A DNA stretch of 40,838 nt from contig JAQGOU010000051.1 in assembly GCA_028293445.1 (NCBI GenBank), positions 1 through 40,838 on the forward strand. Direction: 5' to 3'. Both the position numbers and the translations under genes were made by a program. The DNA comes from Verrucomicrobiales bacterium (lineage in GTDB: Bacteria > Verrucomicrobiota > Verrucomicrobiia > Limisphaerales > JACDHS01). The notes below the pieces were generated by a model. The model had not been told where the DNA came from and made no database searches. It was given only the letters and a program-made list of their open reading frames with translations. Below, piece by piece: positions 1 to 40,838 of the stretch. Positions within the stretch are counted from its first letter, which is position 1, and every line of letters begins with the position of its first letter.

Positions 1-200
1 GCGGCTCCTGTCCACGCGGTATCAAACGGACCGGTGTTCGTGATGCTGAAGTTCAGGCCGCTGGTATTCCAGGCGCCCGCGCCTCCTTCATTGGCCGTAT
101 CGCCACTCCAATACAAATCGGCGGCCCTGACGGCGGTTGAAAGCAGTATTGCGCAGCTGGCAATGAGACCGAAAGCCAGCCCTTTGCTGGCCTTGGACAT
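1..200 (-). CDS. Exported protein, N-terminal fragment (runs off left edge)
   Basis: Only the first 66 codons are inside the window. The ATG is at 198-200 on the minus strand. The translation opens with a lysine-containing n-region, a hydrophobic core (GLAFGLIASCAILLS) and a likely signal-peptidase site near AVRA/AD. The mature part then reads LYWSGDTANEGGAGAWNTSG, a Trp-Asp-Gly-rich pattern like the start of autotransporter-associated beta-strand repeats, which are common in large verrucomicrobial surface proteins. The signal peptide is seen directly. The beta-strand repeat assignment is an inference from about 35 residues and could be wrong. No clear Shine-Dalgarno sequence precedes the start. 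Confidence 0.55.
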   Translation of the reverse strand, partial: MSKASKGLAFGLIASCAILLSTAVRAADLYWSGDTANEGGAGAWNTSGLNFSITNTGPFDTAWTGA

Positions 201-394
201 TATAATTGGCAGACGAGACGATGGAGTTTTCATTGGATGGAGTTGTTGACTGGGTGATAAGCTCAAATGATAGTGATTTCTGGTCGCCAATACCAGCCGG
301 AAATTGCCTCCTGCCAAGCAGTGGGACTCAGAACGATCCAACCATTGAGCCTTACTTGCCTGCGCCAGTTGTTTCGCTTATCCCACCCGTCATT

Positions 395-935
395 TTGGCT
401 GGGAAATTTGGCCCCTTTTCCGTCTGCCCCTCACGGGCGCTTCCCGAAATTGGGCTGCGAAAAAATTCAGCCCATTTTGCTTCCCCAGAAAAGTTCTACA
501 AATATTTGGAGGTCTTGCCTTCCTCCGGAAAAGTTTCCACAGAAATTTGGGTCCGTCCGGACGCTCGGAAAAACTTTCTACAGATATTTCAAAGAATTTT
601 TGTTCCGCGAAAAACTTTTTTCGCGAAAATAATTTTCCCAAGGCCCGGAAAACTCTTCCACACATATTTCTCGGAATTCTGGTTCTGGGAAAAGTCTCCC
701 ACATATATTTCACGGAGTTTTGGTTCCGGGAAAAGGTCGCCGCACGTGTAGAAAAGTTTTCCAGCTCTCCGGAGACGTGAAATATATGAAATTTCTTTTT
801 CCAGCTCTCGGAAAAACTTTATTTACGTAAATAAATTTTTTCTGGGCGTCCCAAAGTCAGTTCTGACAAGAACTTAGACATTTTAGCCTTTTCCGGCGGG
901 TGAAAAATGCGTCAGGGGAAAAAAAGGCGAAAAAC
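395..935. repeat. Dispersed repeat block, copy 1, internal period about 41 bp
   Basis: This intergenic block recurs at 25114-25658 in the same orientation. One hand-aligned 80-bp stretch (481-560) matches 73 of 80 bases, and most differences are transitions. Inside, a GAAAA-led unit starts near 403, 446, 488, 528, 568, 609, 648, 689, 730, 772 and 811, so the period is 39-43 bp. Many units contain a short inverted repeat, such as GGAAAAGTTTCC near 527 and TTTTTTCGCGAAAA near 615. The last full unit (811-842) is a 32-bp near-perfect palindrome centred on TTTACGTAAA and ending in a T run. The period is not a multiple of three, so the open frames across the block are not good evidence of coding. 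Possible roles are transcription termination, protein binding or a structured RNA. Confidence 0.85.
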
Positions 936-1050
936 ATGCATTCCTTCTCATATCGCCTTCCAAAAACTTGGCCTAGATCGTCCAAAACGGGATCTTTTTG
1001 CCACGCCGCGAGCTTATTTGAGGGGGACCAGATCGTCGGGGGAGCTCGGT

Positions 1051-1163
1051 GGTTCGGAGTCCCGGCTTCAGCCGGCAAGGCACCGAACTGAGACCACGGT
1101 GAAACTTTTGCAAATGCCTGGGCAAATCGCACACGTTGCCGGCTGAAGCCGGGACTCCGAACC
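1051..1163. repeat. REP pair (REPIN-like), 28-bp perfect inverted repeat
   Basis: The left arm at 1051-1078 and the right arm at 1136-1163 are exact reverse complements over 28 bp, separated by 57 bp. Each arm contains GGAGTCCCGGCTTCAGCCGG or its complement. The part CCGGCTTCAGCCGG folds into a hairpin by itself. Paired, inverted, extragenic palindromes of this kind are known as REP doublets or REPINs and are moved by RAYT (Y1-type) transposases. The pair lies 22 bp downstream of the serine hydrolase stop codon. No RAYT gene is present in the window, so mobilisation would have to be in trans. Confidence 0.8.
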
Positions 1164-1184
1164 CCAAGCACACGATCAAGGCAA

Positions 1185-2300
1185 TCAATACTTATGCTCG
1201 GCAATCGACAGCGCAAAGATCTTGGCGACCTTCATGGCTGTGATCTCCTTGTTAAAAAGAAACGGGTCCGCTTCCTTGGCCGCCACCTTTCCCTGGCGAA
1301 CAGCATTGCGGAGCAGACCCTGACCGCCATTGCTGACGATCGCGACCACCGTACGGGAGGCAGGGTGCAAGAGCAGAATGGCCGTGCCGCCGAACGAGTC
1401 TCCTCCATGGAATAACGCGGGCGGCCTCACGAACCATCCCACCCCGTAATTCGTCAGCTTTCCGACCTCAGTCGTCTGTGAAGTGAAGAGTAAACGCCGC
1501 GACTCAGGTTTCAGAAAGCCCGGATGTACATGCGCGTTGCCGAACCGAACCATATCTTCCGCTGTCGAAAGAAATCCCCCGGCGGGCCACCCGTAACTCA
1601 GGTTCACCGTTGGCGCGACGAAGAACTTCCCCTCTGCGTTGGTTTCATAAAACTGCGTTCGTTGTGGATCCACGACGCCCGCCCGGTCAGGTCGAGTCTG
1701 AGTCAGGCCAAGCGGTTGAATCACGTTTTCTTCCATGTAACCGAGGAAATCCTGCTTCGCCGCAGACTCCATGACGGCGCCGATGAGATTGTAATTGTAT
1801 GAGCAATAACTGAACTTCGTGCCGGGCGGTGCTTCGAGCGGATCGGCTTCGAAGATCTTTAAGCCACTTCGTAAATCCGGGAATGGCGTATTAGACGAAG
1901 CCTCAGTCCCGCGATAATTGCGAATGCCACTGAGGTGACCCGCCAACAGTCTCGTGGTGATAACACCCTCCTTTTGCGGAAAATCAGGAACATATTCCTG
2001 CACCGGGGCATCCAGATCCAGTTGGTCACGCTCGACCAGTAACGCCAGTCCCGCTGCGGTCAACGGTTTGGAAACACTTCCAATGCGAAAGCGCGTTCCT
2101 CGCGTGACTGGAATATTTGCGGCCACATCGGCCAAACCGAATTCCTCTGTCCAAATCGTCGCGCCACCGACCGCTACGGCAATTGACATTCCCGGCACTT
2201 TGGTCGCCCATTCCGTCTGCACAATCGCACGTGCTTGCGAGATCGCCTCGGAGAGGGCCGCTGGCGCTGGTTCTGAAGAATCGCCAAGAGGTCGGTTCAT
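1185..2300 (-). CDS. Serine hydrolase, beta-lactamase class C / CubicO family
   Basis: This 371-residue protein belongs to the penicillin-binding-protein-like serine hydrolase family, whose members hydrolyse beta-lactams, D-amino peptides or small esters. The catalytic SxxK is seen in RIGSVSKPLTAAG, the second-motif tyrosine in YCSYNYNLIG, and the third motif as HGG in LFHGGDSFGG. The glycine pattern around GYGVGWF and GGQG also fits the family. There is no signal peptide, because the chain begins with a hydrophilic MNRPLGDSSEP stretch, so it is probably cytoplasmic unless the true start lies elsewhere. It starts 28 bp after the stop of the upstream small membrane-protein gene and is probably cotranscribed with it. 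The substrate cannot be read from sequence. The family call is secure; calling it a true beta-lactamase would not be justified. Confidence 0.88.
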   Translation of the reverse strand: MNRPLGDSSEPAPAALSEAISQARAIVQTEWATKVPGMSIAVAVGGATIWTEEFGLADVAANIPVTRGTRFRIGSVSKPLTAAGLALLVERDQLDLDAPVQEYVPDFPQKEGVITTRLLAGHLSGIRNYRGTEASSNTPFPDLRSGLKIFEADPLEAPPGTKFSYCSYNYNLIGAVMESAAKQDFLGYMEENVIQPLGLTQTRPDRAGVVDPQRTQFYETNAEGKFFVAPTVNLSYGWPAGGFLSTAEDMVRFGNAHVHPGFLKPESRRLLFTSQTTEVGKLTNYGVGWFVRPPALFHGGDSFGGTAILLLHPASRTVVAIVSNGGQGLLRNAVRQGKVAAKEADPFLFNKEITAMKVAKIFALSIAEHKY

Positions 2301-2328
2301 GTTTGCGTTCAGATTGTATTGCTCGCAG

Positions 2329-2871
2329 TTAATTGCGAGAGCCTTTGACCTCCAGAGGAAGTTCCAGGAAGCCGGAAATCAGATGGGCGACGGACGCCGC
2401 CTTGTCGGCTTCCTCAAAAGCCGCAAGTTCCAGATCATCCTTCGGCCCGACCAACGACAGCACCTGAAGCCGTACTCCGCCAAAGGGTCCTCGTTTTACT
2501 TCATTCATATTGAGCGATTGAAAAGAGTGCTTCGGATAAATGCGCGTTCGAAGCCGCAACCCCAATAAAGAGATGTGACGACTTATCGTGGAGTCAGTAG
2601 CCAGGATCAAATGGCGCGCCAGCATTGTGTAAGCGAGATACAGAGGGAAGCCGACGAACGCACAGTAACAAAACGCCAGGACCGATATTCCTGCGTAACG
2701 TTTCCACCCTTCAGCCATGGGCCGAATGCCTCCGAAGATCAGCACATACAAGCATAGCAACGCGATCGCCATGAGCGGGACGGAACCCAGAATTCTCACC
2801 ATCCACAAAGATTTTGCTTCTCGAATCGTGAGATTTCGATTCTGGATTTCGACGAAAACATTATCGGCCAC
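2329..2871 (-). CDS. Small membrane protein, unknown function
   Basis: This 180-residue protein starts at a GTG codon. After a hydrophilic N-terminus it has two hydrophobic helices, around residues 25-50 (LGSVPLMAIALLCLYVLIF) and 60-85 (GISVLAFCYCAFVGFPLYL). A soluble C-terminal half of about 95 residues follows. The topology of two helices plus a beta-rich tail resembles small PH-like or DUF-type bacterial membrane proteins, but no family is recognised with confidence. It sits between the giant two-lobed protein gene (gap 54 bp) and the serine hydrolase gene (gap 28 bp), all on the same strand, so the three may form one transcription unit. No strong Shine-Dalgarno sequence is visible before the GTG. 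Confidence 0.7.
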   Translation of the reverse strand: MADNVFVEIQNRNLTIREAKSLWMVRILGSVPLMAIALLCLYVLIFGGIRPMAEGWKRYAGISVLAFCYCAFVGFPLYLAYTMLARHLILATDSTISRHISLLGLRLRTRIYPKHSFQSLNMNEVKRGPFGGVRLQVLSLVGPKDDLELAAFEEADKAASVAHLISGFLELPLEVKGSRN

Positions 2872-2925
2872 TTGACCCGATCGTTAGCTCAAATCATCAA
2901 ACCTGCAATGTGCGAATGATTCGAT

Positions 2926-5900
2926 TTACGCAATCTTTGCGTTGCTCGTTTTATCCGTACGACGGGTGGTGACTGCGACAAATCCCCACAGCGCCAGAAA
3001 CCCAACAAAGCAACCGCCCAGACGCAACGGCCAGTTGGTCGTCTTCAAATTAAGGGCCGAAAACTCGACGGTCATCGGCTTGTTCACTTCCGTCTGCAGC
3101 ACCTGGGTGAACGAGCGTTGCACACCTCGCGTCGGCAGGTTGATATGCAGCGGCTGAAGTTTCGGTGTGGCAATTTCCTGCGCATCCTGCACCCGCACAC
3201 ATTGTAATTGCGCCACCTCGGCATCGTACTGAATGCCAAGATTGAGCTTCTCCTTTTCCATACTGGAAAGCGAATTCGCCAAGCTACCGTTGTTCACGAA
3301 GTCATTCTGCGCGGCGATCAGGTTGCTGCCCTGCGCCCGACGCAAATCGCGTTCGAGATCTTTCAATTCTTTGTCCTCGAAGTTGCCTCCCGCGACTTTG
3401 GCTTGAGCCTTCTTAAAGTCGCCCGCAGCCTCGTGATAATTCCCTTCGGCTAATTTGCGTTTCACATTTTGTACGTCGTTCTTCGCATCGGCCCGCAAGT
3501 TCGACCGCGCTTGTTTCTCCTGTTTGACATATTCAAACGATGAAAAACTGGCGACCTCGGCGATGACCACAGAACCTTCGCGCGTCATCGTTCCTTTGAA
3601 GTTGTCGTACTCATAATCAGGCGGCAGGAACAGATCCCAACGCGCGTTCTTCAACGGGGTGTCCAGCTTCGGCGACACCAGCGCAATTGAACCGCGCGTT
3701 TTTGGAAACGGGTTGGTGTTCACATAATTCAACACCACGGAAATGGCTGCGTCGGTGCCGGCGGATTGTTCAATTGGAATAAGAAGCTTGCTGGCACGCA
3801 TGCTCGGACGCACCGGTTGTCCGGCCACAAAAGCTGACCAGATCTTCGCACCGGCGGGTAATTCAACCTCCAGATATTGACGTCCATTATTCCGCACTGC
3901 GAGCGACATCTCCGTCATCGTTTGTCCATCGTCGGCAACGACGGTGCTCAGCTTGGCGCTCTCGACGAGCGCCTGCAAAACTTCAGCTTCCTCGAAGCGT
4001 TTGGCTTCCAACACGAGTTTGTAGCCCGGTCGCAGGTAGCGATAAACCAGCGCAGCAGTCTCGGTCGATTGCGCCCAGTCCGGCAACTCGTGACGATCCA
4101 TTTTCACCACGTCGGTGCTGGCATGTTCGGTGACCTGCTGAGGAGCTGTCGCCACGACGCTGATGAAACCGCTCTCACGCTCCACCCCTGCTGCATTCAC
4201 GGCAGCCACTTCGAACAAATTGGTTTTATTCCCGCGCGGCACTTCCCAGGTCACGGTCAATTCGTGCGTGCCGGACACTTTATTCTGCAACTCAATCTTC
4301 CAGAGTTCACCCACCTGATCTCGACGCCGGATATTCGCGCCCGTGATTTCCACGTTCTTCAGTGAAGCCGGAATTTTCAACTGCAACTCTTTGACCGGCG
4401 CGTTCTGAATATCGTAACGAACCAGCGCGCGCCCGCTCACGAGCACTTCGTTCATGGTAAGCGTGTTCATCACCTGCGCCCGAATCCACGGTTCGATTTT
4501 CTCCGTGGTGAGAGACAGCTTCCACGTCGAGTCGTTCTCAACGGAAACCAATTTGTAGGCAAGGACAGCACCACTGCGGTTCATATTCGCGGGAAGCGCT
4601 GTGGCAGGAATCTCAACCATCTTCTCAAAGCCAGCGGTCTTCAAAGAAATCCCTGCTTCAGAAGAAACCTCGACGAAGCCTGAAAGCTTCTCGGTGCCGA
4701 TTGGTTGCACGCCACTGAGCGAAATGGCTGCTCCTAAATCTTTGTAGGTCTGCACCAATTCCAGATGCAGCGCATAGGTGCCCATTTTCCGTTCTTTGAA
4801 AGTGATTTCCAAAATCCGTTTACCCTCTTCGGTCCGCTCAATGTGTTGCAACACGTCGTTACCTAAAACTTGCTGCACGCGATATCCCTCCGGCAACGCG
4901 ACGCGCAAGCCAAACACGCCGGCGCGTTTGATCGTATAATCGATGTAAGCAGCGAGATAAGTATCGTGTGTGGCAACGCGAAATGAATTGCGCGCGACCG
5001 CTTCCACCTTGGCCTGCACCATCTCGGCACGAATGCGTAGATCGAAATCAGTTTTGAAAAAGCGAAAGACGCTGAAGAGGTTTTCACTCTTCTGCGACGT
5101 CATCCGCGTGAATTCTTCCGCATCGACACGTTGTATCTCCTGAACTCCTTCCACAGAAAGACTCAACTCATCGGTGTTCCGCAACGCCAGCAGACCGGTC
5201 TCCCGTTTCACGTCCAGCGCATGTGGAACTTCGATTTTTGCGGTCGAGGGCGGGGTATCCAAAACTTTTTCGGTTTCAACGACCAGCTTGTAACCGGGCG
5301 AAACTCCCTTTGCTAATTCCACGGTCAAAATCGGCTCACCTTCTTTGGCCATTTCCCAGGTCCGGATATTTTCTCCTTCGACCCGCAGCAAACGTTGCCC
5401 CACCGCGAGGCGAATTTTCATCTGCCGCAACTCTCCCTGCGTCACTTGATAATCGAACGTCGTGCGGGTATTCACAACGCCGCCGCCGATCGTCACTACG
5501 TTCGCGTTTTGACAGAACACCGTGGCCGCAATATCGGCGGCGCGCTTCACTTTTGGCGTCCAGCGCAGTTCCACCTTTTCGTTCGCACCGAGCAACGCCT
5601 CGACTCGTGTCTGCTGCAGTTGATTGGTTTTCTTAAACGAGATTGCCGAGGGAAATTCCACGTCAGCATCCAATTGATCAATATTTACGGTCAACTGGCT
5701 CGCCAACGAGGGCGGCACGCCAAAGATCAATTCTCGTTTGGTAATGTCACCGCTGAGTTTCACGAGTAAACGCAATTGCAACGTCGTCTCGCCACGCTTG
5801 GCGACGACGGCCGAGATCGTTTTTCCATCGCGCACCAGGCGGACCTCGCCCGGTTTGGCTGCAAATTTTTCCACTACGACTTCCTCACCGAACAAAAGAA

Positions 5901-8900
5901 TCTTTTGTTCTGATGCTTTAGCCGAGATCTGCAAGGTCGCGTCGACTTGAGCAACACGATCGTTCACTTGCGCAATGTAGTTTGCAGAGAGGATTGAATA
6001 GGTGCCAACAGCGACAGGTTTGGTTTCCGCGACAACCGGTGAGACAGCATTCGCGTTCGCAACAAAGAAGGTCAAAGCGAGCAGCGCCACGATCGGCCCT
6101 GCGGAGGAATCAATGGTGGGCGGCACCATCAGGGGCACTTTGCGCGGCCAATATTTCCAGGCGAGATAAGCAATGCCGCTCAACAACAACGCCGGAACGA
6201 GAATGATCAATCCGATGTGCAGCAGACGCCAGGCGATCAGCAGACTTCCCACTGAACCGAACGCCAACACCAGGGCAATCGTGATGAGCAGGCTGCTCCG
6301 GCGTCCACGACGCCATTGCCTCCAGAACAGCAAAAGACCCGCCACGAAGGCGCACAGTTGCACCACCATCTGTGCCATTTGATAAACGCTCAGGCGCATG
6401 ATCTCGGTTTTAATTGCGAGTGGCTCGTCCAACACGTTCAGCACCTTCGTGAAGGTGAACGCACGACCTGCGCGAGGAATATCAATCCGAATGGAGCGGA
6501 TGCCCGCGGCCATCGGTTGGGGTGCGGCCACGGTCGGTGTCGGAGAGCTCATTGGAGCGGCCATGCTCCCCACCGTCGACCACCCATAGCTCGCATTTGT
6601 GGCGGTCGTAGTGAAGGTAGCCATTCCGCCACCGCTAACTAATCCATTTACCGACCGATTTGCTGTTTTGATACCGTCCATTGCCATATCCCCTGTTGCT
6701 GTGGCTGTTTGCTGCGGAACCTTCGCTGGCTCAGCGTAGAAACTGGACTGCTGACGCTCCACGGCCAGGCTTTGCTTTTGCGCCGCCATTTCCGATTGCG
6801 TGGCCAACAATGTGAAACCGCGATGGGACAAATCCGCGAATGTTTCACTGCTCACTTGCGACACACTGCCATCGGCATACAAGACGTTGCGCCCATGCCC
6901 GGAATCGGTGGGCGAATAGGCCACGACCGATTCGGGTTTCAATTGATCCAGCGATGCTGCCCCGCCCACGTAAACAAACCGCTGACCACTCTCGGGATCA
7001 ATCACGATCTTCTCGCTGCTGAGCTGTTCCGACATTTCCTCGAAGGATGCGGGCAGTTTATCCCCATTATCATTGGCGAACATGCGCATGCCGGTCCCAA
7101 TTTGTTTTAAGCTGCTGACGGAGTTGATCCGCTGGGCACGCGATTTCGCTTTCGATAACGCCGGCAAAAGCATTCCTGCCAGGGTGATGACAATCGCGAA
7201 AAGCCCAAGGACCGCAACCACGCCACTCCACCCGCGTCGAATGGCCGAACCAATTAACGCAATGAGAAGAACTGCGAATCCACCCACGACGACAATGGCA
7301 ATTCCCATTTCACGCAGGATGTGATGATAGAAATCCACAAACTCCTGCCAGGCATCGCGCAGATCGTATGTGGTGCCGCGCGCGACCGTCATGTTGCCGC
7401 CAAAGCCCGACAGCCGATAAGCATTCGGCGCGTAAAATTCCCATTCGGCGTACGTATTCGGCACATCGGTTTTTGGAGCGGTCAGGTGGATCGCCTGCGG
7501 CATCAGTGATTTCAGAAGCGGCTTCTGTTCTGCGTAAACAATATCCACGGCGAACGCTTCATCGCGGTTTTCGCCTCGCGGCAGAGAAACCAATAACCAT
7601 TCACCATCGCGCTCCGGTTTGGCCGACTGCCCATTGACGTAGCAGCTCCAGAAGGTCGCCCGGTCTGGCAATTGAAAGCGTTGAAACTGTTTGTCGTTGT
7701 TCTTCACCATGAACGACGCTTGCGTGAGCATCTCGCCGGCTTCGGTGAGGACGGTGGTGAGTTGCGTCCGATCGGTCACGGCGTCAAGAACGGTCACCTG
7801 TTCGAAACGATTCACATCGACCGCAAAGTCGTAATCATTCCCAGTGTAACGATAGGCCAGCAAAACCGACCGCGTAATCAACGCATGATCCGAAGCGTTC
7901 AATTCCGATTCGTCAATTCGACGCAACGGATCAGCGGCGGTTTTAACATTCAATTTCAAACTCGCCGCGCTGGTGACGGCGACGGAACCGTTCTCCCGTT
8001 CCACGTCCAAAGCATGAATTCCACCCAGGTGCAGGATGGCGTTCTTCGGATCAAACTGAATATCATAGGTCACGACCAGCGTGTAACCGCCCCAGACTTT
8101 GTCCTGCAAGCCGATGGTCCAGACGACGGAGTTTGTGTTCACCACCGACTCTTTGCGGCGGATGCTCGGCCCGGTGAACTCAACATTTTTCCATGACGAG
8201 GGAACTTTGACTTTGAATTCCTGCACGCCCTGATTCACGAGCCCATAACGAATGGTGGCGCTACCGCCGAGCAACCCATCACCGACCGTGACCAGATTGA
8301 AAATTTCTGCCACGACGCGAGCCGACAGTTTTTCCGCAGCCAAAGATAATTTCCAATCCGCCGCGTCCGCCGTGTAGGCAAGAGATTCATCCGTTTGACT
8401 GCCGATCGTATTGATCGGGACTTCGCGAACATTCCCGACCTCGATGGTCTTTGCCCGCACCCCGGCAATGGTGGCGACGCCGATATGTGCCGTCTCTTTT
8501 GTCGCTCCGGTCAGCCTTAACGGCATCACGACAATCTGTTCCGGAAACGTCTTGAACGGCTGCTCCAGTTGCACCGTGATTAGTCGTGCCCCCAGAACCC
8601 GCGCCGTAAAATTCAACCGCAACTTGCCGCCGCTCACCTGCCAGTCCTCCAACCCTTCACTCCGCACATCGGCAACCACCAATCCAGCCTGTGGCGTGAG
8701 TTCCAGAGTGTAGACGCCAGCTTTTTCCACCATCAGCACCAGCGTATGCGACACCAGCAACCGTGTTTCCTCCACACGGGTCGCAACGCGATCGGCGACG
8801 CTGATGACCGGTTCAATGCGTTTCAGTTTCAGTGCGATCGAAAAGGGCCGCGCATTAAATCGATAGGCCGCGAGCGAACCGTTTGCTGCATTCACCTGCC

Positions 8901-9852
8901 GCAATCCCACGGCCGATTCGATTTCCACCTGCGTATCTTCGGCATTGATCGTAAGCGCTCCCGATTCTCTCTCGACATTCAGGGGCTGAGGCAATGAAAG
9001 CGCCAATGATGACGGTGTCGATTCCACCGTTTGTTCCGACACGAGCGTGAGCTGATACGACTTTTCAATCGGGCGGATGTATTCGATTTCCAAAGTCTGT
9101 TTTCCTTCTTCGGTTTTCACCTGCCAATCCCGAACCTGTTCGCCAATCAAACGTGTCAAGGCGTGTCCTTGCGGTAACACGATGCTCAACCTCGGAAGCT
9201 TCCCTTGCACAATGTCGAACTGGAATTGCGTGTTGAACTTAACCGCGGTCGGCGTGACCTGCGCGGTCGCGGTCGTCTCCGTCGTCACCAACACTTTGCG
9301 GGTGACTTCCACTTTCTTGTTTTGCCAGCGGAACGACACCGTGCGATCAGCGCCCAGAAAACCTTTCACCTCCGAGACCCCATTGGTTTGAGTCGACGCG
9401 ACCACCGTCCCGCTCAACAACTGCAACTCGAGTCCAGAACCATTCGCTTGCGCGGTGACGGAGGCAATCGGCGTCGTCGGACCCGCGAAGGAAATCTGAT
9501 TCCAGGTTTCGCTCCGTGAAATTTTAGCGATCACTTCGACCTGGATTGGAAATTTGCCGGGGCGCGAAACTGCGAGCCAATATTCATTGCCGCGCCGTTC
9601 CATTTGCAGGCCATTGGGCAGTTTTGGTGGCAAAACGGCCAACTCTCCTTCGAGAAAGCGGACGCTCGTGGCTGTTTTGCTGGAGGACTCAATGACGGCG
9701 TTCACGATGAAGCGCGCTTCGTCCTCATTAATCTTTCCCTCGTATCGCAGTTCGCGAAACACAGGGCTGTCCTCCTGGACTTTCAACGGTTCTTTGGCAA
9801 AAGCGCCGAGCGTGAGTAAAACGAAGACAGCCGATAACAATTTGAGGGGCAT
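2926..9852 (-). CDS. Giant two-lobed secreted/membrane protein with embedded pseudopilin-like segment
   Basis: This 2308-residue protein is of unknown function. The ATG at 9850-9852 was chosen because it gives a typical signal peptide (MPLKLLSAVFVLLTLGAFA); the upstream in-frame start would add 57 non-conserved residues before it. The ectodomain occupies roughly residues 20-845 and is beta-rich. Two membrane helices follow (about 849-870 and 876-898). The second runs into a pseudopilin-like segment (AGMLLPALSKAKSRAQRI, M894), which ends with an HGRNVLYADG motif near residue 994. A Gln/Gly/Ser-rich linker and three or more membrane helices come next. Near residue 1250-1269 a second signal-like stretch ends in ANA. 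After it a second ectodomain clearly repeats the first: PSSWKNVEFTGPSIRRK against PASLKNVEITGANIRRR. A charged helical insert and a C-terminal membrane helix close the protein. Likely a cell-envelope protein. Confidence 0.85.
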   Translation of the reverse strand: MPLKLLSAVFVLLTLGAFAKEPLKVQEDSPVFRELRYEGKINEDEARFIVNAVIESSSKTATSVRFLEGELAVLPPKLPNGLQMERRGNEYWLAVSRPGKFPIQVEVIAKISRSETWNQISFAGPTTPIASVTAQANGSGLELQLLSGTVVASTQTNGVSEVKGFLGADRTVSFRWQNKKVEVTRKVLVTTETTATAQVTPTAVKFNTQFQFDIVQGKLPRLSIVLPQGHALTRLIGEQVRDWQVKTEEGKQTLEIEYIRPIEKSYQLTLVSEQTVESTPSSLALSLPQPLNVERESGALTINAEDTQVEIESAVGLRQVNAANGSLAAYRFNARPFSIALKLKRIEPVISVADRVATRVEETRLLVSHTLVLMVEKAGVYTLELTPQAGLVVADVRSEGLEDWQVSGGKLRLNFTARVLGARLITVQLEQPFKTFPEQIVVMPLRLTGATKETAHIGVATIAGVRAKTIEVGNVREVPINTIGSQTDESLAYTADAADWKLSLAAEKLSARVVAEIFNLVTVGDGLLGGSATIRYGLVNQGVQEFKVKVPSSWKNVEFTGPSIRRKESVVNTNSVVWTIGLQDKVWGGYTLVVTYDIQFDPKNAILHLGGIHALDVERENGSVAVTSAASLKLNVKTAADPLRRIDESELNASDHALITRSVLLAYRYTGNDYDFAVDVNRFEQVTVLDAVTDRTQLTTVLTEAGEMLTQASFMVKNNDKQFQRFQLPDRATFWSCYVNGQSAKPERDGEWLLVSLPRGENRDEAFAVDIVYAEQKPLLKSLMPQAIHLTAPKTDVPNTYAEWEFYAPNAYRLSGFGGNMTVARGTTYDLRDAWQEFVDFYHHILREMGIAIVVVGGFAVLLIALIGSAIRRGWSGVVAVLGLFAIVITLAGMLLPALSKAKSRAQRINSVSSLKQIGTGMRMFANDNGDKLPASFEEMSEQLSSEKIVIDPESGQRFVYVGGAASLDQLKPESVVAYSPTDSGHGRNVLYADGSVSQVSSETFADLSHRGFTLLATQSEMAAQKQSLAVERQQSSFYAEPAKVPQQTATATGDMAMDGIKTANRSVNGLVSGGGMATFTTTATNASYGWSTVGSMAAPMSSPTPTVAAPQPMAAGIRSIRIDIPRAGRAFTFTKVLNVLDEPLAIKTEIMRLSVYQMAQMVVQLCAFVAGLLLFWRQWRRGRRSSLLITIALVLAFGSVGSLLIAWRLLHIGLIILVPALLLSGIAYLAWKYWPRKVPLMVPPTIDSSAGPIVALLALTFFVANANAVSPVVAETKPVAVGTYSILSANYIAQVNDRVAQVDATLQISAKASEQKILLFGEEVVVEKFAAKPGEVRLVRDGKTISAVVAKRGETTLQLRLLVKLSGDITKRELIFGVPPSLASQLTVNIDQLDADVEFPSAISFKKTNQLQQTRVEALLGANEKVELRWTPKVKRAADIAATVFCQNANVVTIGGGVVNTRTTFDYQVTQGELRQMKIRLAVGQRLLRVEGENIRTWEMAKEGEPILTVELAKGVSPGYKLVVETEKVLDTPPSTAKIEVPHALDVKRETGLLALRNTDELSLSVEGVQEIQRVDAEEFTRMTSQKSENLFSVFRFFKTDFDLRIRAEMVQAKVEAVARNSFRVATHDTYLAAYIDYTIKRAGVFGLRVALPEGYRVQQVLGNDVLQHIERTEEGKRILEITFKERKMGTYALHLELVQTYKDLGAAISLSGVQPIGTEKLSGFVEVSSEAGISLKTAGFEKMVEIPATALPANMNRSGAVLAYKLVSVENDSTWKLSLTTEKIEPWIRAQVMNTLTMNEVLVSGRALVRYDIQNAPVKELQLKIPASLKNVEITGANIRRRDQVGELWKIELQNKVSGTHELTVTWEVPRGNKTNLFEVAAVNAAGVERESGFISVVATAPQQVTEHASTDVVKMDRHELPDWAQSTETAALVYRYLRPGYKLVLEAKRFEEAEVLQALVESAKLSTVVADDGQTMTEMSLAVRNNGRQYLEVELPAGAKIWSAFVAGQPVRPSMRASKLLIPIEQSAGTDAAISVVLNYVNTNPFPKTRGSIALVSPKLDTPLKNARWDLFLPPDYEYDNFKGTMTREGSVVIAEVASFSSFEYVKQEKQARSNLRADAKNDVQNVKRKLAEGNYHEAAGDFKKAQAKVAGGNFEDKELKDLERDLRRAQGSNLIAAQNDFVNNGSLANSLSSMEKEKLNLGIQYDAEVAQLQCVRVQDAQEIATPKLQPLHINLPTRGVQRSFTQVLQTEVNKPMTVEFSALNLKTTNWPLRLGGCFVGFLALWGFVAVTTRRTDKTSNAKIA

Positions 9853-10130
9853 AGATTTTCTTGGTTGTTTGAAGACCGAAGTGGTCACAGCAAAACAGTG
9901 GTGCATAAGACATGCCGTAGGTCGCCGGATGGAAAACAGGGGCATTTCGCGGAAAAGCCGCGGGATACCTGCGTGGACACCGCGCAGACCGCGTGAGAAT
10001 CTTCCATCAATAAAATGCGACACTCAGGGTCAGACGGGATCCCTTAAAAAATACTCCGGCCTTTTCTCATGGGAATAGCCTGTTGCAGTCCGAGGCCTTT
10101 TTGTTACGTTCATAAAAAGTTTCAATCCGC

Positions 10131-10523
10131 ATGCAAATTACAAAACAGCTCGCTCTCTTTCTCGAAAACACGCCCGGAACACTCGCTCGCGTTTGCGAGG
10201 CCCTGGCAAAGGCGAAGATCAATATTTACGCCATTTCCACCAGTGACACGATTGACCATAGCGTCGTGCGCATGGTCGTGAGTGATCCGCGCAAAGCGCT
10301 GCAGTTGTTTGAGGATCACGGCACGCTCGTCGTCGATGACGATGTGCTGATGATTGAAGGAGACAATAAACCTGGTTCACTCGCGATTATGGCGAAGAAG
10401 CTCTCGGCCGGCAAAGTGAACATCGAATACGCCTACTGCGCCACGCCCCCGGACGCCAAGAAGGGACTCTTGATCCTGCGCGTTTCCGATGCGAAGAAGG
10501 CGATGAAAGTCCTGAACTCGTAA
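10131..10523 (+). CDS. Tandem ACT-domain protein
   Basis: This 130-residue protein consists of two ACT domains, at about residues 1-66 and 68-130. The first opens with the classical pattern QLALFLENTPGTLARVCEALA, here split as ENTPGTLARV followed by INIYAIS. The second repeats it as GDNKPGSLAIMAKKL followed by VNIEYAY. ACT domains bind amino acids and regulate enzymes or transcription, and stand-alone tandem ACT proteins are usually amino-acid sensors of unknown partner. There is no catalytic or DNA-binding domain. The gene lies 25 bp before fdhD on the same strand and is divergent from the giant protein gene. The ATG at 10131 has no obvious Shine-Dalgarno sequence. The domain call is firm; the ligand is unknown. 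Confidence 0.9.
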   Translation: MQITKQLALFLENTPGTLARVCEALAKAKINIYAISTSDTIDHSVVRMVVSDPRKALQLFEDHGTLVVDDDVLMIEGDNKPGSLAIMAKKLSAGKVNIEYAYCATPPDAKKGLLILRVSDAKKAMKVLNS

Positions 10524-10548
10524 GCGGCTGATCGTCAGGCTTCTCCGG

Positions 10549-11349
10549 TTGAAGACGAAGAAAACCAAAGTCTTGCGTTGGGAACTCGGTTCCGCGCCGA
10601 TCGAGAAAAGAGATTATCTCGCTGCGGAAGAGCCGCTCGAAATCCGCGTCGATAACCATCGCGTGTCAGTCACGATGCGAACGCCCGGCAATGATGACGA
10701 ACTCGCCGTCGGTTTTCTTTTATCGGAGGGACTAATCCATCGACGCGCGGACGTGGCGAAAATCGCGCCGCATCCGCGCAACAAGGACAAGAATGTCACC
10801 AACGTCTTTCTCGGCATCGACGTCGCGCTCAAACTGGAGGAAGTGACTCGCCGCGTTTTTGTTTCCTCCAGTTGCGGGCTCTGTGGAAAGGAAAGCATCG
10901 AATCGGTCCATCAGCATTTCGCGCCGCTTTCCAAGAAAATTTCCGTGGATGCCAAGATCTTGCTGACGCTTCCGGAAAAGCTTCGTGCATCACAGGAGAC
11001 CTTCGATCAAACCGGTGGACTTCATGCCGCAGCGATCTTTGATCTGAAGGGGAAGTTGATTATCCTGCGCGAAGATGTCGGCCGACATAACGCCGTCGAT
11101 AAAGTGTTAGGCCACTGTTTTCTAAACGGCATCTTCCCACTCACCGATCACGTGCTCATGGTGAGCGGCCGGGCCTCGTTTGAAATCCTTCAGAAAGCTC
11201 TCTCGGCAAAAGTTCCTGTCATTTGCGCGGTCTCCGCACCTTCAAGTCTGGCCGTAGAGTTCGCCCGCGAATCCAAACAGACGCTGGTCGGTTTCCTGCG
11301 AGGCGAACGGATGAACATTTACTCCATGCCCGGGCAAATTCGTTTTTAA
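10549..11349 (+). CDS. fdhD: Formate dehydrogenase accessory sulfurtransferase FdhD
   Basis: This 266-residue protein transfers sulfur to the molybdenum (bis-MGD) cofactor of formate dehydrogenase in the cytoplasm. Family landmarks are all present: the reactive cysteine motif SSCGLCGKES, the TGGLHAA block, EDVGRHNAVDKVLG, SGRASFEI and SAPSSLAVEFA. Length matches the family (about 260-280). The start used is TTG at 10549; no better in-frame ATG lies upstream before a stop codon. It follows the ACT-domain gene by 25 bp. No formate dehydrogenase or molybdopterin gene is present in this window, so the client enzyme must be encoded elsewhere. Confidence 0.93.
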   Translation: MKTKKTKVLRWELGSAPIEKRDYLAAEEPLEIRVDNHRVSVTMRTPGNDDELAVGFLLSEGLIHRRADVAKIAPHPRNKDKNVTNVFLGIDVALKLEEVTRRVFVSSSCGLCGKESIESVHQHFAPLSKKISVDAKILLTLPEKLRASQETFDQTGGLHAAAIFDLKGKLIILREDVGRHNAVDKVLGHCFLNGIFPLTDHVLMVSGRASFEILQKALSAKVPVICAVSAPSSLAVEFARESKQTLVGFLRGERMNIYSMPGQIRF

Positions 11350-11549
11350 CCACGGATAAAGCCGAATTAACCCAGCACGGTGGAACCGCACGCGGGACAG
11401 GGGAATTTACACCACGAAATACTCGAAGTACGCGAAAAACTTCATTTCGGCAGTTCCCTTTTCGTGTATTTCGAGTATTTCGTGGTTTAAACTCCGCTCC
11501 CTTTTTCTTCTTTTCTTTTATCCGTGTTAATCCGTGTCCATCCGTGGTT
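11348..11549. repeat. Nested inverted repeats between convergent genes, possible bidirectional terminator
   Basis: The inner arms at 11411-11438 and 11459-11486 are reverse complements with only 2 mismatches in 28, and the loop is 20 bp. The outer flanks are also related. AACCACGGATAAA at 11348 mirrors the right side, where ATCCGTG recurs at 10-bp steps (11519, 11529, 11539). On the right inner arm a TTTCGTG/TTTCGAG unit recurs every 9 bp. The block separates the stop of fdhD (+) from the stop of the PRC-barrel gene (-), so a two-way terminator is plausible. I recall phrases like ATCCGTG and TTTCGTGG as common intergenic repeats in several environmental phyla, but cannot check that here. Confidence 0.7.
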
Positions 11550-11572
11550 GAAAATCAGTTTCCCAACAGGCG

Positions 11573-12301
11573 TCACGGCGGAAACGGCGGCATGCGACCG
11601 ATGGTCTCAAGAATCTCCGCTTCCTTGCCCGATTCATAATAGGGCGGCAACTCACGAAGAAGATCGCGCGGAACATCCACCAACACCTTTGATTCTTCCC
11701 AGCTCACTTTTTGAATCCATTCCGTTGGAATCAAAACCTTTTTGCCCGGCAACCAATTACGGGTGCCGACAATCAGGTCGCGAATTTTCCAGTCAGCGTC
11801 ATCCACAAGAAAATCGTCCACATGACCAATGTCTCCGTCACGAGCGTGAAGATGATATCCTTTCACCTCACGGCTGCTGCGCAAATGCTGATCTGTTTGC
11901 TTCGGTGGCGAACTGGAATCAGCCGGTGGAAAAAGCCCCACACCACCGCCCGTCGGCACGCTCCAGAATATCGGATCCATCCAATAAAACGGCCACCCGA
12001 AGTAACGAAGATATTCTTCCTCAAGCTGACGCGAAAGCGGCTTGTCGCTGTCGATTGGCGGGCTCTTCTCCACCTGTTGCATCGTGAGCTGCACATGAAA
12101 GATTTTTTCCCGCTCATCGATCGTGCCCAGCGCGTGGGGAGGAATCAGGACTTTGCGACCGGGCAGCCAATGACCCACATCGGCGACGAGATAACGAACC
12201 CGCCAGGTATGGTCATCGAAATAGATTTCCCGGGCATGACCGATCTCGCCATCCAATGCGCCCAGGCGAAATCCACGAAGATGATTTACGCTGCGTAACA
12301 T
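11573..12301 (-). CDS. Double PRC-barrel domain protein
   Basis: This 242-residue protein has two PRC-barrel-like domains. The first is at about residues 7-80 (RLGALDGEIGHAREIYFDD, GHWLPGRKVLIPP) and the second at about 148-220 (HLHARDGDIGHVDDFLVDD, RNWLPGKKVLIPT). They are joined by a linker rich in Pro, Trp and Phe. PRC barrels occur in photosynthetic reaction-centre subunit H, in RimM and in many small stress-linked bacterial proteins, where they mediate protein contacts. There is no signal peptide or membrane helix. The ATG is well supported: AAAGGAGG lies 5 bp upstream. The gene is divergent from the nuo operon, with 651 bp between the two starts. Specific function is not known. Confidence 0.88.
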   Translation of the reverse strand: MLRSVNHLRGFRLGALDGEIGHAREIYFDDHTWRVRYLVADVGHWLPGRKVLIPPHALGTIDEREKIFHVQLTMQQVEKSPPIDSDKPLSRQLEEEYLRYFGWPFYWMDPIFWSVPTGGGVGLFPPADSSSPPKQTDQHLRSSREVKGYHLHARDGDIGHVDDFLVDDADWKIRDLIVGTRNWLPGKKVLIPTEWIQKVSWEESKVLVDVPRDLLRELPPYYESGKEAEILETIGRMPPFPP

Positions 12302-12461
12302 AGAAACCTCCTTTCCTACAGTACGCCGAAAGGGGAGGTCTGCAAACGGTTGCGGCGAACGAAACGACCGGCCGAAGAGATTCCGAAAGGGGGACTTCGG
12401 CGACCAGATGCCGCTTATCCAGAAGTTGGGCTTGTCGTGACCGGGATTGGACGGAAAAAAG

Positions 12462-12712
12462 GCCTCCCCAAAAGAGTCTAAAATCCCGTTCTCACGTGAG
12501 AATACGTTTTTAGGGCGCCCAAAACTTCATTCTCACGTGAGAATGTCTTTCCGGGCGGTCCAAAAGTACGTTTTCACGTGAGAACGTGTTTTCGGGGAGT
12601 CCAAAAGTTTAATCTCACGTGAGAATGTGTTTTTGGGGAGTCTAAAAGTTCATTCTTACGTGAGAATGTCTTTTCAGAGAGTCCGAAAGAGCGTTTTCCT
12701 GTGGGAAAACGG
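12462..12712. repeat. 41-bp hairpin array, six units, in the nuoA upstream region
   Basis: The palindrome core TTCTCACGTGAGAA or a variant recurs with core starts at 12492, 12533, 12574, 12615, 12656 and 12697, exactly 41 bp apart each time. Between cores lies a conserved spacer of the form GTNTTTTNGGGGAGTCCAAAAG. Variation inside the stems keeps pairing possible: units 3 and 5 carry changes that would be G-U pairs in RNA, and unit 6 (CGTTTTCCTGTGGGAAAACG) has changed both arms together. The flanking parts of the 651-bp divergent region (12302-12461 and 12713-12952) hold one short hairpin (12371-12401) and no promoter I can support. The array may bind a protein at helically phased sites or form serial RNA hairpins in the nuo leader. 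Confidence 0.88.
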
Positions 12713-12952
12713 GTTTATACCCCTGTAAATCAGCAACCTACAACGAAAGGGTTCTTTTTTGACGTTTTCACCTAGTTTCCGCCAAGATCTACGAATCCTT
12801 TTGGCGTTTAGATCCTATGCCTTTCTCCGTCGTCGCCACAATTTGCTCGCATCTTGCTCTTGCATCGCAAAAAATGTGAAACAAATTACAACCCCTGCGC
12901 AGAAGGAGCGTTTTGCGGCAGGTAAGTTCATTGCGGCTAAGAGCCTGAATTA

Positions 12953-13324
12953 ATGCAGTCTCATCCCTATCTTTTTTTGGTTGTTCTGACCGTTGCGGCG
13001 CTGCTGTTCGCGCTGATACCGCTCGCACTCGCACGCCTCTGGGCGAAGACATTCTCTCCGCGCAAACCTGGTCCCAGCAAAAGCGCCGTCTATGAATGCG
13101 GCCTCGAATCCAAACCAACCGGTTGGATCCAGTTCAAATCGGATTATTATATCTACGCGATTGTGTTTTTGGTCTTCGACGTGGAAACGATTTTTCTCCT
13201 CCCCTTCGCCGTCGCCTTCAAAGGCCTGTCGATTGGCGGATTTGCCGCGATCATGATATTTCTTTTGTTGTTGGTGGAGGGATTGGTCTGGGCCTGCATG
13301 AAAGGTGTTCTGAAATGGAAGTAA
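12953..13324 (+). CDS. nuoA: NADH-quinone oxidoreductase subunit A
   Basis: This 123-residue membrane subunit of complex I has three transmembrane helices. The family signature between helices 1 and 2 is present (SAVYECGLESKPTGWIQF), and helix 2 carries the acidic pair in FLVFDVETIFLLPFA. In the complex it packs at the quinone-site end near NuoH and NuoJ and its mobile loop contacts NuoB/D. It is the first gene of a twelve-gene operon and is followed by nuoB after 3 bp. The Shine-Dalgarno sequence is weak. Upstream is the 41-bp hairpin array. Confidence 0.96.
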   Translation: MQSHPYLFLVVLTVAALLFALIPLALARLWAKTFSPRKPGPSKSAVYECGLESKPTGWIQFKSDYYIYAIVFLVFDVETIFLLPFAVAFKGLSIGGFAAIMIFLLLLVEGLVWACMKGVLKWK

Positions 13325-13327
13325 CTC

Positions 13328-13945
13328 ATGATTGACGAAGGACTTCAAAACGAAATGAAGAAGCAAGGCGTGTTCACCACGTCGTTGCAGGATCTCTATA
13401 ACTGGGGCCGGAAAAGCTCGGTCTGGCCGCTGCAATTTGGACTGGCCTGTTGCGCGATCGAAATGATTGCCGCATCGATGGCGCGATTTGATATTTCACG
13501 GTTTGGCGCCGAAGTGTTTCGTCCGTCGCCGCGCCAGGCGGATCTGATGATAGTTGCGGGCACGGTCACCAAGAAAATGTTGCCCCAGGTTGTGCGCCTC
13601 TACAACCAGATGCCTGAACCCAAATACGTCATTGCCATGGGAGCGTGCGCGATTTCCGGCGGTCCATTTAAAGAAGGGTATAATGTTCTGAAAGGGGTTG
13701 ACCGTTATCTCCCGGTAGATGTTCACATTCCCGGCTGCCCACCACGACCCGAAGCGTTGCTGCATGCCTTGATGACGTTGCAGAAAAAAATCGAAACGGA
13801 TGCGCTCACCGGCGAGAAGCGTCCGCGCCATCTCCAGGCGGATGCACCCAGCGAATTTCCGATCCCTGAATTTGGCGAACACGATTTGGTCCCGTCCAAG
13901 AACGAACAGCTCTGGAAACCGGCTCCAGTGGTTCGAAACGAATGA
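13328..13945 (+). CDS. nuoB: NADH-quinone oxidoreductase subunit B
   Basis: This 205-residue subunit holds iron-sulfur cluster N2, the last cluster before quinone. All four ligands are visible: the adjacent pair Cys41-Cys42 (GLACCAIEM), Cys107 (MGACAISGG) and Cys137 ([10 protein letters not shown]). The C-terminal 40 residues are longer than in short homologues and run into a hydrophilic tail. Its stop overlaps the nuoC start in ATGA, indicating translational coupling. It is expected to sit in the peripheral arm at the membrane interface. Confidence 0.97.
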
Positions 13946-14592
13946 TCCCGACGCTCGAACAAATCAAAGCCCGCATTGAACAAAGCGTACCCGGCGCGCG
14001 CCTGGAAATTATTCCGAACGGTAGTCCCGCCAACCAACCTTCGCTCTTGGTAAGTAACGAACACGCCGTCGACGTGGCTAAATTTTTGCGCGATGATTCC
14101 GAGTTGCGACTGGATTACGCTTCCAACGCCACAGGCATCGATTGGCTGGAAAAGGTGGTGAAAGAAAAAGTAAAGGTGAAGCGGATGGTGGAAGGTGTCG
14201 AAAAGGAACTGGAAGAGACGGTGGAAAAAAAGACGCCGGCTTACCTCGAAGCGGTTTATCACCTTTATTCCATGTCGTTAAAGCATGGGCCGATCGTCCT
14301 GCGACTCCGCACCGAAAACCGGACCGACAAAACGCACCTACCCTCACTGACGCCCATCTGGCGCAGTTGCGAGTTTCAGGAACGAGAGATTTTCGATCTC
14401 TACGGAATTATTTTCGACGGGCATCCCGACTTGCGCCGCATTTTGATGTGGGACGCATTTAAAGATTTCCCGATGCGCCGCGATTATGTCGCGCCCGACG
14501 ATTACGAGTACGAACCGACGCCGCACGATGCCGTTCTGGAGAAAGCGAAATGTCATTTTCCAATAGTGGAAACACCGGAGGTGAAACCGTGA
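13942..14592 (+). CDS. nuoC: NADH-quinone oxidoreductase subunit C
   Basis: This 216-residue peripheral-arm subunit (30-kDa subunit family) ends in the hallmark block [20 protein letters not shown] followed by a DFPMRRDY motif. It is a separate gene, not fused to NuoD. An unusual insert of about 30 highly charged residues (Lys/Glu/Val-rich, around residues 70-100) splits the normally continuous link between TGIDW and EAVYHLYSM. It overlaps nuoB by 4 bp and nuoD by 3 bp when the GTG start of nuoD is used. Assignment is secure; the effect of the insert is unknown. Confidence 0.96.
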
Positions 14593-15797
14593 TCCCGAGT
14601 TCCGATTCTCCTTCGCTCAACGGTGTCACCGCCGCAATCGACTTCGACGAGCCGCAGAAAAGTTATTCTCTGCTGCCCAAGCAGAATAGCGAAGTGCCTG
14701 GAGAGCTCCTGGAAGTCGCGATGGGTCCGCATCATCCCTCCACGCACGGAGTGTTCCGAATGGACGTCGTGCTCGATGGCGAAAGGATCGTGAAGCTCAA
14801 GCCGGTGTTCGGTTACCTGCATCGCAACCACGAAAAGATTGCCGAAGGGACGAGTTACCTCGGTTCGATTCCTTACACCGATCGACTCGATTACCTCTGT
14901 TCGATGTCGAACAACTGGGGCTATGCGTTGACCGTCGAGAAGCTCTCCGGTTTCCAGGTGCCGGAACGCGCGGAATATATTCGCGTGATCATGGCTGAGC
15001 TCACCCGGCTCGTGAATCACATCTGTCTCGTGGGCTTTCTCATGCAGGACATGGGCGCGATGGGGACGCCGTTGATGTATGCGTTCCGTGAGCGCGAAAA
15101 AATCCTCGACCTGTTTGAAGCGGCAAGCGGTGCGCGCATGATGTGCAATTATCTGCGGTTCGGCGGCGTGCGTTGCGATCTACCCAAGGGCTGGCTCGAT
15201 GAAGCCCGCAAAGTGGTCGAAAACTTCCCGCGCTTCCTCGACGAATTCGAAGCGCTCTTGAGTGGAAATGAAATTCTCATCGCCCGCGCACAAGGCGTCG
15301 GCGTTTTAGGAAAAGAACTCGCGGTGAATGCCGGGATCACCGGACCGATGCTGCGCGCCTGCGGAGTGAACTACGATATTCGGAAAGTGGACAAATACGG
15401 AATCTACGATCGCTTCGACTTTCGCGTTCCGCTCGGCGAACACGGTGATGTCTTCGATCGCTACATGGTCCGCGTTTTAGAAATGCGCGAATCGCTCAAG
15501 ATTCTGAAGGCGGCGTTACGCGACATTCCTGAGGGCCTCATTGTGGATGCCAAAGCAAAGTCGCGCGGCTTGCGTCCTAAAGTCGGTGAAGCCTACGGTC
15601 GCATCGAAGGTCCCAAAGGTGAGTTGGGCTTTTATCTGATCAGCGACGGCAGCGCGAATCCGTATCGCTATCGAGTTCGCCCACCAAGTTTAATTAACCT
15701 AACGATCCTCGAAGATATGTGTCTCGGCCTCACCATTGCGGATGCCGTGATTATTCTCGGCAGTGTGGACATCGTCTTAGGAGAAGTGGACCGATAA
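14589..15797 (+). CDS. nuoD: NADH-quinone oxidoreductase subunit D
   Basis: This 402-residue subunit forms the quinone-binding pocket with NuoB and NuoH. The N-terminal block [20 protein letters not shown] and the following [14 protein letters not shown] are canonical, as is the [10 protein letters not shown] region and the LGEVDR end. The GTG at 14589 is preferred over the ATG at 14550. It overlaps the nuoC stop as GTGA and has GGAGGT six bases upstream, while the ATG lies inside nuoC with no ribosome-binding site. The hydrogenase-type nickel cysteines are absent, as expected for a complex I subunit. Confidence 0.95.
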
Positions 15798-15801
15798 ATT
15801 T

Positions 15802-16452
15802 ATGCTCGGCACCGGACTCATCAAAGGAATGGCGCAAACGGCGAAAAACTTCGTCGGCAGCTATCAAGGACCTGAGCGCCTCGTAACGGTGCAGTATCCA
15901 GAAGAGCGGCTCGCACCGAAAGAAAACGCGCGCAACTTTCCGTTTCTTGTTTTCGACGGCGATGATGCCCAAAAAGGCCTCCGCTGCGTCGCCTGCCAGA
16001 TTTGCGAGAAAGAATGTCCGCCGAAGTGCATCTACATCAATAAGAGCAAAGACAAGAAACCGGACTACATCGGCAAGCCGCAGTTTTATCCCGCGACCTT
16101 CGATATCGACATTTCGGTTTGCATGAGTTGTCAGATCTGCGTAGAGGTTTGCCCGTTCGACGCGATCAAGATGGACAAGGTGTTCGAGTTAAGTACAACC
16201 GATCGATTCGAAGCGTTGCTTCTGCACAAAACCGAACTGGCCAAGCCAAACGAGTATTTCCAGGAACTTCATCCTACCGAAGCGGCCGAGATCGACACGC
16301 GGTTCGCAGAGGAGAAACTGAAAGCTGAAGCAAAAGCAAAAGCCGATGCGGAGGCCAAAGCCAAGGCGGCCGCGATTGCAGCAGCACCGAAGCCCGAGCC
16401 GGCTCCAGTCGACGGATCAATCCCGACCCCCGTTGCTCCGAAAACAATATGA
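15802..16452 (+). CDS. nuoI: NADH-quinone oxidoreductase subunit I
   Basis: This 216-residue protein carries two [4Fe-4S] clusters (N6a and N6b) that pass electrons to N2. Ligands are Cys62, 65, 68 and 72 (CVACQICEKEC) and Cys107, 110, 113 and 117 (CMSCQICVEVC). After about residue 165 it has a low-complexity tail rich in Ala, Lys and Glu and ending in a Pro-rich stretch. Many NuoI proteins lack such a tail. The gene stands before nuoH, not after it as in E. coli, and follows nuoD by 4 bp in the place where nuoE-F-G would be. Its stop overlaps the nuoH start (ATGA). Confidence 0.96.
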   Translation: MLGTGLIKGMAQTAKNFVGSYQGPERLVTVQYPEERLAPKENARNFPFLVFDGDDAQKGLRCVACQICEKECPPKCIYINKSKDKKPDYIGKPQFYPATFDIDISVCMSCQICVEVCPFDAIKMDKVFELSTTDRFEALLLHKTELAKPNEYFQELHPTEAAEIDTRFAEEKLKAEAKAKADAEAKAKAAAIAAAPKPEPAPVDGSIPTPVAPKTI

Positions 16453-17642
16453 CCGGGCAACTCGATCAACTATTTGTTTCGCTGAAACAGTGGCTTGTTT
16501 CGTTTTTACCACAGGCGGCACAGCCCATGGCGGGAATTCTTTTGAGTATCAGTGCCATCATCGGAGCGTTCGCCACGATGTTCGCGATCACAACGATCAT
16601 GGAACGGAAAATCCTCGGCCGGATTCAGAATCGCCTCGGACCAAACCGCGTCGGCCCTTTCGGCTTGCTGCAGCCCGCAGCAGACGGAATCAAAATGCTG
16701 ACCAAAGAGGACATCGTTCCCTTCGCGGCGGATAAGCTTGTCCATTTTCTCGCGCCGGTTGTGTTGATTATCCCCGTGGCGTTGGCACTCGCGATGATTC
16801 CGTATGGACGCAACATGACTGCCGTTGATCTCGACGCGGGGATCCTATTTTTCTTCGCTGTTGGATCCGCGACTGAGCTCTCCGTGTTTATGGCTGGCTG
16901 GTCGAGTCAGAACAAGTATTCGCTCGTCGGCGCCATGCGAGCGATTGCGCAAATGATCAGCTACGAAATGCCTCTGGTGCTCTCGACAGTTTCAGTGCTG
17001 ATGATGGCGGGAACGTTGTCTTTGCCCCTCATTGTGCAGGCGCAGAGCGGTTACATTTACGAAATTTTACCGCGCTGGAATGTTTTCACACCGTGGGGCC
17101 TGGCGGGGTTCGTTTTGTTCATGATTGCGGCCACCGCCGAATCCAATCGCGCTCCATTCGATCTGCCCGAAGCTGAATCAGAAATTATCGCCGGGTATCT
17201 CACGGAATACTCCGGGTTTAAATACGCGCTCTTTTTCATGGCAGAATATTGGGGACTCTTTGCCGTCAGCGGGCTCGCGGTGACGTTGTTCCTGGGTGGA
17301 TGGAATGCGCCGTTTCCTTTCTTGCAATGGGTTCCCTCCTGGGCCTGGTTCTTCGCTAAACTCGGCACGATTATCTTCGGGTTCATCTGGGTCCGCGGCA
17401 CGCTGCCCCGCTTACGCCTCGATCAATTGATGAACTTTGCCTGGAAGTTTCTTCTACCGATGTCGCTGATCAACATTGTGGTTACGGCCATGTGGCATTT
17501 CAGCCGCGTGTTCCAGTTCGTCGGTGCACGAGAAATGCGCTGGGTCCTTTGTGCCCTCGTGTTGGCGATTCCGTATTTCTTTTTAGGCCGTGCGCTCGGC
17601 GAAGGACGTCCGGCGAAACGTAATTACAAATTTGCGGAATGA
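16449..17642 (+). CDS. nuoH: NADH-quinone oxidoreductase subunit H
   Basis: This 397-residue membrane subunit connects the quinone chamber to the proton-pumping arm. Signature segments are MERKILGRIQNRLGPNRVGP in the first cytoplasmic region and RAPFDLPEAESEIIAGYLTE later on, the latter with the conserved acidic residues. At least eight hydrophobic helices are apparent. Length is longer than E. coli NuoH (about 325), due to an N-terminal amphipathic extension and longer loops. It overlaps nuoI by 4 bp and is followed by nuoJ. Confidence 0.96.
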   Translation: MTGQLDQLFVSLKQWLVSFLPQAAQPMAGILLSISAIIGAFATMFAITTIMERKILGRIQNRLGPNRVGPFGLLQPAADGIKMLTKEDIVPFAADKLVHFLAPVVLIIPVALALAMIPYGRNMTAVDLDAGILFFFAVGSATELSVFMAGWSSQNKYSLVGAMRAIAQMISYEMPLVLSTVSVLMMAGTLSLPLIVQAQSGYIYEILPRWNVFTPWGLAGFVLFMIAATAESNRAPFDLPEAESEIIAGYLTEYSGFKYALFFMAEYWGLFAVSGLAVTLFLGGWNAPFPFLQWVPSWAWFFAKLGTIIFGFIWVRGTLPRLRLDQLMNFAWKFLLPMSLINIVVTAMWHFSRVFQFVGAREMRWVLCALVLAIPYFFLGRALGEGRPAKRNYKFAE

Positions 17643-17649
17643 GCTGAAA

Positions 17650-18234
17650 ATGGACTTAGCCTTTATCATAATCGCTGTCCTGACTCTCGCGAGCGCTGTC
17701 GCGGCGATGAGCTTGCGTAATCTCGTCCACTGCGCGTTGTGCATGGTGATGACGTTCGCAGGGATAGCGTTGACCTTTTTACAATTGAATGCGGAATTTG
17801 TCGGACTCGCGCAGCTGCTCGTTTATGTCGGCGCCGTCGCGATCCTTATTGTTTTTGCCATCCTTCTGACTCGAAGCGAAGACGCCAAAAAAGAAGTTCG
17901 GTTTGTTTCATCTTCCACCGTCGTCGGTTTCGGCGTGGTCGCTCTCGTGGCCGTTTCGCTTTTGGCTGCCATTCAACACACGCAAATTTTGCCTCCACAA
18001 TCCGTTGTGGCGCCGCACGTCTCCGTCAAAAGAATCGGTGAGCAGTTAATGACAAATTACGTGTTGCCGCTCGAAGTGATTGGCCTGCTACTTACAGCCG
18101 CCATGATTGGAGCCGTTGTCATCGCAATGCGAGAACCTGATCCCGCTGATTCCGTCGACGTCCAACAACGCAACGGGAGTCCATTGAAGTTGGATCCTGA
18201 CTCCAAGAAAACCGCCGTAGTCGCAAACGAATGA
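17650..18234 (+). CDS. nuoJ: NADH-quinone oxidoreductase subunit J
   Basis: This 194-residue subunit has five predicted helices. The third carries the GAVAILIVFAILL pattern that corresponds to the pi-bulge helix linking the quinone site to the pumps. The start at 17650 is preferred over the in-frame ATG at 17590, because the latter overlaps nuoH by 53 bp and adds a charged non-membrane extension. The ATG at 17650 begins directly before the first helix (MDLAFIIIAVLTLAS). The stop overlaps the nuoK start in ATGA. Confidence 0.93.
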   Translation: MDLAFIIIAVLTLASAVAAMSLRNLVHCALCMVMTFAGIALTFLQLNAEFVGLAQLLVYVGAVAILIVFAILLTRSEDAKKEVRFVSSSTVVGFGVVALVAVSLLAAIQHTQILPPQSVVAPHVSVKRIGEQLMTNYVLPLEVIGLLLTAAMIGAVVIAMREPDPADSVDVQQRNGSPLKLDPDSKKTAVVANE

Positions 18235-18542
18235 CGCCCCTGCATCAGTATCTAATTTTTTCCACGCTGCTCTTCAGCATTGGTCTTGCCGGCGCGCTGC
18301 TCCGGAGGAACGCCATTTTAGTTTTGGTCGGCATCGAGCTCATGCTCAACGCGGCGAATATTAACTTCATTGCCTTTTGGCGCTACTCCCCCAATCCGGA
18401 ACCCAACGCCGGAGTGATGTTCGTAATTTTCTCGATCGCCATTGCAGCGGCGGAAGCAGCCGTCGGACTCGCGCTGATTATTTCCATTTACCGGCATTAC
18501 CGGACGACAAACGTCAAACGCATCGATGGCCTGAAAGGCTGA
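18231..18542 (+). CDS. nuoK: NADH-quinone oxidoreductase subunit K
   Basis: This 103-residue protein has three transmembrane helices, and its length matches the family exactly. The helix-2 block LVGIELMLNAANINFIAF holds the conserved glutamate of the central proton channel, and helix 3 has SIAIAAAEAAVGLALI with the second glutamate. It overlaps nuoJ by 4 bp and is followed by nuoL after 1 bp. Confidence 0.97.
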   Translation: MTPLHQYLIFSTLLFSIGLAGALLRRNAILVLVGIELMLNAANINFIAFWRYSPNPEPNAGVMFVIFSIAIAAAEAAVGLALIISIYRHYRTTNVKRIDGLKG

Positions 18543-18543
18543 C

Positions 18544-20577
18544 ATGAGTTGGATCACAAAAAATCTTTGGCTCATACCAATTCTGCCGCTGCTCGCGGCG
18601 GCGCTGATTTCCGTGTGCAAACAGCCGCGTCGCCGAACGGCCGCAACTCTGGCGATCGGTTCGATGGTGTTCTCCTTTCTCCTGTCGTGCTGCGCGTTCG
18701 CCACGACGTTGCATTCAGAACACGGCGGGTTTCGCGAAGTCGCCAATTTCGATTGGTTCTCCTTCGGCACGACCACCCTTCGACTCGGCTGGGTTCTGGA
18801 TCCATTGACGGCGTGCATGCTGGTGATGGTCACGTTCGTCGGGACGCTCATTTTTATTTACAGCATCGGTTACATGGCGCACGACGAGAACTTCACGCGC
18901 TTCTTTTGTTTTCTCGCCTTATTCGCCGCAGCGATGCTCGGGATCCTGATCGCCAATAATTTACTGCTCCTCTTTATCTCGTGGGAACTGGTCGGACTCG
19001 CCTCATATCTATTAATTGGTTTTTGGTTTCATAAACCAAGCGCGGCGGCTGCGGCGAAGAAAGCCTTCATCACCACTCGCATCGGTGACATCGGATTCTT
19101 CATCGGGATTCTTTGGCTTTATTCGAGCACAGGCACGCTGCTGTTTTACGACAACGGTGCAGGTTGCCTGGAAAGCTCCGCGTTAACGAAACTCGTCACC
19201 GAAACAACCTTCGCCGGCATGGCTGTCTCTACCGCCATCGCCATTCTCATCTTCTGCGGCGCGATCGGAAAATCCGGCCAGGTCCCATTGCATGTCTGGC
19301 TACCTGACGCGATGGAAGGACCAACCCCCGTCAGCGCACTGATCCATGCTGCAACGATGGTCGCCGCGGGCGTATTCCTGGTCGCAAGAGTCTATCCACT
19401 GATGGAGGTGACCGCACCGGGCTTGCCCTCCGTTTCGACGGCGCTTCAGGTTGTCACTTGGATCGGAGCAATCACCGCGGTCTTTGCCGCCTTAATTGCC
19501 GTCGCGCAAAACGACATCAAACGCATTCTGGCCTACTCCACGGTTTCGCAGCTCGGATTCATGATGATGGGTTTGGGTATGGGCGGCGTGGCAGTCGGAA
19601 TGTTCCACCTCATCACGCATGCTTTTTTTAAATCGTTACTCTTCCTCGGGGCGGGTTCCATCATTCACGGCTGTCACGAGGAACAAGACATTCGCCATAT
19701 GGGCGGGCTGAAGAAATATATGCCGCTCACCTTCGCGACTTACGCGATCGGCATGATGGCGCTTTCCGGGGTGCCGTTCTTCTTTTCCGGGTTCTGGAGC
19801 AAAGATGAAATCCTGCACTCGGCGTTTACCTGGCAGGTTTCTAAAATTCCTTTTTATCTCGCGGCGTTCGGCGCGTTACTCACCGCGTTCTACATGACTC
19901 GCCAGATTTGTTACGCATTCTTCGGAAGTTATCGTGGCCACAAACATCCGCATGAAAGCCCACGCGTCATGACGGTACCTTTGGTCTTGCTGGCGATCGG
20001 CGCGATTGTCCTTGGCGTTTTCGGAACACCGGCATGGCCCGCTTTCGAGACCTATCTTTCCGGACACGATGCTGAGTTCGACGTCGCGAAACTCCTGCGG
20101 GGCGAAACACTTTCCGTGATGTTAATCTCCATCTGCATCGTAGCGGTCGGAATCTTTGCCGCCTGGCAACTGTATGGACGCAAACCAGTCAAAACCGCCG
20201 ACCAACCTGATCCGCTCGAGGCAGTGAACGGAAATGTTTACCGCTGGTTAGCCAATCGGCTCTACATCGATGAATTCTACGACGCGACGGTGATTCGTTT
20301 GAATGCGGCGTTCGCTTACTCTGCCGATTTGCTTGACCGCGTGCTCTGGGGCGGAGCCGTTCGCGCCGCCTCCCTCGTGACGCTCGCCTTCGCACACATC
20401 AATCGCACGATCGACGATTTGTTCATCAACTTCGGCTTTGACGAAAGCTGTCATAATATCCGTCGCTCGTCAGGGTTCCTGTCCAAACTTCAAGATGGCC
20501 AGATTCAGAATTATCTGCGCGGCATCGGTGTGGCTCTTGCCACCCTGGTGCTGTTCCTCATTTGGGGGTGTCGATGA
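18544..20577 (+). CDS. nuoL: NADH-quinone oxidoreductase subunit L with extended lateral helix
   Basis: This 677-residue antiporter-like proton pump is distal in the membrane arm. Key residues are visible: Glu148 (FISWELVGLASYLL), Lys243 (GAIGKSGQVPLHVWLPDAME) and the PVSALIHAATMV helix. At its C-terminus the lateral amphipathic helix runs from EFYDATVIRL (about residue 578) to DGQIQNYL (about 658), and a final membrane helix follows. That segment is about 80 residues. The same landmarks are about 51-56 residues apart in NuoL sequences I recall from E. coli and thermophiles. An insert of 25-29 residues would let the helix span one more pump, which fits the second NuoM in this operon. The stop overlaps the next start (ATGA). 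Confidence 0.95.
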   Translation: MSWITKNLWLIPILPLLAAALISVCKQPRRRTAATLAIGSMVFSFLLSCCAFATTLHSEHGGFREVANFDWFSFGTTTLRLGWVLDPLTACMLVMVTFVGTLIFIYSIGYMAHDENFTRFFCFLALFAAAMLGILIANNLLLLFISWELVGLASYLLIGFWFHKPSAAAAAKKAFITTRIGDIGFFIGILWLYSSTGTLLFYDNGAGCLESSALTKLVTETTFAGMAVSTAIAILIFCGAIGKSGQVPLHVWLPDAMEGPTPVSALIHAATMVAAGVFLVARVYPLMEVTAPGLPSVSTALQVVTWIGAITAVFAALIAVAQNDIKRILAYSTVSQLGFMMMGLGMGGVAVGMFHLITHAFFKSLLFLGAGSIIHGCHEEQDIRHMGGLKKYMPLTFATYAIGMMALSGVPFFFSGFWSKDEILHSAFTWQVSKIPFYLAAFGALLTAFYMTRQICYAFFGSYRGHKHPHESPRVMTVPLVLLAIGAIVLGVFGTPAWPAFETYLSGHDAEFDVAKLLRGETLSVMLISICIVAVGIFAAWQLYGRKPVKTADQPDPLEAVNGNVYRWLANRLYIDEFYDATVIRLNAAFAYSADLLDRVLWGGAVRAASLVTLAFAHINRTIDDLFINFGFDESCHNIRRSSGFLSKLQDGQIQNYLRGIGVALATLVLFLIWGCR

Positions 20578-22121
20578 ACCACTCGCTTTTACTGACGGTC
20601 TTAACCTTCCTGCCCGTATTGGGCGCGGCGCTTCTGTTGGGAATGGATGGTGAGGATAAGAAGATGTCGCGGCGCTTTTCCATCGGTTTCAGTTTGCTCC
20701 CGCTGATTTGTCTCGGGTTGATCTGGCGGCAATTCGATTCGGGAATGCAAGGCCTGCAGTTTGTCGAACGACATGCGTGGATCCCATCACTCGGTGTCGA
20801 ATATTTCGTTGGCATCGACGGACTCGGTTTCCTGATGTTGTTGCTTTCGGCAATCGTCGTTCCGTTCGCGCTCGTCGCGACACCAAAAGAGATTGCCAAT
20901 CCCCGTCTCTATTTCGCCCTTTTTCTCTTTTTGCAAACCGGTCTGTTCGGAACCTTTACCGCGCTCAACTTTTTCCATTGGTTCATTTTTTGGGAAATAA
21001 GCCTGATCCCCGCTTTCTTCCTGATCAAATTGTGGGGCGGTCCGCAGCGCACCAAAGCCGCCTATCAATTCTTCGTCTATACGATGCTTGGCAGTGTCAC
21101 TCTCTTGCTCGCATTCCTGGCGCTGTTCGCCGCGACCGGCACGCTTGATTTCATTAGGCTTTCGGAACTCACCCACTCGGGTGAACTCGTTTCGGCTATC
21201 GGCGCGAAATTAACCTGGTCAAAGCTCTCTCCGAACGGGTTGGTCATGTTGATCTTTTTCGGGGCGCTGCTGGGCTTTGCGGTGAAGGTTCCGCTGATCC
21301 CGTTTCATACCTGGTTGCCCACCGCCTACACGGAAGCGCCGAGCAGCACCTCCATGGTGTTAACCGGCGTGATGTCGAAAATGGGCGTGTATGGTTTTCT
21401 CCGCATTCTGCTTCCGATCTTTCCCGAACAACTTCGCGCCGTCCTGACGCCGTTACTCTGGCTCGCGGTGGCCACGATCGTTCTGTCGGCCTACGCCGCG
21501 TTTGCGCAAAAAGATCTTAAACGAATCGTCGCTTACTCTTCCATCAACCATCTGGGTTACTGCCTGCTCGGCCTGTTCGCGGCCGTTAAGTTTTCCAGTC
21601 CGGGCCTAATCAATGAAAAAGCCGCCGCCCTGAATGGGGTCATTCTCCAGATGTTCAATCACGGCGTGACAGCCTCCGCCCTGTTTTGTTTTGTGGGCTT
21701 CATCGAACAACGCAGCGGTGGCTTGCGCGGCCTAAATGATTTCGGTGGCCTACGCAAACTCGCCCCCGTGTTCTGCGGCTTGATGGGCATCACCGTATTT
21801 TCCTCGCTCGGCCTTCCCGGGCTGAACGGGTTCGTCGGCGAATTCCTGATCTTTAAGGGCACTTTCTCTCTCGCAGCATGGGCGGCATCTCTTTCCACCA
21901 TCGGACTCCTCGTGACCGCCATCTTCCTCCTGACGATGTTGCAGCGCGTGTTCACAGGCCCCGTGAACAAGCGATGGAGCACTTGGACCGATTTAACCAC
22001 CGCCGAAAGACTGACCGTCCTTCCGATGATCGCAATCATGTTCGTCGTGGGAATTTTCCCGCAGGTCTTGCTCTCGTTTATTAACCCAACGGTGATGCAG
22101 ATCATTCAGCAGTTTAAATAA
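20574..22121 (+). CDS. nuoM: NADH-quinone oxidoreductase subunit M, first copy
   Basis: This 515-residue antiporter-like subunit has a complete set of proton-channel residues: Glu141 (FWEISLIPAFFLIKLWGG), Lys238 (GFAVKVPLIPFHTWLP) and Lys269 (VMSKMGVYGFLRI). The ATG at 20574 is preferred over a TTG four codons earlier, because it overlaps the nuoL stop as ATGA and has GGGGGTG just upstream. About 14 helices are apparent. It differs strongly from the second nuoM gene that follows after 1 bp, so the pair is an old duplication or an acquisition, not a recent copy. Confidence 0.94.
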   Translation: MNHSLLLTVLTFLPVLGAALLLGMDGEDKKMSRRFSIGFSLLPLICLGLIWRQFDSGMQGLQFVERHAWIPSLGVEYFVGIDGLGFLMLLLSAIVVPFALVATPKEIANPRLYFALFLFLQTGLFGTFTALNFFHWFIFWEISLIPAFFLIKLWGGPQRTKAAYQFFVYTMLGSVTLLLAFLALFAATGTLDFIRLSELTHSGELVSAIGAKLTWSKLSPNGLVMLIFFGALLGFAVKVPLIPFHTWLPTAYTEAPSSTSMVLTGVMSKMGVYGFLRILLPIFPEQLRAVLTPLLWLAVATIVLSAYAAFAQKDLKRIVAYSSINHLGYCLLGLFAAVKFSSPGLINEKAAALNGVILQMFNHGVTASALFCFVGFIEQRSGGLRGLNDFGGLRKLAPVFCGLMGITVFSSLGLPGLNGFVGEFLIFKGTFSLAAWAASLSTIGLLVTAIFLLTMLQRVFTGPVNKRWSTWTDLTTAERLTVLPMIAIMFVVGIFPQVLLSFINPTVMQIIQQFK

Positions 22122-22122
22122 T

Positions 22123-23604
22123 ATGCTCGCCTGGACCGTTTACAGTTCGTTTATCGGTGCGGCGGTGGTGGCGCTCATGCCGTCGAAGAGTATTCGCGCG
22201 GTGCGCGCCACGGCTTTGTTGACCGCAACGATCGGGCTGCTGCTCGCATTCGCCGGGATTGTCCAACATACCCCGGGTCAACTCGCCACGATCACGAAGC
22301 TCAATTGGATTCCACAACTGGGCATCAGCTTTCACTTCGCGGCGGATGGGATTAGTCTCACCCTCGTCTTGCTGACCGGCATTGCGGCCGTGTGCGGAAT
22401 TCTTTTTTCCTGGAACATCGAACATCGCGTCAAAGAATTCTTTGCCTTTTACCTCGCGCTGATCGGCGGCGTCTACGGCGTGTTCATCAGCTTTGATTTG
22501 TTTCTGCTCTTCGTTTTTTATGAGATCGCGATCGTCCCGAAATATTTTCTCATCGCCATCTGGGGTTCCACCCGGCGCGAATACGGCGCGATGAAACTCG
22601 CACTCTACTCGTTCATCGGCAGCGCCATGGTGCTCGTCGGAATCATTAGCGCCTACGTGGTCGCGGGCGGAAAAACATTCGACCTGATTGAGCTCGCCCA
22701 ATTTCCATTTCCGGAAGCGTTTCAGTTCTGGGCGTTTCCTCTCGTGTTCATCGGCTTCGCCATTCTCGCTGGTCTATGGCCGTTTCATACTTGGGCGCCG
22801 ACCGGTCACGTCGCCGCGCCAACTGCCGCGTCGATGTTGCTCGCGGGTGTCGTGATGAAACTTGGCGCGTATGGCGCGTTGCGCGTGGCGATGACTTTAT
22901 TCCCGCTCGGCCTGGCGGCATGGCGCGACGTCATTGCCTTACTGGCGGTGATCGGAATTGTTTACGGCGCAACGGTGGCTCTCGTGCAACGTGATTTCAA
23001 ATTCGTCATCGGTTACTCCAGCGTCAGCCACATGGGTTTTGTGTTACTCGGTTTAATGACTCTTTCGCAGATCGGCCTCAGTGGTGCGGTGCTGCAGATG
23101 TTTTCGCACGGGATCATTGCGGGACTGCTCTTCGGCGTGGTCGGTCGAATGGTTTACGAACGAGCCCACACCCGCGAACTCGCCCTCTTGCAAGGAATGA
23201 ACTTGAGCAAAGCAATTCCGTTCGCCGCCGTGACGTTCATCATCGGTGGCGTTGCCTCGATGGGATTGCCGGGCTTTAGCGGATTCATTGCGGAACTCCA
23301 GGTGTTGATCGGTGCATGGCAAACGTTCCCGGGCTTCGCGATCCTTGCTGGCGTCGGAATCCTGATCGGCGTCGCCTACACCTTGCGCGCGATCATCAAA
23401 GGCTTCTTCTCCGAAAACGAAATTGTCTCCACTGCACACTCCGAACCGCTGGCACCCATCTCCATGCCGGAACGACTCGGTGCGGCGATCCTGATTGTGA
23501 CCACACTGGTGGTCGGCATCTATCCCCGATTGTTGTTGGATATCATTTCGCCGAGTTGGAATTCGGAATTAATGCAGCACCTGGTGAAAGGAGGCGCACA
23601 ATGA
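22123..23604 (+). CDS. nuoM: NADH-quinone oxidoreductase subunit M, second divergent copy
   Basis: This 493-residue protein is a second NuoM-type antiporter subunit. Glu134 (FYEIAIVPKYFLIAIWG) and Lys246 (VVMKLGAYGALRV) are kept. The lysine normally found before the PFHTW motif of helix 7 is replaced by Leu215: the sequence reads GFAILAGLWPFHTWAP where the first copy reads GFAVKVPLIPFHTWLP. Lys140, six residues after Glu134, is an extra basic residue nearby. The gene starts 1 bp after the first nuoM and overlaps nuoN by 4 bp. It probably encodes the fourth antiporter-like subunit of a 2M-type complex I. Whether it moves protons with the altered helix 7 is open. Confidence 0.92.
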   Translation: MLAWTVYSSFIGAAVVALMPSKSIRAVRATALLTATIGLLLAFAGIVQHTPGQLATITKLNWIPQLGISFHFAADGISLTLVLLTGIAAVCGILFSWNIEHRVKEFFAFYLALIGGVYGVFISFDLFLLFVFYEIAIVPKYFLIAIWGSTRREYGAMKLALYSFIGSAMVLVGIISAYVVAGGKTFDLIELAQFPFPEAFQFWAFPLVFIGFAILAGLWPFHTWAPTGHVAAPTAASMLLAGVVMKLGAYGALRVAMTLFPLGLAAWRDVIALLAVIGIVYGATVALVQRDFKFVIGYSSVSHMGFVLLGLMTLSQIGLSGAVLQMFSHGIIAGLLFGVVGRMVYERAHTRELALLQGMNLSKAIPFAAVTFIIGGVASMGLPGFSGFIAELQVLIGAWQTFPGFAILAGVGILIGVAYTLRAIIKGFFSENEIVSTAHSEPLAPISMPERLGAAILIVTTLVVGIYPRLLLDIISPSWNSELMQHLVKGGAQ

Positions 23605-25082
23605 ACTTCGACTACGCCCAACTGTTCAGTGCCGCAATTCCAGAAACAGTCGTCGTCATCACCGCGTTCCTGGCCTTGCTCGTGGATTTTATTTTCCTGC
23701 GCAACCTTCCCGCGAGAACACGAACGTCTCTCCTCGCCACTGTTACCGCTGTCGGTTGCCTCTCCGCGATCGCCTGGATGGGTGTGAGCCATTCCACCTA
23801 TCGATTGGACGACGCGATCTTCGTGGTGAATCCGATGACGCAACTCGTGAAGCAAATCATTCTCGCGCTCACCATTTTCACGGCGTTCATTTCCGTGCAA
23901 ACCAACTTCACGCGGCACCTCGGCGAATATTTTATTCTCCTGCTGCTCGCGAGCGCAGGAATGATGTTCCTTGTCAGTGCGGAAAATATTCTCGCCATCT
24001 TCCTCGCCCTGGAATTGCTCAGTTTATCCCTCTACGTTCTCACCGCATTCAACAAGCAAAGCGTCTTCTCGGCGGAAGCGGCTTTGAAATACTTTCTCTT
24101 CGGCGGGATGTCGGCAGCCTTTACGTTATTCGGCCTCAGCTTGATTTACGGTGTGACCGGTGAGATGAACCTCACCGCCATTGCCGCCAAGCTTGCCGGC
24201 AAAACAACCGATCCACTCTTCTACGTCGCGCTGGTGATGACCGTCATCGGTTTCGGATTCAAGGTCGCTGCGGCTCCATTTCACATGTGGGCGCCCGACG
24301 CCTATCAAGGTTCTCCCACGCCCGTCACCTCATTCATCGCGGCGGGTTCAAAGGTTGCCAGCTTTTTCATACTCGCGAAGATTTTGTTCACCGGATTCGC
24401 GGGCGCAGAAGGCGACGCCGGTTGGCATCATTACATTTCCGGTTGGACGCCTGTCCTCGCGATCCTGGCGGCCCTTTCGGTAATCATCGGAAACCTCGCC
24501 GCAATTTCGCAAAAGAGTGTGAAACGCTTGCTGGCCTATTCCGCCATTGCGCACGGTGGCTACGCGCTGCTCGGCATTTTAACCGCCGACCAGAAAGGCT
24601 TCGCCTCGTTAATCTATTATGTGACCACCTACGCTCTGACCGTCATCGGTGCCTTTGGTGTCGTGGCTGTGGTGGAGAATTACGGCGGCGACAAGTTGTC
24701 GGACTTCGCTGGCTTGAGTCGGCGCGCCCCGATTCTTTCAGCGTGCATGATGGTGTTCATGTTGTCTCTGGCGGGCATCCCACCGCTGGCGGGTTTCTTC
24801 GGAAAGTTCTACGTGTTCACGTCGGCAATTCAACTGGGCGCTAAAAGCCTCGGACTCCTTTGGCTGGTGATCCTCGCCATCGCGATGAGTGCGGTTTCGC
24901 TTTATTATTATCTGCAGGTGCTCAAACAGATTTACGTGGTGGATGCTTCGGACAAAACCACGGTCTCCGTCGCCCTCCCCACGCAATTCGTGATCGTCGC
25001 CTTGGCGATTGCGGTCGTGGTTCTCGGTTGTGTTCCCAATCTCCTCGTTGGAAAGATTCTCGCGGCGCTCAGTTTGGGTTAG
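23601..25082 (+). CDS. nuoN: NADH-quinone oxidoreductase subunit N
   Basis: This 493-residue antiporter-like subunit is proximal to NuoK. Channel residues are Glu138 (FLALELLSLSLYVLTAF), the lysine in GFGFKVAAAPFHMWAPDAY and the lysine in AAGSKVASFF. The ATG at 23601 is chosen because AAAGGAGG stands just upstream and it overlaps the nuoM stop in ATGA. The longer open frame from 23316 lies inside nuoM and has no family similarity. This is the last gene of the operon. No classical terminator is seen at once, but the hairpin-rich repeat block begins about 30 bp downstream. Confidence 0.96.
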   Translation: MNFDYAQLFSAAIPETVVVITAFLALLVDFIFLRNLPARTRTSLLATVTAVGCLSAIAWMGVSHSTYRLDDAIFVVNPMTQLVKQIILALTIFTAFISVQTNFTRHLGEYFILLLLASAGMMFLVSAENILAIFLALELLSLSLYVLTAFNKQSVFSAEAALKYFLFGGMSAAFTLFGLSLIYGVTGEMNLTAIAAKLAGKTTDPLFYVALVMTVIGFGFKVAAAPFHMWAPDAYQGSPTPVTSFIAAGSKVASFFILAKILFTGFAGAEGDAGWHHYISGWTPVLAILAALSVIIGNLAAISQKSVKRLLAYSAIAHGGYALLGILTADQKGFASLIYYVTTYALTVIGAFGVVAVVENYGGDKLSDFAGLSRRAPILSACMMVFMLSLAGIPPLAGFFGKFYVFTSAIQLGAKSLGLLWLVILAIAMSAVSLYYYLQVLKQIYVVDASDKTTVSVALPTQFVIVALAIAVVVLGCVPNLLVGKILAALSLG

Positions 25083-25113
25083 ACTTGGAGCGCAGAAACC
25101 TTTTCCAGGACGC

Positions 25114-25658
25114 TTGGCTACTCCCCAAAAGTTGCCATTTTTTGTCCTACCAGCCGCCGGACTTCCTCGGTTGGGAGTTTCCATAAAAACAATCCCATTT
25201 TGCTTCCCCGGAAAAGTTTTACAAATATTTGGAGGTTTCGCCCTCCTCCGAAAAAGTTTCCACAGAAATTTGGCTCCGTCCGGACGCTCGGAAAAACTTT
25301 CTACAGATATTTCAAAGAATTTTGGTTCTGGGAAAAACTTTTTTCGCGAAAATAGTTTTCCCGAGGCCCGGAAAACTCTCCTGCATATATTTCACGGAAT
25401 CCCGGTTCTGGGAAAAGTCTCCCACATATATTTCACGGCATTTTGGCTCCGGGAAAAGGTCGCTGCACGTGAAGAAAAGTTTTCCAGCTCTCCGGAGACG
25501 TGAAATATATGAAATTTCTTTTTCCAGCTCCCGGAAAAATTGTATTTACGTAAATAAATTTTTTCTGAGCGTCCTAAAGGCGCTTCTGACAACAACTTAG
25601 GCATTTTTGTCATTTTCGGCGGATGAAGAATCTACCGGGGAGGAAAAAGACGAAAAAC
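25114..25658. repeat. Dispersed repeat block, copy 2, internal period about 41 bp
   Basis: This is the second copy of the block at 395-935, same orientation, lying between nuoN (+) and a convergent ABC permease gene (-). GAAAA-led units begin at about 25211, 25251, 25291, 25332, 25371, 25412, 25453, 25495 and 25534. The step sizes (40, 40, 41, 39, 41, 41, 42, 39) match copy 1 unit for unit, so the whole block was copied, not just a unit. The terminal palindrome (25534-25565) is kept with 14 of 16 arm positions paired and ends in a T run. Similarity continues through GGCGAAAAAC-like sequence to about 25658. The remaining 105 bp before the permease stop show nothing I can name. Confidence 0.85.
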
Positions 25659-25763
25659 GCCGTTTGTTTTCAGTAACTGAGGCGAAAATTTTTGATCTTT
25701 TGTCCCTAAAAATCTCCTTTTGGGATGTTTCGACGTGTGATCTGGCAGATTTTCCCCCGCTCT

Positions 25764-27407
25764 TCATTCCATCGATGGCCATCGGACTTTATTTAAGGAG
25801 AGGCGAATGATCACGTAGGTGACACTGACCAGAAACGTCTCGATCAATAAGAAAGTCCCCAGGTAATGCGCCGCGTTTGCCGCGATCGCCAATCCGGAGA
25901 TCACGACCGGCATGATCATGTATCCAATCATGCGCAAACCGCGCCCAGCGGCTTTTCCTTCTTCGGTCGGCAACGACAACGGCACGGCGTGGCCACCAAT
26001 CCCAGGGACTAACGCGTAGACCGGCAGCGCAAGCAGGCCCGGTAGAAGCAGCAACAACTGCGAGGTCTGCGGATCCATCAGCCAGACGATCAGGACCAGG
26101 AGAAGGAGCAGGGGTAACGTTAAGAAGCAGAGAACGGCGCGGCGCGCTCCGTGGAAGAGAGGAGTCGGTCCGATCATCGGTGCCGCCCGGAAAATATCCG
26201 CCGCCTGCCATTGCTGGGAATATTGGAGAAGATTTAATCCCATCAAAGGGATGAGACCGAGGTAACCACCGGCGAAGGCGACACCAAAATCATTGCCGCC
26301 ATGTCGTCCGTTTTGTTGCATCAAGAAAATGATCGGCATCACCAGCACCGGTGCGAGTCCTGGATACACCCGCAGTTTCACATCGCGATCGCGGACGAGA
26401 TAGGCGGCGGTCAGCAGAAAGGCGGCGCGGGATATCGAATCTCGCAACCACCAACGCAAGGGTGGAACATTAACGAGGATATCGATCCAACGGCGGCCGA
26501 CCCGCTTGGCTGGACGATTCGAGACGGTCTCATTCAAATTTTGTAATCCCGCCCCGTAATCCTCGGCGAGCTTTCCGAACGCCAACCACAGGACGATTGT
26601 CGTGGCGATGATTCCGCACGCCGCCAACACCCAGGAACCTCCTGAGCCGCGTCCTGACAAGGCGTCGTCAAACCCGGCAAACCAGGCTGGCGGCAGAAGG
26701 CTGATCCACCAGGAATGAACTTGAAGGTGAAGGTTCGTTCCGAACTTACCCAGAAGACGCGGCACGATTTGTCCGCCGGCCACTGCCGCGATGGAGATTA
26801 ACATCTGTGCCGCTGTCATCAGGCCATCCAGTCGTTCGCGCCCAAACCAGCGTAAACAGAGCTGATAAATCAGAACCACGGAACCGGTGCAAAAGAGCGC
26901 CTGCATCACCGTCGAGATCGCGTGGACAATCGGAAAACTCCACCCCGAATCGGGCGCCGCAACACCAATGAAGAAGCCCGTGAGATTGAAAGCACCGGCA
27001 AGCCAAAGCGAAACCTCCACCAGCACGCGGATCTTCGCCCACAACAATGCTTTGGCCGTGATCGGGCGATGCAATAAAATGTCAGCCTCTTCTTTATTAA
27101 AAAGAACTTCACCTGCGGAACTCGCCACAAACATCCCAAGAAACACGAACGTCATCGCGTGCAGGTAGATCGAGAGTGCGAACACCGGCTGACGCAGGAG
27201 ATAGATCGAGAAAAACCCAAACAGCGCGTAGAACAACAGTGTCATCGCCAGCTTTCGGCCGACTGACTTTGGCGCTTTCTCTTTTTGCAATCCGCGTGAA
27301 CTCCGTCCTCGCAAGAACAGGGTGAGAAAAAGCTGACGCAAACTCTTCTCCGTCGAAGGCGCGAAGGCACGGGGCGGCAGAGGTGGAGTCGGCTCAGGTC
27401 CGTTCAT
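25764..27407 (-). CDS. ABC transporter permease, ABC-2-like
   Basis: This 547-residue integral membrane protein has a cytoplasmic proline- and basic-rich N-terminus (about 50 residues) and about twelve hydrophobic helices. The first helix starts near LAMTLLFYALFGFF. The segment EEADILLHRPITAKALLWAKI, here EEADILLHRP then ITAKALLWAKI, resembles the cytoplasmic loop of ABC-2 exporters that contacts the ATPase. Its start overlaps the ATPase stop by 4 bp (ATGA), so the pair is one translationally coupled export system. Substrate cannot be inferred. The long single chain suggests a fused or large-type permease that works as a dimer or with itself. Confidence 0.85.
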   Translation of the reverse strand: MNGPEPTPPLPPRAFAPSTEKSLRQLFLTLFLRGRSSRGLQKEKAPKSVGRKLAMTLLFYALFGFFSIYLLRQPVFALSIYLHAMTFVFLGMFVASSAGEVLFNKEEADILLHRPITAKALLWAKIRVLVEVSLWLAGAFNLTGFFIGVAAPDSGWSFPIVHAISTVMQALFCTGSVVLIYQLCLRWFGRERLDGLMTAAQMLISIAAVAGGQIVPRLLGKFGTNLHLQVHSWWISLLPPAWFAGFDDALSGRGSGGSWVLAACGIIATTIVLWLAFGKLAEDYGAGLQNLNETVSNRPAKRVGRRWIDILVNVPPLRWWLRDSISRAAFLLTAAYLVRDRDVKLRVYPGLAPVLVMPIIFLMQQNGRHGGNDFGVAFAGGYLGLIPLMGLNLLQYSQQWQAADIFRAAPMIGPTPLFHGARRAVLCFLTLPLLLLLVLIVWLMDPQTSQLLLLLPGLLALPVYALVPGIGGHAVPLSLPTEEGKAAGRGLRMIGYMIMPVVISGLAIAANAAHYLGTFLLIETFLVSVTYVIIRLSLNKVRWPSME

Positions 27408-28174
27408 GGGCGGAAGGTTTTGGCGAAATCTTCGGCCCGACGTTCCAGTTCGGTTCCGCCGGTCAATTGTGTGAACAACCGTTCGAGCGTGCCGGAGCTA
27501 TGGCTTGCGACGAGTTCGTCCGGCTTGCCGTCCAGCAACAGTTTACCTTTATCGATGATGATGACCCGGTCACACACGCGTTCCACCACATCGAGAATGT
27601 GTGAGCTGTAGACAATGGTTTTGCCTTCGCGCGCCAGGGTTTGAATCAGCGCTTTGAAACCAACAGCTGCATTCGCATCAAGGCCGTCGAGAGGTTCATC
27701 GAAAAAGACGACGGGCGGATTGTGCAGGAGGGCAGCCGTGATCACGACTTTACGCCGCATCCCTTTCGAATACGCGCCGAGAAGTTTTTCCGTGAGTGTC
27801 GCGAAGCTCAGGTCGAAGAAGGCGATGAACTGTTGGATACGGGCGCGCGCTGGATCTTGTGGGATTCCGTAAAGCGCGGCGACCATCTCCAGGTATTCCA
27901 GGCCGGTTAAAGATTCAAACACCGCACCGGACTCGGGAACGAATCCGACATGACGCTTCACTTCGAGCACATCTTTCTTCAGATCAAACCCGCAGATCGT
28001 CGCGGTCCCGTCGGAGGGTTCAATCATCCCGGTCAGCATTTTGAGAGTGGTCGATTTGCCGGCGCCATTCGGCCCAAGAAATCCGACAATCTGTCCGGCG
28101 GGAATTTCGAGGGAGAGAGCGTCGACCGCGACCTGAGCCCCGAAACGTTTCGTCAGTTTCTGAAGAACAATCAT
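27404..28174 (-). CDS. ABC transporter ATP-binding protein
   Basis: This 256-residue ATPase has the complete set of motifs: Walker A GPNGAGKST (residues 34-42), signature YSKGMRRK in the place of LSGGQ, Walker B VVFFDEPLDGLD, and the switch histidine in SSHILDVVER. It fits the CcmA/NatA-like ABC-2 exporter class, which drives export of drugs, lipids, polysaccharides or ions. It is the first gene of a two-gene operon with the permease downstream. The signature motif is degenerate in the way common for this class, so activity is expected. Confidence 0.93.
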   Translation of the reverse strand: MIVLQKLTKRFGAQVAVDALSLEIPAGQIVGFLGPNGAGKSTTLKMLTGMIEPSDGTATICGFDLKKDVLEVKRHVGFVPESGAVFESLTGLEYLEMVAALYGIPQDPARARIQQFIAFFDLSFATLTEKLLGAYSKGMRRKVVITAALLHNPPVVFFDEPLDGLDANAAVGFKALIQTLAREGKTIVYSSHILDVVERVCDRVIIIDKGKLLLDGKPDELVASHSSGTLERLFTQLTGGTELERRAEDFAKTFRP

Positions 28175-28275
28175 AGATGCCGTGAGACTTATGTAGTCGT
28201 GACGCAGTTTTTACGATAAAAAAGAAAACACGAAGAGGGAAAAGCTGGCAGGCGATAAATCATTTGCTGCTATTT

Positions 28276-28653
28276 CTAATGGCTCTCACGTAGAACAGAG
28301 GCTGCATCTCTAGCGTCTTGTTTTTTTGAATAGATGACGACTGTCCCGATTATGTTGTCCTTTGCGTCGACATGACGGCTACCCCACACCCCGGGCTGCG
28401 TTGTTGTGCCATCTGGACGCCGAAATAAAATCCGATTGCCGCGATTGGTGACGTATAACGCGTCGATCTCTTTCTGGGTCTTCCCGCGGAAATGAATAAT
28501 CATGTTTACGTTTGGTTCCGCGCCAACGACCCGCACCGATTTTGAATCCACATCAGTCGGTCCAAGTATCAGTGCCGGACGATCCTCGGCACTGACAAAA
28601 AAGGCAGTGAGCGATGAAATAACTAAAATTGCATAAGTGATTCGCATAGGCAT
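28276..28653 (-). CDS. Small secreted protein, unknown function
   Basis: This 125-residue protein has a clear signal peptide (RITYAILVISSLTAFFVSA, cleavage before EDRPAL), so the mature protein has about 103 residues and is exported. ATG codons at 28653 and 28647 are both possible starts; neither has a strong ribosome-binding site. The mature part has no cysteines and reads like a small beta-rich domain (RVVGAEPNVNMIIHFRGKT, NIIGTVVIYSKK). No family is recognised. It is divergent from the D-cysteine desulfhydrase gene, with 90 bp between the starts. Confidence 0.7.
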   Translation of the reverse strand: MPMRITYAILVISSLTAFFVSAEDRPALILGPTDVDSKSVRVVGAEPNVNMIIHFRGKTQKEIDALYVTNRGNRILFRRPDGTTTQPGVWGSRHVDAKDNIIGTVVIYSKKQDARDAASVLRESH

Positions 28654-28743
28654 GGAACATTGGACTGTCTCTAAAGTTGCGGAAAAGATTGTCCCTCTCG
28701 GTCGGAGGCTGACTTTCTCTTAATCTCCTGCTCTTAATGTCCT

Positions 28744-29766
28744 ATGAATTATCCACCGCGCTTGACGTTGGCCAACTTGCCGACGCCGATTCATAAACTG
28801 GAAAGACTGTCGGCTGAGGTCGGCAAAGAGATTTATGTCTGGCGCGATGACATGACCGGCTCGGTTGAATCCGGAAACAAAGTGCGCAAACTGGAATTTC
28901 TTTTAGCGGATGCCATGGCGAAGGGCGCCACGCGCATTATTACTGCGGGCGGATTCCAATCCAACCACACCCGCGCCACCGCTTACTGCGCACGCCGACT
29001 CGGTTTGGAAGTTTCAATCATCGTTCGCGAACCGAAGACCGGGTTCAAGCCGCAGGAAATTCCGACTGGCAATTTATTGCTCAATCAAATCACCGGAGCC
29101 GAGTTGCAATTTGTTCCCTTTGCCGAATATCAGGCTCTGGGCGGATACGGGCCACTCTTGGAACGTGCCGATGAGCAGTGGCGTCAACGCGGCGAAAAGA
29201 CCTACGTCATTGGTGAAGGGGGCAGTCAACCGCTGGGTTGTTTTGGTTACATCTATGGTGTCGAGCAGATGCTTTCGCTGTGGCCGAAGGTTGCCGGTAC
29301 GAAATTTCCCGATTCGTTGTTTTGCGCGGACGGCTCGGGAGGAACGCACGGCGGTTTGCATCTCGGCTATGAATTGAATGGCCTCTCCACGAATGCGATC
29401 TGGGCCGTCAACGTTTGTGACTCCGCGGAGTATTTCCAAAAACGAGTCGGCAAACTCATTGAGGATACCGCGCAACAATTTAATCTACGCTCAATCAACC
29501 GCGAGTTGCAGGTATTGGATGGACACTTTGGCACGGGCTACGGAATTGCCACCGATGAGGATTTACGTTTCTACGCGCGTCTGGCGAAACAAGAAGGCGT
29601 TCTCCTCGATCCGACCTACACCGGCAAAGCTTTCCGCGGCATGCTCGCCGAAATCAAACGCGCGCCGGATCGTTTTGGTAAAAAGATTCTTTTCCTCCAT
29701 TCCGGTGGAACGTTTGGAACGTTTGCCTTGCAGGAGCAATATGCCCGGGCACTGGCGGCCGCTTGA
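28744..29766 (+). CDS. D-cysteine desulfhydrase / ACC deaminase family PLP enzyme
   Basis: This 340-residue fold-type II pyridoxal-phosphate enzyme is related to D-cysteine desulfhydrase (D-cysteine to pyruvate, H2S and ammonia) and to 1-aminocyclopropane-1-carboxylate deaminase. The PLP lysine is Lys46 in VESGNKVRKLEF. The phosphate- and substrate-binding region GGFQSNHTRATAYCA and the glycine-rich EGGSQPLGCFGYI are typical. The final segment FLHSGGTFGTFALQ is a family mark. The sequence does not settle the substrate; D-cysteine is the most frequent one in bacterial members of this length. Confidence 0.88.
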   Translation: MNYPPRLTLANLPTPIHKLERLSAEVGKEIYVWRDDMTGSVESGNKVRKLEFLLADAMAKGATRIITAGGFQSNHTRATAYCARRLGLEVSIIVREPKTGFKPQEIPTGNLLLNQITGAELQFVPFAEYQALGGYGPLLERADEQWRQRGEKTYVIGEGGSQPLGCFGYIYGVEQMLSLWPKVAGTKFPDSLFCADGSGGTHGGLHLGYELNGLSTNAIWAVNVCDSAEYFQKRVGKLIEDTAQQFNLRSINRELQVLDGHFGTGYGIATDEDLRFYARLAKQEGVLLDPTYTGKAFRGMLAEIKRAPDRFGKKILFLHSGGTFGTFALQEQYARALAAA

Positions 29767-29888
29767 AACAAGCCAGCACAGAGAAAGCCGAGTGCGAAGA
29801 TGAACGCTTTTTCATGTTCTTTTCACTCAGCGTTAATCAATTGCCTGCTAACGTTGCCCTCGTTCGTAAATTAAAACTTAGAAAAAAA

Positions 29889-30563
29889 ATGAAGATCACT
29901 AAATTCGTTCGTTTGTTCGCTGTGGCGCTTTTGGCGGGAGCCGTAAGCTTTTCTGCCTCGGCTAAAGATCAAAAAGCCCTCGAAGCTGAAGCAAAGATTT
30001 CAAAAGCTGATGCCGAGAAGATCGCTTTGGAAAAAGTTCCGGGCGGCAAAATTAAAGAAGGCGGATTGGAAGAAGAGAAAGGCAAGCTGATCTGGTCTTT
30101 CGACATTGCGACCAAAGGCAGCAAAAACATCACCGAAATCGCTATTGATGCAAAGACCGGTGAGATCATTGCCGTGGACGTTGAGACTCCAAAGGATGAA
30201 GCCAAGGAAGCGAAGGTTGACGCGCACGAAAAGAAACAAAAGGCGCTCGAGGCTAAAGCAAAGCTTTCGAAGGCTGATGCCGAAAAGATAGCTTTGAAAA
30301 AAGTTCCCGGCGGCAAAATTAGAGAAGGCGAACTGGAAGAAGAAAAGGGCAAGCTGATCTGGTCCTTCGATGTAGCCACCGACGGCAGCAAGAACATCAC
30401 GGAAGTGAACATCGACGCCATCACGGGTAAAGTCATCGCGGTCGACGTTGAGACTCCTAAGGACGAAGCCAAGGAAGCAAAAGCGGACGCCAAGGAAAAG
30501 AAGGCGGCCAAAAAGGGAAAGAAACAGAAAACGGAAAAAACTGAAGGCGACGAGAAGAAATAG
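29889..30563 (+). CDS. Secreted tandem PepSY-domain protein
   Basis: This 224-residue protein starts at the ATG at 29889, which places a signal peptide (ITKFVRLFAVALLAGAVSF, cleavage after SASA) at the front; the open frame from 29763 adds an unrelated leader. The mature protein has two nearly identical PepSY units. Each begins SKADAEKIALxKVPGGKI, continues with EEEKGKLIWSFD, then GSKNITE, and ends VIAVDVETPKDEAKEAK or IIAVDVETPKDEAKEAK. A Lys-rich tail closes the chain. PepSY domains bind peptides or protease propeptides and often modulate sensor kinases. The gene lies upstream of a two-component system on the same strand. The high identity of the units points to a recent internal duplication. 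Confidence 0.88.
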   Translation: MKITKFVRLFAVALLAGAVSFSASAKDQKALEAEAKISKADAEKIALEKVPGGKIKEGGLEEEKGKLIWSFDIATKGSKNITEIAIDAKTGEIIAVDVETPKDEAKEAKVDAHEKKQKALEAKAKLSKADAEKIALKKVPGGKIREGELEEEKGKLIWSFDVATDGSKNITEVNIDAITGKVIAVDVETPKDEAKEAKADAKEKKAAKKGKKQKTEKTEGDEKK

Positions 30564-30573
30564 ATTTGATAAC

Positions 30574-30607
30574 AGAAACCGTCGGCGAACACTCGCTGGC
30601 GGTTTCT
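30574..30607 (+). terminator. Probable intrinsic terminator after the PepSY gene
   Basis: AGAAACCGTCGGCGA and TCGCTGGCGGTTTCT form a 15-bp stem with a four-base ACAC loop. The two non-Watson-Crick positions would be G-U pairs in RNA. The U run after the stem is weak (TCTTCGTTT). It begins 11 bp after the PepSY stop codon and would separate that gene from the following HEAT-like gene. Confidence 0.65.
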
Positions 30608-30767
30608 TCGTTTCGGACAGCAAAGTCTCGGCAGCAGGTGAAACATCCAGGCGATTCAAACAATCGCGAACATGACGGAGAATTAATGCCACATTCATCG
30701 TGATGAGCAGGTTGTCGTGTTAGATTCTTAACGTTGGCAAGTTAATGACGATCAAAACAAACCTGCA

Positions 30768-31976
30768 GTGAAAAAAACTATTTCCATTTTGGCGGCTGCT
30801 GTTCTCGGCGGAGCTGTTAGCTTTTTTGTCGCCACGGATCGCCAGATCAAACTGGATGCAGCCCGTTTGCTCGCGGAAAAGGCCGCATGGGATAAAGAGA
30901 AGGCCGCGTTGGAATCCGCTTTGGGCGCGGCGCAAGGAAAGCTCGGACAGGTGAAAACAATTTCTCCACGCACCGAGATCGTGGAGGTCGCCAAGAAATT
31001 ATCAGCCAAGGAAATCATCGCCACGCTCAAGACCATTCGGGTCACGGCGCGCGAAACGAAAAATGCCCGGCAGGCGATTCAACAATTGGAAAATCTCGTT
31101 GAACTCGGCCCTGATGCGCTTCCCGAGATTCAGGCATTTCTCACGACGCAGGAAGAGATCGATTACGATCCGTCCATCTTTGGTTCCTGGAAAGTTTCCA
31201 AGGACGGCAATGTTCCTACCGATTTCATTTTTCCACCCTCGTTACGCTTTGGACTCTTTGACGTGGTGCGCCAAATAGGCAGCGTTCAGGCTGAAACTAT
31301 TTTATCGGATACCTTGCGCGTGACTGGTCGCGGGGTGGAATTGGCTTATCTCACGCGCGTTCTGCACCAGATCGCCCCGTTCAAGTATCGGGATCTCGCC
31401 GTCGGTGCCGCCAAAGATTTACTGAACTCTCCGGTGAATACGAATCCCGCGAGCGCACTCGACAAATTTGAACGTAATTATCTTTTTGGCGTGCTCGCCT
31501 TTTACAACGACGCCTCGCTCGCGCAACAGGCCCAGGCACAACTCGTGCAGAGTGACGGCAAGGTGGACAAGGGTGCGCTGCAATATTTACAAAGCACCCT
31601 CGGAGCCGAGGTTATTCCCGCCATCGCGCAGATTTACGAGGATAGCCGCCTGACCAACGGCGCACAGAAAGAACCGCTCGCCCGCCTGGCGCTGACTTTT
31701 GCCGGACAAAATGCTCAGGCCGACGCTCTTTGGCGCACGGCGATTAATGATAAGTCCATTCCGACCGACGCCCGTCGCGAATTGGTCGAGGATTTGAACC
31801 AGGACGGCTTGAACGAAAAGGCACCGACCGAGCGCGACTACGCCATCATGCGCAAGCGCCTGGATTTAATTGAAAAAAACCGTAGCGACGCCGATTCGAA
31901 ACCTATCGCCGACGCCTTTACCGAAGCCGCAAAGGATTTAAACGAAATGCTCGCGAAGGCGCCGAAGCCTCAATAA
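30768..31976 (+). CDS. Membrane-anchored or exported HEAT-like repeat protein
   Basis: This 402-residue protein starts with GTG. The N-terminus KKTISILAAAVLGGAVSFFV is a signal anchor resembling the signal peptide of the PepSY protein upstream (both contain the run GAVSF). A coiled-coil stretch of about 40 residues follows (LAEKAAWDKEKAALESALGA). The rest is all-helical with HEAT-like pairs (QAIQQLENLVELGPDALPEI and similar), but no catalytic motif. It precedes the response regulator by 12 bp and is likely cotranscribed with the two-component system. No specific function can be given. Confidence 0.75.
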   Translation: MKKTISILAAAVLGGAVSFFVATDRQIKLDAARLLAEKAAWDKEKAALESALGAAQGKLGQVKTISPRTEIVEVAKKLSAKEIIATLKTIRVTARETKNARQAIQQLENLVELGPDALPEIQAFLTTQEEIDYDPSIFGSWKVSKDGNVPTDFIFPPSLRFGLFDVVRQIGSVQAETILSDTLRVTGRGVELAYLTRVLHQIAPFKYRDLAVGAAKDLLNSPVNTNPASALDKFERNYLFGVLAFYNDASLAQQAQAQLVQSDGKVDKGALQYLQSTLGAEVIPAIAQIYEDSRLTNGAQKEPLARLALTFAGQNAQADALWRTAINDKSIPTDARRELVEDLNQDGLNEKAPTERDYAIMRKRLDLIEKNRSDADSKPIADAFTEAAKDLNEMLAKAPKPQ

Positions 31977-31988
31977 AATAACGTCATC

Positions 31989-32663
31989 ATGCGCGTCCTT
32001 GTTGTTGAAGACGAAAAGAAAACCGCCTCATTCATCCGGCGCGCATTGCAAGGCGAAGGCTTCACAGTGGAAGTGGTGAATCGCGGTGACGACGGATTGA
32101 TGCTCGCGAGCACCGAAGCTTATGACGCCATTGTCCTCGATATCATGTTGCCCGGACGCGATGGCCTCAGCGTTCTGCGCCAACTCCGTGAGCGCAAAAA
32201 GAAAACGCCCATCCTCCTTCTTTCTGCGAGAGGCGAACTCAACGAACGCGTCGATGGATTAAACGCCGGCGCCGACGATTATCTCGCCAAACCTTTTGCC
32301 CTCGCCGAGTTGATCGCCCGGGTGCGGGCGCTCACCCGGCGCGGTGACGAGAATAAATCGATGTCCCTGCGCGTGGCTGATCTCTCCCTGGATATTCTAA
32401 AACGCGAAGCGCAACGGGGTGTCACGAGACTTGATTTGACCACACGCGAATTCCGTTTGCTGGAATATCTTATGCGCACTCACGGCCGGATCTGCGGGCG
32501 CATGGCGATCCTCGAAAACGTCTGGGAATATGATTTCGATCCCGGGACAAATATCGTTGATGTTTACATCCGCCGTTTGCGGGAAAAGATTGACGACAAT
32601 CATGAACCCAAACTGCTCCATACCGTCCGCGGCGCCGGTTACGTGCTGAAAGATCAGCCATGA
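31989..32663 (+). CDS. Response regulator, OmpR/PhoB family
   Basis: This 224-residue regulator has a receiver domain (residues 1-115) with the acidic pair Glu7-Asp8, phosphoacceptor Asp51 (IVLDIMLPGRDG), Ser79 (LLLSARG) and Lys101 (DDYLAKPF). It has a winged-helix DNA-binding domain (about 130-222) with LTTREFRLLEYLMRTHGRI and the VDVYIRRLREKID recognition region. Its stop overlaps the kinase start by 4 bp (ATGA). The similarity is closest to the CopR/CusR-like group. Targets are unknown, but the upstream envelope genes are natural candidates. Confidence 0.95.
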   Translation: MRVLVVEDEKKTASFIRRALQGEGFTVEVVNRGDDGLMLASTEAYDAIVLDIMLPGRDGLSVLRQLRERKKKTPILLLSARGELNERVDGLNAGADDYLAKPFALAELIARVRALTRRGDENKSMSLRVADLSLDILKREAQRGVTRLDLTTREFRLLEYLMRTHGRICGRMAILENVWEYDFDPGTNIVDVYIRRLREKIDDNHEPKLLHTVRGAGYVLKDQP

Positions 32664-33733
32664 CCATTCGCACTCGGCTCACTCTTTGGTATGCGGGGAT
32701 TCTGTTTGTTTCCGCGCTGTTGATTGGGACGTGGTCTTTTTACGAACTGCGCGAGGATAAATCTCACGCGGCTCCGGCCGAGGCGAACGAAGAACGTGAA
32801 GAAGCAGAAGGATTCAATGACGCGTTAAAAATCTTTTTCATTTGCGGACTGCCAGCCGCACTTATCGGCCTCGGCGGCGGTTGGTTTCTAATGCGCAAAG
32901 CCCTGGCTCCGGTATCAGCTCTGACAGCTGCGGCTGCGAAAATCAATGAGCGCAACTTGCGCGATCCGATGGCTCGTTCCGGGAATGGCGACGAGCTGGA
33001 TCGGCTCACCGAAGTTTTCAACGGCATGACGGCGCGGCTCGACCATTCGTTCCAACGCATTCGCGAATTTACGTTGCATGCCTCCCACGAACTGAAGACG
33101 CCGCTCACAGTCATGCGCGGCGAGATTGAAATTGCTCTCGCGGAAGAAACTCTTCTCCCCTCGCAACGTGAGCGACTCCTGAGTCAGCTTGACGAACTGG
33201 AGCGGCTCACAAAGATCGTGGACGGCCTGACCCTGTTGACAAAAGCCGATGCTGGACAGATCGCCCTGAAAAAGGAACCCGTGCGCCTCGAAGAATTGCT
33301 GCGGGACGCTTACGAAGACGCCAAAATTTTGGCGCAAACCAAGCAGATATCGGTCTGCCTCGACAAATGCGACGAGGCGCTCGTCGATGGGGATCGACAT
33401 CGTTTGCGGCAGTTGCTCCTGAATCTCACGGATAATGCGATCAAGTATAATGAACCCAAAGGCCAGGTGATTCTTTCCCTGGTGCGAAAGGATGGCGCTG
33501 CGGAAATTGAGGTCAGCAACAGCGGCGCTGGTATTCCCGCTGACGTTTTATCACGAGTCTTCGATCGTTTTTTCCGTGTGGATGAAAGTCACAACAACTC
33601 TGTGGACGGTTGCGGCCTCGGCTTGAGTATCGCCAAGTGGATTGTTGATGCGCACGGCGGAAGTATTGCTGTCGCCTCCGAAGCGGGTAAGCGGACCATG
33701 GTCACAGTGCGTTTACCACGCGCGACGAACTGA
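32660..33733 (+). CDS. Sensor histidine kinase
   Basis: This 357-residue kinase has two membrane helices (about residues 10-28 and 57-78), giving a very short periplasmic loop of about 30 acidic residues. A HAMP domain follows, then the dimerisation/phosphoacceptor helix with His143 (ASHELKTPLTVMRGE). The ATP-binding domain has an N box (NLTDNAIKYNEPKG) and G boxes (GAGIPADVLSRVFDRFFR, GCGLGLSIAKWIVDAHGG). The minute sensor loop makes direct ligand binding unlikely. Sensing through a partner such as the PepSY protein upstream is a reasonable guess. Confidence 0.95.
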   Translation: MTIRTRLTLWYAGILFVSALLIGTWSFYELREDKSHAAPAEANEEREEAEGFNDALKIFFICGLPAALIGLGGGWFLMRKALAPVSALTAAAAKINERNLRDPMARSGNGDELDRLTEVFNGMTARLDHSFQRIREFTLHASHELKTPLTVMRGEIEIALAEETLLPSQRERLLSQLDELERLTKIVDGLTLLTKADAGQIALKKEPVRLEELLRDAYEDAKILAQTKQISVCLDKCDEALVDGDRHRLRQLLLNLTDNAIKYNEPKGQVILSLVRKDGAAEIEVSNSGAGIPADVLSRVFDRFFRVDESHNNSVDGCGLGLSIAKWIVDAHGGSIAVASEAGKRTMVTVRLPRATN

Positions 33734-33763
33734 ATCCTACCGGGAAAGCGGAAAACTGGAAGT

Positions 33764-33837
33764 TGGCTGTCCGACATGGATTCGAACCATGACAAATGCC
33801 TCCAAAGGGCATTGTGCTACCATTACACCATCGGACA
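33764..33837 (-). tRNA. tRNA-Gln (anticodon TTG)
   Basis: The minus strand folds as a standard tRNA. The acceptor stem is TGTCCGA/TCGGACA, the D arm contains TAATGGTAG, the anticodon stem is ATGCC/GGCAT with loop CTTTGGA (anticodon TTG, glutamine), and the T arm is CATGG/CCATG around TTCGAAT. The discriminator base is G and the CCA end is encoded. It lies 82 bp downstream of dnaJ on the same strand and may be part of that transcript. Confidence 0.95.
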
Positions 33838-33919
33838 ACGGGCAGTAAATTTACGCGATCGCCGTAAAACGCCAAGAGAAATTTCTCCGATTAACGTTTG
33901 CGGCTTTTTTGGTCAGTTC

Positions 33920-35074
33920 TTATCGAAACAGGTTTTTGGCCTTATCGAAAAAGCTTTTACTGATCGGATTCACGGATTCATCGCAAAGCGCGGCGAACTC
34001 CTGCAGCTTCTGCTTCTGCGCACCATTCAGTTTCGTCGGCACTTCGACAGCCGCGCGCACGTGCAAATCACCATAGCCGTATCCCTGCACGTTCTTCATT
34101 CCTTTGCCCTTCAGGCGGAAAATGGTTCCCGATTGCGTGCCTGGCGGAACTTTGATCTGCAATTTGCCTTCGAGCGAGGGCACTTCGATGTCCGCCCCGA
34201 GCGTCGCCTGCACGAAGCTCAACGGCACGTCACAAATCAGGTCATCGCCTTCGCGAACAAAAATCTCGTGTGGTTTGACGTGAATAATTACGTAAAGATC
34301 ACCTGGTGATCCACCGCGCACACCTGCTTCACCGTTACCCGACGAGCGAAGGCGCGATCCCGTATCAACACCTGCGGGAATCTTGATCTTAATCTTCGTC
34401 TGCCGTTCCGTGCGTCCGGCGCCACGACAATTTTTACATGGCTTTTCCACCACTTTGCCTGCGCCCTGGCAACGGGGACACGTCTGCGCAATGCTGAATA
34501 TCCCGCGCGACATGAGAACCTGCCCGCGTCCACCGCAAGTCGCGCACGCTTTGATGCTCGAACCTTTTTCAGCGCCGGAACCCTGACACACTTCGCATTG
34601 ATCGAGCTTGGTGACCGCAATTTCCTTTTCGGTGCCGCGGGCGGCTTCCATAAAGGAAATTTCCATGTCGTAACGAAGATCTGCGCCGCGTTGACCGCCG
34701 CTCGGGTCACGTTGTTGTCCGCCACCAAATAGATCTTCGAAGATACTTCCGCCACCGCTGCCGCCACCACCCGCGAATACTTCGCGGAAAATATCGAAGG
34801 GATCATGAAACCCACCGCCATGACCGAAGCCACGTCGCCGGGGATCGAACGCCGCGTGGCCATGTTGATCGTACGCAGCGCGGGTTTGCGGATCGCTCAA
34901 GGCCTCGTAGGCTTCGCCGAGTTCTTTGAATTGTTCCTCGGCTTGTTTATCGCCCGGGTTTTTGTCCGGATGATATTTGACCGCGAGTTTGCGGTAAGAT
35001 TTTTTAATCTCTTCCGCCGTGGCAGTGCGTTCCACACCGAGGATTTCGTAATAGTCGCGTTTGGAGGTGGCCAT
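33920..35074 (-). CDS. dnaJ: Chaperone protein DnaJ
   Basis: This 384-residue Hsp40 delivers unfolded proteins to DnaK and stimulates its ATPase. The J domain has the HPD motif at residues 35-37 (KYHPDKNPG). A Gly/Phe-rich region spans about 76-130. The zinc-binding domain has four CxxC pairs (Cys160/163, 177/180, 199/202 and 213/216). The C-terminal substrate domain is complete. The gene follows grpE with a 3-bp gap and is certainly cotranscribed with it. No dnaK lies in the window. Confidence 0.97.
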
Positions 35075-35077
35075 GGA

Positions 35078-35635
35078 TTAAGCGGCTGGCTTTTTGGCAA
35101 TGATGACCGTTGCGGGGCGGACGAGGCGTTCGCGAAACTTATAACCTTTACGCAACTGTTGGACGACGTTGCCTTCGGGGACGTCCTTGGTTTCCGTTTG
35201 CGAAACGGCTTCGTGCAGGTTCGGGTCGAATTTTTGATTACTGGCGTCGATCTCTTCCAGGCCGGCATCGGTCAGTGCCGACTTGAGCTGGGAATGAATC
35301 ATCTTCACGCCGGTCTTCAGCGAGTCGGTGCTTTGTGATGCCTGCACTGCTTCGGCTGCAGCCAGCGCCGCTTCAAAATTATCAATTACCGGGATGAGCT
35401 TCTCGAGCAACCCTTCATTGGCGAACTTGATTGCTTCCGATTTTTCGCGCGCGGCGCGTTTTTTGAAATTTTCCAGGTCGGACGTGGTGCGCAACAGGCG
35501 TTCCCAATGTTCATCGGACTTGGCCGCCCGATCTTTCAGGTCCGACAATTCTTCAGGTGTGAGAGCTTTGGGCATGGGTATTTCGGCATTGCCGTTCTCG
35601 ACGGCGACATCGGTCTTATCTGTTTCTTCATTCAT
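35078..35635 (-). CDS. grpE: Nucleotide exchange factor GrpE
   Basis: This 185-residue cochaperone exchanges ADP on DnaK. The long helical stretch (about 25-90) contains RTTSDLENFKKRAAREKSEA, and the C-terminal beta domain has FDPNLHEAVSQTETKDVPEG followed by the GYKFRERLVRPATVIIAK end. Residue patterns and length are normal. It is the first gene of grpE-dnaJ. An inverted repeat lies just upstream (35652-35696). Confidence 0.96.
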   Translation of the reverse strand: MNEETDKTDVAVENGNAEIPMPKALTPEELSDLKDRAAKSDEHWERLLRTTSDLENFKKRAAREKSEAIKFANEGLLEKLIPVIDNFEAALAAAEAVQASQSTDSLKTGVKMIHSQLKSALTDAGLEEIDASNQKFDPNLHEAVSQTETKDVPEGNVVQQLRKGYKFRERLVRPATVIIAKKPAA

Positions 35636-35651
35636 ACCGGTTAAAAGAGAT

Positions 35652-35696
35652 GAGAAGTTAGCGAATCGTTCAAATCCCGCAACTGCTTAACTTCTC
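35652..35696. promoter_or_regulatory. Inverted repeat upstream of grpE, candidate operator
   Basis: GAGAAGTTAGC at 35652-35662 and GCTTAACTTCTC at 35685-35696 are reverse complements apart from one extra A, separated by 22 bp. The pair lies 17-61 bp before the grpE start. It does not match CIRCE (TTAGCACTC, nine bases, GAGTGCTAA). It could be an operator or a leader hairpin for heat-shock control. Based on symmetry and position only. Confidence 0.4.
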
Positions 35697-35851
35697 AATA
35701 TAAGGCAGCTTCCGCCAAGAGGAAATTTTCATAAATGCCCGTTGTCCAGCTAGGGATTTCCCTTCCGCGTCTCCTAATCAGGCAAAAAGCGGTCTTTCGG
35801 GAAAAATTCTTTTGTCGGATTCCGTCCGCGATCGTCCATTAATAAGTAGAG

Positions 35852-37156
35852 ATGACGCAGATGGACGATTTAAAACTGCTTCGGGTTTACGTTGCGCAAG
35901 ACTCACAGGAAGCCTTCCGCACCGTGGTGGAACGTCATTTGAACCTCGTTTACTCCACCGCCTTGCGCAAAACCGCTAACGCGACGCTTGCCGAGGAAGT
36001 CGCGCAGGCCGTGTTCATCTTATTATCGAAGAAGGCCGAGTCCATTGGTTCGAACATCATGCTGTCCGGCTGGCTTTATCGCGCAACGTGTTACGTGGCC
36101 AATGATGCTTTAAAGGCGGAGCGACGCCGACAACAACGCGAACAGGAGGTCTATGATCATATGCAAACCAATGCCTCAGAACCGACCTGGACCAGCATCG
36201 CGCCTCTCCTGGACGACGCCATGGCGACTCTTTCCGAAAGTGATCGGCAGGCGGTGCTGTTGCGCTTCTTTGAAAACAAATCTTTGAGCGAGGTGGGGAA
36301 TGCCTTGAGGGTGAGCGACGACACGGCGCAAAAGCGCATTTCCCGAGCGCTCTCGAAGTTAAAAGGTTATTTCGAGCGAAGAAAAGTTGCCGTAACGATC
36401 GGCGTGGTGGCCGCCTTGATGTTAGACCACGCCGCTCAGGCTGCTCCCGCTCACCTCCTCTCCTCCGTTTCTGAAGCCGTGTGGAACGACAGCCTGCCCG
36501 TGAGCACCGCAACTCTGGTCTCGAATGCAGCCACATCGCTTTTGCGGGCAAAACAATGGCTCCAACTGCGCATTGCGTTCGCGGTAACGGCGATCACCAT
36601 CGTTATCGGTTCCCTGTTCCTGAACCTTGACCAATCGGACCTCGAACGTTTTAAACCGGTTGCTCTCCATTCATCTCAAGAGCAGGCACCTCAAGCTCTG
36701 AGTCAAAGCCCAATAACCGAGGGAGCGCCCAAGGCGACCATGACGCGTGTGGCCGAACTTAAACAAACCAACCCGCAACCAGCTTTTGCCGCGCAGTCTT
36801 CACCGCCGCCTGCAAAGCCCGCAGTCGTATTGGTGAAAACTTCCTCTACGACTAAACCAACCAACATCGCACAAGGCGCCCCTCCAATGTCCAACGCAGC
36901 ACCTTCGCTGAACGCCCGATCTGCATCCCGGAACACCATGGTCCGGCCGGTCTCCACCACAACCACGATCACCGGACCTTTGGTAACCTGGAAAGACGAC
37001 CCACTCACCAACGCCGCACCTCCGCGCGAATTACAACCGATCGATCCGCCCCGACGCCAGCCGGTGAACCGGACAACCTCACGCCCAAGCCTTTTCGGAA
37101 ACAGCCGGAATAAACGTTCCAATTCAACAGACAACGATGGAAGAGACCCACAATGA
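35852..37156 (+). CDS. ECF sigma factor with membrane-anchored C-terminal tail
   Basis: This 434-residue protein opens with a standard ECF sigma core. Region 2 (about 12-95) contains [19 protein letters not shown] and [19 protein letters not shown]. Region 4 (about 117-172) contains [18 protein letters not shown] and a [16 protein letters not shown] helix. The core is about twice extended: a hydrophobic stretch at 179-198, a clear transmembrane helix at about 241-258, and then about 175 residues rich in Pro, Ser, Thr, Ala and Arg. Sigma factors of this build are known from Planctomycetes and Verrucomicrobia, where the tail may act as a built-in anti-sigma or sensor. The stop overlaps the pseudopilin gene start in ATGA. 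Confidence 0.9.
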
Positions 37157-37821
37157 AAATGCGCATTCAAAATTCTCGGGACCACGCATTCACCCTCATC
37201 GAGCTGCTGGTGGTCGTCGCCATCATTGCCATTTTAGCGGGCATGCTCTTACCGACGCTTTACAAAGCCAAACTGCGCGCGCAATCGACCTCCTGCATGA
37301 ATAATCTGAAGCAAACCAGCCTGGCCCTGCATACGTTTGCCTTGGATAACGAAGATAAGTTTCCCTGGAACGTTTCGACCAACTCCGGAGGGACCAAAGG
37401 CATTTCAGTTGCGTGGCGACAGTTCGCAGCGATTTCGAATTATATCATGACGCCGAAAATTCTTCATTGCCCCTCCGACGCCGCAGGCGAGGCTGCCAAC
37501 GACTTCTCCACCGGTGAGACCGGATTACAAACTCTCACCAATCACGCCGTAACCTATTTCATCGGTGTCGAAGCTAATTTTAGAATGCCGCAGATCATCC
37601 TGGCCGGTGACCGGGCGACCGGACGCTCGGGTGATTGCGTCATCGCGGGGATGGGGAACGTCACTGTCCTTGGCACGGGTTCAACCTGGGACACATCGGT
37701 GCATGGCGAGACGGGAAATGCCACCCTGACCGACGGGAGCGTTCAGCGTTTGACCACCGAGAGATTCCAAGAGCAACTGCGATCGGTCAGCGGCGTAAAC
37801 TACAACAACTGCGCGTTGTGA
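37153..37821 (+). CDS. Type II secretion/pilin-like pseudopilin (prepilin cleavage signal)
   Basis: This 222-residue protein has the prepilin N-terminal signal [20 protein letters not shown]. Cleavage is expected between Ala12 and Phe13, with the conserved glutamate at mature position 5. Ala, not Gly, at -1 is frequent in this phylum. The body contains [20 protein letters not shown] and [10 protein letters not shown], and near the end [12 protein letters not shown] fits the H-x9-DG pattern of DUF1559-like verrucomicrobial/planctomycete pseudopilins. It is translationally coupled to the sigma factor. Its architecture resembles the segment embedded in the giant protein at about 6860-7200. Confidence 0.9.
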
Positions 37822-37849
37822 TCTAGACCTTGAGAGCGACGAGGCGAAA

Positions 37850-40792
37850 TCATTTCCCGAGTCGATAAAACCGATTTCCCTGGATGTCGTCAGTCACTGT
37901 GTAAACCCCGTTCGTGGTTTCGGCTGGCTGTGAAACGTTATTCCAGCCGGAGATACCGAGCACCGTATTATATTGCAGGACAAAATCCGTCGCGAGCGTC
38001 GGCCACGCCAGCACCATGCGATTGCCAACTCGTGACGTAGAAAGACGCGGCACTTCGCCCAGGCGCGCGTAGAAAATATCGTTACTACCGTAGCTGGTCA
38101 GAGAAATCGAATCGAACTTCGCCGTGTCACTGAAGTAACCCGTCATCAGGACGCGCCCATTTTCATCCAACGCCAGACTGTTCACTTCATCCGCACCGCT
38201 TCCACCTGCCTGTTTGATCCAGAGAAGCGCGCCATTCGCATCGTAGCACGCGACAAAAATATCCATATCACTCGCAGTCAAGACGCGCCCGTCGAACGTC
38301 GCTGTTCCGGTGAATGTGCCCGCGACATAGAGGTTGCCCTGTCGATCGATCACGATGGCATTTGCGATGTCGCTCCCGGTGCCGCCCGCCTTTTTTGCCC
38401 AGAGAAGAGATCCCGCTGCACTATATTTCGCGAGGAAAACGTCGTCCGAACCTGCGCTTGTCAGGTTGGTGTTGCCTATGGAAATTGTGCTTTGAAAGTT
38501 TCCCGTCACGAAACTATTCCCAGCAGCATCCACGGCCACGGCGCGACCAATTTCGACTCCCGCCCCCCCTGCCTGGTTGATCCAGAGCAGAGTTCCGGTA
38601 GGACTGTATTTCGCCAGGAATATATCATGCCCGCCAGCACTCGTGAGGTTAATGCCACTGAAGATCGCGGTGTTTTCGAAGTAACCCGAAACCAAAATAT
38701 TGCCCGCGCTGTCAAAATCAAAATCATAACTTACATCATCGCCACTACCTCCACCGCCCACAGCCCACACGTTACTCCCATCGGCATCGTATTTCGCGAG
38801 ATACATATCGCTGCGCAGATTACTGGGGCTGCTGGCGGCCGCCGTCAGCGTGTGGGTACCGAACGTTGCCACCTCCCGGAAGAATCCGCACATAAACGCG
38901 CTGCCCGCCGCGTCGGTACGAACCTGCAGGCCCGTATCATGATAAGCTCCGCCGGAACGACTGGCCCAGATAACCGTGCCGTTGCAGGTGTACTTCGCGA
39001 TAAACGTTTCGTTGCGTCCACTACTGCTCAACGTCACTGATTGATTGAAAAGGTTTTTCCCGAAATCAATGGTGCCCGAAAAATAGCCGGTGATGAAAAC
39101 GCCATTCGTCGCGTCCAGCGTCACTCGATAACCGACATCACCGCTGCTCCCATTGGTCAACCCATTGATGCTGCCGGCCTGCTTCAGCCAAATCAGATTT
39201 CCGGTCGGGCTGTACTTCGCGAGAAAAACATCGCCCGCACCACGACTCACCAGGTTACTGGGTCCAAACGTCGCGGTGTCAAAAAAGATTCCCGTCACAT
39301 AACTATTGCCGGCAGTGTCGAGCGCGATTCCGAAACTATGGTCGTTCGTCCCGCTCCCGGCGCCTCGGGCCAGATCAAAGAAAGGTTCTTTCACGGGATA
39401 GAATTCCGTTTGCAGCTTCGTCACAAAGGCGTCGTAACCACCCTGACTCTGATAACTCAAGCCACCGAAATACCCAATCCACTCGCAGTATCCCGTTAAG
39501 TATATATTTCCCTTCGCATCTGCGGCGATCCCTTGACCGTCATCCCCGTAATCTCCGCCCGCTTTCCAAACGTTGAGGACACTTCCGCTGCTATTGAACT
39601 TCACCAGAAAGATGTCCGAGAGGAACGGTGAATTCAGCGTCACGTCCCCAAATTTACTGATGCCATAATAGGTTCCGGAGACGTAAATACTCCCGGCAGA
39701 ATCAATCGCGATTCCATTGCCATAATCGTTCAGACCGCCGCCCATATTCGTGGCAAACAACGCATTTCCCGAGCTGTCGTACTTCGCGAGAAATGCATCC
39801 CAGTTTCCCCGACTGGTCACGCTGATATTGCCGCCGAAGTTCGCCGTCGTTTTGAAAAACCCAGTGATGTAACTGTTGCCACTCTGATCCACCGCGATGT
39901 TGAAACCCTGGTCATCAGAGGCGCCGCCGGCGCCCCTCAGCCAGTTCACCGCTCCATCCGCGCTCAGTTCGGCCAGGAAAATGTCGCGAACCCCGTTGTT
40001 CGTCACCGATAAGTTTCGCGCAGTCAAAACGGGCGAAAAGAAAGTTCCCACGACGTGACTCGTGCCGGCTGCGTTCACCGCAATGCGATAACCGTAATCG
40101 TCGGTGGTGCCACCCAGTTGTTGAACCCAAAGGAGACCTCCGTTGGGAGTATACTTTGCGACAAACGCATCCAGGCCGCCACGACTGGTCAGATTCGTAC
40201 TCTCGAACGTCGCGACACCGCTGAAGTGGCCACTGACATAAATGTTTCCGCTCCCGTCCAGCGCAATGCCGTGCCCGGTCTCATAGTCCGTGCCCCCGGC
40301 TTGAATCGCCCAAACAACTTCTCCGGCACTATCGTACTTGGCCACAAAAATATCGCCAGATCCTGCACCGGCCAGATTCGTTGCCCCAAAAGTAGCGGGG
40401 CCAGTAAATGAGCCCGTGACAAAACAATTTCCCGCGTCGTCCGCCGCGACAGCGATGGCCGTATCGGCTCCAGTCCCGCCCGGATTCCTGGCCCACAGCA
40501 AATTCCCGCTCGCGTTACGTTTGACAAGGTAGATGTCACTGGTGGTTCCATGATTGGTCAACGTGACGCTGTCGACCTTCATCGTGGGAGAATAAAACCA
40601 GGCCGCAGAGTAATTATTTCCGCCGGCATCTGCCGCGATGGCGAAACTGAATTCATTGGAAATACCGCCGACTGGTTTCACCCATTGAAAACTTGGCGCC
40701 TGAGCGTGAAGCAACGCGCCAGCCAAACCAACGGTCAGGAACAAATAAAACCCGAGAAACCTTACAACCGACCGAAGGGGGGAGCTGGTCAT
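37850..40792 (-). CDS. Secreted SBBP-repeat beta-propeller protein, 14 blades
   Basis: This 980-residue protein starts at the ATG at 40790-40792, chosen over a TTG five codons earlier; neither has a good Shine-Dalgarno sequence. A signal peptide (LGFYLFLTVGLAGALLHA, then QAP) leads the chain. Fourteen repeats of about 60-65 residues follow, each with the pattern DIFLAKY, then GxxLWxxxAGG, then AVDxxGNxYVTGxF and xATFG. A non-repeat linker (FYPVKEPFFDLARG, near 39390) falls after the seventh, so the layout is two seven-bladed propellers. The C-terminal 70 residues (from LSTSRVGNRMVLAWP to GNRFYRLGK) form the end domain often found on verrucomicrobial secreted proteins. Binding partner unknown. 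Confidence 0.9.
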   Translation of the reverse strand: MTSSPLRSVVRFLGFYLFLTVGLAGALLHAQAPSFQWVKPVGGISNEFSFAIAADAGGNNYSAAWFYSPTMKVDSVTLTNHGTTSDIYLVKRNASGNLLWARNPGGTGADTAIAVAADDAGNCFVTGSFTGPATFGATNLAGAGSGDIFVAKYDSAGEVVWAIQAGGTDYETGHGIALDGSGNIYVSGHFSGVATFESTNLTSRGGLDAFVAKYTPNGGLLWVQQLGGTTDDYGYRIAVNAAGTSHVVGTFFSPVLTARNLSVTNNGVRDIFLAELSADGAVNWLRGAGGASDDQGFNIAVDQSGNSYITGFFKTTANFGGNISVTSRGNWDAFLAKYDSSGNALFATNMGGGLNDYGNGIAIDSAGSIYVSGTYYGISKFGDVTLNSPFLSDIFLVKFNSSGSVLNVWKAGGDYGDDGQGIAADAKGNIYLTGYCEWIGYFGGLSYQSQGGYDAFVTKLQTEFYPVKEPFFDLARGAGSGTNDHSFGIALDTAGNSYVTGIFFDTATFGPSNLVSRGAGDVFLAKYSPTGNLIWLKQAGSINGLTNGSSGDVGYRVTLDATNGVFITGYFSGTIDFGKNLFNQSVTLSSSGRNETFIAKYTCNGTVIWASRSGGAYHDTGLQVRTDAAGSAFMCGFFREVATFGTHTLTAAASSPSNLRSDMYLAKYDADGSNVWAVGGGGSGDDVSYDFDFDSAGNILVSGYFENTAIFSGINLTSAGGHDIFLAKYSPTGTLLWINQAGGAGVEIGRAVAVDAAGNSFVTGNFQSTISIGNTNLTSAGSDDVFLAKYSAAGSLLWAKKAGGTGSDIANAIVIDRQGNLYVAGTFTGTATFDGRVLTASDMDIFVACYDANGALLWIKQAGGSGADEVNSLALDENGRVLMTGYFSDTAKFDSISLTSYGSNDIFYARLGEVPRLSTSRVGNRMVLAWPTLATDFVLQYNTVLGISGWNNVSQPAETTNGVYTVTDDIQGNRFYRLGK

Positions 40793-40838
40793 GTAACCAA
40801 GAGACAAGACGATTCGATTTTCTATCTCAATGGATGAG

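Follow-up and report, generated by a model that had tools for sequence, protein, structure and literature searches.

Intergenic arrays with a 41-bp step in a Verrucomicrobiales genome: candidate helically phased platforms for a DNA-binding protein

Near the left end of the stretch of Verrucomicrobiales DNA analysed here (the window, 40,838 bp at its full length) lies an intergenic block that repeats itself internally about every 41 bp and recurs some 24 kb further on, and the question that it raises is what kind of element such a block might be. An earlier note on this DNA had described the block and its twin, with matching steps from unit to unit, and had offered a non-autonomous mobile element, a structured RNA or a chromosome-organising site as possible identities. 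Both the period and the second copy were confirmed. When copy A (window 471-935) is aligned with copy B (25194-25658), the 465 bp in the alignment show 90% identity and no gap, and the strongest autocorrelation of each falls at a lag of 41, with a value of 0.41 in both, as compared with 0.33 for the 99th percentile of shuffled sequence. The matching steps were likewise borne out: GAAAA-type boxes follow one another at 40, 40, 41, 16+23, 41, 41, 21 and 60 bp in copy A and at 39, 41, 41, 16+23, 41, 41, 21 and 60 bp in copy B, so that the two series differ by one base at the start only and have in common both the 16+23 irregularity and the ending of 21 and 60. The features of the two copies are as follows.

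450-932, + strand: copy A, a periodic array with a non-periodic tail, its strictly 41-bp-periodic portion being 441-778.
487-735, + strand: seven (G/A)GAAAA boxes in phase, near 487, 527, 567, 608, 647, 688 and 729, in steps of 39-41.
594-637, unstranded: inverted repeat in copy A with core TTCGCGAAAA, arms 76% complementary.
811-842, unstranded: palindrome GAAAAACTTTATTTAC/GTAAATAAATTTTTTC toward the right end of copy A, 94% complementary (counterpart in copy B at 25534-25565, 89% complementary).
25194-25658, + strand: copy B, in the convergent gap that separates a nuoN-like gene (ending at 25082) from a gene ending at 25764.

Elsewhere in the window, a dispersed element distinct from the block, with GTCCCGGCTTCAGCCGGC arms in inverted orientation, occupies positions 1022-1163 and shows 84% identity over 143 bp to DNA downstream of another array (L277); the - strand of positions 2926-10023 is open over 2365 aa, a very long frame; and positions 29763-30563 encode a PepSY-domain protein with an internal 267-bp tandem duplication.

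The copy count across its own genome that the earlier note had called for gave five copies rather than two. In this assembly (G000; 6.89 Mb in 659 contigs, 89% complete) the copies lie on four contigs with unrelated flanks, two of them being the window pair (contig C93) and the others being found on C567 (88%), C306 (77%) and C600 (74%). Pairwise identity among the five ranges from 68 to 90%, the 465-bp core aligns without any gap, and a parsimony count across it gives approx. 231 substitutions and 0 indels. The earlier note had also named two outcomes that would refute it, i.e. a single segmental duplication with only two copies and a decayed coding family, and neither holds. The identity of copies A and B to each other is 0.890 and their identities to the C567 copy are 0.897 and 0.890, so the window pair is no closer mutually than to C567 and does not represent a single local duplication. 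As for coding, every frame contains stops and none stays open in all five copies, codon periodicity is absent and substitutions are spread evenly across codon positions, which eliminates a decayed gene family. In addition, no DNA similar to the block was found in plasmid and phage collections, and an origin from either was discarded.

The limits of the element were examined in the five-copy alignment. Identity is at background (~0.40) before ~430, climbs at 434-470 and is again at background after ~930, tapering gradually at both ends without a sharp border at which a target-site duplication could be sought, so that the left border of 395 in the earlier note was ~50 bp too wide and the clear ends hoped for from aligning the copies did not appear. 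The element is therefore ~465-480 bp long with soft edges. Its best terminal inverted-repeat scores were 8 and 7, where shuffles gave a mean of 6.8 and a 95th percentile of 9.0; as the terminal match is not above shuffles, a MITE (miniature inverted-repeat transposable element) with terminal inverted repeats (TIRs) was rejected.

A third array of unrelated sequence, which did not figure in the finding of the earlier note, is the strongest 41-bp array in the window and has approx. eight relatives elsewhere in the genome.

12474-12707, unstranded: third array (array C), of the same class; TTCTCACGTGAGAA-type palindromes, five of them, at steps of 41 bp, with a terminal GTTTTCCTGTGGGAAAAC palindrome in phase with them; located upstream of a nuoA-like gene, where the neighbouring genes diverge.

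A sequence-blind, de novo autocorrelation survey showed how common such arrays are. In a 449 kb sample of G000, made up of the window and consecutive numbered contigs, it returned 30 tandem peaks, 22 of them with a period of 41-42 or multiples of it, and in 133 kb of a second genus of the same family (G001) all seven arrays had periods of 41-43, one of them refining to 43. The survey detected no array of the 41-bp type in other members of the order, of which 321 kb were covered. At a density of about one array per ~20 kb, extrapolation gives roughly 340 arrays in the genome. The pattern AAAAGT-N35-AAAAGT matched 66 times in G000, 35 times in G001 and 0-4 times in 56 other genomes; the reversed-pattern control was likewise elevated in G000, which indicates that the step is not bound to the AAAAGT box alone. 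Among the matches listed, which came from many phyla, 41-bp AAAAGT arrays also occurred in many Bacteroidales and scattered other bacteria (L138-L216, with L181 and L206 from Streptococcus anginosus J4206). These were set aside as proof of the same system, because the search pattern itself picks a 41-bp step; other arrays in the contigs that bear them have scattered periods.

We delineated 61 arrays in the two genomes, with a median of eight units, 26 of which had been found without sequence selection. Each comprises about 4-15 units of 41-43 bp, and neighbouring units are 48-92% identical, in a continuous range. By sequence the 61 arrays fall into 31 groups, 21 of them singletons. Their step is very constant: 333/386 unit steps equal the period of the array and the remainder lie within 3 bp of it, and even in arrays with unit identity below 60% the step is exact in 127 of 166 cases and always within 3 bp. 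Dyad symmetry beyond that of column shuffles (best axis per array) was present in 72% of the 61 arrays, as compared with 9% of 41-mers from the flanks, and in 62% of the 26 unbiased arrays. An arm profile trained on G000, with a T-tract 4-9 bp from the dyad, predicted the arrays of G001 with a score of 9.2 (null -23, S.D. 5.2), and TTTTC-N1-10-GAAAA palindromes occur at 1.9/kb in the unbiased arrays and at 0.15/kb in other intergenic DNA. A step of 41-43 bp with tandem dyads corresponds to integral helical turns at the level of the class, the dyad of the focal block being weak (z 0.1 and 1.5 for its own unit consensus). The phased feature within that block is mainly the half-site GGAAAA, and it is joined to the class mainly by its step, its location and its GGAAAA boxes. 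Plain A-tract curvature was rejected, since the A/T spectrum of the arrays has a 13.7 bp peak as strong as that at 10.25 bp and phased bending alone is thus unsupported.

The evidence of helical phasing comes from lineages of the phylum other than the block's own genome. In these the number of TTTCCA-N5-TGGAAA palindromes reaches 1363 in a single genome, with none for the reversed control; the palindrome is nearly absent from G000 (three sites). With a pair spacing of 18-48 bp permitted and pairs counted by eye in two genomes, all 75 distinct adjacent pairs among the matches listed stood 21-22 or 30-32 bp apart, with unrelated linkers; also among the matches listed, G157 contributed 50 pairs at 31-32 bp and G235 contributed 25 at 21-22 or 30-31 bp. 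Fetched loci gave runs of 22-30-31-31-31-22, 22-30-22-30-22 and 22-31-31-31-31-31-31. As the linkers between the phased palindromes are unrelated, this spacing was not made by tandem duplication. At L253, L254, L255 and L310 (G235, G249 and G213) the arrays often have 22-bp spacings at both ends and 30-31-bp spacings inside, as if capped. Arrays with a 21-bp step, i.e. two helical turns, are present in G017 at L135 (1304-1573, palindromes TGTTCCGGAACA and TGTCGGACGACA) and L294 (~8001-8506). Two, three and four helical turns are all found in one phylum. GC-rich repeats of ~89-99 bp (GCCGCCCGCGTAGGGGCGGCCTACAT...) at L283:15391-16146 (G213) are of a different kind. From the common half-site TTTTC/GAAAA and the common design, we infer that the 41-bp arrays and the TTTCCA-N5-TGGAAA arrays may be one system.

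Whole-turn spacing, dyads, intergenic placement, turnover without indels and the lack of strand preference described below fit the sites of a dimeric protein that lie on one face of the helix. On balance we lean towards the view that the arrays are helically phased DNA platforms for a putative dimeric, probably nucleoid-associated protein and that the block belongs to a class spread through the genome. Each array has about 4-15 units in steps of 41-43 bp, equal to four helical turns; in most arrays the units centre on dyads with T-tract and A-tract half-sites (TTTTC...GAAAA), and the sequence otherwise differs between arrays. The putative dimers would bind the dyads, all on one helix face, and might join, between genes, in a complex of a cooperative or bridging kind. 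Arrays would now and then be copied whole to other intergenic sites, where they would diverge through substitution while changes in spacing were purged. The data suggest that evolution keeps the spacing and the DNA symmetry and not the exact letters. The chromosome-organising site mentioned in the earlier note is compatible with the data and lies near this reading. The complementary arm changes given below also speak for the platform. Points against it are the weak dyad of the focal block, an A/T spectrum that 10.25 bp does not dominate, and the two sites by the nuo operon that G001 does not share, and the phasing seen in other lineages is tied to this genome by a common half-site. A broader proposal, to which we give less than even credence, is that of a code in spacing and not in sequence, in which intergenic arrays, hundreds of them and unrelated in their letters, would share a four-turn step and a dyad profile and be read by a putative nucleoid protein, with related lineages using one fixed palindrome spaced by two or three turns and the step evolving by whole turns.

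The main rival to the platform reading is a selfish or neutral minisatellite element, in which slippage or template switching at imperfect palindromes would give rise to tandem arrays of ~41 bp that then disperse as small non-autonomous elements and decay, with the step mirroring the mechanism and not a function; we hold this to be possible but rather unlikely. Much of the genomic context agrees with it. None of the 61 arrays lies within a gene call (simple in-house gene finder), and where the neighbours are known, 27 arrays stand between codirectional, 12 between divergent and 7 between convergent genes, which resembles large intergenic gaps generally and shows no preference for gene orientation, a comparison that the earlier note had proposed. 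Copies occupy unrelated loci with homology limited to the element, which within families mostly stops within ~100 bp of the array; one family in G001 has homology over ~640 bp and takes in another repeat. The arrays that flank the nuo operon at both ends are absent from the orthologous places in G001, so that conservation between the genera was seen at neither of the two sites checked. The continuous range of unit identity is as birth and decay would give, and BrickBuilt of Porphyromonas gingivalis provides a precedent (PMC4596501). Several observations speak against it, namely the step held by old arrays, the 231 substitutions without an indel in the focal family, the dyad and T/A-tract profile common to both genera in arrays of unrelated sequence, the excess of paired changes on both arms (see below), and the palindromes of other lineages that are phased despite unrelated linkers. 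As regards mobility proper, the mobile element of the earlier note retains its five unrelated loci and its homology confined mostly to ~100 bp or less beyond the array, but shows no terminal inverted repeat above shuffles, no sharp border and no enriched IS200-like/RAYT gene: PF01797 has three matches in G000 and seven in G001, ordinary numbers for the order, and REPs (repetitive extragenic palindromes) driven by RAYT/IS200 were rejected accordingly. The 640-bp repeated unit of G001 (L111, L105 and L102) consists of a 41-42-bp array and a near-perfect inverted repeat of ~46 bp (TATAGTTCTGTTTTGTGAAAACCCTGACTTCTGCC...), which is perhaps a separate MITE.

An improbable explanation, in our estimate, is that these are arrays of DNA hairpins or cruciforms that absorb supercoils or serve as substrates for repair or template switching, the symmetry being kept on the DNA without a dedicated binding protein. 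The dyad symmetry, the lack of strand bias and the covariation of the arms all agree with it. RNA hairpins tolerate G-U on the transcribed strand only, and the broken consensus pairs of the arrays comprise 178 G.T and 178 A.C, with a convincing bias in no single array. Where both arms had changed, the changes were complementary in 162 of 382 cells, as compared with 132 expected for independent sides and 20-28% on a slid axis, the double-change cells not being independent events. The equality of G.T and A.C and the complementary arm changes indicate that the symmetry is held at the level of DNA, partly through paired changes. Quasipalindrome correction would also generate such covariation. However, the covariation is modest, 58% of the double changes being non-complementary, and the integral helical turns and the common T-tract/A-tract profile are left unexplained.

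Structured RNA, proposed in the earlier note, and tandem bidirectional terminators are very improbable and were rejected on strand symmetry plus gene context, since, although the RNA folding of array C greatly surpasses that of shuffles for either strand (z -8.5 and -6.8) and that of the focal block does so moderately (z -2.8 and -4.1), tandem palindromes fold automatically and such scores are not decisive, G.T exactly equals A.C with no per-array strand bias beyond chance, the arrays lie in divergent, convergent and codirectional gaps alike, and no Rfam match was found at the arrays, the focal block included.

If the arrays are bound as the platform reading proposes, this lineage would organize or mark its intergenic DNA by spacing and symmetry, and ordinary motif searches and BLAST would miss systems of this kind; one phylum would then offer a natural series of two, three and four turns in which to test the assembly of a nucleoid protein on one face of DNA. 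If they are selfish instead, they are minisatellite elements with a strangely rigid step, the formation mechanism of which would be worth knowing. We found no description of such an array class in open-access papers, which are only part of the literature, and to our knowledge a set of arrays that spans a genome with a single step but many sequences, and with phasing that shifts by whole turns between lineages, has not been described previously.

The components are of known kinds, i.e. minisatellites, MITEs, REPs and centromere arrays. With 4-15 tandem units of 41-43 bp, the arrays agree with minisatellites in consisting of tandem units of 10-100 bp (minisatellite/VNTR), and the focal family resembles MITEs in having several non-coding copies at unrelated loci, with flank identity at background. 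BrickBuilt is always intergenic and consists of a minisatellite of 23 bp that lies within a MITE, with a single unit consensus, a leader and tail, TIRs and 19 copies (PMC4596501). It is similar in being a tandem minisatellite in an intergenic non-coding element at many sites of one genome, whereas the present arrays combine one step with dozens of unrelated unit sequences, showed no TIR and occur about once per 20 kb. REP/BIME elements with RAYT transposases include GTAG/CGTC-tagged repeats and have been found in the PVC group (PMC3733652). They too are dispersed intergenic palindromes, some in tandem clusters, but within a genome REPs share a single family sequence that has a GTAG or CGTC foot, and here the sequences vary while the step is fixed, the 31 groups among 61 arrays standing in place of one palindromic sequence conserved genome-wide. 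CRISPR loci have a regular period and a palindromic repeat in common with the arrays, in which, by contrast, the unit-by-unit listing revealed neither a constant repeat alternating with unique spacers nor variable blocks of the 25-45 bp expected for spacers. In the sopC centromere of the F plasmid the tandem repeats are 43 bp long, and SopB binds the 16-bp palindrome that each of them contains. sopC is one plasmid locus with near-identical units, whereas the present arrays are chromosomal, unrelated in sequence and estimated at a few hundred. Both are nevertheless direct repeats of about four turns with one dyad each, which in sopC form a nucleoprotein complex, and tandem dyads at integral turns, as in sopC/parS-like sites, are found across the class (41-43 bp here, 21-22 and 30-32 bp in other lineages), if weakly in the dyad of the focal block itself.
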